Positions 1-64,000 of a stretch of 64,000 nucleotides of DNA are shown in pieces. Source of the stretch: Siphonodentalium dalli (Eukaryota > Mollusca > Scaphopoda > Gadilida > Siphonodentaliidae); contig CP136067.1 of NCBI GenBank assembly GCA_032622095.1, positions 77,712,705-77,776,704 of the forward strand, read 5' to 3'. The notes under the pieces were generated by a model. That model searched no databases. It worked only from the letters and a program-made list of their open reading frames with translations, and was not told the DNA's origin. The position numbers and the translations under genes are program-made. The stretch's first letter is position 1. Each line of letters begins with the position of its first letter.

Positions 1-51
1 AATTCATCTTCACAACACGCAAATAAAGCAGACACAATGTCTAAAAAGTTG

Positions 52-695
52 TTACTCGTCACACATGAGGTGTATTTCCGAGAGTATACATCCACCGAAA
101 CAGTATGCTAGAAACTTTATATCGGTCATTGAATCTAACATATTGTAAACTTCAACTGTATAGTTGTCAATAATAAAATACCAGAAAGAATTTCGCGTTT
201 TCAGTGCGAACTCGGAAGAACAGTCAGTGTACATATGAAACAACTGGTTGGAAAACGCTAGTTGGCAATGGTGACACAGTGAATCGTTGTCATATATATG
301 GTCGTTCATAAACACCATATTCTCCAAGTGCTAAATGGGTCTGGTTTAACTTGGTAGAAAAGGTGCATATCCGGTAATTGTGGATTATAATATATCTCAC
401 GTGAGCAATGGACAACAAGTCTTTCTTTAATCAATCGCTTCCACGTTGCTAGAGACGGAAATGTGCATGAGTTAGCAAATGTTACGAGAATGTCATAAAA
501 ATCATACGTGTTAAGGATTCTAGTTATTTCCTTGAGTAAGCCTGTTTCTGTGCGACCATAAATGAGGTTACCGTGGATATTAAATACAAATATTTCTAGA
601 GAAAACATGCGATTACTCGGTGAATGTATCAATGTGCCTAGGAACAGTAAATTTCTGCGCTCAATTTGATATTGAATTGGCATCATACCAATCAT
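52..695 (-). pseudogene. LINE relic A C-terminal domain, broken
   Basis: Two overlapping frames (695-306 and 327-52) follow the RT in the same orientation. The first has TRILNTYDFYDILVTF, a motif style found in post-RT domains of invertebrate LINEs. The second has CHHCQLAFSN followed by FHMYTDC, a C-x2-C ... H ... C pattern like the zinc-knuckle found at the C-terminus of CR1/Jockey-type ORF2 proteins. A one-step frameshift lies near 310-330. The end of the ORF and the 3' UTR lie beyond, or at, the window edge. Confidence 0.65.
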
Positions 696-953
696 GGGAG
701 AGTGAAAGAATCGTGCTGCTTCTCTGGGGAATGTGTTGCATGTTTTTAATACACATGCGATAAGCTCTTTCTAGCATTTGCATATAACGTGAGTGGGAAG
801 TTTCAGGTTGATCATAGGGCTAAAAATCCTTGGAGATTGGAGATCGACAAGCAGCGAAGTAGCATTTGCGTAGAATTTGAGAGGCTCGTTCTATATTGGG
901 GGTTTGTGAACACACATAATCCTGAATTATACCGAGGTGAGTCATTTGTTTTA

Positions 954-2296
954 CTACAGATATAGAACCAGGTCCAAGAGCAAATTACTCGTGTGCTGTG
1001 GACCCAACGTTGCGAGCGTTAAAATAACGACCTTGCTTTTTTCGACTGAAAATTGAAAACGCCATTTAATGCTGTTCTCAAAGCATATGTTAATAAGTCT
1101 CCGAAGGCCACCTTCAGTCAAAGAAGTGACGGCAATGTCATCCGCATTTGTGGGCGACGAACACGTTAAAGGGCTAATGTTTAGGCCATCTGGATGATCT
1201 GATAGAGAACTTACAAGATCGTCAATAAAAATAATGTATAGGAAAGGGGATAAGACCACTCCTTGCCGCGTGCCTTGTTTAATTTGGAATGGTTGAGTTA
1301 TAATTCCTTTATGAAGTATGTGACTTTCGACATCTGTATACATATTGTGAAAAAGTCTGAGGAAGTCGACTTTCACTCCTTTTCATACATTTTATAGAGC
1401 AATCATACGCAATCAAAAGCTTTTCGTGAATCGAGAAATGCTGTGAAAAGACGCGAGCTACTGGAATTGACAAAGGCGACACCTTCCTGTAACTCGAACG
1501 CAGTCACCGAACAACCAGCGCCCTTCTGGGACCCATTTTGTAAGGCATTTGGGAAATTGTCGAAAGCTTGGCAAAGAATAATAATCTCAAATAGCTTATA
1601 AACCACTGGGAGCAGCGTGATTGCTCGGTAGCTATCTGATCGAGTCTTGAATGTGCTTTGGTTCACCTGTATAGATCGGCACAACAAGCCCTTTCTTCAT
1701 AAGAGGGGGGATGTGCGTGAACTGGAACATGGAAGAATATAATAAACATAATAAGTTATGAATGGCGACAGGAGCATGAAAAATGTGTTTATTTGTTAAT
1801 GTGTCAATACCGCCAGCTTTATTTCGCTTGAGCCCCTTGAGTGCACTAACGACTTCGGCCAGTGATATACTGCACTTGTTAAGTAATTGTCGCCATTTTT
1901 GTCATTGCTGCATTTGATGTATTCCTCAAGTTTGGAATGAACAAAAAATTGGAATTCTGAGTCACTGTGTATAGAAGCTCTATAGAGTTCCGAAAAATAA
2001 CTTTGCCACCCTCTAGCAATATCGAGGGGATCCCGATACATAACACCATTGAAAGCCATTTCGGAACCTTCACAAACGCTACTACCTGATTTGGGACGAA
2101 CAGCTTCCCAGAAACTCTTGTGATTATTAACAGCAAATGTTACAATGTTTTGCACCGCATTCCGCATGTGAGCTTTAACTGCAAGACGATGAGCTCTACG
2201 AAAACGACGTTTGTCATCTCTATAGGCGCGGTATGTTTTATTAATAAACGCAGATGGTCGTCCCGCTACTACCCACCGTTTTCTGCTTGCTAGCAT
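954..2296 (-). pseudogene. LINE relic A linker and reverse transcriptase, broken
   Basis: The segment 2296-1796 carries the basic, aromatic linker between endonuclease and RT (AYRDDKRRFRRAHRLAVKA ... SFWEAVRPKSG). RT begins in 1687-1403 with YRAITLLPVVYKLFEII and the palm motif LDSRKAFDCV, where the first catalytic Asp is present. It continues in another frame in 1376-954 with QGTRQGVVLSPFLYIIFIDD and NADDIAV. The usual Y/F before ADD has become Asn. Several frame changes and stops separate these blocks, so no active enzyme is made. Confidence 0.82.
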
Positions 2297-2455
2297 TGCT
2301 CAATGCAATCCATGAATGTCGCGGGTCCAGTATGGTTTTGAGTGGTGCTTCGATTGTGGTGCGGGACTAGATTTTTGAGCTGCAGATAGCAACACACTAA
2401 CTAAGTCGGAGTAAAATATATCCAATGTATTTTCGTTGGAAGTTTCGCAAAATCA

Positions 2456-3107
2456 TTACTCAGAAAAGTTTATATCGTTCAATGTCGATTTTCTTCCAAA
2501 GTATTGTTTTCCGACGAGGACTATTATAGAGTTATCGGACGTTAGACTCGGGATGAGTGCTGTACAAATCACTGGCCGGTGGTTCGAATTGTTGATGGTG
2601 TCATCATCTAAGATTGAATAATTAGACATGATATCAACTCTACATTTGTGTACAATAATGTGATCAATGAGCGAAGACGATGCTTCGGGACAATATGGCA
2701 CAAAGGAAACACATGGGCCTGTACGGGACTGTGATGACATCAGCGACACCATATTGTGCACGCTTAGAAAGTTTTCCATCGCGTCCGATCTGGCACTACG
2801 TTTAGGTCCTACTTTGGAATACTCTGAGTTTGTTCTAGGAAAAAGTTTCGATCAGTTCAGAAAGATCGGACAAGCATTTCAAGTATGATTCGTCGGGATA
2901 ATTTGTGTTCGGAAGATAGATTTGGAATATGAATAGAAATTGTTTGTATTCAAGTCTTAGACGAATGCCAATGATACGTTCATTGTGTAAATCGACGGTG
3001 GACGCATTGATTGACCGAGATTTATCAACGAGGAATGCGACACCATCTCGATAATAACTACCATGCACCCGTTTTCGTAATGATAGTTCTACCACACTTG
3101 GCGACAC
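2456..3107 (-). pseudogene. LINE relic A endonuclease domain (APE-type), broken
   Basis: Two ORF pieces on the minus strand cover this domain. The upstream piece (3107-2835) carries YYRDGVAFLVDKS and a segment ending in IYLPNTNYP, which matches the middle of APE-like LINE endonucleases. The downstream piece (2779-2456) carries SLIDHIIV and SNHRPVI, the C-terminal catalytic signature (S-x-IDHI ... S-D/N-H-x-P). The aspartate usual before the histidine is Asn here. The two pieces lie in different frames, so the domain is frameshifted. In an active element this enzyme nicks target DNA to prime reverse transcription. Confidence 0.75.
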
Positions 3108-3399
3108 TTTGTGTAATTAGGGTAGATTTGATCTAGAAAGAAATGGAGTTATGATCGAGCGAATGCTCCGAGATTCCAACTATGTCAAAACTATGTGCAT
3201 TTTGATTTAGTGAAGAGGAAAAGTATATAAGAGGCACTGGATTGAATACCAGTGGCGTTCCATGAGATCACATTGGTAGGGCTATAATAAACAGGTACAT
3301 TATTACACGAAAGTCAGTTACGTTGTTCATCCATGATAATTCGTATTGAATGAGTTTTTGGGTCGGTCACCGAATGTTCTCCAAGGGCGACTATATACA

Positions 3400-3920
3400 T
3401 TTGGTGGCCAGAAATTTACCGAACACATGCGCGAACACCGTCCGCTGGTACTGTAATCCTCGCCGATATGCTATCTCGAACAGTTTTGCATGACATAACT
3501 TTAACGTACGTTGGGGTTATTCCGCGATCCTGCAGATAATCACGAATTACCTTCTGATCGTCGTATATATGGCGAAACGCCTCCTATGTAGAAACTTTTG
3601 GTGGTTGGAATCCGAGATTCATTTTGATATTCAAGAGAAAGGGGTACGGAAATTAGCGAAACATTCCATGAGTGCTCATTTGACTTAGGACTCCCGCGCA
3701 CTGTTCTGGAAGATCGATAAGAGTTGTTGGCTTGAGTTTCACGGTCAGCATTATCCCTCTCAACGACATTCTGTTCAAGAGAAAGGATGCGCGACTCATA
3801 ATTGTCAAAGAGAGTTTTGATTATTACTCTTACCGAAATGTAATGGAACGTTGATACATTTCTGAATTGGGCCATATACATACGTGCCACAACCGTATAT
3901 CTACAGAAATTACGTTTCAA
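3400..3920 (-). pseudogene. LINE relic A ORF1 remnant (nucleic-acid-binding protein)
   Basis: A 126-residue open piece (3920-3540) has a heptad-like stretch around ESRILSLEQNVVERD, suggesting a short coiled coil. It is followed by a Ser/Arg/Asn-rich linker and then SFYIGGVSPY. After one frameshift the sequence continues towards 3400 with VIRDYLQDRGI and then DSISARITVP. A 'F-I/V-G-G/N-V ... YL..GI ... ARI' pattern is typical of ORF1 proteins in invertebrate LINEs, which bind the element RNA. It sits directly upstream of the endonuclease remnant in the same element. Stops and the frameshift rule out function. Confidence 0.6.
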
Positions 3921-4405
3921 ATATTTTTCAGGTATTCATTGCCAGGTTGTTATCGACATAGGATCTGCATTGTGAAAAATACTATATTCCTATACGGCAC
4001 ATTGTGCTACCATTTTTATGAAGAACGCAACGTATTATACCTATACATCAAATTGTTGTAATTTTACATCACGTCGGAAGCAAACCTGAGCACTAGATTC
4101 CAGTTTGGGGGACATTTTGTTTTGTGTTAACGAGAAATATATAGGGAAAGGATTGATTGCGATGTACACTGTAAAGTTGGAATAGCTTATCAACAACAAA
4201 AAAACAACATGTTTGGGTATATATTAACGACAATAAGCGACATTGAAACTCCAAACTACAAATTTTCCCAGACTCGGATTCGGGCTTGGACAAGGACTAC
4301 AGCCGTTAGCGTGTCCCTTCCGTAACTTTATGGAATTTATAATTAACAAAGTCATTCGAATTCTAGTTCGTATTCTCCGTCTATTTCGAGAATATTTGGG
4401 AATAC

Positions 4406-4617
4406 TTATGTTGGAATAATGTTATCACAGTCTACTTTCGGTTTGTATGTGAACCGGACCCAATGTCCATTTGCGAAAACCGGCTGACGGCCACAAACAT
4501 TGATATTTCTATCGAAACATGGCAGTTGGGTTGTATCCTGTATACCTATTCGCGCAACATGTTGACATTTCACTCGGATGTTTACCAGGTCTGAGGAATG
4601 TGAAAACTCATCTATAG
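4406..4617 (-). CDS. Candidate terminal exon, Cys-containing protein of unknown function
   Basis: A 212-nt stretch begins after a plausible acceptor (GGTGATTTCAG, minus strand) and stays open for 70 codons to a TAA at 4406-4408. The residues include VKCQHVARIG, QLPCFDRNINVCGR, NGHWVRFTYKP and KVDCDN: four cysteines and a polar, well-mixed composition that does not look like AT-rich noise. The open frame would start in phase 1. No upstream exon could be fixed; another minus-strand open stretch lies at 5186-4953 (CCRSLVKQLC ... NGSVYDCKV). I do not recognise the family. It could be a chance ORF. Confidence 0.28.
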
Positions 4618-5460
4618 CTGAAATCACCTATCCTATCTTAATTCAGTTATATATTATACTCTTTGGTCGGTATACGTTTTAATCAACACGACAAAATATG
4701 GAAAATGCGCATAAAAAACGAGCTATCATACAGTCATCATAATCTAGTTTCTAATTCAGTAAATGATTCAATCGGGCAGTATAAATATAGTAGTTCGACA
4801 AAGTGTTGGCACTTCACATCATATGACTACCAACTTTATTTGACATGCAACGGCAGTGTTCCGTAAGGTCACATCGGGTTATCGCTATATATGCACCGTT
4901 ATTAATCTCTCACTCATGCGAACCCTCACTGTCATAATACTGGTAATTTTTTTTATGGACTCGATATTCGTACATAATTTAAATGCAACTTCCGCTTATT
5001 ACATCCGATCATGGCAGCTCTGAATGTTTTTTTTTCACGAAAAGATTCTTCGAACTCAATAATAAAAAAATTGTTATAAAACAAATGGTACCCGGTGTAC
5101 GGTATCCGAACTTTACAATCGTACACGCTTCCGTTACAATTTACAAAGCATAATTGCTTTACCAAGGAGCGGCAGCACTTTCTCAAAATAAGGTCACCTC
5201 AGTCGTTTATATAGAATTTTAATTAAGAGATCGGTAGATTCGCAGACTTGTTTAATGTTGGAACTGTTAGTTGTGACTATTTCTAAACACAGATCCTAAG
5301 GGTACGTTCATTCACCCGCAAATTTGCAAACAAGGCCGTGCAAATTTTCCAGTGTATGAACGTACCCTAAACGCATCAGAATAATTAACAAGATCTTTGA
5401 TGTCAACCAATACGGGACAAGTTTGTTGTCTGCTATTGTTTTGAATGTCTCTATCGAAAT
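4618..5460. other. Noncoding stretch with no clear feature
   Basis: AT-rich DNA containing only weak open frames. Nothing beyond the minus-strand open stretch mentioned with the 4.4 kb exon could be supported. Confidence 0.5.
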
Positions 5461-5940
5461 GTCTGCAACGCACTGATAGTGCCGAGATATACACATGGAC
5501 TGTTCACAGTTTAGTAACAACATTGTTGAACTGGTGGATGTTCCTATTGAATTTGTCTGCAGCGCACTGATATCGTCGTGATATACAGATAGACTATTCA
5601 CGGACTATGTTGAACTGGCGGATGCTTCTTTTGAATTTGTCTGCAACGCACTGATATCGTCGTGATATACAGATGGACTATTCACGGACTATGTTGAACT
5701 GGCGGATGCTTCTTTTGAATTTGTCTGCAACGCACTGATATCGTCGTGATATACACATGGACTATTAACGGACTATGTTGAACTGGTGGATGCTTCTTTT
5801 GAATTTGTCTGCAACGCACTGATAGTGCCGAGATACACACAGGGACTGTTCACAGTTTAGTAACAACAACATTGTTGAACTGGCGGATGCTTCTATTGAA
5901 TTTGTCTGCAACGCACTGATATTGACGTGATAATAGTCCA
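5461..5940. repeat. Minisatellite, six units of 84 or about 95 bp
   Basis: The anchor GTCTGCAACGCACTGAT recurs at 5461, 5555, 5639, 5723, 5807 and 5904, with one substitution in the second copy. Spacings are 94, 84, 84, 84 and 97 bp. The 84-bp type carries 'ATGGACTATTCACGGACTATGTTGAACTGG'-like sequence. The longer type carries a variant with 'TTCACAGTTTAGTAACAACA'. The long type occurs at both ends and the short type in the middle, suggesting amplification of a central unit. The array runs directly into the palindrome at 5941. Confidence 0.93.
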
Positions 5941-6095
5941 TGGAATTTGATCCGCGATAAATCGCCAGTTCAACAATGTTTTTTTTGTTGTTTTTTTGAC
6001 TAGTCAGTTAATAGTCCATGGACTATTAACTGACTATTAAAAAAAAAACAAAAAAAACATTGTTGAACTGGCGATTTATCGCGGATCAAATTCCA
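5941..6095. repeat. Near-perfect 155-bp palindrome at the end of the minisatellite
   Basis: The left arm starts TGGAATTTGATCCGCGATAA and the right arm ends with its reverse complement. The arms meet at AATAGTCCATGGACTATT around 6018. Poly-T and poly-A tracts face each other at about 5979-5997 and 6040-6058. The centre (ATAGTCCATGGACTAT and TGTTGAACTGG) resembles parts of the neighbouring minisatellite unit, so the foldback probably arose from, or captured, that repeat. Confidence 0.93.
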
Positions 6096-6099
6096 CCCG

Positions 6100-6390
6100 A
6101 TCACTGACTCACCGAAGTCCACTTGAGGCTATAACTCTAATAATCCATGTACCGACCCTATTTTTAAAATACCTATATACATCCCTGACTATAAATTCCC
6201 CACCCATGCACAGTACCTGAAATCATCACCCGAACAGAAACTTACCAAATATCTAATCACTCATGTATCCCTCGTGTGAAATTTATTGTCATTATATGTC
6301 ATAATTGAATATCTTGATGTCATATATATTTTGTTTGTAATATCCACATATCGATTAACAGAATAAACTCAATTGAATTGAATTGAATAA
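6100..6390 (+). mobile_element. 3' tail of a LINE-like element
   Basis: An AT-rich untranslated-looking segment ends with AATAAACTCAATTGAATTGAATTGAATAAG. A poly(A)-signal-like AATAAA followed by a short pentamer repeat is the usual 3' end of CR1-like LINEs. No coding part remains. The 5' boundary is uncertain because the palindrome ends just before it. Confidence 0.5.
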
Positions 6391-7808
6391 GTCACAATCT
6401 GTTATTATATACAGTGCTTTGACTTTGTTCATCAGAACTATACATGGACCAATGCATCATGTTGTTATCGAACCATTTGTGACTATGATAACATTGTCGC
6501 CAAGTCATCGCCCATAATTTCACGCCCGTGACTGGACAATGTCATACCAAAACAAGTAATGTATGCCAATTCAAATGTTTTACTTTTACATAAACTTGAG
6601 TGATAACTCTGATAGCTGTGTTCCTTATTCTTAAAATGAGAGACCTGAATCGTACGATTTAGATTGGTCGAAGTTAGTATTACCCGTAATTGAAAAGCTC
6701 ACTTGAAATAACTGTATTTAGAATATAGATGTAGTTTGTAGGTCAGTGGTCAATTGCGCATTCAACCATGCATCAAAATTACATATGAGTTTTCATTTAA
6801 CTCTTATAGATATACAAACATGCAGTAAAATGACCTCTTGTGAGTTTTTGGATATTCGATAATTGAAAATTTCCTCTGATGTTATTCTGCTATAATGCGT
6901 GCCTCTCCATTCAGCATAGTTTTGTGTTCCATTTTAACCTACTGACTACTGTTACATCATATGGCAATGGTTGTACTGCATGTTTGCCTCAGATTAATAG
7001 CATATTTGAATATTTAATGAATGAAGCTGCATTCAATAATCACCAAGTACCTAGAATTACCAACCTGAATATTTGTCACATTTTAGTGAGCTTTTTAATA
7101 ATGTGTAAACTCAGTTTGACCAATGTACAATTGCATGTGTAATTTTATTGTCAACAATACTTGTTTCATAAAACAATGGAACCTTAGTTCGTAGAATTAT
7201 GAAGTCGAATATTACTCCACCCATACACACATCATATTATTTATAGAAATGCCTGCGAGTGCACGTGTTTTCGCCATTCTGTGTCGGTCGAACATGATAT
7301 TTGTGGTGTATGTGTTAAGTCTTCCGTATAGGGACATACAATGTAGTGTTATGGTGTTTGCGGTATAACCGTTAAATATACGGTAGAGGAAAATACGGTG
7401 TAATGCATACTTCACAGCATATTACTGGCAACTGTGTTATCGGTAAAATACCGCACATTTATGGCCTATACCGGTATTTTACAGCGTAGGCTAATATGTA
7501 AGTATTATAACTCACATGTGGTACAATTTGATATAAAACAATCCAATGTGTCATTGTTTCATTTTAATATAAACGGAAGTGATCGATTTCATTTTATTTT
7601 ATGGAAAATATAATTTAAATGTTTTACGGGAATTCCGTATTTTTATAGCAAATGTGATGGCAGCAAATTTGCCTACACATAATGTCACATATGCCGTAAA
7701 ATTACGGACATTTTTAACAGTGTATGATTATAGCGCGGACTGATTCTTACATGTTATTGTCAGTGAACATTTGAACTTTATTATCATTGACGCTTCTCTG
7801 CACTATGT
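6391..7808. other. Noncoding, probable intron or upstream region of the Hox exon
   Basis: AT-rich sequence with no convincing exon. No hexapeptide (YPWM-type) coding sequence was found between 3.9 and 7.8 kb. The part 7360-7725 has several short TACGG/CCGTA-type inverted motifs that may be remains of a small DNA transposon, but no clear termini were found. Confidence 0.4.
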
Positions 7809-7831
7809 GCATATATATATATATATATATA
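7809..7831. repeat. (AT)n microsatellite just upstream of a splice acceptor
   Basis: About ten AT dinucleotides lie 22 bp before the acceptor of the homeobox exon. They occupy part of the region where a polypyrimidine tract would be expected. Confidence 0.9.
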
Positions 7832-7854
7832 ATGCAGCATGCATGTCATTACAG

Positions 7855-8093
7855 GTGGCTTCCGCAAGAGAGGAAGACAGACGTACACACGACACCAGAC
7901 ACTCGAACTGGAGAAGGAGTTCCATTTTAACCGATATCTCAAACGTAAACGGAGGACGGACATTTCTCAATCTCTCTATTTATCGGAACGACAGATAAAA
8001 ATATGGTTCCAAAATCGAAGAATGAAAGAGAAAAAGGAATCGCGACAACTAAAAGAATTGAACTTTGGACCAGATGTCAAAGTAGGCAACTGA
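7855..8093 (+). CDS. Hox homeobox exon (terminal exon), Ubx/abd-A/Lox2/Lox4-like
   Basis: The exon follows the acceptor TGCATGTCATTACAG (AG at 7853-7854) and ends at TGA 8091-8093. It encodes a complete 60-residue homeodomain (7863-8042). Helix 1 is [15 protein letters not shown] and helix 3 is [19 protein letters not shown]50, N51, R53 and W48/F49 are intact, so DNA binding should be normal. The tail is 16 residues and contains RQLKELN, similar to the UbdA peptide that follows the homeodomain in Ubx, abd-A, Lox2 and Lox4. Compared with classical Antp-class domains, [19 protein letters not shown] is unusual for helix 2. Glu at position 56 also differs from the common Trp/Leu. The protein is a nuclear patterning transcription factor. 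The upstream exon with the hexapeptide is not in view. Homeobox identity is certain; paralogue assignment is inference. Confidence 0.95.
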
Positions 8094-8334
8094 ATTCTAC
8101 AAGTGATCAAACGATATACGGCTTAATGAATGGCGTAAACGGAGGTTAACTTGGTGGTTTGAAGACTCAGATTGCACTTAGTAATTAATGCTCGCACTCG
8201 CTATACATTCTGGCCCGGCGCTGGCGATACAATTGAGATCTTTCGCACTACCATACTGATGAGGATTACGAATAGAATATAGCAGTCTTATAAATGTTTC
8301 TTACGGATTATATTTGCTGTGATTAGTTTGTACT

Positions 8335-8685
8335 TAATTTAGTTACCAGGTCATGCCATAGTCAATGCTAGGCTCGATCAATGGTAGACTTAATTTAGTT
8401 ATTACCAGGTCATGCCATAGTCAATGTTAGACTCGACCAATGGTAGACCTAATTTTGTTATTACCAGGTCATGCCATAGTCAATGTTATGCTCGACCAAT
8501 GGTAGACTTAATTTAGTTATTAACAGGTCATGCCATAGTCAATGTTAGGCTCGATCAATGGTAGACTTAATTTAGTTATTAACAGGTCATGCCATAGTCA
8601 ATGTTAGGCTCGACCAATGGTAGACTTAATTTAGTTATTAACAGGTCATGCCATAGTCAATGTTAGGCTCGATCAATGGTAGACT
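8335..8685. repeat. 59-bp minisatellite, six copies, downstream of the Hox stop codon
   Basis: Units start at 8335 (56 bp, short by three bases), 8391, 8450, 8509, 8568 and 8627. The core is CAGGTCATGCCATAGTCAAT. Units differ by only a few substitutions, so the array is young. It lies 240 bp after the Hox stop and before the first AATAAA at 8828, so it may be transcribed in the 3' UTR. Confidence 0.96.
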
Positions 8686-8827
8686 CAATCATTACACGCA
8701 AAGCTCTCGTGCCCATGAATACTTAGCCTCTTGAAACCGTAATCGTAACTACGGATGTGACAAAACGACAACTGATAAAAAGAACACAATTTCTAGTGAC
8801 GTAGTACCCTTAACTGTAGGCTTTGTT

Positions 8828-8833
8828 AATAAA
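8828..8833 (+). promoter_or_regulatory. Candidate poly(A) signal for the Hox gene
   Basis: AATAAA in TTAATAAACAATC is the first canonical signal seen after the homeobox stop codon. If it is used, the 3' UTR is about 0.75 kb and includes the 59-bp minisatellite. Confidence 0.35.
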
Positions 8834-9867
8834 CAATCAACATTCGTAATTGTAATCAGTTGCAGTTCATTGTGCGAAAGGTGTCAAATAAGTCTAACAT
8901 ACGTGAAATATTTTATATCGATTGTATTGTGCTCCGGTCGCCGGAGACAGCATGAATTCATAGAATCCAGAATAAGTACCCATTTTCAACATGAAACAAC
9001 AAAGAGCGTTCCTTGTCAGTATGTTATTGATATGACATGGATAGGGTCTGTGTGATTCCTGTGCAAAAACAAACAACAAATGTAAATTGGACAATTGCTA
9101 CCACTTTCGTAAGTGTTTTCAGAATATATGACATTATGTATAATATAGGTATTTCATATATTTGTTTGCCAATATATTGTATTATTATCATTCTAACCAA
9201 ATTGCATACTCCTCGACCTAATTGAGTGGGTGCAGGACGTTGCGGCACCTGGAACTGTTCCATCTGGTGTTCAGGACGATTCGGCACCAAGCTACCGATA
9301 TGAAACTCTCAGATGACTAAATCTGATACTCACACAACACCCACACCACCAGTATCCAGGTCTGGTATATAGTGACTTATTGTCATTTAGTATAATGGTA
9401 TTTGTTCCAGTAGTCTAAAACAAGTGGTATGGAATAACAGACGATGAACTGGTTGACAGACTATTCTGGAAATTGTTAGAAATTATGGAATGGTGTGTAT
9501 CCTGCACACTGCATGTATCAGCAATTCATCAAATAATATTTCCAATTTCAGCCTGCTAAATCTCGTCTCTGTGTATCTTATTTCAAAATATGTCAACTTT
9601 AGTTGAAATTGAGCTTAACAACTGATATGTCATAGACATGTCTACGAAATTTCAGCAGTGACTCGATAGTCAAGATTGGGTTCACTGTCCTGCTACCAAA
9701 AGGATAACGAAATCCGATAATTAATACCCATGATTGATCGCAATGGCGGATAACGTTGTTCTAATTTTCCCAGTTTCTACAAGTTTCCATTCTAACGATC
9801 AAAGCCAAGCACGAGAATCACACATTCCGCGTGATGTACACCGGCACAGATAAATTTTAGTTCCACT
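8834..9867. other. Noncoding stretch with no clear feature
   Basis: No supported gene or repeat was seen. The short open frames on either strand lack codon or motif support. Confidence 0.5.
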
Positions 9868-10326
9868 GGAACCCACAAACTGGTTCCATAGTCTGGCCCA
9901 GTAGGGAACCAAACGACGAACCAAACATACATGTTTTGGTTCTTCGCGAGGAACCAAAATAAAGAACCAAAATAAAGAACCAACTGAAGAACCAAACATG
10001 TTTTGGTTCGTCCCCGCCAGCAATAAAATTATCAGAGTCTATGCATATTACTCGAAATAGGCTGTCGGCATGTGTAAATTGATATTTCAAAGGAATTCCC
10101 CTTGATTTAGTCTCCCCCTGTCACCTTAACACCAAAACGCGTGGATATATTGTTAAATGTTAGACTATACGACATTTAAGCTAGGCATGTTCCCACACAA
10201 ACCTTGAATTTGGTGGTTTCTTTGGGAAAACCAAACTAAGGATTTGGTTCCAGATGGAACCAAAGCAGTGTGTAACGAAACTGTTTGGTTCTATATTGGT
10301 ATTTGGTTCCCCGGGGAACCAAATTG
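9868..10326. repeat. Clustered GAACCAAA / TTTGGTTC motifs
   Basis: About fifteen copies of the octamer GAACCAAA or its complement occur in two clusters (9906-10010 and 10205-10320), in both orientations, for example GGAACCAAAATAAAGAACC. The alternating orientation allows several hairpins and looks like the ends of a small foldback or MITE-type element. Confidence 0.7.
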
Positions 10327-10573
10327 GGTGCTGTTTTATTAGAGTGTACGTCGTGCTTTGATATCGGGAGAAGATCTATTTTGCCGTCTATATTGGCACC
10401 CAAACTCCGTGCAGGGTTTACCTCCCTTTATGACTCTGTAAGAGCGCTGCTACCGGCGACAGTTTACCCACATTTGGTGGACTTCCGCGATGTTAAGATA
10501 TATACTAAGCGAACAGAGCAACATGCTGCCCTTGTTAAGCACACAACATATCGAACAAAATTTGTATACATTT

Positions 10574-10850
10574 TGAACCTTAAGTTTGAAAAGTTCCACT
10601 AAAACCGGAGAACTATATTTAGAAACGGTGTGATTCGGTTCTCCGATTATTTTAGAAACACAAAAGTCTAAACGCACGTGTACGACATTGTCACAACTCG
10701 CACGGCAAGTCAAACACAAGAGTTATAATTTTCTGCAATTTTGACGAGTAGCTTGGGGAAATCGTCAACAAAACTACCGCTCTGATTGTCCATTCTGTCG
10801 CCATTTTTGCTGGAAAACCCATGCTAAACATGCATGGGTTTAGAAACACA
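10574..10850. repeat. Dispersed repeat, copy 1 of a pair
   Basis: The sequence from GAACCTTAAGTTTGAAAAGT onwards recurs in the same orientation at 16147-16455. Shared blocks include GTGTGATTCGGTTCTCCGAT, GTCAACAAAACTACCG and GGAAAACCC. Moderate divergence marks it as an interspersed family member. Confidence 0.85.
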
Positions 10851-11662
10851 GACTAGTACCCAGTCGGTGACATAGTCAGAAAGGATGTATGACTGGTGCG
10901 CTCTGTTAGAGATTGATTGGCACCACGACAAGATTCAAAGGTGTAACTTTCATGCCACAATTATGTCAGTTATAATATAAGTCTATACGGATGGATGGAA
11001 CTGGTATTGGTCATATATTGTATTAATTGAGCGTGCCAAGCTTTAGCATGTAACCCGACCTAACAATGTGTTTTGGCAACTTTTATCGCGCGAAGCGATG
11101 CTAATGCGAACGCCCTATATACAATACAAATGTATGGAAGGTCGAAATTGTTTTTATTATGTCTTGCATCCCGAACATAGCATAACAGGTTATGTATGCC
11201 CCGAAAGATATAGCATGCAGATGTCCGTCTTTAAACATATAAAGCAGGCCTTCTTCGGCAAACAAATTGTTCGACGATGACCATTCATGTGACCAAATGT
11301 GACATGCCGCATTTGCATTTTTATGCATATGTTCTGACATACACTACATGTACACGTTTCATGTTCATGTATATCTCAGTTATCCGTATCCGCGTTCCAA
11401 TGCAACTATCTACCGAATGTGAAGTGCAAGTCATTGTCATCGACTGTGAAATCGAACCACGAAATTGGTGACGTTTTGGGCCAATTTATAGCTTGGCGTT
11501 AGCCGTTTGAACTGGAACTATTAGTTTTGTCCAGTGATTTGGTGAAGGAATTTTCGCAAATTATTTGCAAACAATAAGCACATTAGCACCATAGTACCGG
11601 CAAATGTTTTTTTTCTTCAAATGTTTAATACTGATCAGACATTTATAGAGGATTTCCAACTA
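10851..11662. other. Noncoding stretch with no clear feature
   Basis: Only short overlapping frames are present and none shows a motif or a splice context that I would defend. Confidence 0.45.
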
Positions 11663-11784
11663 GTTATGTTGGGATATAAGATTTTATGAAAGGAGTTTGA
11701 TAAATTTGATTCACAACGAGTCGTAGACGAGTTGTGAATCAAATTTATCAAACGAGTTTCATAAAACTTATATCTCAACATAAC
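11663..11784. repeat. 122-bp foldback (near-perfect palindrome)
   Basis: The left arm begins GTTATGTTGGGATATAAGAT and the right arm ends in the complementary ATATCTCAACATAAC. The arms include GATAAATTTGATTCACAAC and its complement, with about 13 bp at the centre (GAGTCGTAGACGA). This is typical of a short foldback or MITE insertion. A few mismatches show moderate age. Confidence 0.93.
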
Positions 11785-12497
11785 GAGTCGAAGATCTTTT
11801 ATATAAAATGATAAAAATAGAGCTTTATGCTTTTTCAACAACTCAAAATCTTTAAAAAAAAAAAGAAGGAAAAATGCATGCAAATTGCATACATGCATGG
11901 CGTTGGCTGAGACGTTTCACAACCGTATACGACAGTATTGCGCGCTCTGACTGGCGACGAAAGATATAGTCCCCCAATTTGCCTCTTTGTTTTTGTGCCT
12001 ATTTTCGTTAATGGAACTGAGTAGAACAAGAATTTAACTTTAAAGAAGAAAGCAATCATTTGTGCAATGTCTGGTGTTGGTATCATGCCCGGCTTTTCGA
12101 AACAGTATTAATCCGCGCGGCAATTTTATTGGCGGGATTCATGCCAATTATCCAACGAAGCACGCGCTTATTCATCACTAGTAAGATATAAGGACATATG
12201 TAATGGCTTTTTTGTGATATACTATATAGGGCTATCATGTGATTGTTAGTTATGCAATTTTGCTTCTCACATATATAGTGAGCCAATTTATACTATTAAT
12301 TACTATGCACCATCAGTTACTATAACCGATCATCTAAATGGATTATGTCATTATGGCAAAACACACATCGCTATAGACTATATAGCAATACATCATATAG
12401 CATGCGGTATAGCTGGAACCAATTTACGATCAGAGAAGTATATATTTTATCAGAAAATGTGGGAATCCCAAATGGTGGGTTCACCTGGATTTGATAA
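11785..12497. other. Noncoding stretch with no clear feature
   Basis: AT-rich, with an A-run near 11855. No gene or repeat family was recognised. Confidence 0.45.
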
Positions 12498-12585
12498 GGG
12501 GGGGGGGGTCCGTCAATTTTTTAGCCAAAACTCACAAAAGTCAGTCATATTTTGCAAAGTTAGTAAAGACCCCCCCCCCCCCCCC
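12498..12585. repeat. Facing poly-G and poly-C tracts
   Basis: An 11-base G run (12498-12508) is followed 61 bp later by a 16-base C run (12570-12585). The two can pair as a hairpin, and each could also form G-quadruplex or i-motif structures. Confidence 0.9.
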
Positions 12586-14607
12586 AGTGGCGCGATGTTT
12601 TTTTTATCGAAATAAACTTGCAGAATGTTCCAAGAAACACCCTCCCCAATACGGCTGTTTAAGAGCACGTGCACAAACGAGCCATTATCTTATTAGTGGT
12701 GTATACATAACGTTAAAGACGACTGGATACACAACAAACGTTTCAAGTTTTAAAAGTGGTAAGAAATATTTATTGAACATATTCGTCAAATCTCTTATCC
12801 TTATATAGTCGTTTTGCGAAAGGACTGTTTGTCCATACGGATAGACTTACGACTACGATAATAGCTATCAGTATTCATAATTGATGTAAGGATGCGAAGG
12901 TCTCTAATACCAAAATAACTCACATTATACAAGTTACACGTATTTTGGGGCCAAACCTGGCTATTAATTAAATTAAATCGACTTTTAGAAAGCCATTGCA
13001 CAAACCAACTTCGTTGTTGTTTTTCGTTTCCGACCAAGGCGAGATAACCATGCATGTACTCCAATAAAGTTTCAACACACGGGAACTAACTCTATTGCCA
13101 ACAGACTTCTGAAGTCGTTGCTGGGTCAGCTTAAAGGGACACTTTGATTATTGCGACATAACCAAGATGCGGGCCCCGTTGGTTCAGAGTGCCCGGATGA
13201 AGATAATTAATCGAGTGTGCTTCTCACAGTACGAGCTAACTGCATGGCCTCCTATAGCCTGATACCGGAGTACGCTGTGTATGTCTCTTTGGAAAGCAGA
13301 CGAAATTTCTAAACGATGTACATCTGTTAGGAATTTCGTCGGCTTTTCTAAGACAGGCTATTTGGCCATGCGTTTGTCACAACAGACCTGTTTCTTACGT
13401 GTATGCATAATTCGTGTTTATTGATAGTACTGATGAAAAGAGTAACGGCTTGTATTAATCGAATAATATAAATGAAGTTAGTTTGGCGCGTATCGTAATC
13501 AGGATGGACTTTATTTTATTTTTCATTCTTGAAAGTGCAGCCTGTACTCGTATAGTAAAACTCGGAATTATGCTTTCAAGATTCATATCAAGGCGACGTC
13601 CAGTCGCGGGATGTTGGTCAGTTTATGTGCCGAGGCCAGGGGCGTACACTAGCGATGGCGGGGTGGTTGACGGGGTGTCACGCGTGCAAATATATACATG
13701 TAGTGACATCAGCACTAACCTTTACTATTGAAAATAAATTGAGTTCGTGTGTCTGTCCGGATAAAGGCGACAAAACGACTTAACCCCTCTGAAAATGTGT
13801 ACATATGGTCATATCATGCACGTAACCCGGGGATTAAGGTCGCTAATAATGTTTATGACTTTGGCTATATATAGGCGATCAAACGGAGGGGCAGATCGGC
13901 AGATTTAAAAATAAATCGAATTTTTTTTTGAATTTGGGAATAGATTTTTACAACTTGTTTTGCTTCATCCTATTTTATGGATGTTAGTGTTGAAGATTAT
14001 TATAATATTTAAGGAAGTGGCAGTCCTGTCAACAAATTTGGTATTTTGACAAAAATTTGATTTTGAAGCCATTTTCACCAAGCTTGGTGTTATTTCTTTA
14101 AAATGGGGAATTTGACCCTAAAAATAATATAATAAAAAACAAATTTCCCGGACCCCTGTGTCTTATATGTACTTTTAGTATTATGACCAATTTGTGCCAG
14201 GGGGCAGTGGTTGCACTATTCATGTGTGTTTCCGAATACGTTGTTCGAATAAATAGGATTATCATTATTTGTGGCTGAGACATGAGAAGCTGCATAATTT
14301 GATAAATAAAACGCTATTTCAGAATGCATTTTAGCTCAAGCTGCTGAACATGAAAATTCAAGTTGAGATATTGCCAATTTCCCATGGGTTGGTATCCATC
14401 GCCAGTGGTTTCCGAATATAAGTACGTCCGTCGACAATTTCCATTGGTATAAGCTACGGGTTGTAACTTTGGTCGGATCATTATGAAATTAGGCATGACT
14501 GTTGGAATTGGTAACATATAGATCGGGAACGAGTCATAATATGGGCCAGTCGACAAAAAACTTGCATCATATATCTCAAATTTCAATATAGTATACGGGC
14601 TAGATGC
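12586..14607. other. Noncoding stretch with one hairpin
   Basis: No supported gene was seen. A 20-bp inverted repeat lies at 13293-13346 (AAAGCAGACGAAATTTCTAA paired with TTAGGAATTTCGTCGGCTTT). The remainder has only weak open frames. Confidence 0.5.
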
Positions 14608-14765
14608 CGCCACCGAAAGCGACAAAATGTGCGATATTAGCGCATGTTTCGGCGTGCCGAAAGCGACAAAAAGTGCGTCGTAACGACGCACATTTTGTCG
14701 CTTTCGGCGCGTTACTAATGGCGCACATTTTGTCGCTTTCGGCGCGCACCGAAAGCGCCATTAGG
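14608..14765. repeat. Array of alternating inverted 'CCGAAAGCGACAAAATGTGCG' units
   Basis: Units on the plus strand lie at 14612-14632 and 14656-14680. Inverted units lie at 14684-14709 and 14721-14745, and a partial unit (ACCGAAAGCGCCATTA) lies near 14748-14763. The second and third units form a perfect hairpin around GTCGTAACGAC. CpG density is much higher than in the surroundings. The core AAAATGTCGCTTTCGG appears once more near 14947. Confidence 0.92.
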
Positions 14766-14944
14766 AAGTGGCCATAATAGTATTCCATAATTGATATTCT
14801 AATGCAATTATTATGCTGATCGCCTCATCATTCTTTGTGTCTGGCGAATTACAATTCATGCTAATGGCAGACATTTGTATATGGCGCTATCACAACGATC
14901 ATGACATTTGGAACTTATTACCTTCCCTATATATTCCTTATTTT

Positions 14945-15195
14945 CAAAAATGTCGCTTTCGGCTGACTTGACGACATGGGTGTGTGGCCCGCCCCAAATA
15001 CCACATAGAAACACCCCGACCTCCACCATCACCCCCCCCCCCCCAGTGGTACCACCCCGAGTGGTGAAAATTGGGTATGGACCATTTTCGAGAATGGTAA
15101 GGATTTCGACCGATTTGACGGAATGTGTGGGTGGGCGGCCCGCCCTAAATACCACCTAAAAACACTCCGAGCCACCACGTATCACCCCCGGGTGG
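14945..15195. repeat. Diverged tandem duplication, about 145-bp unit
   Basis: The block GTGTGGCCCGCCCCAAATACCACATAGAAACACCCCGA.. is repeated as a diverged copy about 145 bp further on, with GGCGGCCCGCCCTAAATACC. The first copy ends in a 13-base C run followed by AGTGG. Confidence 0.75.
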
Positions 15196-15683
15196 TAGGC
15201 CTACCTCCCAACCCAAAACATATAATAGCTTACTATTTTGAGACTGGGACTCATATAATATATAATAATATATTAGTCCCAGCTACATGTAGCTAGAAAT
15301 GTGAACAGCAGACATCCTGAGATACAAACAATATATATTATTGATTGTTTTATTTTCCAACCAGTATTTAGTGGGGGAATGTGTTGTTTTTAGACCAACA
15401 TCAGTATATTCTTCTACTTTTGGTCCAAAGTTTGGTCGGAATGGCTATCGGTTGAACAATTTAGGTTTAGAGGGTGTCAGGTTTGACATTTCCGTTGGAA
15501 ATGTTTAAGGTACCATTTGGAAAGTTCAACTGGGAGGGGGGTTGCAAAGTAGTATTTCGAGAACATTTGACTTTGGTCTGGTTCAAGGTACGTACATTTG
15601 GAAATATCAATGTATCTACATGTAGCCACCTCCCTGGTTATAAGGTATAAGAACACATTGGCTACATGGATGCGACTAGAGAT

Positions 15684-15806
15684 CTCCATTGTGGGTAGTC
15701 CAAGTCTTCTCGTACTAAAGCCGGCTAAGATATCGGGATGGAGGTGCCGGTCTTTAGTCCGAGTTCCAGGCCCATGCATTCCTTTGACAGGACTTAAGCG
15801 TTAGTG
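15684..15806. repeat. Inverted repeat partner 1 (pairs with 16757-16873)
   Basis: The segment with TAGTCCAAGTCTTCTCGTAC, GGCTAAGATATCGGGATGG and TCCTTTGACAGGACTTA matches the reverse complement of 16757-16873 over about 120 bp with scattered mismatches. The pair may be the arms of one element or two insertions of one family. Confidence 0.83.
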
Positions 15807-16146
15807 ATCCGCTCAAATAAAACCACAATTATATGAAATAAAATATCACAATTGCTACAATAAACGGATAGTTTGCGCAGAAGACATGCTATTTTATCTG
15901 AAACCCACATCGGTTGTGAATTGAAAGCGGTAATTTAATGTGAAAAGAAACATTTGCCGCAGTGTTTACATATTTTTTAAAGTATGCGAACTCAGTTGAC
16001 CTTGCGAACTGCGTTCGGCATTTTCCGTTGACAACAACGCAAATTACGATGAATTCTCCATTGTAATCGTAATTATGTGTGTCAATAAATAAAATAATAA
16101 ATAGATTAATTAAACATTGGAGATATAAATGTAATACACTAAATAA

Positions 16147-16455
16147 ATGAACCTTAAGTTTGAAAAGTCCCACTAAAACGGAAGAACTATATTTCGAAAC
16201 TGTGTGATTCGGTTCTCCGATTATTTTATCAACACAGATGTCAAATGCACATCACGCATGGCAAGTCAGACACAAGAGTTTGCTCCAATTTTGACAAGTT
16301 GCTTGCGAAAATTGTCAACAAAACTACCGTTCTGATCCTCCATTATGTCATTAAGTTTTTAGTGCGGGAATTGTTCTGAAAGCACATAGAAAACTGGACT
16401 TTCGGGCGATCGGTTTTCGCTATTTTTGTTCGGAAAACCCGCGCTATATATAGAA
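16147..16455. repeat. Dispersed repeat, copy 2 of a pair
   Basis: Same orientation and same ordered blocks as 10574-10850. The copies differ by point changes and small indels. Confidence 0.85.
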
Positions 16456-16756
16456 ACGGAAAGTAGAATTAGTAGAACCATAGACTAAAAATAGGAATAG
16501 AAATATGGTAGAACAAACAGCGGATTATGCCGAACTTATTCGGACCACTTCGGCTTTCGGTTAAAATGTAAACAAACAGAGAAACAAATCGATGTGTGTG
16601 GCAATCAACCGGAATATTCTATGTGTAATTTAACATTAAAGTTAGATTATTATACACCATTATGACCATAAGATGTAAGCCTTTCCGATGCATATAGCAT
16701 CATGTATTGATTTGCTAGGTAAATCCAGTAAAATACACCACAAATTCCCGCCACAG

Positions 16757-16873
16757 ATCGTGGGCGTAAGTCGTGTCAAAGGATTGGTATACAAGCGGTC
16801 TTGGACTAAAGACCAACATCGCCATCCCAATATCTTAGCTGGTTTTAGTACAAGAAGACTTGGACTACATTGT
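16757..16873. repeat. Inverted repeat partner 2 (pairs with 15684-15806)
   Basis: Reverse complement of the first partner. Immediately after it comes a 13-base G run (16874-16886). Confidence 0.83.
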
Positions 16874-17377
16874 GGGGGGGGGGGGGTCTCCAACGATAAC
16901 TTACTATTATTATCACAGCTCTCAGTTAGTGGCCAAGACATAAATGCTATACGTGTAAACATTCTCTCCAGTCAATTATTTACCAGATCGACATACTTCT
17001 AAGTTAGGAATGAAATAGACACGACAAGAGAAAAATGTAATCCTGTCCATTTTGGTCAATACATGTAGGCGATCACTACCATAAATATGGTAATATAAAT
17101 TTTTGCCTCAAGGCGACATATAATATTTCCGAATGCCATGCTACATGTAACTAAATATGAAATGTTCCAGATACCATAAAATCTCTTACAGGTACCGGTA
17201 CTTAATCCGATCAGAGGGTCCCCATATAATCACATTCCAACAACAACATTTTTTGAAATGACGCTTCAGTTTTCAGAATCTAATAATTGCCCAAAAATAA
17301 TGAAAAGCACCATCAACTATAGTATAAAATTGCACAAAACCTGTTATTTATCAACATTTTGTTCAACGAAATTTTAC

Positions 17378-17573
17378 CGGTTTGTCAAATATCTGACACA
17401 AAAAGCCACTTGATTTTAGAGTTATCCATCTTTGCCCGCAATTTGGTCAATGAAATTCTTCTCGATGACTCTATTTTGCCGGTTTGTCAAATATCTGACA
17501 CAAAAAGCCACTTGATTTTAGAGTTATCCATCTTTGCCCGCAATTTGGTCAATGAAATTCTTCTCGTTGACTG
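17378..17573 (+). repeat. Two tandem 102-bp units, frame-preserving
   Basis: CGGTTTGTCAAATATCTGAC starts at 17378 and again at 17480, and the two units are nearly identical. The unit is 34 codons, so one plus-strand frame (17359-17697) stays open across both copies. I see no motif, start context or splice signal that would make this a gene, so it is treated as a recent local duplication. Confidence 0.9.
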
Positions 17574-18118
17574 TCTATTGGGCCACTATAATTTAAATAA
17601 TAGATTTATAACATCGATATCTGATCACTCTGAGCTGTGGTGGGTGGGTTCCTCGACTCGAATCAAATATTTTTTACCCCCGAAGTCAACGAAATAGTAA
17701 TTTGCGACCGTTAATTCGGATTGAGTACCTTTAAGATCTAACAGCAACCATATCTCAACCCCACTACAATCTGGGACTAATATATGTTATACATGTATTA
17801 GTCCCAGCTACAATCAGTGAACCTGATGAATAATTTTAACAGCATCTGAAATTGAAGAAACATCCCACACCTTGTCTACGATATAATGAAAGCCATAATT
17901 GTAAATCAATCAGCTCTGCGTGTACCGGTATACATGTATACCGGTATGTACACATATTGGACCCACATGAATTGCTATATTCTCCATATTAATTTAAAAC
18001 GAGCGCACCACTTTAACAAACTCATTATTGAGTATTATATCAATAGCGATGTGTTTGTTAAAGTGGCAAGGTCATTTTAAATTTATACTCCTTTTAACAT
18101 CAGTAGGCCTACACACTA
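17574..18118. other. Noncoding stretch with short inverted motifs
   Basis: It contains an inverted TGGGACTAATATATGTTATA..ATTAGTCCCA motif near 17771-17807. A related motif occurs at 15243-15283. A short palindrome GTACCGGTATACATGTATACCGGTA lies near 17921-17946. No gene was seen. Confidence 0.5.
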
Positions 18119-18310
18119 GAATGTGACAAGCTGAAACAGCTACGAAATAAGTATATTGATGATTACTTTTACAAGAAGCCTAGTATGTATAAGCTAACTG
18201 AACTTTTCAATCAAGATATAAGCAAATTAAGATTATTGGTAAAACTCATAAAAGAAGTAAACAGGCTACAGCTAATCTGTACAAGTTCTCTCAAACCAAT
18301 CCATGGATAA
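18119..18310 (+). pseudogene. LINE ORF2 C-terminal fragment
   Basis: The open frame ends at TAA 18308-18310 and contains CDKLKQLRNKYIDDYFYKK, PSMYKLTELFNQ and LRLLVKLIKEVNR. This matches the pattern 'C..L...R..YI..YY..PS..K...L.......L..L..FIK' at the end of CR1/Jockey-type ORF2 proteins, just after the zinc-knuckle. It is a 5'-truncated copy. The following 300 bp contains a diverged 125-bp tandem duplication and may be its 3' UTR. Confidence 0.65.
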
Positions 18311-18374
18311 TACATCTTCCCAGTAGACAGTGCATGCATACAAAATATACATGCATGTGTTATATTTATACTAT

Positions 18375-18610
18375 ATTTACTCCGGTGGACAACATGACAT
18401 TTATATGCATTGTGTAAGTATTACTTCAAACATACCTATGTACAAATACTAGTACGTCCAATGACTATTTCATATTTTATATACTACATATTGTATACTA
18501 TGTATTACCCTGATTGTACGACATGATATGTATGTGCAAGTATTACTACACAAAGTCCTATGTACAATCATGTCCAATTTCTGATTCATATTTTATTGCA
18601 TATTCTGCTG
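18375..18610 (+). repeat. Diverged tandem duplication, about 125-bp unit
   Basis: The block GACATTTATATGCATTGTGTAAGTATTACT.. is repeated as GACATGATATGTATGTGCAAGTATTACT.., and both continue with CCTATGTACAA and TTCATATTTTAT. It directly follows the LINE fragment. Confidence 0.7.
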
Positions 18611-21235
18611 GGTTAATCTATCCATATAAAGTCGAAACCAATCAGACTATCAGAGCATCTAAGCCCAGATGTAGTTGAGATGTCCAAAAATCTAAAGAGG
18701 GATGTCCTGCGACCAATTATGAGAGAGGTGGGGGAAAATGAATTTTAATATTGGGGAAAGGGCGATTGATAAATGAAATATCTGGTAAATGGAAATTATG
18801 AATCGAGCCGAGGATGATTCACCACCTATAACTTGGTCACAGGATAGCCCTCTCAACTACCTCTGGGTAGCCATGTCCAAATGAATAATCGTCAGAAGTT
18901 AACAATTTAACATATTGTCTTTTGCTTCTGGCGTTTCGGCCTCAATCCAGAGAGGTCAAACTAGATGACAAACTGGGAATGTCACAACCATTCCCATGCA
19001 GTGTAAGTCCACTGCAAAAATATGTATAAAAACTGGTGGTGCGTGGCGGAAATACTGAAATTTGTCTAATTATATAAGATGGAATAAGAAATTTGACCAA
19101 TTAAATTCTTATGTATGAGTGAAATACTTGTAAAAATTGAGTTACATGTATAAGAGACAGAATACAAAATTTTATAAATGTATGAGTACTATGTAGGTCA
19201 TATAAATGATATATATTGAATATTAGGGTTAAAGGGTAACTTTAAATTAAAAATATTATGATTATAAGTATACCGTATATTGTTTACCCAAATCTCAAAT
19301 GACTCATTGTCAAATAAGATAATTAACCAAATATGCTACTACTAAGTATTAATGTGTCAGACTAAAAGTGCAACCAACTGAGAAAATGGGATATGTAATG
19401 TATACTGGTGTTCCACAATTTTAGTTAGACCCGGTTAACTAAGTCAGCAATGGTGCATGCACATGCCTCTCAGATATTGTGTGTGTGTCGCTTTAACACA
19501 TCACACGAATCCATTTTGTGCATTGTCATAGTAATTAATCTGTAAACATTAAAAATAGATCTAAAGTCCAACAGCCTCAATTCTGGGGAACTGGGGAGAT
19601 TGGTGAACTGACTGGTCCTCTTATGAAAACTTATGAAATAATCTATTCTAAGTGACTACTCGATGTGACATTAACTGAAAAAACAAATAAAATGAATTTT
19701 AATTTAAGACAAGCAATTGAATGAATTGTCCATTTCTAATCAGTATTATTTGATTTTAATTACTATCTTAGAAAACATGAACAATTTCATCTTATGTTCA
19801 ATGGTCATGGATAATACTAATCCGTCAGATCCTTTAAAGAGAACTCATATGAGGTGCAGTCGACCAACCAATCCCAAATTTAAATCTAAATGTAAAATTG
19901 AACTCATATAACAAAATTAAACTAAATAAATTCTGTCTTTGATATATTATTATAAAAAATATGTAATAATAATTAGTGATGCCGATGATAAATATACTAG
20001 TATGAGGTTAATAAATTATGGGAGTTCATTCATCTAATGTCACTCTCAGATATGAATGTATTTAATATTATTGTAGGTATTTGGGGAGACGGTTATGTGG
20101 CCATTGTGGGGTGGGCACCTTTATGCGAGCCTCTGCAGCAAGGTTTACAGAGTTTCAAAATGTTCTGATTGTGATGTTGTGTGCTATTGGAAATAATACA
20201 TAATTTATCAGTAAGTCGGGTCGATGTACCATTATAAGCATTAGAAAGCTGGTGTAATTATTCTGAATTTTTGTCAAATGTTGCAAATCCAGGGAAAAAT
20301 CGCCATAAATTTATAGCAAAAAGATATTTTACCAATCCCAATCCGTCAGTTAAATGTAAAGTATGTTTAAAGATACTTCTGATTTACGTCACAGATAACT
20401 GCTTATATACAACTTATGCTGTGGAGATTTGCTTGGAGGTCCCCATACAGGTTTGGTCACCTGACCCCCCCCCCCCACCCCCCTGAAATTTCATGAATAG
20501 TAGTAATACTAATATGCATGAAATGATATTTAATTTAATCTATATGATACTCACCATGTATATATTACAACCCCTCACTTTCTCGGTCTTCTGGCCATGC
20601 CGCAATGGTGAAAATATTAATGAGACTGTAATTTCAAACACCATATCTCTAACACAGATATTGTAATGAATCGGCACTCTACGACACGCAGTCACTGAGT
20701 CAGACGGGGTCAAATTCTGTAGTTACTTTTAAGAATTGAAGTGTATTTGACTCAAACGATAAATGACAGATTAAAGTATGTCATTGTTTCCAGTAAGCTC
20801 AGACCTAGAATTACGCGTCAAGACTCCATATATACATTCACAATTCACTCCTTAAATCTACCGAACAACTCCAGAAATAAATCACAAATTCACGAACACA
20901 CCAGTCGGTCACTGCCTTTTGGCTAACTGTGTCATCGTGTCAAGGTTACCCGCTCAGCAAGATCTGCACGTGCGCTTATATGGTCCCTGACCTAATTTGA
21001 CAATGTGCCAAAAATAGCAGAAATGAAAACAGGGGCGTGAAGAGGTAGCTTAAATGCGTGTAGTTCTGTGCCGATACATTATATATATCGTGAGCTATCG
21101 AAATCAATGCCAACAGCGACAATGCTAGTGATATTAACTAATTTTAATACCTTGTTTTATATTATCAATGAACTATTTAGGCTCATCTAAAGTTTATTTT
21201 AATTAAAATCAGAATATTTCGCCAGATATATGGAA
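18611..21235. other. Noncoding stretch with no clear feature
   Basis: About 2.6 kb of AT-rich DNA. The only notable element is a C-rich tract at 20465-20482. No exon with motif support was found. Confidence 0.45.
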
Positions 21236-21445
21236 AATAAGAAATGGTCAGTAAAAGTGCACCAGCTCCGCGGTGCCGCGGAGGGATGCCTGGGTCGATC
21301 GGGCCCCGCTCCACACGGTGCATTTGTCTCGTGTGGAGCGGGGTGTGCTCCACCATGGCGCCCGGTGAAGTGGTATGGCGGGGTGGTGGAACGAGGGTGT
21401 TACCACAGTGGTTGGTAGTCGTGGGTAGATTGGAGCTTCCTTTTT
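21236..21445. repeat. GC-rich island with nested hairpins, possible small element
   Basis: GC content rises abruptly against AT-rich flanks. It contains GCTCCGCGGTGCCGCGGAG (hairpin). It also contains GGCCCCGCTCCACACG paired with CGTGTGGAGCGGGGTGTGC about 15 bp apart. Both strands are open for 80-147 codons across it, which is expected of GC-rich sequence. A structured noncoding RNA, a SINE-like element or a short transferred segment are possible. Confidence 0.45.
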
Positions 21446-24400
21446 TTTTGGACTTCCAAGAAATGTGTGCGGCTTTAATATGCTCAAGGCTGCCTGTTGC
21501 TGTGGGGAAACATATCACAACGCACGCGTGTAACATGTAAATTATATGTATATATGTTAACTGATGTCTAAATGTCATTAATTGATTTACATAGACAATA
21601 AACTTGATTCGTTGCATAACTTTCATTAAATTTTCCTAGTACTGAATATGAACAGTACTGGTACAATAACACTAGCAGTACTGGAACCGACCACACTGTA
21701 GGTGTCTGGCCTGTTTATTACCTTTTTAATTTGTTCTGATACATCAGGTACTTATAATAAGATGATATTTCATTCAGACAACATCCTCTAAGTTGCCTAA
21801 TAATAGAGACAAACTAATAATAGTGATGGTGGGATTTTTTAGCTAAAATTAATAATAGTAACTACAGCAATTTCACTCTATCTCTCTTAGTGATCTGATC
21901 ATGGGAAGTGTTCTCCAAATATAATAACAGTGTTGACACTATCATATTATTGACACTATTATTGCACATGAGAGTACCGTTACTAGTACATGTAGATGCT
22001 AATATGAGTAAGTCATTATCAAGTCTGGCTCTTTTTGAATTCAACTATCATAGTGATATTCAACTACATGTATTATATCTTAATTGTACTACCATACACA
22101 ATGTATACTGGTACGGTATATACGTAAACTCCAAGTTTTCTCTGTTTTTACTAAAACTTCATGGAATCATCTCACTTCGTAATGCACAACCACTTAAAAT
22201 GTACATGTATATAACACTATAATTTTAACAGAGCAAATGAGAAGGCATCATATTCCAATAACAAAAGAATTCTACAGCTTATTACAGGAGACCTGTTTAT
22301 TTCATAATGGCAGAAGTACATGTGCATGTATGCCATTTGAATGACATTATAAATAACTTCTCACCAAGATGATTTCAAAATTCTAACTACTAGTACAAGT
22401 AAATCAGTTAAATAATCAAAAATGCCAGCACCGATATATATACTGTACTTTAATACTTAGTACATGTACATGTAGTAGGTACCGTACATGAGATATTTTC
22501 ACCACTTCATATTAGTTGAATATATACGGTACATGTACCGGTACAATGGAATTCAAGTTGTGTCAGACCTGTTGTTTGGCATAAACAATGTACCAGTAAG
22601 TGACTTTGGTGATCACTGTTAGTCATTGATTTTGATAACATAAGTTCATGATTTTTACAAAATAATTTTAATGAATCAAAACCATGTGCAGCCGCATGTG
22701 TAATATGTAACTAACTGTCTTTGTCCATTAGTCATTATCCAATTCTGGTTTAGTCTTGATCTAATGATCAAAGGCGGAATGTTACTAGTACGTACCGGTA
22801 ACTTATGATCATGATCCGGGAGTCTGATGAATTATAATCCATTTCACAGCATTGTCCATGTCTGCATGTTTCATGACATGTTTAGTAAACATCCTCACTC
22901 GATTCACTGACACTGGTGAGTGGTGCCATTGCCATTCTGATTCTCCATATCATGTTCTACCCTTCACAAGTTCACACACATGTAGCTACTGTACTTCTAA
23001 TCAGTCTAATGTACTATGCAGAATGATAGAATCTGAATGAACATTCGATTCAATGACCTTTTACGGCATCAGCGTTGACTGCATTTCAGCGTTGACTGCA
23101 TTTCAGCATTGAAGGGCTGGGGAGTCCAGAATAGAACTATAATCATCATATTTTGCAATAATCATTACATTCACATTGTTTGCATTATTCCATTGGGGTC
23201 AACCAGTGCTATTCACTTATTCGAGTCAATGTCCATGATAATAACAGTTGAATACGGCATAGCCTGACCTGCCACACTCAGTGACTCACACACAGTGTCT
23301 GTGACCAGTCCAGTGTTAGTTCAGTCATGAACGTAGTGCGTATCCTTCTACGCTGGAAGCAGCAATCTGCGAAAGCGGTCATGTTGACCAACTTCACCAA
23401 GTCCAGTGTGCGATATTCGGATTGGTCCCGTCACTTCACATGATATTTTCTGATAATTAAGCGGTATTTCTAACATCCAAACGGGTTAAAACAGTCTATA
23501 TCTAATCCGTTGTGTACACGAAAGAATGAGATACACATTTTCTGCGAATAATGAACGAAACAAGCAGATATGACAGATGAAAAAAACTATTTATTTTTAA
23601 CACATAAAAATTCGGAAATTCCACACCGGAAGTTCGGCTGCGCATTGCGAATGTGCAGTGTGGCGAATACGGACTGTGAAATAACGTACTCTAACTCTGG
23701 GAACAATTTATCCCCAATTTCATTCACAATAATGTTTAAACATTATCATAACATATTCGACTTGTTTTTAATTTGTTTTCATGAAAAGGAATGATAAAAG
23801 GCACAATAAACATATCTAGAACGACAATAAATCCAAATTAGCCATTTCCCCGTCATATTTCGGTCAGGCAAGCGAGGTACAAAAATGTATGAATCTGAGT
23901 ACGAAAGTCGGAGTGTTCCTCTATCGTATTGAAATAATCGCCAACCTATTATAATATAAAAAAGCTATGCAGGGGGATAACTCGGAAAAAAAATTATTGT
24001 TGCGGAAAAAGTCTCATTGCAGCGCTTTAAGGTCAAAGAAACTAATTATATAGAGTTACGCTTCTTGAAGTTGTGTTGGGAGGGGGAACTATTGAGACAG
24101 CATAAAACATAATTATTGCTGCTAATTCGTTGATTATCTTAGAGATAAAATTCCCTTAGCAGGAACAGAAAATCATAGCCTATGTAAATGCGGCGATCAG
24201 TTTTCTTTAGGAATATAGCCAGGAAGAGTCTTGTGGAGTACCGAAGTCATGGAATGGGTCTGGGTATTCTTATGCTGCTGATTTTTGTGTAGTTGTGTAA
24301 ATACAATAACATCGTTTAAAAAAAACAATACGGAAAAGATCGCGATTGTTGTCACCGACTGCTATATCGGATGACATTCTATCAGGGGGAAATTGACCAC

Positions 24401-24490
24401 TTGAAGTTCAAATAGGCTTAACCTATCGCCGGCGGGATAACAAGGGTCCCACTAAAAGCCGACCGCACCCGTCCATGCCCGACATCACCC
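21446..24490. other. Noncoding stretch with no supported gene
   Basis: Contains many short ACATGTA/TACCGGTA palindromes (21.6-22.8 kb) and a 17-bp direct repeat, CAGCGTTGACTGCATTT, near 23087. A CpG-containing 38-codon plus-strand ORF at 23327-23443 starts MNVVRILLRWKQQSAKAV, resembling a mitochondrial presequence, but no further exon could be tied to it. Confidence 0.4.
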
Positions 24491-24786
24491 GTCCGAGCGA
24501 GATGGGACATGCACTGTCGTGCAGAATAGACAAGTATGTACCAAAGTTCCAACCCCCAAGTCGATAGCTTGAACGAAAAATGCACCATTAACCCCTAACA
24601 TGCGGCCGGTTCCGTCAGGTACGCAACATCCATAAAGACACCGACCGCATCTCCCCTAGCTGCATGACCACGGAAGTGGGCATCATATGATGCAGCGAAT
24701 ACCCCTCGGCATCCACCCTGGGGAATGGAACTCTGGTACGTACAGATCTATTCTGCACGATAGTGCATGCCCAATCTCGCTCGGAC
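24491..24786. repeat. Inverted repeat element with 70-bp arms, GC-rich
   Basis: The left arm 24491-24560 (GTCCGAGCGAGATGGGACAT..) pairs with the right arm 24717-24786 (reverse complement GTCCGAGCGAGATTGGGCAT..) with about 85 percent identity by eye. Outside the arms there are also matching DGACGGGTG/CCGCACC-type segments. The middle is about 155 bp. It resembles a MITE or the ends of a larger element. The minus-strand frame crossing the right arm has no known motif. Confidence 0.8.
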
Positions 24787-24929
24787 CCCTGGGGGAGGTG
24801 CGGTCGTCGGGTGTTAATTTCGGCATTTCGCGTACATTCATAGCATTACCTAATTGGACAACGTTGATTTTATTCCATTTTCGAGTAAACTGGCACACTA
24901 TATATGAGAGAAGCAAGCCCTATGTGTCA

Positions 24930-25310
24930 CCACATTCGCACCCTATATATATGGCCATGCATGGAAATACTATAAATATGTGCAATATATACTGCTTTAA
25001 TAAAAATACTAGAGATCGAGGACTGAGACACCAAAGCTCCAGGAATGAAACACCAATGTTTGGGACAGTTATGCTGATAATATGAAATTAGTGTTTTTAC
25101 CCTCATTTCAGTAAATAAGTACACCATATGAGGTACTGGTAAACAAGGCTTAATGCAGTGACACCACATTCATGCTATATGACCATAGTAATGGCCCAAA
25201 TTTGTGCAAAGATACGTTTAATAAATTACATACAAAATACTAGAGTTCCGAGAAGGAGACTTCAACACTTTGGATATAGGGATGCTGATAATATGAAATT
25301 AGGGATCATC
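24930..25310 (+). repeat. Diverged tandem duplication, about 225-bp unit
   Basis: The ordered blocks CACCACATTC, ATACTAGAG, GAGACNNCAACAC-like and GCTGATAATATGAAATTAG occur twice, at 24930-25095 and 25160-25305. Divergence is substantial. Confidence 0.7.
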
Positions 25311-25320
25311 ATTGATTGTT

Positions 25321-25345
25321 CGTGCCCCGAGTTCCAAACTGTCCT
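25321..25345. repeat. Left 25-bp inverted repeat (pairs with 27045-27069)
   Basis: CGTGCCCCGAGTTCCAAACT plus GTCCT is the exact reverse complement of 27045-27069. The two flank the LINE fragment in between. Confidence 0.93.
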
Positions 25346-25643
25346 AAGTAGCATTTTTATGTTTCCGAGATAATCGAATTTCAAAGTTTGAAAAGTATCG
25401 TATATTGTATAGATACAGCCAATGTTCTGATGCTCCTTGCGGAATATTTTGACAACACTGTGGACCTGGGGTGCTGTTTTTGGCACCTATAAAACTTGGT
25501 ACTGAATGTATTGACCGATATTATAAGTAACAACATGGTTCTTAGACTATTTTTTTAAATAACAGTATGGTTCTTGGAATACTTTAATGACTATTTTGTT
25601 ATGTCACTTTAATACTGTGGATAGCGTACATAGGACATCTTGA

Positions 25644-26012
25644 ATCAATGTTTTTAAACACTGGAATAATGTACTCTACGATGACAATAATAAACCAAAC
25701 GGCGATACGTTGCGTTTCTACAGGAAACTGAAGAATAAATTTCAATTGGAAAAATACCTTCTTACCGAAATTGATAGAGAGCAAATGGTTACCTGTACAA
25801 AGCTAAGATTTAGTAAACATCGTTTAAAAGTAGAAGTGGATCGTCACACCAATACAGATTTTAAAAAGAGAATATGTCCGTTATGCAAATCCGGTATCGA
25901 AGACGGTGTGCACTTTATTTCAAAATGTAATAAGTTGACAGAGGAAAGGGACATTCTTTTTCTCGAATTGGAACAAAATATTCCAAATTTCAACAATTTA
26001 ACCGACAATTAA
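25644..26012 (+). pseudogene. LINE ORF2 C-terminal fragment with zinc-knuckle
   Basis: The frame is open from about 25644 to the stop at 26010-26012. It contains LRFYRKLKNKFQLEKYL, then TKLRFSKHRLKVEVDRH and RICPLCKSGIEDGVHFISKC. The C-x2-C ... H-x4-C pattern following 'K-L-R-x-S-x-H-x-L' is the hallmark of the post-RT domain of CR1/Jockey-type LINEs. Only the C-terminus survives, consistent with 5' truncation during insertion. Confidence 0.82.
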
Positions 26013-26250
26013 AAAACTGAACAGATCCTCAGATCAAGTTATTAAACCTATAAAATTTGTACGAAAGGAGTCCATTTATTATATATGAAACATAATCTTC
26101 TTCTGATATAGCATAATGAACAATAATAAATAAAAATTAACTACATGTCTACTATATGTATGCATAAATAATAACAATAAGTATTAAAGTTAGTAAAATA
26201 TATAGGTTAATCCCCAATCAACATCTCATTTATAAACGCAATTGTAATAT

Positions 26251-26395
26251 ACACTTATTGCATGGTTTCGAGATTGACATGAGGATTTATCAACCCGATG
26301 AAGTTAATATTCACCGAGGCCGCAGGCCGAGGTGAATATTAACTTCCAAGGGTTGATAAATCCTCATGTCAACCTCGAAACCATGCAATAAGTGT
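26251..26395. repeat. 145-bp near-perfect palindrome (foldback element)
   Basis: The arms begin ACACTTATTGCATGGTTTCG and end with the complement ..CGAAACCATGCAATAAGTGT. They meet at a CpG-rich centre, CGAGGCCGCAGGCCGAGG. Only a few mismatches are visible. The termini and length are those of a foldback MITE. Confidence 0.95.
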
Positions 26396-27044
26396 TTAAT
26401 TATATGATCCACCAATGGCCTGAACTACCTTACTGACCCACATATATAAATCCATAAAATGCAAAACAATGTTTTTCAACAAGTCAAAAGTTAATAAACA
26501 ATATATGTATGATGAAAAATATTACCAAACGTCACTACATTGTCATGAACATACTTCCTATTAATAACTCATGACGTCGCGTGATCTTGTTATTAACCCA
26601 TCTGGCCTATTTATAGAACAATCAGGTAGATATCGTGATTTATCAACTTCTTTTGCCCATCATTTGGTATGGGACTTTTAGAAGAAAGTTTATGATCATA
26701 TAATAAGCCTATTTGAATACTTCTACACAACTGAGTCTTCGTGATCATATGCCCCATTACTCATTAGTCTGTCTTGTTGGCTACAAGAGTATTTATTCTA
26801 TAAACCGGTCTGTAAACATATCCAGGCTGACATTTCTCACTATTATCCAATACTGAATTTTTCTTTTACCTAAACATTCATATATTCACTTTTCACCATT
26901 ATTCAATATCTAACTTTTCTTTCGCTAAACACTCATTTTTCACGTTTTAATTTACTGATATATTATGTTAAGTTTGATAATTTGATAATACTCTGTTCTA
27001 GAGTCAATCAATAAATCATATTCTATTCTATTCTATTCTATTCT

Positions 27045-27069
27045 AGGACAGTTTGGAACTCGGGGCACG
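27045..27069. repeat. Right 25-bp inverted repeat (pairs with 25321-25345)
   Basis: AGGACAGTTTGGAACTCGGG plus GCACG begins at the exact end of the (TTCTA)n tail. It is the reverse complement of 25321-25345. Confidence 0.93.
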
Positions 27070-27086
27070 TGTTGTACACATACTCA

Positions 27087-27135
27087 TTAGCCTGGTACTC
27101 AACTGTCAACTGTGCACAGTTGAGTACCAGGCTAA
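27087..27135. repeat. 49-bp palindrome
   Basis: TTAGCCTGGTACTCAACTGT is mirrored by ACAGTTGAGTACCAGGCTAA around a short centre. It is a minimal foldback whose AGCCTGGTACTCAAC terminus looks like a transposon end. Confidence 0.92.
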
Positions 27136-27469
27136 AGAAAACGGGTTAAAATTAGCCCCATGCTCCCCAGGTGTTGCTATGTGACGCACCAGGTTATGCC
27201 AATAGTTTATGGGTAGGTTAGATGGTAGGTACAATGCACTATTTGTGCTTAAGCACAATGTGTGGTATTTGCACTTAAGCTTAATCGCAATTCATTATTA
27301 AATGTGAGTTTGGCCTCCCATAAAACCAATGTATTCACCATCATCATCATTTACGGACATTATAAGTCATATGACTTGTTGTCCGTTAATTTTCACAAAT
27401 ATATGAATACATCACGCGTATTAGCTGTATTAGGTTCACTCGTCATATTTTATGTTATAGAATTGTTCA

Positions 27470-27855
27470 TCAAGTCTCATCAAGCGTTCATCAAGTCTCA
27501 TCAAGCGTTTCAGCTTCTACGACAAAATCCGTCAACGAATTCCACGCTTTGGCCACCCTATTGCTGAAGAAGTTTCTTCGTAATTCCGGCCGTGTGACAA
27601 TAATGTGTTCAGCATTTAGAAAGTCCCCTGGAATGGTCGTCTTGTACTCGTTCGAACAGTTCATCGCACTTGATGTTATACAAATTGTGAAATAGTTTAT
27701 ATGCTTCTATAATGTCGCCCCTGAAACGGGGATATTTCAGGGACATTAATCCTGTAGAAACCATGCATGTTTTGTAGTCGGAGTATCTTAGTTCCGGTAC
27801 AAGTTTTGTCGCCCGTCTTTGGACTTTTTCGATGGCAGTAGAATGTGTCTTGTGT
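27470..27855 (-). pseudogene. LINE relic C C-terminal segment after the nested insertion
   Basis: Starts AIEKVQRRATKLVPEL and continues with GLMSLKYPRFRGDIIEAYK, a standard post-RT segment of CR1-like LINEs. One frameshift precedes NFFSNRVAKAWNSLTDFV. A 21-bp direct repeat (CATCAAGTCTCATCAAGCGTT) occurs near 27470-27510. Confidence 0.82.
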
Positions 27856-28735
27856 AGTTTTGATTGATTTATTGATTTATTGCATAAGTCACATAACAGT
27901 GAAACAAGCAAAACATATATACACTATGTACACAACTTTGAATATCACATTAATCATTGTTCATTTCATATACACAGCAGTAATTGAATTAGATTACACA
28001 ATAATAGGCGATAAACTTAACAAGTATGATAATTACATGTGCTCACCCATAACAATAAATGATTTCGATTATATAGTATAAGACACCTTCTTAAAGGCAC
28101 ACCTTAGGAATATGCATAGTCTTTTTATGAGGCTTATATTTTGAAGAGATAGGAGACCATGGAATTTCTCTCTCGTATACGGTTCTTCCAAAAGTACTCA
28201 GGGATATATTGTTTTCTGATTTCATCCAAATGACTGCATATAATAACTAAATGGTATTCGTCTCCTAAATATTCTCCACATATGGTGCATATCCTATTGT
28301 CATTATCATTCTGAGATTTCTTCCATCTTGCGCACTCTATAGGCAGTTTATGATTTGCAGTTCTGAGCTTCAAGAGGTATATCGAGAGATTAGACGGCAA
28401 AATCTTCAAGTAATTTGGGTAACCGTAGTCAGTTTTAATAAAACTATAAAATTGGGCCCTCGACAAAGCAGATGTGTTTATGTCAACGAGTAGTGCGTCA
28501 CAATGACGTTGTTTGAGAACAGTTTTTGAATTTCTCAGGCCCGTCTGGGTGATCCACTTTGATTGCAATTTCAAATCATAAAGAGCATTTTTGACAAAAA
28601 ATAACCATTTGGAGTTATTGTTGTCTGCTGTCTGTGAGTTCATCTCATGAATCTGATAAATTAAGGTATAAATATTCTTAGCTAGCTCAGAGCCGTTACT
28701 CGATACGAGCTTTGACCAATAGTGGACTCCTGATC
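27856..28735 (-). mobile_element. LINE fragment D nested inside LINE relic C
   Basis: A 5'-truncated LINE in the same orientation as its host. Its coding remnant (28735-28134) ends in a C-terminal zinc-knuckle domain. Its 3' end is a short run of AATC/AAT repeats (minus strand AATAAATCAATAAATCAATC) abutting the resumed LINE C sequence near 27856. The host protein frame breaks off near 28735 and resumes near 27855, which fixes the insertion. Confidence 0.82.
28134..28735 (-). pseudogene. LINE fragment D ORF2 C-terminus, largely open
   Basis: About 200 codons are open to a stop at 28134. Key blocks are LSIYLLKLRTANHKLPIECA, RICTICGEYLGDEYHLVIIC and LDEIRKQYIPEYFWKN. The C-x2-C ... H-x4-C knuckle and the following 'R..YIP.Y' are the standard end of CR1/Jockey-type ORF2 proteins. 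No endonuclease or RT remains. The lack of stops makes it the youngest LINE copy of this cluster. Confidence 0.85.
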
Positions 28736-28799
28736 GTATCTTCGTACTCGAGAATGGGGTCTCACCACGGTGTCCAGTAGATTTTGACAAACGTTTCTT

Positions 28800-29917
28800 T
28801 ATCTAGTTGTGTGAAAGACTGTTCGATTATCTGCATCTTTCGTGTAGCATTTAGCAGTTTCGTTATATGCGTTGATCGAATGAGATATTGTTATCAACGT
28901 GTATACCTAGATCGTTTTCACACTCTGAAGCGGAAATTTCTGTTTTTTTCTTGAACACCGGTCATGTAGTAGTTTTTCATAGGGTTGTTGTACCCTACAC
29001 GCATTACGTGTATTTTATTGGAGTTGAATCTTAGTTGCCATTTAAGGGACCACTCGCAGACAGAATTGATGTTGTTTTAAAGATTGCTGTCAAGAAGATT
29101 GTCTATCAGTTTTGTGTCATCAGCGAATATTCCACAACTGAACGTGATGTCAGTTGTGAGATCGTTTATGAAGATCAGGAACAATACGGGTCCAAGAACA
29201 TTCCCTTGTGTTACACTGATTACAAATTTCCATTCTGAAGCACATTTTCCTACTACAACTCGTCGTTTTCTGTCATCTAAATAATTTTGTGTCCAATTAA
29301 GGAGAGATCCGTTTATTCCATATGACAGTAGCTTTGTGAGAAGGCTTTATTGAAACCAAGGTAGATTATATCTATTAGTTGCTTTGCATCAAGGTTGCTG
29401 GTAAGTTCGCTCGTGGAATCTAGAAGATGTGCTTTACACGAACGGCCATAGCGGAATCCGTATTGACATCTGGTGGAAAGATTATTTTTCTCCATGTGAG
29501 ACATGAGTTTCTTTGAAGAATGACTCAAGTATTCTGCATAGAGCGCATGTGAGGCTGATAGGATGATAATTTCCAGGGTCGAAATTATTCCCTTTTTTGA
29601 AAATTCGTGTAACGTTTGCTGTTTTCCATATCGGTGGTATGATTCATTGATTCATATAGTGGTGTGCAGATTTCACTGGCCATCACTTTTAGAACTCTAG
29701 GTGGAATGCCGTCGCATCCTACACTTTTATTGGATTTGAGGTTATGTTCTTTGGCCATCGGTGTTATAATAAAATCCGTCATATATATGCCATCATTGTA
29801 TGGTTTCTGTTGCGGAATATTGGTCATATCCTCCTTAGTAAACACAGTTGCGAAGAATTCGTTGAGGGCATCCGCCTTTCCCTTGTCATCGTTGTTAATT
29901 TCCGCTGGAATCAACAA
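28800..29917 (-). pseudogene. LINE relic C reverse transcriptase, broken
   Basis: The N-terminal RT pieces show KADALNEFFATVFTKED and KSVGCDGIPPRVLKVMAS (29917-29585). Then come CQYGFRYGRSC and a degenerate motif A (IYLGFNKAFS, catalytic Asp replaced by Gly; 29528-29313). The palm continues, by eye, with SLLNWTQNYLDDRKRRVV, VTQGNVLGPVLFLIFINDL and CGIFADDTKL (29310-29070). The ADD is intact but motif A is not. Several frame changes are needed to read it. Confidence 0.83.
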
Positions 29918-30165
29918 TATCGCCTATGCCTTGTTTGAGTTTACTCTGTAGCTTTATAAATTTCCAGAAGGCTTTCAGAATATTTTTGGATTCGGATACT
30001 ATTTTCTTTTCGAATGCTCTCTTCGTTCTCTGTATAAGGGAGTTCACTTCATTCCGTGTGGTTTTGTAGTCGTGATATTGTCGTGGCTTGTGATACTTTT
30101 GAACACATTTCGCTTGTGGTGGATAGCATCAATTGTCTCTCTGTTTATCCAGTATTTCTTTTTTT

Positions 30166-31099
30166 ATGACTGCCATTAAATACAGGAATATGAGCAAGAA
30201 TTATTGAATGTATGGATCACATTAATTTTTATTAAACAAAATTGTTGTTTTTTTCGTTCAAGTGAAATAAATTATCAATGCTGTTTCCAACTGTGCGGTA
30301 TTTTGTAACTAAATCTTGTTGAGTAATCGTATTTTAATTGAAGACGTTTTGTGCCTACATAAACAAACAAACAACTTGTTTTTTGAATAACGGATAAGAG
30401 CATAAAAGGATTATTATTATTATTATTATCATTATTATTATTATTATTTCCTTCCTGATTTATTTCTTAGTTTTTCAAATACAATTTGAAATGGTAACAG
30501 GTGCATACGTTAGTTATCACCCGTGGGCCGTGGTGTACGTATGTCTTTATAAATTCATATACGTTGGCATAAGTTCAATATCGATCTGGCCCTATATATT
30601 AAGTATACATATATTATCTTGTGCATGTTGTTCTTGGTAAGCTTTGTTAGCGGTGTTTATTTAGGACTAGCGTATACCACGGTTATACCGGCTGTTACAT
30701 AGCGTATGCTACCCACGACGTGTCTCCTCTAATCAAGTATGGCTCCATACAGAGTGATACAATACAGACTGCCACTTAATATCCTTAACATCGTGTACAG
30801 CATAGTTTCAGTCAAAGATAATGAAGGAAAGAAAGCATACGATTCAATGGTCGCATGTGCATGTATACACATCTTGGCGATCAATTGAAGGTCAGTCGAC
30901 AACTCTGTCGAAGACTGTCGTTATCTGTATCTTTTTCAAACAGAGTCTGGTGTTATAGCTCCATTGCAATTCGAAGCTCTGAATTATGATCGCTCTTGTT
31001 ATACATCCTGGTCCGGTTCCAGAGATAAAAAATATAGATACATACGTCAAATACGTTTTATGTTGACTTTAGATGCTACGGAAAGATTTATTCAAGTTA
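30166..31099. other. Noncoding stretch with a microsatellite
   Basis: An (ATT)n microsatellite with one interruption lies at 30411-30448. No gene was seen in the rest. Confidence 0.6.
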
Positions 31100-31235
31100 T
31101 AGCGTGATGCAGGGTATGCCGACGAATTTAAATGCGAAGTCCAAGATGGCTGCTAGCGGCCATATTTTTAACGAAGTTCGATGGCTCCCATATATTGGTT
31201 GATCGATTGTTCCATCACGGAATTTTGAAACACGT
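31100..31235 (-). repeat. Dispersed 'CCAAGATGGCTGC' repeat, copy 1
   Basis: It contains GATGCAGGGTATGCCGAC, TCCAAGATGGCTGCTAGCGG, CCATATTTTTAACGAA and ATGGCTCCCATATATTGG in the order shared with 33885-34345, 57640-57780 and 63930-64000. Confidence 0.85.
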
Positions 31236-33142
31236 GCGCGTTCGACGTCCGGCACCAGTTTCCAATTGATAAATACCATATTTACACCGTCTCACGCCAC
31301 GCCAGAAAAGCACATACTCTCTGGTGTGATTATAATGACTTAAAAAAATTAAATCGTATAAACATCGCACGAAGAATGCAGTCTAACCGTGAAAGCGAGT
31401 TGGTGTCGCAGTATAATTAGGGCTGTAACGATACACTTGTTTATGTTCCAAAATGAATACCGCCTGAATCATCAGAACTAACATTTTTTTATAACTGGAG
31501 AAATAACTTTTAATTGTTAGCTAGATGAGCGAAAAATACACATAGACATGTAAACATGAGAGAAAATTGCAGATTTGGCTCATGTATAGATGCCCATCTT
31601 CAGAAATTACTTGATTTCCTGTATCGTAAATTCGCGATACTCATGCACGACATGATACGATGCACATGCATGACATGATACGATACATTTGATTCATGAC
31701 GAATTGTTACATCCGTCGGTATAATTGACCGCGAGTGATCGCATAAATGTGGTCAACTACCGCGGTAATACCGGGGTCAACATTGTTAAGGGGGTCAATT
31801 AATTAGAGCATAGCTGTAATTAAACTGTGGTTCTAGATTTCCTTACATAAATGTGAATTCAACTGCAATACTAGTAGTCTTCTTCCTTCATCTCTCCAAA
31901 AGGGAAAGTCTGATTCGTATGGTTCAGTTGCTCGATATTATAATAAATTAGGCCTGAAAAAAATGGTGATGTTTCCGATAACCCGCCCACCCCTATAGTC
32001 CAGACATCCGCCCCTACTAATTTTATCGACACCGTGACAAATTTTAGCAAACGCAATTCGAAACTAAACAAAAATCACATTTATCGATATCTGATTAAAG
32101 TAAAAGTGTGCTCATCAGTCACCGGTCTGCATTATTTACACTGAAATTTGGGGTTTGGCGGCACCCTTGTGTATACGGGCCAGTTCAACAACCAGGTTTT
32201 TATTAAAATTGCTGCCAGGCATATTTATCCCCTCCAATAAACACCCACAATAATGTGCTTATTGTTTTTTGTTATACATGACTGTATGTATCATCTGTTG
32301 TGCCAAGTCAAAAAATTAAAAACGAATTTAATTAATGTTCGCTCACCTGACCATACTATTCTTCCTTCCGTTACCGGAAACATCACTATTGTTTTTAGGT
32401 GTGAGGGTGGTTTCGCAACTCACGGATAGAGTTACGGCTACATTTAGCTATTCGTAGTTGTAAATTCATGTGGGACCAACAAAATTGCATCGAAATAACG
32501 ACGACAATAATTACTGCATACAGTAGATGCATGGGTAATCGTTAGCAGTGAGATTTTTACTATACACTATCTATAATGTTCTTATTTTCATTATCAGTAA
32601 CTTTCCAGTGACAATATTTCACAGATCGAAACCATTGATGTGTATACATTACTGATACAGTCAGAGTGGCATTGTTGATCAATGTCTAATTAGTCCAATA
32701 AGATACCATTTTATTTTTTTAGAAAAGGTGAAAGTATTGAAACGTATTCTAATTATAATATTTAGACTAAATTATGCGAACTTACTTCGCGATTATATAT
32801 GTTTGTTGGCGTATCACTGTAATAGTTCTGTTTACATAACAATGGTTTCAATAAGCATCATTTTGTTATTTGAGAACTTTCAGTAATTGATAAGCCGTAG
32901 TTATACCGTATACAGCAAATCTAGCATTCGAGCTATACAATTGTATCAATCGACATACCATACATAGTGGTGAACTACCAACCCCTACAGGGGAGGATCT
33001 GACCTTCATATTTGGTGAATTTAACCCCTGAAGTGTCGCGCATCTGCATATCGGGGGTGGTTGAATCAGCATACAAGAAAGTGATACTAGTAATGACCCT
33101 CCCTGACAAGATAGTACAAACTCTCACCCCTCTTTGGATGTT
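31236..33142. other. Noncoding stretch with no clear feature
   Basis: A short direct repeat (GCACGACATGATACGATG / GCATGACATGATACGATA) lies near 31645-31690. No gene was supported. Confidence 0.45.
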
Positions 33143-33398
33143 AAGCGAGATCACGGAGTCGCCGCCATATTGGATTCATCCAGCCGTTTAAGTGTTACAG
33201 GTCAAAGTTCTGGTGGTGCATTCCATATATAGAACTTTTGAATATTCATGATTCCATATATGGAATTCAAAAGTTCCATATATTGAATCATGAATATTCA
33301 AAAGTTCTATCTATGGAATGCTTATCCAGAAATGTGTATCACACAGCGGAACGGGGGCTGGATGAATACAACACGGCGGCGACACAGTAATCTCGCTT
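33143..33398. mobile_element. Nested inverted-repeat element, about 256 bp
   Basis: The outer arms are AAGCGAGATCACGGAGTCGCCGCC.. at 33143-33189 and the complementary ..GGCGGCGACACAGTAATCTCGCTT at 33357-33398. Inside is a second near-perfect palindrome (33218-33321) with arms GCATTCCATATATAGAACTT. Double symmetry is consistent with a short non-autonomous DNA transposon whose interior is itself a foldback. Confidence 0.9.
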
Positions 33399-33884
33399 AT
33401 TGACCAAAAAACTGTGTTTTATATATCACAAGGGCATTTAAATTTATAGTATTATAGAAACAACAAAGCCCTTTAGGTGTATTGTTTTATATATTTACTA
33501 AACACTTATTTCATTGTTGGACGACCAAAAAAGTTATATTTAGCTATTTATTTTGTTTTTCATATTTGTGTATGTTAAGAAAGGCTATGATGACCCAATA
33601 TTTAGTCTCTTTGGACCCAATATTTAGTCACATTAGTAATACATGACAAAATTTTAGTTAAAGGCTACTAAATATTTAGTTAATTTTATAACCCAATTCT
33701 ATTGGGTTACTTTATGTAACCCAATTGTTTGGGTTACAATTAACTAAAATTGTGTAGGAGGAAAACTAGGTAACTCAATATAGGTAAAATATATTTAGTC
33801 TCACACAATGTTTTAGTCAGAAAAGTTTGATCCAATACTTTAGTTAAGAATTTAAATGTTGTAAATTTTCAAATAAATTCTCCA

Positions 33885-34345
33885 ATAAATGCGGCCTGCG
33901 GGGTGAGCCGATGGATTCAAATTTGAACTCCAAGATGGCTGCTGGCGGCCATGTTTAAAAAAAAAAAAAAATTCGGTCAAAATAGGAGGCTCCCATCTAG
34001 AGGACACACCGAAAATCTATATAAAGTTTGGTGGCGATCGGATGAGGGATGTGGCCTGTAGGGTGTGCCGAAGGATTTAGTCATACACAGAGTAAATTCT
34101 AAGATGGCCTCTGACGGCCATCTTTTCCCTCGAAAATCGTTATAATTTGATAGCTCCCATCCACACTCCACAGGTGATCGCAATCGTGCCTTCATAATTA
34201 AAAAATGATCCGGCCAAAAATACGGGCTGTAGGGTGTGCCGATGGATTCAAATTTGAAATCCAAGATGGCTGCTGGCGCCATGTTTTTCATCGTAACTCG
34301 GAACAAATTCGATAGCTCCCATCTATAGTTCACCCGGACGACGGG
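33885..34345 (-). repeat. Dispersed 'CCAAGATGGCTGC' repeat, three tandem copies
   Basis: Three successive units, near 33895, 34045 and 34220, each carry a version of GGGTGTGCCGATGGATTC, CCAAGATGGCTGCTGGCG, CCATGTTTT and ATAGCTCCCATC, with a period near 150-175 bp. The middle unit is the most diverged (TAAGATGGCCTCTGACGG). Minus-strand open frames across it are by-products of the repeat. Confidence 0.88.
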
Positions 34346-35461
34346 CGCTAACCAATGGCAATACCTCAAACTTTACTTTGTAAACAGTGGTTCCATATTT
34401 TACTTTGTCTCAGAAAGTCCGCTTCCGGTGAGAGATTTGACAAACTCGCGTCGTTATTTTCGTTTGTATTTGTATATCACTAAATAGTACTCAAATAAAT
34501 AATCAAATGTTCTTCTGTGTTGTGATTACTTCTAATATTCCAGGTTGAATGCAGATGATCTGCGTGAATGATAAATGTGGAACTTGTCCATTTCTTCTTG
34601 TCGCTTTACAATTTACAAATCACCAGGTAATAAAAATGGAGAATTTGAGGCAGATGATATACTGAACAAATGTTGTTCGATACAATATAATGATTAGAGC
34701 AACACTAGTATAGTTTTGTGTGACCCACATTATGTGAGTAAAGGGGGGATGCCCTATAGCAGAAGAGTCCACAATTGGATGCACCAATAAACGAATAAGA
34801 ACAGAAACTGCCATCGGATACAATGCTTGTGACGGGTATATTTATTTTGGATTCGTGTGCGAATTTAAAACTGAGTGAAAAATAGTACAGCGTGATTTAA
34901 ATAAAAGTAAGGTATACTTCCTCTGGAAGTGCAAATGCGACTGCTCATAAGCAAATACAAATTACCACTAAGATAACAAAATGAGTATCCGATTGAATGC
35001 TATATTCGTTTTTGTTTTTGGGAAAGTGGATAACTCATACTTTTTCACATTCTTTCACAATGAATTTAGTCAACAATTTCCACAAGTAACAATGTTGTTG
35101 TTGAAAGGCATAGTCCGTTTATATTCTAGTGGCATAAAATTTGACAAATTTTATAGAGCCAAATGACTTTCACTACTGTGAGCCACCACCGTCAATTCAA
35201 TTGAGAGAGTAAAAGTCCCTAGATGCAGCATAAAAGTCAAAAATATATTCATTCTCTGCGACTCGGCCGAATATTTCTACCACATTTATTTCTATAACCA
35301 AGCCGACATCGCCATAATTATAGAACGTGTTTGGCTCGATAGCTAAAACTCGAGTTAAACAAAGATGAATTCACGACGGGAGTGACTAAAACATGCAATC
35401 TTTATGTAACTCGAAGACATATTTTGACGGATTCCATGGTGGCACGTCGTAAAAAAAACCT
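34346..35461. other. Noncoding stretch with no clear feature
   Basis: No coding or repeat signal was found that I can defend. Confidence 0.45.
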
Positions 35462-35847
35462 TTTTTTAGGATAGGATAGGATATTTTATTTCAATACACA
35501 TACATATTACATAATAATGATAACAATTATGGATAATTCTGTCGTATATTGTGGGGGATGGCATAATCTGGCAAGACTGTCTTCCTGCCATCCCCAGTAT
35601 GGTAAATATAGAAAGTAATAACTTATAATAAGATGGCCTTGGGTGAGCCGTGCACATATTGTGTATATGTAATTTATGAGTTTAGGGCTTAGTTTAAGAG
35701 TGTGTGGAAATGGATACTACCCGAGGGATGTTCAATACCATGGAGTGTATATGGTTCAAATTCAGATGATGGGTAGTATGTTTGGCGGATGAGGTTACAG
35801 GGACTACTGATTCGTATAGATTGACGTTGAACGTGTTATATGTATAC

Positions 35848-36524
35848 TTAACGGGGTACGTTCTTGGGGCAGTCTGGACATCCTCGATTCTTGCATTTGA
35901 TATCGTTAGAATATGCGCTTATTGTTTTCTCTGTGATGTGTTTTTTTAATACGTGCCTACTTTGATTTTTAGTCATAGTGTTATCTAAGTTGTTCCATGA
36001 GGTTGGGAATGCATGAAATGGTAGCTGTTCAGAAAAGGAAGTTCTCGGTGTTTTGAGAAATAATGGGCGCTGTTGTCTAGTATCCGGTCCGGCAATACGT
36101 TTAGTGAACATTTGGGAAAAGGATTCAGGCAGGCGGTTGTAATACCAGTCATGCATGAATAGGGTAGTATGGACTTTGTGGAGGTCGTATACTTTCAAGA
36201 TATTCTCTTTTTTAAACAAAGGTTCGGTATGGCTCCTGTATTTTTTATTACACACAATTCGTATTGCCCTTTTTTGTAGTAAAAAAACTCGTTTTACCTC
36301 GGGAACATGGCCCCATATCTGGATTCCATATACCAAGTGACTTTGGATTAGGGCATAATATAACGTTTTAAGGGCGCTGCCTGGGAAAAAGTTTTTGACT
36401 TTGTTTATATGATATATGGCGTGCGCTAATTTGGAGCAGACAGATGATATGTGTTTCTTAAATGATAGATTTTCATCTATGTGAATGCCTAAAAATTTCG
36501 TCGAGGTTTCGTGCTCACGATTTC
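35848..36524 (-). pseudogene. LINE relic B ORF2 C-terminus
   Basis: Begins TSTKFLGIHIDENLSFKKHI, the thumb region of LINE RTs. Then SALKTLYYALIQSHLVYGIQ and KRVFLLQKRAIRIVCNKKY, the standard CR1/Jockey-like post-RT blocks, and ends in a Cys-containing tail (KNRGCPDCPKNVPR). It is open to the stop at 35848. It would be in one protein with the RT were it not for the insertion. Confidence 0.9.
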
Positions 36525-36812
36525 CACACCACCCGTCAACACCCGTCCACACCACCCGTCAACACCACCCGTACAACCCTGTAATATGTGAGGAAGGGCG
36601 GTAATGGACGGGCTGCACACAGTTAACACATTATATACCGAATGGATTCATTTTTTCAATTCTTTAATCTCAATAAACCAAAAAACATGGTATGTGAGAT
36701 ATACAAATTTAAATACAGATACATAAAAAAGCACATTTTAAACAGGTACATAATTATATAATAGTATATGTAATATTAATGCATTCATTGAAGGCACATC
36801 CACCCAAAACAG
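36525..36812. mobile_element. 0.29-kb insertion splitting LINE relic B
   Basis: The protein breaks off after MKILLNN and resumes at ETSTKFLGIHIDE, segments that are adjacent in related LINEs. The inserted DNA has one end with four units of about 13 bp (minus strand ACGGGTGGTGTTG and variants) and an otherwise AT-rich body. The exact ends are uncertain by about 20 bp and no clear terminal repeats were found. It may be a small non-autonomous element. Confidence 0.65.
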
Positions 36813-37606
36813 AGGGTTATTTAAGAGAATTTTCATAGTGCTCCATTTGGTGTCGTTATTTTCCGGGTGCATGAGCATATAATTGCTCTTTTCTGAGTTT
36901 ATAGAAAGCTTATTGCAGCAACACCAGGTGTATATATTACGTAGTTCATTGTTCATATAGCTTTCAATTTGAGTACCGTTATCCCCGCTAGTCATTAAGG
37001 TGGTATCATCTGCGTAAGACAATATATTCATGCTTGTCGCGTTTGGCATATCGTTAGCGTAGATTAAAAAAATTATGGAGCCGAGTATGGAGCCTTGAGG
37101 GACTCCGCACGTTATGTCCATTAGTTTGGATTTATTTCCCTGTAGTTCAACATATTGTCGTCTGTTGTCTAGATAGCTTTGGAACCAAGATAGGGCAGTA
37201 CCCCTTATCCCGTAATGATATAATTTTGAAATTAATATATCATGATTTATAGTGTCAAATGCTTTAGAGAGGTCTAGGAATAGTGCTATTGTTGAATCCC
37301 TGGTTGTTTTATCATTGTTATTGGCTATTTGGTCGAGAAGATGTACGATTGGATGAAAAGTAGAGTGGTTTGGACGGAAGCCATATTGGTGCTTGTACAA
37401 AATATCGTGCTCAGTTAAAAAATATAATAGGCGTTTTTGCATTATTCGTTCTAATAGCTTGGAAAAAGTAGGTAGGATGCTGATTGGTCTGTTGTTGGAA
37501 ATTTCGTGAGCATTGTTATTTTTTGGTATTGGAACAACCTTTGCTATTTTCATCTTTTCTGGGACAATTCCTTGTTCAAATGAGAGGTTAAATATATGTG
37601 CATTTT
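36813..37606 (-). pseudogene. LINE relic B reverse transcriptase, catalytic motifs intact
   Basis: Continuous open frame with all main RT blocks: NNRPISILPTFSKLLERIM, YGFRPNHST, LFLDLSKAFDTINHDILISK (motif A Asp present), CGVPQGSILGSIIFLIYAND (motif B) and LSYADDTTLM (motif C with both Asp). RT would copy the element RNA at the target site. The frame runs on into the insertion and stops at 36738. The N-terminus is missing through truncation, so it cannot work alone. Confidence 0.9.
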
Positions 37607-38095
37607 AAAAGCATTCTTCTCATATACCTCCGCACAATAAAAACATTTCTTGTGTTTCGTTGCTCGTATAATGCATGTGATATGTCAAATGTATGACGGC
37701 TTTGAAGACATTGTTCACAGTTCAAATGACATTTCTGTACCTATGTTGTTGAGTCATCGAAGATGACCAATACTCCAAACTTATGTGCGTCCACATACAT
37801 GATCCCAATACTACGACGAACAATAATTCAAGGAATATGAGTTTATCCCGTGTTGGAATATTATCGTCAAAGTTCGTCGAATGTTGAATACATTGAATTT
37901 CGGAATCATTAATGATTTATAATCTCAAAAACAATTGGAAGACAGACTGGGTGGTCCATACTGTAAATAGTTACCTATGTATACTTCTCTATGTTCATGT
38001 GCATTTTGAGAACAAATATACCACTACCACTATGGATACATTACATATCATTCGTAATCTTGTCACGTTAATATTCGTTCAACGTCTGCCATCTT
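37607..38095. other. Spacer between LINE relic B and the GPCR gene
   Basis: Includes the probable 3' UTR of the GPCR on the minus strand. I could not fix a poly(A) signal here. Confidence 0.4.
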
Positions 38096-39238
38096 CTATG
38101 TTGAGGTGACATTCGAGGTTTTTAAATGTGACGGCCTGTGTGCATACGTTGTGTAGCATCCTGGGCGGCGATTGCGATTGCCCTTTCTCGAGCATAAAAA
38201 CACTTCTACAAACTTCGCCCTGAACTTCGCCCCAGTGAGGAAATAAAAAAAGAAATTGACCGCATGATTGCATGCACTTAACGTCATAACGATGGTGCTT
38301 GCCAATCTAACTTTAGCGTTCAATAGCAGGTCTCCCTGAACTAATTTCATGTCGGCTTGTGTTTGCCAAATAACATAAATTGCATTTGGAAATGTGAGGA
38401 ACACGAACGAAACGGTTACACCAAGAATCATGTGTGTAATTTGCTGTTGTCGATTGATTTTGCTCTGAAGTTCCATTCGGTTGGACATCTCCTGCTGCAG
38501 GCGACGAGCATCGGATATTCCCTTGATTAGAAGACCGTTCAGCACAATCATGAACACGCATGGTCCGATTGCATAGAATATTGCATCAACCCAGTTCCAT
38601 GGTCCATTGTAAAACTCCTTTGCTTCCTCGCGTACCTGGCAGTTCAAGCCATATCGTTTATCTTCTGTGTCGACACAAAGAACAGCCCACCAGTAATATC
38701 CCGTCAGGCCACATGAAAACGCGAACAATGTCGCCATGATGACCAATGCCAACTCTTTAGTGAGGTAACGGTTTGCCTTGAACGGAAACCATATTGCAAA
38801 GAATCGCTCTGTTGTCATGGCAACCAGTACCCAATTTGCGTAAATCATCGTGGTTTCCAATGTGGTCCAGAGAAACTTACATGATGCATCATTTAGAAAG
38901 ATATCGTAATAATTAAACTTCTTTAGTAACAGGTTCGATAGCAACGCCGTCGTGTCAACTACGGCGAGACACATGACATAGAGAGATGATGGCGTTAGTG
39001 GCTTCATGTTGGCTATAGTAATTATTGAAATAATGTTTCCTGGAACACCGATTGCAGACAGTATGTACAGATATTTGTCGTGTAAGTGGTAAGCAACAAT
39101 AAACTGCCAATACTGCTCTATCGGGCCGTAACCCAGTTCCCAAGGACTTTGTGTCGTCGCCGGAAATGTGGAGTTATCCCCCGTATCGTTCTCGAAGGCG
39201 GTGATGGTTTGTTGTGCGAATCTGTCTGTTGTTGTCAT
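38096..39238 (-). CDS. Rhodopsin-class G protein-coupled receptor, orphan, neuropeptide-receptor-like
   Basis: An intact 380-residue protein in one coding exon. The start is ATG 39238-39236; an in-frame stop lies shortly upstream. The N-terminus has NDTGDNSTF, with likely N-glycosylation sites. Seven hydrophobic segments follow in order: YLYILSAIGVPGNIISIITI (TM1 with GN), SLYVMCLAVVDTTALLSNLL (TM2), a Cys before TM3, MTTERFFAIWFPF at the end of TM3 (TERF in place of DRY), VIMATLFAFSCGLTGYYWW (TM4), AIFYAIGPCVFMIVLNGLL (TM5 with Pro), MILGVTVSFVFLTFPNAIYV (TM6) and SACNHAVNFFFYFLTGAKFR (TM7, NHAVNFFFY replacing NPxxY). The TM3 Cys and a Cys in the loop after TM4 can form the usual disulfide. 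The FFFYFLTGAKFR end resembles the large set of lophotrochozoan orphan peptide receptors. The ligand is unknown. It acts at the plasma membrane. Confidence 0.95.
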   Translation of the reverse strand: MTTTDRFAQQTITAFENDTGDNSTFPATTQSPWELGYGPIEQYWQFIVAYHLHDKYLYILSAIGVPGNIISIITIANMKPLTPSSLYVMCLAVVDTTALLSNLLLKKFNYYDIFLNDASCKFLWTTLETTMIYANWVLVAMTTERFFAIWFPFKANRYLTKELALVIMATLFAFSCGLTGYYWWAVLCVDTEDKRYGLNCQVREEAKEFYNGPWNWVDAIFYAIGPCVFMIVLNGLLIKGISDARRLQQEMSNRMELQSKINRQQQITHMILGVTVSFVFLTFPNAIYVIWQTQADMKLVQGDLLLNAKVRLASTIVMTLSACNHAVNFFFYFLTGAKFRAKFVEVFLCSRKGNRNRRPGCYTTYAHRPSHLKTSNVTST

Positions 39239-39266
39239 CCTCAATATCGATCAACGACAAGCATAC
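39239..39266 (-). promoter_or_regulatory. 5' UTR end with splice acceptor for the GPCR gene
   Basis: On the minus strand TTTCCTTTTCTGCAG is a strong acceptor. It would start the coding exon at 39266, 28 nt upstream of the ATG, so the GPCR probably has a 5' UTR intron and a promoter further upstream (higher coordinates). Confidence 0.55.
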
Positions 39267-39353
39267 CTGCAGAAAAGGAAACATGTTTACACTAGTATAA
39301 TGAGAACGGGAACTGCATTATCGTCTTCGTGTACAAACCCAGACAAATCCGAA

Positions 39354-39662
39354 GGGCCGGATTGTTCATCTCCGGTTTAAACCTGGTTCAATTAAACATG
39401 TATATTTAAACCGCCGTTTGACCGCTTAATTCGGGGTTTATACACTAGGGTTGCTATAAGCGTTTTGTTCGCATTAATGGATGGCGGGTCAGTAATCATT
39501 CTACCGGTCTGCCTGTGGTCCGCCTGGTGCAGTTTGATTGAATGCTATTCTTGCTGAATGCGCCGGCAACTGAACGACAAAAGACGCCCACTTAGATCCG
39601 CTTAGCTAGACTGTCAATGTAGGTTTAAACCAGGTTTAAACTGGAGATAAAGAATCCGACCA
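39354..39662. mobile_element. MITE with about 35-bp terminal inverted repeats
   Basis: The left end GGGCCGGATTGTTCATCTCC..GTTTAAACCTGGTT pairs with the right end AACCAGGTTTAAACTGGAGATAAAGAATCCGACC. The interior is about 240 bp with no coding capacity. It sits about 90 bp upstream of the GPCR acceptor, that is, inside its presumed 5' intron. Confidence 0.82.
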
Positions 39663-39705
39663 CGAAGTTTAGAAGAGAGCGGAATTTCAGCAGATTGTCT
39701 TCGTT

Positions 39706-40035
39706 CACCTTTGAAAGACACATAATCGACCTATAATGTGAAAAATGTACACAACGTGATTATTTGATTATGAAACAAACAGATACTAGAGTCATAGCCT
39801 TTATTTCGTTTTATGGCGCGGGCCACAGTGAAAACACATGTTAAAGAGCGTGAACTTGAAAAGTCGTAGGTTGGCTTATTTGTGTCCTCGTCCGCACATA
39901 ATCTCCTTAGAATTGCCCCATAATGAGTCGATAATGTGACTAAAATGCCCTCATTTTCAGCACATTATCGACTAAAAATGATACGATTCTAAGCAGATTA
40001 TCTTCCTAAAACAAGTTCTTTATAATCAGATAATG
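39706..40035. repeat. Dispersed element with internal palindrome, copy 1
   Basis: Shares about 320 bp with the reverse complement of 52485-52765. Common blocks include CACATAATCGACCTA, GTGATTATTTGATTATGAAA, CCACAGTGAAAACACATGTT and AAAGAGCGT. A central ATAATGAGTCGATAATGTG..CACATTATCGACT palindrome is also shared. It is likely a non-autonomous DNA transposon. Confidence 0.85.
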
Positions 40036-41039
40036 TGCGGGATTTTGGGAAAACAGGCTATTCCATTCGCTGCTTTACACCATTATTTTTTCAAATATAT
40101 CCAGTGGTTCGAATTTGATAGATGGTGGGATTTAGTGAAACAGCACAACTCACGAAGAGATTTAGATGGTAAATTCATACATGATATATATGATCACAAC
40201 AGAAGAACGTGTTATCTGATGACATGGTGTTTACTTACTGAGAGCTTGAAAAAAACCAATAACGGTTTCGATGGGCACATCTCACCGGTATATCTGTGTA
40301 TCATAATTTCAAAAGAAAGTAGTGTTGCATAATTCACATAGCGTGGGTGGTCCGATCACTTAGAGCCCGTTGTTCTGAACAGATTTGTTAAACTTCGATA
40401 TTTTAATATCGGAGTATATTGTATTTCTGTTTCGTATTTTGCTCTATTATGTTTTTTCCTTGTAAAATTGTAACGCTTAGTCTTTGGAACCACTACAATT
40501 ATCGTAGAACGCTGAAATTTCCGGCGTTTGTACAACTCATATAGTTATATAGTTTGGCTTTTAACAATTTTTCCCTGCTCGAGTTATGCCCCTAATGGAG
40601 TTATGTCCCTTAAACCGACCTCTCTCATTGGACGGCGCGGGTAGTGTATCTCTGGAACGCTTTGAGGCAGCAGAACGGGACAAATAGTATGATGTAGGGT
40701 AACTTCAACTTATTTCATTTCTATAAAATGGCCGTGGTCCAATTATTCACGAACAGTCGATGTCCTCAAGCAATACATGGATGTGTCATCCACACCAAAG
40801 CTTGAACACGTTGTTCGCTTCTGCGGTGTCAGCAATGTGATAAAGAACAATAAAATAAAAGGTCAGCCGACCAGTGTCACCCGAAAACGTGGCAAGTCGA
40901 CGCAGCTTTGTTAAATAAATTAAAAAAAATGTTGAAATGTTCTAAGTCGAAAGGGTTAATAATTCCGTAAATAAATAATTTTTCCGTCACCTATATACAT
41001 GTTGCACATCTCCAATATGTGGGTAACAAAACTCTGAAT
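40036..41039. other. Noncoding stretch with no clear feature
   Basis: A 99-codon plus-strand frame at 40033-40332 has no motif or splice support. Nothing else was recognised. Confidence 0.4.
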
Positions 41040-41630
41040 TTTCTAATATCTATGATCAAAACTGTAGGAGGAGTTGATTACACCATGAAGGTACCCTCAT
41101 ACAGAAAATTATAAAAACTAAATTTCAAAGTCGACTCGAAAGGACCATAACTCTGGGAAAAATCATTGGATCAAACTCAAATTCGAACTTGACCTGTATT
41201 TTGATATCAATGACTCACAAAAAAACGGAATTTTAAATTGAACAGTCCAAACTTGAGTTATCATCCGGAAACCAAAGAAAAAAGAAGTAAAATTGAATTT
41301 TATAAGCCGAAAAAAGTCCATAACTCTAGGAAAAATCATCGGATCAAACTCAAATTAGAACTCAAACTGTATCTTGATATGACTGATCCACATAAAAACG
41401 GTATTTGCAATTAAATGATCCAAACTTGAGATATAATCCGGAAACCGAAAAAGTGAGAAATGTTCTAAGTACAAAAAAAGTTGAAAAAGGGAAATAACTC
41501 CATAACAGAACATCGGATCTTGGTTGAGACACCTACATACCAAGTTTGAATCAAATCGGATGATCATTACTGGAGTTATAACTCCGGGCGGACGCGGCAG
41601 ATTACAATAGTCCTCCGAAAATTTCGGGGG
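41040..41630. repeat. Tandem repeat of about 190-bp diverged units
   Basis: CCATAACTCTGGGAAAAATC, ATTGGATCAAACTCAAATT, TGTATTTTGATAT, CCAAACTTGAG and TCCGGAAACC recur in the same order from about 41148 and 41331, with parts of a further unit before and after. It ends in GGAGTTATAACTCCGGGCGG. Minus-strand frames over it are not genes. Confidence 0.82.
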
Positions 41631-41747
41631 ACAATAAATGTACGGATTACTCCAGAGATGCTCGACATCAACATGAGACCAATTGCACACACGTGTGGCT
41701 GTGTCCTTGAAACTGCCATCCGTTACACAATTATTACTCTCCGTTAA

Positions 41748-43240
41748 CCTTGGAACAAACGTCGCACTACCGACGAATCTAATTCAATTAGAATTAGACT
41801 CGAGTTTAATTCATAATTCGTCTGTTGAAACAAACGTCGCATTTAATTCAAGACGAATCTAAATGATTTCTTAAAATGGCATAAAGCGTACATAAGGGTT
41901 TTCGTTAAAACGGCTAAAATAGGAAGTTTTATATCAATTCTAAAACGTAAAATTTAGTGAGAAAATGTGGCTTTTGACTTCCAAGCTACGAAATTAATGT
42001 TACTGTTCTGAGGAGTGGAAATTATTTGTTTTATATCGCTATTTCGTAGGTATTTGATACATATTTTAGGTCGGACATGATTCTTTAGGTGGTATTTTGC
42101 TTTGAACTTGTCTGAAAGAAATCAGGTCCAGTGTATTTGTATACGAAAACGTTGTACCTTTTTAACAATTTAATAGCAAGTTGAGGTCAACGCGCTATAT
42201 CACTATATATTGCGTCAGTATGCCTATCTAAAACCACGTGGTAAAATAACCATGGCGGGCAGGGACGTACGGCTATATGGTCTCGGTTGGGGGGGGGGGC
42301 TAATAAATTTGCGTAATTCAATTTGCACCCCCTTGGCTGTTCCTTCACATGCCTGGATAATAGCCTATTCTGAATGATCATGCACTGGGTGGACCATGGT
42401 TCTGCCAGTAGAAGAAAAATCAGAGATCTGAACCTGAAAATCCGATCATAGTTTGGCACAGCGGGAGAAAACTTTGAACATGAAAACCGCAAAAACCTAT
42501 ATATATAGCATTAGACTGGCCTCAAGCTTTCCAAGTGCTGACAATTTTCAACCTGACACCCACACGAAGGTTGGAAAATTTCCAACTGGTGACCATTTAA
42601 GTTCATAATTTTGAACAGAAGCATACGAAAATAATTAGCAGTTTTTTTTTTGGCTGGCCACGGGGGTCACGAGGGACCAGGACACAGACCATTTCAGTCA
42701 AAATGTTGGACAAAAAGTAGGAAAATATGCAAATGTTGGTCTAAAAACAACAAATTCCCCAATAATTCATTGCTGGAAAATCAAATCACAAGAACAATTT
42801 CAACCCATCGTTGATGTTAAATTTGCACACGTCCATGCACAGTATAGCGTGTATATCCAAACGGAATAAATATTTATTTAGTGCGTCTACTCGCATTTAA
42901 TTTGAAAAAAACGTCGCACTTTCGTCGACTCGAATTCAAATACCACCAAATTGCGTCATGCTCGTTGGTGTTTTCCAGTTTAAATTGGAATTCCCTCATT
43001 AGCATATCATTATGCAGCTCGTTTGCATGTATCCGAATTAAATTCGAGTCGACGGTGATGCGACGTTTGTTTCAAACACGGATCTCAGACGCATCAGCAA
43101 TTAAATTCGTGTTGACCACACGCATTCTTCGTCGGTAGTGCGTCTACTCGCATTTATTTGCAACAAACGTCGCACTACCGACGAATCTAATTCAAATAAT
43201 TGAATTCGATTCGTCGGTAGTGCGACGTTTGTTCCAAGGG
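41748..43240. mobile_element. 1.5-kb non-autonomous DNA transposon with long terminal inverted repeats
   Basis: The left end CCTTGGAACAAACGTCGCAC.. (through TACCGACGAATCTAATTCAATT) is mirrored at the right end by ..GTGCGACGTTTGTTCCAAGG. A GTTA on both outer sides may be the target duplication. Extra subterminal copies occur inside at about 41815, 42885-42950, 43035-43080 and 43138-43190. The last of these forms a tight palindrome with the right end (43155-43225). No transposase was recognised inside, so it must be mobilised in trans or is inactive. Confidence 0.88.
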
Positions 43241-45190
43241 TTACCGTATCGACATCTTCCTGGATTCAAGAGTTATCATACTGGACATAGTTTTAATGCT
43301 ATCACTTATAACACATATCGATTTTCCAGCTTAAAAAGCTGAACTTGACATCAAGGTAATATGCTTAATGCCGAAAATTCTTTGAGTAAATTCTACTGGG
43401 ATCCATCGAATGATTTTAAACTCCGTAAAGAGAATGCAGAGTAAATTGTCCTAGTCCGTTGGTAAACCCAAAGAGTCGAATTTTATGATGACTTGCACTT
43501 CTAAAACACACTCAATGGTAAGTAGAATATAGCATATATACATCATTAGAAGCGGAATATTTTACTGACCCACCCAAACCAATCACGCCACATAACGGCC
43601 CGTATCTCTCGTATTTATTGAAACAATCAGTTTCATAAACCCGGAAGCAAATATAAAAATTCCACAACAGGCCAGTGTGTGCGAGTCTACCGTGGTTACA
43701 ATTTATGGTTCATAGGCAACACATTAGAAATAAACACAAAGATTGAGTTAACACGAACGCCGATTTGAAAACATACATATAGACAAGAACAAATGTAAAT
43801 ACATTACTTCTTCGTTATTTATCTGATTTATATTTAGTCAATGACAGATTAGTGTTACGTCATTTGAGTTTATTTAAAATATTTGATAAGATGGCTGGTT
43901 TTGAAATTTTTATATTTGCGTCCGTGTTTATGAAACTGATTTTTTCAACGAACACGAGAGATATATATACATTAAATAAGAAACTTACCTTAATACCGAA
44001 TCTAAGTTTGGTTAGACGATGGGCGACGAGTTAACTCCATCCAACACTAGTTGTTATTGGTGTAGTCAGTTGCTGACAGGAGTTGTTACTGGTATAGTCC
44101 GATGTCGCAATTATTGTATGGATATAATTTCCGATAACTTGTGTGTATGAGGATAACCACGTAGAGTGACTCGAGCAATCGAAATGCACGACGAATATAC
44201 ACATTAGATCGATGATGCAATTAATGTAGGTAAGGTGCTGCTCTGTTAATAATTTACCTTGGGTATCTATGTTCCCCTGATTGGTACAATAACGGCTTTG
44301 TCCCTGTATAGATCGCACAGCGGGTATTGTAATGACACTAGGGCCACAAAGGTAAAACAGCTGGAACAATTTAATAATTTCTCTCTAACAATTATCCGCT
44401 ATCGTTACATTCTCTTCATCTATGAATGTTAACATATAGATAAGGGGGAATTGTTTACGATATGTGCACTGTTTAAGAAATAACCTTTGTTTCGATTAAG
44501 GTTGTGAAGTTATAACCGAAAAGTGTGAAGCTAAGTCTATATCGCGTAACAGTAAATTTGTCTTCAAACCTTTCAGTAATAACGCATTAACCTTAAATGA
44601 AACAAGTTATTTCTTATAATTTAATCAGTCATTCGCAAGAGTAAAATGAGCTGAGATTATTAAAGATGAAAACTACACATTAAATTGAACCTGGTACGCT
44701 GCCAATCAGACTTTTAATTATCGATTGATCAAGTGGTGTCATCATCGTGATTGATTGGATAGTGACAAGAAACCTGCACTTGTTCTTGATATATTTCGAA
44801 CAACAGTTGTTAGTTTCAATTTCATTTATTTGAAAATGATAGTACGAGTCTTGTTGAATTATCTAGGCGTGTTGGCACTGAGTGTTATCATTACGGACAT
44901 TGGTAGGGCATTCCTACCAGAAGGAATTCAGCGCAACATCGATATTCCCTTTCAAATCGTTGAAGGTATCGAATATTTGTCATGTTATTTTTTAAGGCAC
45001 GCTTATATAGGCTTAATCCTATCACCCGATGCTGCTGTTTCTGCCGAAGAAGGTAATAAAGAAATGAGGTTATCGAGAATTGTAATACGACCTTGCCTAA
45101 ACCTACACACAAGGCTCGTCCTGATTGGTCAGTATCCTGTATTCCATTGGAGACAGGACCGTCCTTTTGTTGTACAATTCTAGGTATTCT
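43241..45190. other. Noncoding stretch, no supported gene
   Basis: A 142-codon plus-strand frame (44755-45183, hydrophobic in its first half) and a 103-codon antisense frame overlap. Neither begins with a convincing ATG, motif or splice site. I leave this as unresolved. Confidence 0.4.
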
Positions 45191-45191
45191 T

Positions 45192-45220
45192 AATTGTACC
45201 ACAAAAAAATGTGGTACAAT
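45192..45220. repeat. Short hairpin
   Basis: ATTGTACCACAAAAAAATGT is followed by GGTACAAT: an 11-12-bp stem with an A-rich loop. Confidence 0.85.
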
Positions 45221-45560
45221 CAGTGAAATGCTGCCAACGCCTCAAACTTTCAGAAGTCAAACCACATGGGCATTGGTTAATGTCATGCTATAGACTGAAG
45301 AAACAGACATATAATGACTATCTACTGTACTATACTGAATTTTATTTAATATAGAACAAAAATAAGTCTTAATTGAAATTTTTTTGCCAAAAAGGCAACG
45401 GAAAGGGGTCGCCGTTCAATAGTGATGTCACAATTCTAAGAGCAGAACTGTTTGGTGGAAAATCATTCCACGCGGAGCTAGAAACTGGGCTATTATATAG
45501 CAGGTTGAAAGTATGTCATTACAAGTTCGACCAAAACATAGTCGAATTACAAAAGAAATA

Positions 45561-45691
45561 AATACACTGCGCATCGGCGTGTACAGTAGAATTTGACCAC
45601 GTATACTCATTGTAGGAATCCGCTTCGCGTCGACCTACAATCAGTTTTTTTGTGGTCAAATTCTACTATACATGCCGATGCGCAGTGTATT
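45561..45691. repeat. 131-bp foldback with asymmetric centre
   Basis: The arms are AATACACTGCGCATCGGCGT..GTAGAATTTGACCAC and the complementary ..GTGGTCAAATTCTACTATAC..GATGCGCAGTGTATT. The centre has CATTGTAGG..CCTACAATC as an inner stem around TCGCGTCGA-type sequence. This is a foldback MITE. Confidence 0.92.
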
Positions 45692-47292
45692 ATTTCTTAA
45701 ATAACTAAATTGTTAAATGTGTGACAATTATTTTGTAGTATCCGTGGATTTGAAGCTTATGGTAAATTATGTATTATTCATTATAAAATTATTTACAATT
45801 GTACGTTGTTTTGATCGTTCACAGAAAAAGTAAATCAGCTGTCACACACTTTTTTAAAAACTGTTTCCATGTGTCAACACCTAGTTGCAATGCTTTGTGT
45901 CTATACAAGACAAAGATCAGTCTATGTTAACATACTCAAATTCATGTAGATAGAGTTCATCGTATTCCCGCCAACATTTCAATTCTCGGAACGCCTTCGA
46001 CCCCCCCCCCCCCAAATTACGTCACATCGCGCTACGTTAATCATTTCGATTGGACTCGTATACTATTGGAATTGTTAATAGTGAGTTCTGATCAGCGCAA
46101 CCGACGTGGAATCCCGCAGGTAGTGAAATATAAAGTCTACGACATATAAACATCTAACATTTGAATTAGGTGGGTCTCTAGTTAACTCAGACTGTACACA
46201 CGTGCACATAGAGTACCGGTACCGACATTACTCCGACGGCAATCCACTTATACTCGTTTGTTGATAAACTCCGATATGTGACTTTCCTCCACCGATTTCT
46301 ATCATATTCCCATTTTTTCTCTCCTGGAAAACTAACATAATTTAAAAGAAAAAAAAACAGACGGTGTTAAATTGAAATGAAATATTTTAATGTACTGAGA
46401 CTGTTGCCTAGGCTCAATACTATATTACTGTAATATCAGCGTCTATTTGTGATTTACATATTTTCTATTAAAAAATTTGTGTTCTATAGTTTTCGACTTA
46501 ATTTCTACAAGTATATTTCCTTTATTGTTGATTGTGATTCAGCATAATTAAGTCGATAGCTTGTAATTTACAACCAGCATCGGCGTGAGGTCACGTATCT
46601 GATCTTTCAGGCCAGCCATATCTTTACTGGGATCCATTTAAACACGAAACTCTGCTTTTTGAGCTACACATATATAGGCCATTGGTTTCTATTTGTATAT
46701 GTTCGTAGTACTCGAACGATACAGCTTGGTATAACACAATGACTTGCATGGCGGGTTTATACGCATCATGAATGTTCTCTTCATGCAGTCTGTCTGTCAG
46801 TTGGCCAAAACCGACAATTAATCGGGTAGTTAGATTTTGTCCGGCTAATAGTTAGTGTATATTGATATATATATGTCAGACCAATATGTTCCCACTAGTA
46901 CTATCAGCTAAATTGCACAGATGTTTCGTTTCATTTGGAAAATACTAATCAAATGTGGAGAGAAGGCGCAAACGAAAGTTACCATGCAGAGTTGAGAATT
47001 GTGTAGCTGGTTTAAGGTGATCTATTGGAAACTCAGAGTATGACACTCCCCTGCCGAACGAACAATATGTAACCACCAGAAATGTTGACATTGGCGCTTT
47101 ATTGGGTATTGTGGTCAACGTAATGTGGTGTATCCACCGTATAATGACATGCGCACATTATCTGCTCTAACAACATCCCTGGTGCTGGGGAGTGGTGTCA
47201 AACATTTTAAGTGTGGTCGCACTCAACACAACAGATGATCGCGTGCAATATTTTCATATTAAAAAAAATATACATTTCTCGCCAAAAACTAG
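45692..47292. other. Noncoding stretch with one weak exon-like spot
   Basis: After TCTGATCTTTCAG (acceptor-like, near 46609) a phase-1 frame reads GQPYLYWDPFKHETLLFELH. No donor or partner exon could be fixed, so it is only noted. A 13-base C run lies at 46001-46013. Confidence 0.35.
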
Positions 47293-47427
47293 ACGAAATC
47301 TTCTCGGTTCACAACAACTTGTGGTATCGGTTGGGTTGATGGTGTTTTGGACCGAGTCCCCTCCCGTTACTCTTCTATAACAGACTTCTACACCCAGAGT
47401 TATCTTGCTTGTGTGCGTTCGGATTAG
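47293..47427 (+). pseudogene. Exon-like copy 1 of an inverted pair, unknown protein
   Basis: After CAAAAACTAG the frame reads TKSSRFTTTCGIGWVDGVLD, RVPSRYSSITDFY and stops at TAG 47425-47427. The first 32 codons align without gaps to the minus-strand exon at 47632-47844. Of 13 codon differences, 7 are synonymous, which suggests both copies were under coding constraint. Beyond SSITDF the two diverge, and the acceptor here has a poor pyrimidine tract. It could be a truncated copy or a true exon with a different end. The family is not recognised. Confidence 0.45.
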
Positions 47428-47631
47428 GTCAAATGAATGCTTGCGTATATGAACATATAGAGGGCAGCCTTTCACAAGCATGGTGATATAAAAATACGTT
47501 TATCAGAGATCCGATGAATGTCAAAGCAACGAGATTAATAAGTAAGCCGTGTGTTCCCGAGAATTTCGATTTGTCGCGCAATCAGAAAATGTATGTAAAC
47601 AATAAATTAAACGATCTTATCACCACTTTAC

Positions 47632-47844
47632 CCTTATCAAGGTAAGTGATATATCAGTTTGAAGACGGAATGTCAGATGATTAATCATATTCATGGGTTC
47701 ACGTGAATACGCGGGCTCCACGTGTATATGTAGTACGTCTTTTGATTGAAATTCAGTTATAGAAGAGTAACGGGATGGGACTCGATCCAAAACAGCATCC
47801 ACCCAACCGATATCACAAGCTGTTGTGGACCGAGAATACTTGGT
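47632..47844 (-). CDS. Candidate internal exon (copy 2 of an inverted pair), unknown protein
   Basis: Begins after a good acceptor (TTGTTTCTGTTCTTTTGGCTAG, minus strand) and ends before the donor GTAAAG. It is 213 nt, 71 codons, phase 0 at both ends. It encodes TKYSRSTTACDIGWVDAVLD, RVPSRYSSITEFQSKD, then VEPAYSREPMNMINHLTFRL and QTDISLTLIR. No hydrophobic segment or known motif is visible. The match to 47293-47427 on the other strand, with mainly third-position differences, argues for a coding role. Neighbouring exons were not identified. Confidence 0.5.
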
Positions 47845-48129
47845 CTAGCCAAAAGAACAGAAACAATGTAAGCATAGGAACAGCTTATATAATTATTTAT
47901 TAGTAATATATATTCTCCCCAACAAGACGCCCTTTATTTGACTATTGATGCTCGATTAATGAGAAATCGAGCACTGTTCAAGCTGGACGCCTATATTTTA
48001 CTTTGTGGTGCGATTTAGGTATGACAGGCGTTCTCAGTTGTAACATGTAATGTATGCGATGCAGCTGGAATGCCCAACTAAGAACATAATACAAGCCTCG
48101 CAAATTGATCGACACATTCACCCTTAATT

Positions 48130-48345
48130 ACCAAACCAAAGTTATCGTCACCTGTACGGCCGACATTGCTATTTCCGACATTGTAATTTCCCTACACCTA
48201 CCCCGTGTGGGCCAGGGTTAGAATAGGCCTACCGCCCCACTGCGAGAGGTACGAATCCCCTAATTTGGCACCCTGTATGCCTGGGGTGCATCCGGTGAGG
48301 TGTGGAAGACCTGTAGGTACTAGGGCGGTCATATCACATGAGGCA
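48130..48345. repeat. Possible SINE-like repeat
   Basis: A GC-richer island contains CCCGTGTGGGCCAGGGTTAG, AATAGGCC and GAGAGGTACGAATCCCC. The last part resembles a Pol III B box (GGTTCGAATCC). No A box or A-tail could be fixed, so this is tentative. Confidence 0.25.
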
Positions 48346-50035
48346 TCGACATGAGGATACGGCTTAGCTTATATTCCTCTTTGGTCCTACATCTCTTCAA
48401 GACGGGTCGTAATTTTCGGAGCCAATTGATTACTCTCTTTATACTGCGTATGTTTAGCGTACTCACTATACTTGGGCGAAAAGATGTTATCTGCAAGGAA
48501 TCCTTGTTTTAGTTGGAAATAATCGTATATTGGAGTGGTCAGTTCATTCGTATATTGTATATAGGATAAATATACACGTATGGATTTCTCGTTTAGACGG
48601 AGACAAGAAATGACCGAAGATATCTAAAGATATCGACCGTCTATTAATTTATCTGCGCTTCTCTGCCAACCAGGACAATATATTTTATCAGAATGGCCAT
48701 TCGCGATATAAAACACAACATTTATCGACATATCCAGGTACTCTACATGAGATGTAGAAGTATGTTGACTGTTGGTTATTATCGATATCAAGGACACATA
48801 TATCTCAACAGCATGTGAAGTTAGTCCTTGCCAATCAATTTCACTAATCATGATGGAATTTATTATCGTAAGTGTGTGTCGACCGGCGCCATATATAAAC
48901 ACGAGGAGTGATATACACCGACATTAACCAGGTTGAGCGACAACATCATTATACATGCCGACACGTCCTTATACATGCCAACGTGTATCGCTGGTGACGT
49001 TCATTTACTATGAGAGCTATCAAACATATTCCGTAAGATGATCATGTAGATTCAATTATGCCAGGCACCGATTCGCATCGCAACAATTGATTCTTGTGTC
49101 AATCATTAGCGGGAACAATGAGTATACTAAGCAGGCACGACTGGTCCCAAACTTCTTATAATTGATATGTAATTTAGGGAGCACTCTGATCGGAACGAGC
49201 GTTGTCGATATTTGGCTGAAAGACATGTTGTGTTGTGATGGTAATTGTCCCTTTTATTTTGCAATTTATTTTATTGCTAACCAGTGGAGGGGATATTCTG
49301 CGTGCAGTTTAATTATTTCCAGTGTTTTATCCTGAGTGGTCTTGACTCCATCAATAAAATTGCGTGCTGATATGGATTATCCAAGTCCAAAAAACCCAAA
49401 CTCATGCACTGAGCTGCCGATTGTTCTCCGTTGTATCGTAACATCGGGCGGCTTCGTATATCTATTTACTGTGTCCAATATCATTACGGGTATCAAGATA
49501 TGTAAATATATGCAAGTTATGTTCATATTCTGACTTCATGCCCTCTTAAGTTATAACAGTAAAAATATTACGGAAGAAACACATATATTAGCTGCTTTCA
49601 TTTATATAAATCCAATAAGTTGTTATATGTAGAGTATGTGTGAGTATTTCAATGTGTAGATATGGACCTATATTGATCAGCGGACATAACTACAAACATT
49701 TTCTCCGTTTAATTTAATGTACAAATATTAAGAGCCGCTAAATAACTAACATTGGACACTAGAATGATCACGTTGACTTTCTATACCGATATGGGAACGT
49801 CATCTCACATCGTTATATATAATCACACACATAATAATTAAGTCATCCGTATATATATATATATATATATACCATGGATATAGTCGGTCAGATCAACCGA
49901 AATTCGGTTACAATTCTTTGACCATTAACCTGATCGTTTCTAAATACAGTTGGAAGTATTAACAAGGGGTACGCATCTAAGATGCTATTATTGCTATGTC
50001 GAGTTTATTGGCAGTCGAAAAAAACTTCTGCCAAT
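48346..50035. other. Noncoding stretch with a microsatellite
   Basis: An (AT)n run lies at 49850-49871. A 92-codon minus-strand frame at 48902-48624 (ends SADKLIDGRYL) has no splice or motif support. Confidence 0.4.
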
Positions 50036-50960
50036 AACTTCGCCATAAGGCCCACACAAGGCCCAAAAAGTCGGACAAACCTGGTTTTCGAACTCGTCTG
50101 AGATATTATTGCAATAGAATTATATACCAAATATAAATTGAATGATTGGTTAATATCTCATAGAGTTATCGCGCTAACGGTGATTCTATCTGTTACACAC
50201 GTTCCAAAAAGTTTCTAAAATTGCATAGTGTTTAAATTAATGTTTCCGAATTTACCCAATGCAATTAAATATGTTCAAATTAGAGTGTATAACGGGTTAT
50301 AAAAGTTTCTGAATTTCCGAATATTTAACATATATAATAGATTGAATGGATATGTTCAATGTTCTAAAAGTTTCTATTGAATGGAGCAGCTTACTCGCGC
50401 CATGTAATACTTTTCAATGTATTCGAATACAAGAACATTTCTGGGTATTCCATAGAATCGAATAAAAGACAATTTTGGTATTTGAATAAAGTAAATTGGT
50501 ACTCACCCAGCAAAATGTCAGCCCAACCAAATTTCGAATAGCTGATGCACAGGTTTTTAAATTGTTTAATATTTCATTGAGTTATGTATAGCAATTAACT
50601 CTTGTATGGTTGTATTCAGTTAATATTTGATTGAGTTCTCGCGCTAGCGGTGAAAAAAATGCTAAAAATAGACAAACTAAGGCCCATAACTCAGGGGAAA
50701 ATATTCGGACAAACCTGGTTTTCGAACTCGTCCGAGATATTGTTGCAAGAGACTCATATATCAAATATGGTTGTAATCAGTTAATATTTGATTGAGTTAT
50801 CGCGCTAACAGGTGATAAAATTGCAAAAAAGTCATCAAAGATAGATAACTCTTGTCAAATTGTTTTTGAATCCGTTCACAAATGTCAAAGTTATAAGGCA
50901 TTCTTTAGGTCCGCCCGCCACCGCCCGCCCGCCAACCGTCCCTCGTCAAACCACAAGTCG
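50036..50960. repeat. Interspersed repeat with two main copies
   Basis: GGACAAACCTGGTTTTCGAACTCGTC plus GAGATATT-TTGCAA occurs near 50074 and 50699. ATTTGATTGAGTT-TCGCGCTA occurs near 50155, 50625 and 50785. The right end has CCGCCCGCCACCGCCCGCCC and a short hairpin, CGAGTTTTTGAAAAACTCG. It is related in style, though not clearly in sequence, to the 41-kb tandem repeat. Confidence 0.75.
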
Positions 50961-51765
50961 AGTTTTTGAAAAACTCGACTAAAAATGGCCCGTAATAGCT
51001 GACATATTATGAATGTGGTTATTTTAATTTTAACGGATATCGCCCCAATTTGGACGTCAGTTATATGGACATAGCGCGCGATCGGCTCACCCTTTATTAA
51101 CATAGGAACGCATTTGTGATTCACGAAGTCCTCACTTACCCACAATTTTCTGAATACCCGCGCGCGCGGGTGAGCAAAGCCCTCAATATCTTTGCAGAGG
51201 TATTTCATAAATCCGTTCTGCCCAGTGTGTAGTTGGTGACCAGATACATTTCAAACGATAGCTTTGTTTTGACAGCGGATCCGGTAACGATATTTTAACA
51301 TAATATAAATTGGAATATAAGTTGATCACTTGTTTGTTCACGTGAAAATATAAACACGTTGTGTCATGCGAGTCGAAATATATATATACATCACAAGCTA
51401 ATTTATACATTTAAATGTATATACTAATATGCCGTGGGACGAGATTGTTATTGGCACATGAGCTGCAGATGGGATGAATGGCCAACTAACTATAGGGTGG
51501 AAATATAAAATGTGGTTTTTATAGCCTCCAATATCGGTAGAATGCGAACACGGCGTAATCATAGTTCCTCGTTGATGTTGCGTCCGGTATTGACGGGTCT
51601 TGTTGTTAATGCGGTTATTAAATCACCCGTTTACCAGATAATTGTGAGCATATCGATCTAGTGATAGATCTTCACAAATGACTTATTTTGAGTACAATAT
51701 CAGCATCGACGATCATGTGCTATGGGGAGAAAGCTGATTTAAATGTGAACCTTTTGTAGCTGGTT
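50961..51765. other. Noncoding stretch with no clear feature
   Basis: No gene or repeat was supported. Confidence 0.4.
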
Positions 51766-52004
51766 TCATTTAATTTTCAAATGGATCAATTGTTTGTTGG
51801 TAAGCGGCTGTAATGGTTTTTGTCGATCGCTATTGTAAGCATTTCCACCGTATCGGTAACTCTCGGTACATCTCTTACTGCGGATTCTCTTATGGTTTAG
51901 TTGAACATATTGAACTGATCCATATAACTTGTATGTGCCCAATGCCTTTGTCAGTGCTTCATCCAATAAAGTTTCTTGTTTGAGACGTGTTGATGTGGGT
52001 TTGC
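51766..52004 (-). CDS. Candidate terminal exon, basic polar protein of unknown function
   Basis: After the acceptor CCACAGTATATTTAG the frame enters in phase 1 and is open for 79 codons to TGA 51766-51768. Blocks: GKPTSTRLKQETLLDEALTK, LGTYKLYGSVQYVQLNHKRI, RSKRCTESYRYGGNAYNSD and QPLTNKQLIHLKIK. It is polar and basic, with varied residues unlike translated AT-rich DNA. No membrane segment or known motif is visible. Upstream exons should lie at higher coordinates but were not found, since 52.5-55.7 kb is mostly transposons. The unusual composition is the main support. Confidence 0.35.
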
Positions 52005-52484
52005 CTAAATATACTGTGGAGAGAGGGCATGTGCTATTCGAATAATTGAATTCTATTAATTTGAAAACATTCTTTATTTAATAAATATTTAAATTTAATT
52101 TAAATACTATCATTTATATTTTTTTACACATAGTTTAAATAGTTTTAAAAAGGAGAGTGTACACATTTAGTTAATTAAATTAAAGTTTAATTTTACAAAT
52201 GTACGTGCATCTAGTACTTCAGTTTCAAGTTTCCCAGTTAATTGTTCAGCGTCGTGGGGTTGTTTTACCAATTTCTAATATCGAGTTAATTTCTCACAAT
52301 TAGGCCGTTCTTCATACTTAGGTTGATAATAAATAATTAATGTCCCAGGCTTGAATTAGGTAATTTAGAGTATAGTCACCGTTTACCGACTTAAGTTTTA
52401 TGATTTACGCAGAGTAATTCATAAACAGCCTCTACTCCAGAAAATCCCTACATTATCTTTTTATAACTTAACAAGTTAATATGC

Positions 52485-52765
52485 TTAGAATTGTCTCATT
52501 TTGAGTCGATAATGTGCTTAAATTATTTTAGTCACACTATCGACTCGCAATGAGGCAATTATAAGCAGATTATGTGCGGACAATAAACAAGCCAAATCAC
52601 GACTGTTCAGGTGTACGCTCTTTAACATGTGTTTTCACTGTGGCTCGCATCATAAAACAAAATAACGGCTATGAATCCATTATCTGCCTATTTCATAATC
52701 AAATAATCACCTGTACCTAGTGTGATTTTAGGTCGATTATGTGCGCTCTTGAGCGATATGTTGTC
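52485..52765. repeat. Dispersed element with internal palindrome, copy 2 (inverted)
   Basis: Reverse complement of the 39706-40035 element. It has TGAGTCGATAATGTGCTTAA..TAGTCACACTATCGACTC as its internal palindrome and AACATGTGTTTTCACTGTGG in its body. Confidence 0.85.
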
Positions 52766-52934
52766 ATAAAACATGTTAGGTAATCAATGACTAAAAACGG
52801 TATAAAATATGAATCTCCATTCATATGCTTACATTATTTTCCCAAGACCTAGCATACAGCCTGTTCAGAAAATAATCTCATATGGAACTTATTTAAAAAA
52901 CACAAATAAGCCCATATCGGCATTATTCTGTTTA

Positions 52935-53110
52935 CGTTCCATATGAACCTAAATCGACTTTCTGGATGTACGCTCTTTATAATGTGTGTTCACTGTGGCG
53001 CTCGCCATAACACGGAATAATGGTCCGCTGTGGGCTTATTTAAGAATAAAATCAGTGCAAACATATTTGGACATTTAGGTCAATCATGAGCCTATTTGCA
53101 CGAGGATTTG
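52935..53110. repeat. Dispersed element, partial diverged copy 3
   Basis: Carries GTACGCTCTTTATAATGTGTGTTCACTGTGG and a TAGGTCAATCATGAGCCT end similar to copy 2, in the same orientation as copy 2. Confidence 0.65.
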
Positions 53111-53120
53111 TTTCATAAGC

Positions 53121-53758
53121 TAAGGTAGCAGTACACGATTTCACGGGTTGTAGGTGGTCTGAAAAATAGAAATATAAGTATATGGGGGGGCATAACAGCC
53201 AGTGTAGCCTGTGTTAACTGTGTCATTACTAGTTTGAAGGTTTATTTATTTTACAAAACTGGGAAAGTTCTCAAAAAAGTGAAAAATTTGGATACGCAAC
53301 AGGGTTTTCGTATTCAGTGAAGGCCAACTCTGTTATTGATTACAGGAAAATAGCCCGATTTCTCTCTGGGCTCGCAAGACTTTTTTTTCAAATTGATACG
53401 ATAATTTTTTTTCTGTTTCAAATATTTCTCAGCTCTAACATAGCTCTATCAGGTGGGAGAATCTTATTTACTGACATTCGCTCTATTATGGTCTGTTTTT
53501 GGGTTGAAAATGGCCAATTTGAGTAAAAAAAAATGGGTAAAATTGAGCGTTTCGTGTGTGCAAACCAAGGGGCATAACTCAATGACAAATTGTACGAAGA
53601 ACCAAAAGTACATTTAAATGATTACACCTAAAATTTCTGTCGAAATTAAAACATGCTTGATGGGATATATGCCAACGATAATGGCTTAGCATTGATTTGA
53701 AGTACAGTATCCCCTCCCAGGTTGGCAAAATTGCTGGAAATCGTGTATTGCTACCTTA
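53121..53758. mobile_element. Terminal-inverted-repeat transposon, copy 1 (about 0.64 kb)
   Basis: The ends are TAAGGTAGCAGTACACGATTTC and its complement GAAATCGTGTATTGCTACCTTA, with one mismatch. The termini include TA, compatible with TA or TTAA target duplication. The interior has GGGGCATAACTCAATGACAA and no transposase. Open frames inside are not genes. An almost identical copy lies at 55022-55674. Confidence 0.9.
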
Positions 53759-53879
53759 AAGAGACATATCAAATTGGATAAATTAGGGAAAATCTACTGA
53801 AACATTTTATCTTTCCTATCTTCGTGTCTGAGTTACTATTCACAGTTTCTATTTATGACTGTTCTCGGAATTAGGTGCA

Positions 53880-54745
53880 TTTGCTTGTAGAGTATTTGTG
53901 TCAGAGGCTGTAAATACTATGGATTCCAGCTTGACAAGTCACTGAATGATCACACCGACAGGGCAAAAAACAAATTCAACGTATGTCTGCTATGGGTAAA
54001 AAAAACATTCCGGTTCACATTTGGGTGGGGGGGGGGGGGTTGGTGATGTGATTATATATACACCAGTTACTTTGTACGATTCGTTTCGAGTGGTGCGGTT
54101 TTGTGTAATTACATAAAATTGACATTAATTTAATGAAAAGTGTTGCCACGCAAACATTTCAACAATGGAATTCCTTGGATACCTGGTGCGAAAAGCCATA
54201 TTAATGTTGGTTATTTAGTCTTGGTCGTGTTTCCGAATGACCGAGTAATGTCAATATCTATATTGGAGAGGGGGTAAAGTCAGCTACCGAGTTATCAGGA
54301 AAGTGTGTGAGCACCAGCACAATAAAAATGGTATATAAGATTCCATAAATAATTAAATAGTGTGATTTCAACTTGACAATTAAGTCATTTAATCAATGAA
54401 TGTACACTGACCGGCCAAATAAACATGGTTCACATTTTGGGGGAGGGGTCATTATATATGCATTAGTTATTCCCTACGATTTGTTTGGAGTTTTGTTGCG
54501 TTAATACATGTTTATGACTGACCACATACAAGTGATTTGCATGTAACGAAATGTGTTGCTAAGGGAACATTCCAACAATGGAACTCCTCGGATACCACCT
54601 ACGAATATGCGTATTGATTGATATTAGTTATTCGGTCTTTATCGTGTTTCCAAATAACCAAATACATTGTCTTAACATATTCGGGGGTGGGGGGGTAACA
54701 AGAACACTGTCTTGACATATGCGGGGGAGGGTGGGGGGGGGGTTT
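53880..54745. repeat. Diverged tandem duplication, about 0.45-kb unit
   Basis: Blocks GGTTCACATTTGGG, a G run, GATTATATATACACCAGTTA, GTGTTGCCACGCAAACATTTCAACAATGGAA and TCGTGTTTCCGAATGACC recur in diverged form from about 54400. G-rich tracts occur at 54027-54039 and around 54684-54742. Confidence 0.72.
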
Positions 54746-55021
54746 CTGGCTAGTAAATAACCACAGTGCATATGCTCTGGTCAGCAGAATACAGATGTAA
54801 TATGTCTGTTCAGACTGCCTTTTTGACTGGGATGTTTAGTTTTAAGGTGGTGGGCATGATGTCACATTTATAATTTAACTTTGTTTTTTTTTCGCTATAA
54901 CAAATAATTTGGGTGAAATTGGTTCATTTTTATTGAAACCACACTACTTATAAGTTATCGGTGTACGTCAGAGACTTAACTGGACATTTGCGCGTTGAAG
55001 GGGGATAACTCTATATTTCCT

Positions 55022-55674
55022 TTAAGGTAGCAGTACACGATTTCACGGGTTGTAGGGGGTCTCAAAAACAGAAATATAAGTATATGGGTGGCATAACAGC
55101 CAGTGTAGCCTGTGTTAACTGTGTCATTACTGGTTTGAATGTTTATTTATTTTACAAAACTGGGAAAGCACTCAAAAAAGTGAAAAATTTGGATACGCAA
55201 CAGGGTTTTCGTATTCAGTGAAGGCCAACTCTGTGTTATTGATTACAGGAAAATAGCCCGATTTCTCTCCCCTGAATTCTGTCATCTGGGCTCGCAAGAC
55301 TTTTTTTCAAATTGATACGATAACTTTTTTTCTATTTCAAATATTTCTCAGCTCTAACATAGCTCTATCAGGTGGAATAATCTTATTTACTGACATTCGC
55401 TCTATCATGGTCTGTTTTTGGGTTGAAAATGACCAATTTGGGTAAAAAAATGGGTAAAATTGAGCGTTTCGTGTGTGCAAACCAAGGGGCATAACTCAAT
55501 GACAAATTGTACGAAGAACCAAAAGTACATTTAAATGATTACACCTAAAATTTCTGTCGAAATTAAAACATGCTTGATGGGATATATGCCAACGATAATG
55601 ACTTAGCATTGATTTGAAGTACAGTATCCCCTCCCAGGTTGGCAAAATTGCTGGAAATCGTGTATTGTTACCTA
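55022..55674. mobile_element. Terminal-inverted-repeat transposon, copy 2 (about 0.65 kb)
   Basis: Same orientation and nearly the same sequence as copy 1, with a 17-bp extra segment (CCCCTGAATTCTGTCAT) near 55275 and small indels. The left end is TTTAAGGTAGCAG and the right end is TGTTACCTAAG. Confidence 0.9.
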
Positions 55675-56034
55675 AGATTTGGCATAAATTAATTTGACAT
55701 TTTCAGAATGATTGGATTAATTGGGGTTTAATGCCGTTTCAGTCGCCAGGCCATGCCACGACTCAGAACAGGCAGTCAAAATAAAAACTATTAGTAGGGA
55801 AGCAACTGTGGCTGCTTTTGTCTTTGATACATTGTCACTATTGCCGCTGCACTCTCTTATATATGAGTCTCCCATATGTAGCTTCACATATATAACCGAA
55901 TGCACTGGCTTACAAGGTCAAGGTAAATATTGTTAGGACAATACATTATCTTATATATGCGAGGATTCCTATGTAATCTCTCACTTGGTGACTGCCGCGG
56001 TTGGATGACCAAATAGTCGGCAATGATGGGAGTG

Positions 56035-56042
56035 TATATAAG
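56035..56042 (+). promoter_or_regulatory. TATA box for the short ORF at 56113
   Basis: TATATAAG lies about 78 bp upstream of the ATG. This would put the start site near 56066 and give a 5' UTR of about 45-50 nt. The tight spacing is what a compact TATA-driven gene would show. Confidence 0.4.
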
Positions 56043-56112
56043 TTTGGCACAGAAGGGAAGTAGAGTTCATTACAAGCCCCTGTGGCCGAAATAAAAGGTT
56101 ATCATCTCAAAG

Positions 56113-56286
56113 ATGAATACTTGTTACGTTATAATTAGCACATTATGTTCAATTTACTTAGCTTTTCATTATATAGGTTGGTCCCATCTACCAAATGATG
56201 AACACCATACAGGAAATCTTTCAATGTTCAAACCATTTAAAGCACCAGAAGAATTAAATGAGCTGGTGTTGGCATCGCAGGGATAA
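56113..56286 (+). CDS. Short ORF, 57 residues, hydrophobic N-terminus
   Basis: ATG with A at -3 and an open frame to TAA 56284-56286. The first 21 residues (MNTCYVIISTLCSIYLAFHY..) are hydrophobic and could be a signal peptide or a membrane anchor. The rest is polar: GWSHLPNDEHHTGNLSMFKP, then FKAPEELNELVLASQG. A TATA box precedes it. No dibasic or amidation site is seen, so it is not a typical neuropeptide precursor. Alternatively, the TTTTCATTATATAG before GGTTGG may be an acceptor and the polar part a terminal exon in phase 1. Which reading is right cannot be settled here. I do not recognise the family. Confidence 0.42.
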   Translation: MNTCYVIISTLCSIYLAFHYIGWSHLPNDEHHTGNLSMFKPFKAPEELNELVLASQG

Positions 56287-57089
56287 TTGAACAACAAAAA
56301 CCTTTTTAGTGCAATTGTTTCCTCATAAAAAGCCATCTTCTCTTGATTAATGCTTTATTTTGAACATTTAAAATAATTTTAGTAGTTATAATTTGTCTTT
56401 AAACATGGATTTGGAAAAAACTTTATACGGGATTGGAAAAATCTGCGATTGGCGCGCACTCTCAACCAGACCTTGTATTGTGGAATTTTTTCACACCCCC
56501 CCGGTATATGATATAATATTATTTTCATATGACAAACTTAAATGCAATTTAGTTTATATATTCCAATGTATAGTTTTTGAACTGAATATAGGAATCCATT
56601 CATGGTGTAGTGAATTGGTTCATCAACCACAAAGATTTTAATTAATTCATCTATTAATTTTTTGGTATTTGAAAATAACAGTATATTGGCTTTAAATCGG
56701 CAAATTATTTGTATATGAATATAAAAGTATAACCACATTCAAATATGGGCCACAATTAATGACTGGTAAGTTGATTCAATGGCAATTACCACATTCCCCA
56801 TTTATAATGTATGAGCTGACAAAACACATATATGATTTAGTTCAAATTTAATAAGTTTATTCACTGCATAATAATTTCTGTATTAACATTAGATGAAATA
56901 TAATATTTATAACAGAAATATATAAAAAAAACACATTACAGATCCTATATACATAAGACAAATAAAACATTCTCGACATTATTATTTACAATTTAGGACA
57001 AATAGACACTTCCCCAGTAAAGTGACATATGACAAGTCATGCTGTGTTTACATAGACATATTGCTTATTTTTAAAGAGTGAAATAGTTA
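56287..57089. other. Noncoding stretch with no clear feature
   Basis: AT-rich, with only weak open frames. Confidence 0.45.
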
Positions 57090-57183
57090 AGGAATGACTG
57101 GCACATAGATTGGGTTAAACAAAGTATGTGAATCTCGAAGGGATTCGCATGAACTTTGTTTAATATCTCTGCCAGTCATCCTT
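57090..57183. repeat. 94-bp inverted repeat
   Basis: AAGGAATGACTGGCA..TTAAACAAAGT..TGTGAATCTC is mirrored by GGGATTCGCATGAACTTTGT..CTGCCAGTCATCCTT around a 3-4 nt centre, with a few mismatches. Confidence 0.88.
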
Positions 57184-57261
57184 ATAATCATATGTTGCAC
57201 TCCTGACGAGCATATAAGTGGAAATATAACACATTTCCCTATTTGGGAAAGAGATAAACCA

Positions 57262-57555
57262 ACTGGCACACATAAAAGAGCCCAACATAAAACCAGAACA
57301 TGTATTGCCTCGTTGGATGGGTGATAGATGTATGAATGTGATTCTATGATAATAACTGTTTCTATGATTTTGCTGCCTCTAAATATGCTTAAAAGCTCGG
57401 ATGGCACACAACTGGCACACATAAAAGAGCCCAAAATAAAACCAGAACATGTATTGCCTCGTTGGATGGGTGATAGATGTATGAATGTGATTCTATGATA
57501 ATAACTGTTTCTATGATTTTGCTGCCTCTAAATATGCTTAAAGGCTCGGATGGCC
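57262..57555. repeat. Two tandem 149-bp units
   Basis: ACTGGCACACATAAAAGAGC starts at 57262 and again at 57411. The copies differ at very few positions, so the duplication is recent. Confidence 0.95.
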
Positions 57556-57639
57556 TTCTTAAAGGTTATAATTTAGAAGTAACATTTACCAAATTATGAA
57601 AATTACTTTCATTTCAAACATTTTACCTATAAATTGTGG

Positions 57640-57785
57640 GCTGCAGTGTGTGCCGATGGAATACTAGTGAAATGGAAGATGGCTGCTGGTGGCCATGTTT
57701 TTTAACAAATTTCGCAAAAATGTGATAGCTCCCATCTAGTGGGCAACCATATGAAGTTTGGCAAAGAGGGCAAATCTTGATGCCG
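57640..57785 (-). repeat. Dispersed 'CCAAGATGGCTGC' repeat, another copy
   Basis: GTGTGTGCCGATGGAATACT, GAAGATGGCTGCTGGTGG, CCATGTTTTTTAAC and GATAGCTCCCATCTAG occur in the family order, followed by AAGTTTGGCAAAGAGGGCAA. Confidence 0.85.
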
Positions 57786-58272
57786 GTGGGAAAAATTAAA
57801 TAATGTTACAGGCTTAAATAAGGACCATACATACATAGGTGGATTTGTTGCAGAATATTAATAATCGTACATGAATGGTTATTTGGATCCCAAGACTAAA
57901 TAGTTCTGAAGCATGTGAAGAAGACTAACATTACTAATGAGTAGGAGGTTCAATTTCACTAATGAACGGAAGTCAATAGACATTCGAAGTTGTGTCATGT
58001 GGTTTGCACAAGTGCATATATATTATTTGATTGAGAAGGTGTATAGTTATGAACAGACACATGTTGAGACAAACACACTGAAAAGATGACATAATCACAG
58101 AGGAATATAAGTGAGTTATCTCGCACCCACATATGTTTCATGCTATATAACTTATAGAGACTATCATGTCTGAGACTGACCCCCCAACTGGGAACTTAAA
58201 AAAGACCGACATGTGACGATGATGGACAAATGCTAATATAGTGAAAACTAAAGAACCGGCTTACATGACAGT

Positions 58273-58278
58273 TTTATT
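58273..58278 (-). promoter_or_regulatory. Poly(A) signal of the 58-64 kb gene
   Basis: AATAAA (minus strand, in GTAAAATAAAACTGTC) lies 93 nt after the TGA stop at 58371-58373. It is the expected position for a short 3' UTR. Confidence 0.65.
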
Positions 58279-58370
58279 TTACTCAAATAGTGAAATGGAT
58301 GTCTTGTAACTTTGGGACAAGTTCATATTGACGTTTTTCAAACCAAATATCGATGTTTAATGCAACAAGG

Positions 58371-58504
58371 TCAATTAAATAACTCGCATCCCTCATTTTG
58401 GTTGACAAGATTTTCTCTCGAAATCCACTCTGTTTTACCATTGTGCCACTTTACTAAGCATTTCTTTTTTCCAGTTCTCATAACCTGACATGGATATGTT
58501 TCAC
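58371..58504 (-). CDS. Last exon of the 58-64 kb gene: Tudor/chromo-like domain
   Basis: Begins after the acceptor CTTCTCTTTATAG in phase 1 and ends at TGA 58373-58371; 134 nt. It reads GETYPCQVMRTGKKKCLVKW, HNGKTEWISRENLV and NQNEGCELFN. The 'K-x-C-L-V-K-W-x-N-G-x-x-E-W-I-x-x-E-N-L' pattern fits a small SH3-fold module of the Tudor/chromo type. Such modules bind methylated lysine or arginine or nucleic acid. The aromatic residues Y, W and W could make part of a binding cage. Phase, acceptor, stop and poly(A) signal agree, so I am confident of the exon; the domain name is inference. Lys-rich exons precede it, which would suit a nuclear protein. Confidence 0.72.
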
Positions 58505-58931
58505 CTATAAAGAGAAGACAAATTCAATATATTATTACCTATCTCTATGATGATCACTGTCTCTGATTAGGCAAAAGACATCTGACAAATGATCATCCAA
58601 AAATTAAATGACATGGGACTACGATTGTGTCAATTTAATGCTTTCAGTAATGTGATAGATAGCTAGTCACCATGTGTGTAAGATGTAGAATATCTTTTGA
58701 AAATTGTCCACTAACCAACCACCTGGTGTTCACAACAGTGACGTTGGTAAGAGATGATTTCATTCAGAAGTGCGAAAACTATAGTGTACACAGTGCATTT
58801 AGTTCAAAATGCGAAGAGATAATGTATTTTGTCCTTCACAGGCTATTTTGAGATGGAAAGGAAAGATTGGGGGAAATTTTGTGGTCAATGCCTAGAAATA
58901 AGGTCGGTCCGGTTTATGTAATGAGATTCAG

Positions 58932-58991
58932 CTTCTTGTGTTTTCTCTGGGGCTGACCTCTTGGTTTTCTTCACTTTTTTAACGGCAGCAT
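58932..58991 (-). pseudogene. 60-nt Lys-rich exon copy 5 (3'-most), donor lost
   Basis: Encodes DAAVKKVKKTKRSAPEKTQE in phase 1-1. The acceptor CATTCCAG is intact. The donor position reads CT instead of GT (GAAG|CTGAATC), so it probably cannot be spliced as an internal exon unless another donor is used. The coding sequence has no stop. Confidence 0.6.
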
Positions 58992-59542
58992 CTGGAATGA
59001 TTATCATAATATATGGGTGAGCTTACAAGATCAAAATTTACGCAAGGTAATATATTATTATCCAACCATTTATATCGCTGTTTCTGATTGGGTGATTGAC
59101 ATTTGACACATGATCATCGAAATATTTTTGTGACATGGGACTCCGCAAATATCATAATGGATTCTTGGCATAAACCCGTTCACTATTTCTATCCATAATA
59201 TCCACCATTATAGGTCAGGTTAGAGGTAAACAATTTGTTTTTTATTTTGTATATAAAAGACTGCAAAATCCACACTCGTATCAATTACAGGCCGGAATCC
59301 ACTGTCAGATAAATTGGTGAGTCGAGTACAGCAAACCAATCTAATGCTTTCAATAATGACAGATAGCTAGTCACCGTGTTTGTAACTTGTAGAATATCCT
59401 TTGAAAATGATCCACTGAGTCTGACCATCTGGTGTTCACAACAGTTAATTTTGTCAAGGATGTGGATTTCATTCAGTGCATTTGCTTGTGATCTATGTTA
59501 TCAGTTGTATAATCAGTTATCAGTTATAATAATGATATTCAC

Positions 59543-59602
59543 CTTCTTGTGTTTTCTCTGGGGCTGACCTCTTGGTTTTCTTCATTTTTTTATTGGCAGC
59601 AT
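59543..59602 (-). CDS. 60-nt Lys-rich exon copy 4
   Basis: Phase 1-1 exon with acceptor CATTCCAG and donor GTGAAT, encoding DAANKKMKKTKRSAPEKTQE. The KK-x-KKTKR stretch looks like a nuclear localisation or nucleic-acid-contact sequence. Differs from the next copy at one residue (Met for Leu). Confidence 0.68.
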
Positions 59603-60142
59603 CTGGAATGATTGCGAAAAAAAATGATCATAATATATGGGTGAGCTTACACCATCCAAATTTACACAAGGAAATATATAATATCCACCCCTTAAACTAT
59701 CGATGTTTCTGATTATTGGGTGATAGACATTTGACACATGACAATCAAAATATTTGTGACACGGGACTCCGAAAGTATAATATTGGATTTTTCACATAAA
59801 CACTTTCACTATCTATATCTATATTATCAACTTTTGTGGGTGCAAAAGATTTTTGTTCACAAAAGACTGCACTATCCTCACTCGTGTCAATTACAGTCCG
59901 GAATCCAATGTCAGACAACTGGTGAGTCGAGTGCAATAAACCAATTTAATGCTTTCAATAATGACAGAGAGCTAATCACCGTGTTTGTAACTTGTAGAAT
60001 ATCCTTTGAAAATGATCCACTGAGTCTGACCATCTGGTATTCACACCAGTTAATTTGGTCAAGGATGTGGATTTCATTCAGTGTATTTGCTTGTGATCTA
60101 TGTTATCAGTTGTATAAAGGTTTATATAATAATGATATTCAC

Positions 60143-60202
60143 CTTCTTGTGTTTTCTCTGGGGCTGACCTCTTGGTTTTCTTCAATTTTTTATTGGCAGC
60201 AT
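60143..60202 (-). CDS. 60-nt Lys-rich exon copy 3
   Basis: Phase 1-1 exon with intact acceptor and donor, encoding DAANKKLKKTKRSAPEKTQE. It lies exactly 600 bp from copy 4. Skipping or including it keeps the frame. Confidence 0.68.
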
Positions 60203-60492
60203 CTGGAATGATTGCGAAAAAAATGATCATAATATATGGGTGAGCTTGCACCATCCAAATTTACACAAGGAAATATATTATTATCCACCCCTTTACTATC
60301 GCTGTTTCTGATTATTGGGTGATAGACATTTGACACATGACAATCAAAATATTTGTGACACGGGACTCCGAAAGTATAATATTGGATTTTTCACATAAAC
60401 ACTTTCACTATCTATATCTATATTATCCACTTTTGTGGGTGCAAAAGTTTTGTTATCAGTTGTATAAAGGTTTATATAATAATGATATTCAC

Positions 60493-60552
60493 CTTCTTGT
60501 GTTTTCTCTGGGGCTGACCTCTTGGTTTTCTTCAATTTTTTATTGGCAGCAT
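60493..60552 (-). CDS. 60-nt Lys-rich exon copy 2
   Basis: Identical in protein to copy 3, with the same splice sites. It lies 350 bp from copy 3 because the intervening unit has a deletion. Confidence 0.68.
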
Positions 60553-60902
60553 CTGGAATGATTGCGAAAAAAAAATGATCATAATATATGGGTGAGCTTG
60601 CACCATCCAAATTTACACAAGGAAATATATTATTATCCACCCCTTTACTATCGCTGTTTCTGATTATTGGGTGATAGACATTTGACACATGACAATCAAA
60701 ATATTTGTGACACGGGACTCCGAAAGTATAATATTGGATTTTTCACATAAACACTTTCACTATCTATATCTATATTATCCACTTTTGTTGGTGCAAAAGT
60801 TTTTTGTTCACAAAAGACTGCACTATCCTCATTCGTATCAATTTGGCCAAGGATGTGCATTTGATTGTGATCTTTTTATATCTATATACTACTGATAATC
60901 AA

Positions 60903-60962
60903 CTTCTTATGTTTTCTCTGGGGATGACCTCTTGGTTTTCTTCACTTTGTTATCAGCAGCAT
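60903..60962 (-). pseudogene. 60-nt Lys-rich exon copy 1, decayed
   Basis: The acceptor CATTCCAG remains. The coding sequence starts DAADNKVKKTKRSSPEKT but then has an in-frame TAA. The donor reads TT (GAAG|TTGATT) instead of GT. Both defects point to loss of use. Confidence 0.72.
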
Positions 60963-61690
60963 CTGGAATGATTGCGAAAAATAATTTAAGTTTAGCTGTA
61001 ACTTGCAATAATGTATTACATTTTCTCAAATTGGGAATTCTGATCTGTCCAATAACTAGATGTATTGCATATACTACGTGTTACTTAATGTATTACAAAT
61101 ATTGAGGGATTGATCTCTGATAATGAGTATGTGTGTAGAAGTAATATATTTATATATATACACACACTATCACTGAAACATAAACCAGGTTATAACCTAC
61201 AATACAAATCAACGAATTACAACATTTTAGATTCGAGTATAAGATTACTTGACCACCAGTTCAAGCCCAGCCCTGTTGATTAGCAGAAATATGCCTAGGC
61301 TAAACCATTCCCTAGGACAGGATCTACATAATTGCATGCTCTACGCACACAGCTCTCAAAATTAGGAAAAATGTCCCATGGCAAATTTAAGGCTGTGGCA
61401 TTATAGATTCCACGTGTTGCCACAGCCTTTCCCACAGCATTGCTTATTGCTGTGGCCATTCTTTTCAATATAACTTCATTTTACAACTGGAACTTGGTCC
61501 ATTATCACATCAAACTTTGTTTGGGTCTGGCTAAAAATTGCTGATTTAATATCAAGATAGTCCTTGTTATATCAGTAATTCTTGGCATTCATCAATGAAC
61601 TTTTGCTGTCTTTAACGATTTATCGTGAATTCAATGTATCACAATACACTTTCATACGCGTATTGTATCGTGTCATGTGTACATTCTTAC

Positions 61691-61774
61691 CTTTCCGTTT
61701 CTTGTTGGATGCATGCATGTCCTGCAGTATTTTGATCACAACGTCAGGTGGTTCCACGTGGAGTTCTGAGATTA
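61691..61774 (-). CDS. Internal exon of the 58-64 kb gene
   Basis: 84 nt, phase 1-1, between the consensus acceptor TTTTTTTCCAG and the consensus donor GTAAGA. It encodes VISELHVEPPDVVIKILQDM and HASNKKRK. The acidic/hydrophobic first part could form a helix, and the basic end (NKKRK) continues the Lys-rich character of the next exons. The splice sites are the strongest in this gene. Confidence 0.78.
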
Positions 61775-62782
61775 CTGGAAAAAAAGAACGTACGTTACAT
61801 TAAGTCCAAATGTCTGCGAGAAATTAAATCAAACACTATTCATTGCATATTTTAGTTTTTTTGGCAGCCATTTGCAGAACTATTTTTTTATCGTGTGAAG
61901 AACCAAAACAACATAAATATTATTCAGCCATGTTTGCAATAATCTGAGACATAAATACTCAATACTAATTCATCTTTTCCAACGTTTATTTTGTTTTTGG
62001 TGATTTTTCCGCCAAAAAAATAGTCCTGCAAATGGCTACCAAAAAATTAATATACTACTAATTACTAGTATGCAATGAAAAATGTTTTAATTATTTTCTC
62101 GCAGACAGCAATGATTTCAGATGGTAGACGGAGCGCATACCCAGTTGGGGTTATAAGCTAAATACTGCAGTGTTTTGGCAAATATTTCCTGTCAACTCTC
62201 TATTGACCTACCTCAATAATAGTTTTTTTTTTTAAACCACATTTTTAAATAATTCAGACATATCTCTGGTATTGTGAGTGTGAACAGGTGTTGTTATAGT
62301 ACTATATAATACGTTGGTTATAGTGCTTTTCCCCTCCAAATTAACAGTTTGAAATTGAGATTTTTTGAAAATCCACGAATGAGGCGCCTCCTTAAACACC
62401 ACCCAGTGACTGGCATGAATATGGACCTTTGGCCATATAATCAATATATAAAGTACCTATTGAATGTCAGTGGAGTTTAAACTCTTTCAGTGCCAGAGAA
62501 TCCTAAGTTTTTCACTTTTCAGCAATTGTTATAAATTCCTGGTTGTGGTTCTGGGTCTTAAAATGCCAAAAATAATTGACCCAGGTGCTTGTTTTCCATA
62601 AAATAATTTTTTTTTCAAAAAATAATTCAGCCATTTTTAGGGCCAATCTAATCGGACTTGGCACTCAAAGAGTTAAGTTGTGTTGAAATCAAATACCAGT
62701 ATTATTTGTGACACTCCCATGTGGCAAGAAATCTGAAATAAATATCCATTTAAGGAATGGAATAATGTATATGAATTAATAC

Positions 62783-62903
62783 CTGTATTAATTAATTTTG
62801 ATGTATCGGCTTCTGTCTCAATAATTGAGATGTCTTCGGACTCGTAAATGTCATCGAACTCAGAGTTCACAGGCAATGGGAAATAAGATGATTCAGCTTC
62901 CTT
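62783..62903 (-). CDS. Internal exon of the 58-64 kb gene, acidic
   Basis: 121 nt, encoding KEAESSYFPLPVNSEFDD, IYESEDISIIETEADTS and KLINT, ending in phase 1 at the donor GTATTA. The acceptor CATCCTCTGCCATAG gives a phase-0 start. The upstream Pro/Gln repeat is in the same frame but separated by that TAG. The run of Asp/Glu contrasts with the Lys-rich exons downstream. The phase-0 entry does not fit the phase-1 exit of the exon at 63520, so a further exon or another boundary is missing. Confidence 0.6.
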
Positions 62904-62916
62904 CTATGGCAGAGGA

Positions 62917-63021
62917 TGCGGTTGAGGTTGTGGTTGAGGTAGAGGTTGTGGTTGAGGCTGTGGTTGAGGTTGAAGTTGTGGTTGAGGGTGTGGTTGAGGC
63001 TGTGGTTGAGGCTGTGGTTTA
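62917..63021 (-). repeat. Hexanucleotide-based repeat translating as Pro-Gln
   Basis: On the minus strand CAGCCTCAACCACAACCTCA-type units give (PQ)n with occasional H and L in one frame. An acceptor-like TTGTTTTACAG lies just before it (near 63040). The frame runs into TAG immediately before the acidic exon. It may be an intronic pyrimidine-rich tract, or a coding PQ tract cut by a stop. Confidence 0.85.
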
Positions 63022-63519
63022 GGCCGAGGATGACACCTGTAAAACAATCTTCATTGATAACATTACCAAATAGTGAACTAACTTCACTAATTAACAGAAC
63101 TTCAACTTTGATGATTCCAACTGACTAAATTAAAGTAATATATATTAGATAACTTTGGCACCGAGGATATTAAGGCTAGCCTGGCCATTATAACAAAATG
63201 CCAGGGAAAGCTCTATGTAGTTTTTCACCACTGAAAGGGACTCGCACTAATTTAGTGAAATACGGCTACACAAAGAGCCGCTTCATAATCCATGAATGCA
63301 TAGACTGATGATAGTTCAGAATCATGTCTAAAATTCAACACTCATTTTGCAAACTGTAAAAGGTATATAAAAACACAAGACAAATTAAAAAACAAATCAT
63401 TTGTAAAAAATTCTAATGTTTTGTTGAAAATATAGAAATAAATTACAGGTCGACCCTAAATTTCGGCAGGTTGGTCAGGTAACTGGAAACGTTCATGTTT
63501 TTTGCCTAACTATACTTAC

Positions 63520-63690
63520 ATGACATTTCTAATTTCTAAATGTTCAGCTGCCAGGACGAGATTACACTTTCTTGAGCCCATATTTGAGGATCACTAATAT
63601 CCATGTCAGCTGGATAACCAATGATATCAAGGGTGATCTTGCCATCTTTGATATCTTGATTTGGCATTCCTCCTGTTTGTCCAGCCCTGG
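63520..63690 (-). pseudogene. Upstream exon of the 58-64 kb gene with an in-frame TAG
   Basis: Acceptor GTTTTTTTTATAG and strong donor GTAAGTATAG bound 171 nt in phase 1-1. The residues read GQTGGMPNQDIKDGKITLDI, IGYPADMDISDPQIWAQESV and ISSWQLNI, then TAG, then KLEMS up to the donor. The composition is clearly protein-like. The TAG would end translation 16 nt before the donor. Options are a terminal exon of a shorter form, a disabled gene, or a sequence error. The family is not recognised. Confidence 0.58.
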
Positions 63691-63929
63691 CTATAAAAAA
63701 AACAGTACTAGTACATGTAGGTGTAAGGATTATCAGTTAACACAAATTGAATTAAACAGAAAGTGACACGTGATAATATCTATCCACATGTATAAATAAA
63801 AAATATATATCTGTAGCTCAACTTGATATGATGTACATGTATTAATCAAATGGGTGGCCATTTCAGATTTTATATCTTCAATATTGAGGTCATACTAATC
63901 ATGCTTGTATAATTTCAGAATTATCTGCT

Positions 63930-64000
63930 CATAAATGTGGGCTGTGGGATGTGCTGATGGATTCAAATGGTAAAGTTAAAACAAATTTGGCAAAAATTTA
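63930..64000 (-). repeat. Dispersed 'CCAAGATGGCTGC' repeat, start of another copy
   Basis: TGTGGGCTGTGGGATGTGCTGATGGATTC matches the start of the family units. The copy is cut by the right window edge and lacks the GATGGCTGC block. Confidence 0.6.

Follow-up and report, generated by a model that had tools for sequence, protein, structure and literature searches.

Tandem exon duplication has been described in animal genes. In PMC9013439 and PMC12343006, adjacent homologous exons of one gene are formed by genomic duplication, and unannotated or degenerate copies lie alongside them; both features were found at the present locus. Compared with the duplications described there, the predicted exon at this locus was very short and basic and was present five times; two of the copies were decayed, and one pair was very recent. 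Furthermore, the PEVK region of titin, as presented in PMC6469411, has in common with this locus an array of short exons, a low-complexity lysine-bearing stretch, and growth or shrinkage partly by tandem duplication. It was different from titin as presented there in having a KKTKR core, a predicted end resembling a small SH3/chromo-like domain and a host-gene part without a titin-type domain. The comparison with titin covered the 3′ part of the gene, which was all that lay within the window (the whole 64-kb stretch of DNA analyzed), and none of the host-gene pieces scanned there matched a Pfam family at its curated cut-off. In a literature search, no paper matched three or more of the four terms chosen for a lysine-rich exon array. 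Most likely, the locus is a tandem exon duplication of a known and ordinary kind, in a possibly nuclear protein.

The repeat search of 57500-62500 revealed five in-register copies, starting at 58890, 59501, 60101, 60451 and 60861. Repeat families, self-blastn and unit alignment together placed the tandem array at 58553-60984, with approximate edges, and divided it into five units, each consisting of an exon plus its downstream intron. In transcript order, from A to E, the spacings of the units were 410, 350, 600 and 611 bp, in agreement with the original prediction of five tandem copies 350-611 bp apart. Neighboring copies were homologous in both exon and intron, and the copy geometry and phases also bore out the claim of a symmetric 60-nt phase 1-1 exon multiplied by tandem genomic duplication. 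The array matched nowhere else in the 64-kb window when 57500-62500 was compared with it by blastn (E up to 1e-5), and the blastn matches outside this region were traced to sequence near 57.5-57.7 kb, not to the array. With a probability of about 0.7, the locus is a real tandem exon duplication, in which decayed outer and apparently usable inner cassettes in a minus-strand gene would change a basic linker.

All five copies were on the minus strand, and AATCATTCCAG preceded each of them. Copy B (60493-60552) and copy C (60143-60202), recognized by splice sites and unit alignment, were intact 60-nt phase 1-1 exons of identical sequence, and copy D (59543-59602) was an intact exon of the same length and phase, one base and one residue (L to M) off B and C. 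The peptide was DAANKK followed by L, L and M in B, C and D, respectively, and then by KKTKRSAPEKTQE, so that B and C read DAANKKLKKTKRSAPEKTQE and D read DAANKKMKKTKRSAPEKTQE. It contained 6 lysines in 20 residues, including the KKTKR core, which we take to fit the monopartite nuclear signal K-K/R-X-K/R. The three copies kept both splice sites, with GAAG|GTGAAT at the end of the exon. Copy A (60903-60962) was decayed: its peptide read DAADNKVKKTKRSSPEKT, then a stop (TAA at codon 19), then E, and TTGATT stood at the donor position. Copy E (58932-58991), with the peptide DAAVKKVKKTKRSAPEKTQE, was also decayed, with CTGAAT at the donor position and the polypyrimidine tract lost. Accordingly, the earlier description of three intact and nearly identical copies, a first copy with a stop and without a donor, and a last copy without a donor ('first' and 'last' referring to transcript order) was accurate for each copy; the loss of the polypyrimidine tract in E had been overlooked. 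In copy E, the frame continued open for 15 codons past the old exon end into the former intron and then reached a stop. A terminal exon of this form was considered for copy E as possible, but support for it was not found. In addition, AATAAA was observed 8 nt into the exon in all three intact cassettes (60544, 60194 and 59594, minus strand) and was absent from the decayed A and E.

The splice signals were ranked by a simple score of our own making over the sites in the window. Both strands together gave 5966 scored AG sites; the three intact copies had acceptors in the top 0.64% of these, A in the top 1.96%, and E in the top 8.11%. The acceptor of E was weak because about 14 nt, including the T tract, were missing in front of it, and this broken acceptor was a derived loss, since A had the T tract in common with B, C and D. 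For the donors, the first base was T in A, C in E and G in the three intact copies; the loss path and the gain path each needed two changes. The favored explanation was that GT was lost at both edges, in A and E, rather than gained in the ancestor of B, C and D. The claim that the locus shows an exon array being born and decaying at its edges was thus upheld as regards the broken outer copies and the recent B/C duplication; as regards donor loss versus GT gain, the count was two steps either way.

A non-coding tandem repeat carrying a chance open stretch was considered as well, because low divergence reached beyond the exon in the C-D pair and 5′ of the exon in the D-E pair. We regard this as highly improbable, because the splice scores and the phase agreed with each other and with the predicted exons on either side. 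Moreover, across the 64 kb, the minus strand had five phase 1-1 open segments of 30-300 nt and the plus strand had 0. The five comprised the intact cassettes B, C and D and a predicted 84-nt exon, which was counted with two alternative acceptors; they came to four distinct exons, all at this locus. In 60 Markov-1 simulations of one 64-kb strand, the mean was 0.08 and the maximum 1 per strand. The score limits for this count were set just below the scores of these same exons and were partly circular; since they were drawn from the tested exons themselves, the segment count was supportive, not independent.

The youngest event of the predicted exon array was a duplication seen as two units of 350 and 353 bp at 60101-60803, recognized by its junctions and by TRF (period 352, 99% matches). 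The introns of B and C differed at 3 of 290 columns. The intron divergence was 13.0% between C and D (10.9% after masking doubtful columns) and 23.4% between D and E (17.3% after masking), and the C-D divergence was mosaic. The A and B introns differed at 10 of 200 columns, which was low because the young duplication ends within the downstream intron of A. As far as mosaic distances can say, B/C would be the newest step, the split of C and D would have come earlier, and E and A would be the oldest. Within 2.4 kb, the locus offers a compact view of exon amplification: decayed copies at the edges, intact copies in the middle, and a single unit of very recent origin.

The divergence of the exon was compared with that of the aligned intron in all ten pairs of copies; the pairs have copies in common and are not independent. 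The exon diverged less in six of the ten (A-E, B-D, B-E, C-D, C-E and D-E; two-sided p below 0.01), and for A-D the unmasked two-sided p was 0.067. When six pairs were retested one-sided after masking, five were below 0.02 and A-D was at 0.13. The contrast was not significant for A-B, A-C and B-C. Between A and the copies B and C, the exon was more different (10%) than the intron (5.0% and 7.0%, respectively), again without significance, because part of the downstream intron of A came with the young duplication.

With 60-nt flanks, six pairs were tested; the flank alignments held 2 to 26 gaps, and misalignment may make part of the flank difference. The exon was less divergent than the 3′ flank in A-B, A-E, D-E and C-E. 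The 3′ contrast in B-C was an artefact, because the flank of B crosses the duplication junction. Against the 5′ flank, the exon was less divergent in A-B and A-E only, and these contrasts were not between homologues, since most of the 5′ flank of A lies outside the repeat. The exon was no different from the 5′ flank in D-E and C-E, and no different from either flank in C-D. Hence the comparison of exon with intron in each unit, which the original prediction had put forward as a check, came out as expected on the 3′ side of those four pairs; it failed on the 5′ side of D-E and C-E and on both sides of C-D, and was reversed, not significantly, in A-B and A-C when the whole unit was compared.

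When C, D and E were scanned with a sliding window, 3 columns varied in the window on the exon, against 6 or more in each of the non-overlapping windows. With only C and D in the scan, the exon had 1 variable column, and in parts of the intron the count fell to 0. The D and E exons differed by 3 bases in 2 codons, both of which changed the amino acid, with 0 silent changes. Wherever the exons of B, D and E differed, the amino acid was altered and no change was silent, and selection on the peptide was not visible with so few changes. Judged from these alignments, constraint on the exon plus its acceptor is likely, and patchy exchange between units may be a part-cause of the divergence pattern.

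The copies sat between predicted exons of one gene, all in phase 1. An 84-nt phase 1-1 exon encoding V-ISELHVEPPDVVIKILQDMHASNKKRK-G was predicted at 61691-61774 on the minus strand, with its acceptor in the top 0.45% and its donor in the top 0.05% of the window sites. Directly 5′ of it, at 61811-62107, an imperfect fold-back repeat of about 300 bp was observed, which is perhaps a MITE, although this is a guess. On the other side of the array, the coding part of a predicted terminal exon, (G)ETYPCQVMRTGKKKCLVKWHNGKTEWISRENLVNQNEGCELFN plus stop, lay at 58371-58504 on the minus strand. Its phase-1 acceptor, TTGTCTTCTCTTTATAG, just before 58504, was in the top 0.12% of the scored AG sites. The phase-1 frame was open for 43 codons up to a stop at 58373-58371, and the other two frames stopped after 0 and 8 codons. 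An AATAAA at 58273-58278 (minus strand), about 93 nt past the stop of the predicted terminal exon, was a candidate poly(A) signal. Further upstream in the gene, an open frame ending in phase 1 marked a probable coding segment of 121 nt at 62783-62903 (minus strand), running from KEAESS to ETEADTSKLINT and a G. Its donor, ACAG|gtatta, was weak (top 6.2% of scored GT sites), and its acceptor at 62903 was uncertain (top 8.5% of AG sites). This segment joined the 84-nt exon in frame. The joined predicted frame of segment, 84-nt exon, cassettes and terminal exon was open whether it held 0 cassettes, a single one (B or D) or all 3, as had been anticipated from the symmetry of the exon, which allows the copy number to change without a frameshift; the inclusion of A brought in a stop.

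The upstream part of the gene was less regular. An in-frame TAG at 62904-62906, immediately before the KEAESS segment, split the frame made up of a PQ-rich part and the KEAESS part, and an apparent frame break was found between about 63590 and 63540, upstream of that segment. A short-unit tandem repeat at 62912-63023 was seen to read PQPQ on the minus strand and was followed by the in-frame TAG. These irregularities may reflect damage to the host gene in this assembly or an error in the upstream model. These two defects, together with the stop in A, the donors missing from A and E, and the failure of the scanned host-gene pieces to reach any Pfam family at cut-off, would also suit a pseudogene or decaying copy, in which an exon that was once real would merely have been repeated passively in tandem. 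However, the upstream gene model is a guess and may be wrong, and the 84-nt, B, C, D and terminal exons had splice signals in the top 1% and a common open frame, so a decaying host gene is considered unlikely. Overall, the interpretation in the original prediction was partly supported.

Mutual exclusion usually acts on homologous exons that lie in tandem and agree in length and phase, and the copies could for this reason form a cluster from which one is chosen per transcript. Nevertheless, the usable copies did not encode distinct variants: the peptides of B and C were the same and that of D was one residue off, so that the choice would change almost nothing. A and E differed more but had no donors. 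Moreover, 60 nt is frame-neutral and thus sets no frame barrier to joint inclusion. A cluster of mutually exclusive exons was accordingly judged highly improbable. PMC9741552 cautions against equating tandem duplication with mutual exclusion.

The encoded protein was searched against several libraries. Among the host-gene pieces, the lowest Pfam E value (0.0023) came from the PQ tract, which a PARP repeat model matched with 18.4 bits against a cut-off of 100. The 84-nt exon had no sequence match in the PDB and, joined to the upstream segment, no Pfam match; in four further searches with host-gene pieces, the best PDB E values by sequence were 0.58, 0.18, 0.36 and 0.38. A BTB domain around 63519-63687, suspected from a motif, was dropped since Pfam gave no BTB match there. 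The terminal exon had no match in NCBIfam, a bacterial and archaeal library. Rfam gave 0 matches at the gathering score in the window, and the viral contigs gave 14 pattern matches and 0 relatives.

A structure of the terminal exon was modeled from the single sequence with medium confidence (mean pLDDT 69.6). The model showed three strands and a helix, an arrangement which, by fold comparison only, may resemble that of the chromo/SH3-like readers. The best Foldseek match was the Chp2 chromoshadow domain (E 0.2), and a PHF19 chain ranked 16 (E 0.49). None of the 1480 matches reached E 0.001, and the best 50 of the 1480 mixed unrelated folds, including proteasome, penicillin-binding protein and SH3 chains. 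No chromo or Tudor match of the terminal exon was obtained in Pfam. For a domain of the chromo or SH3-like type, this model thus gives a lead at most. We infer that the host protein may be nuclear and that its basic linker may vary in length.

The exon array most likely formed as follows. A 60-nt phase 1-1 exon, flanked in the minus-strand gene by the predicted 84-nt and terminal exons, was duplicated repeatedly in tandem together with its downstream intron, as the homology of the units attests. In the latest step, about 350 bp bearing just one exon with both splice sites was copied. The three inner copies may be cassettes spliceable in any number, the frame being kept in each joined prediction. 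Every cassette would add a 20-residue basic peptide with the KKTKR core, presumably after an acidic segment and an exon ending in NKKRK, and before the small predicted C-terminal domain. The copy number would then alter the length and charge of a nuclear-localizing or nucleic-acid-binding linker. The outermost A and E, which lack splice signals, would now be intron and excluded.

In many marine animals, alleles can differ as much as the members of a pair that are 99% identical. It is conceivable, though very unlikely in our estimate, that the cassette number still varies in the population and sets the length of a basic linker with a nuclear or chromatin-binding role, and that the AATAAA in the exon could rival the true poly(A) site and tie the cassette number to premature 3′ ends. 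If the copy number varies among individuals, the birth of a symmetric exon array and its keeping or loss would be observable.

Several other features were noted in the window. A homeobox frame at 7833-8090 (plus strand) had Ultrabithorax as its best PDB match (E 3.8e-28) and matched the Pfam Homeodomain; the Ultrabithorax alignment extended through the KELN peptide after the homeodomain, which we take to be the Ubd-A parapeptide. This frame is probably a lophotrochozoan Lox2/Lox4 Hox gene, since the Ubd-A parapeptide is given in PMC5103448 as a mark of the lophotrochozoan Lox2 and Lox4; on this ground the DNA itself is probably from a lophotrochozoan. In addition, a rhodopsin-family GPCR open frame of 384 codons lay at 38099-39250 on the minus strand (Pfam 7tm_1, E 2.6e-17), and a reverse transcriptase open frame at 36741-37604 on the same strand (Pfam RVT_1, E 7.6e-35). 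Further frames resembling reverse transcriptase were seen by eye only near 29.1-30.1 kb and 1-2.3 kb. At 53.1-55.9 kb, two stretches (near 53.4-53.8 and 55.2-55.7 kb) held minus-strand open frames that by eye were much alike and are perhaps a separate duplication. Finally, a 149-bp unit was present twice at 57260-57554, with 98% matches.
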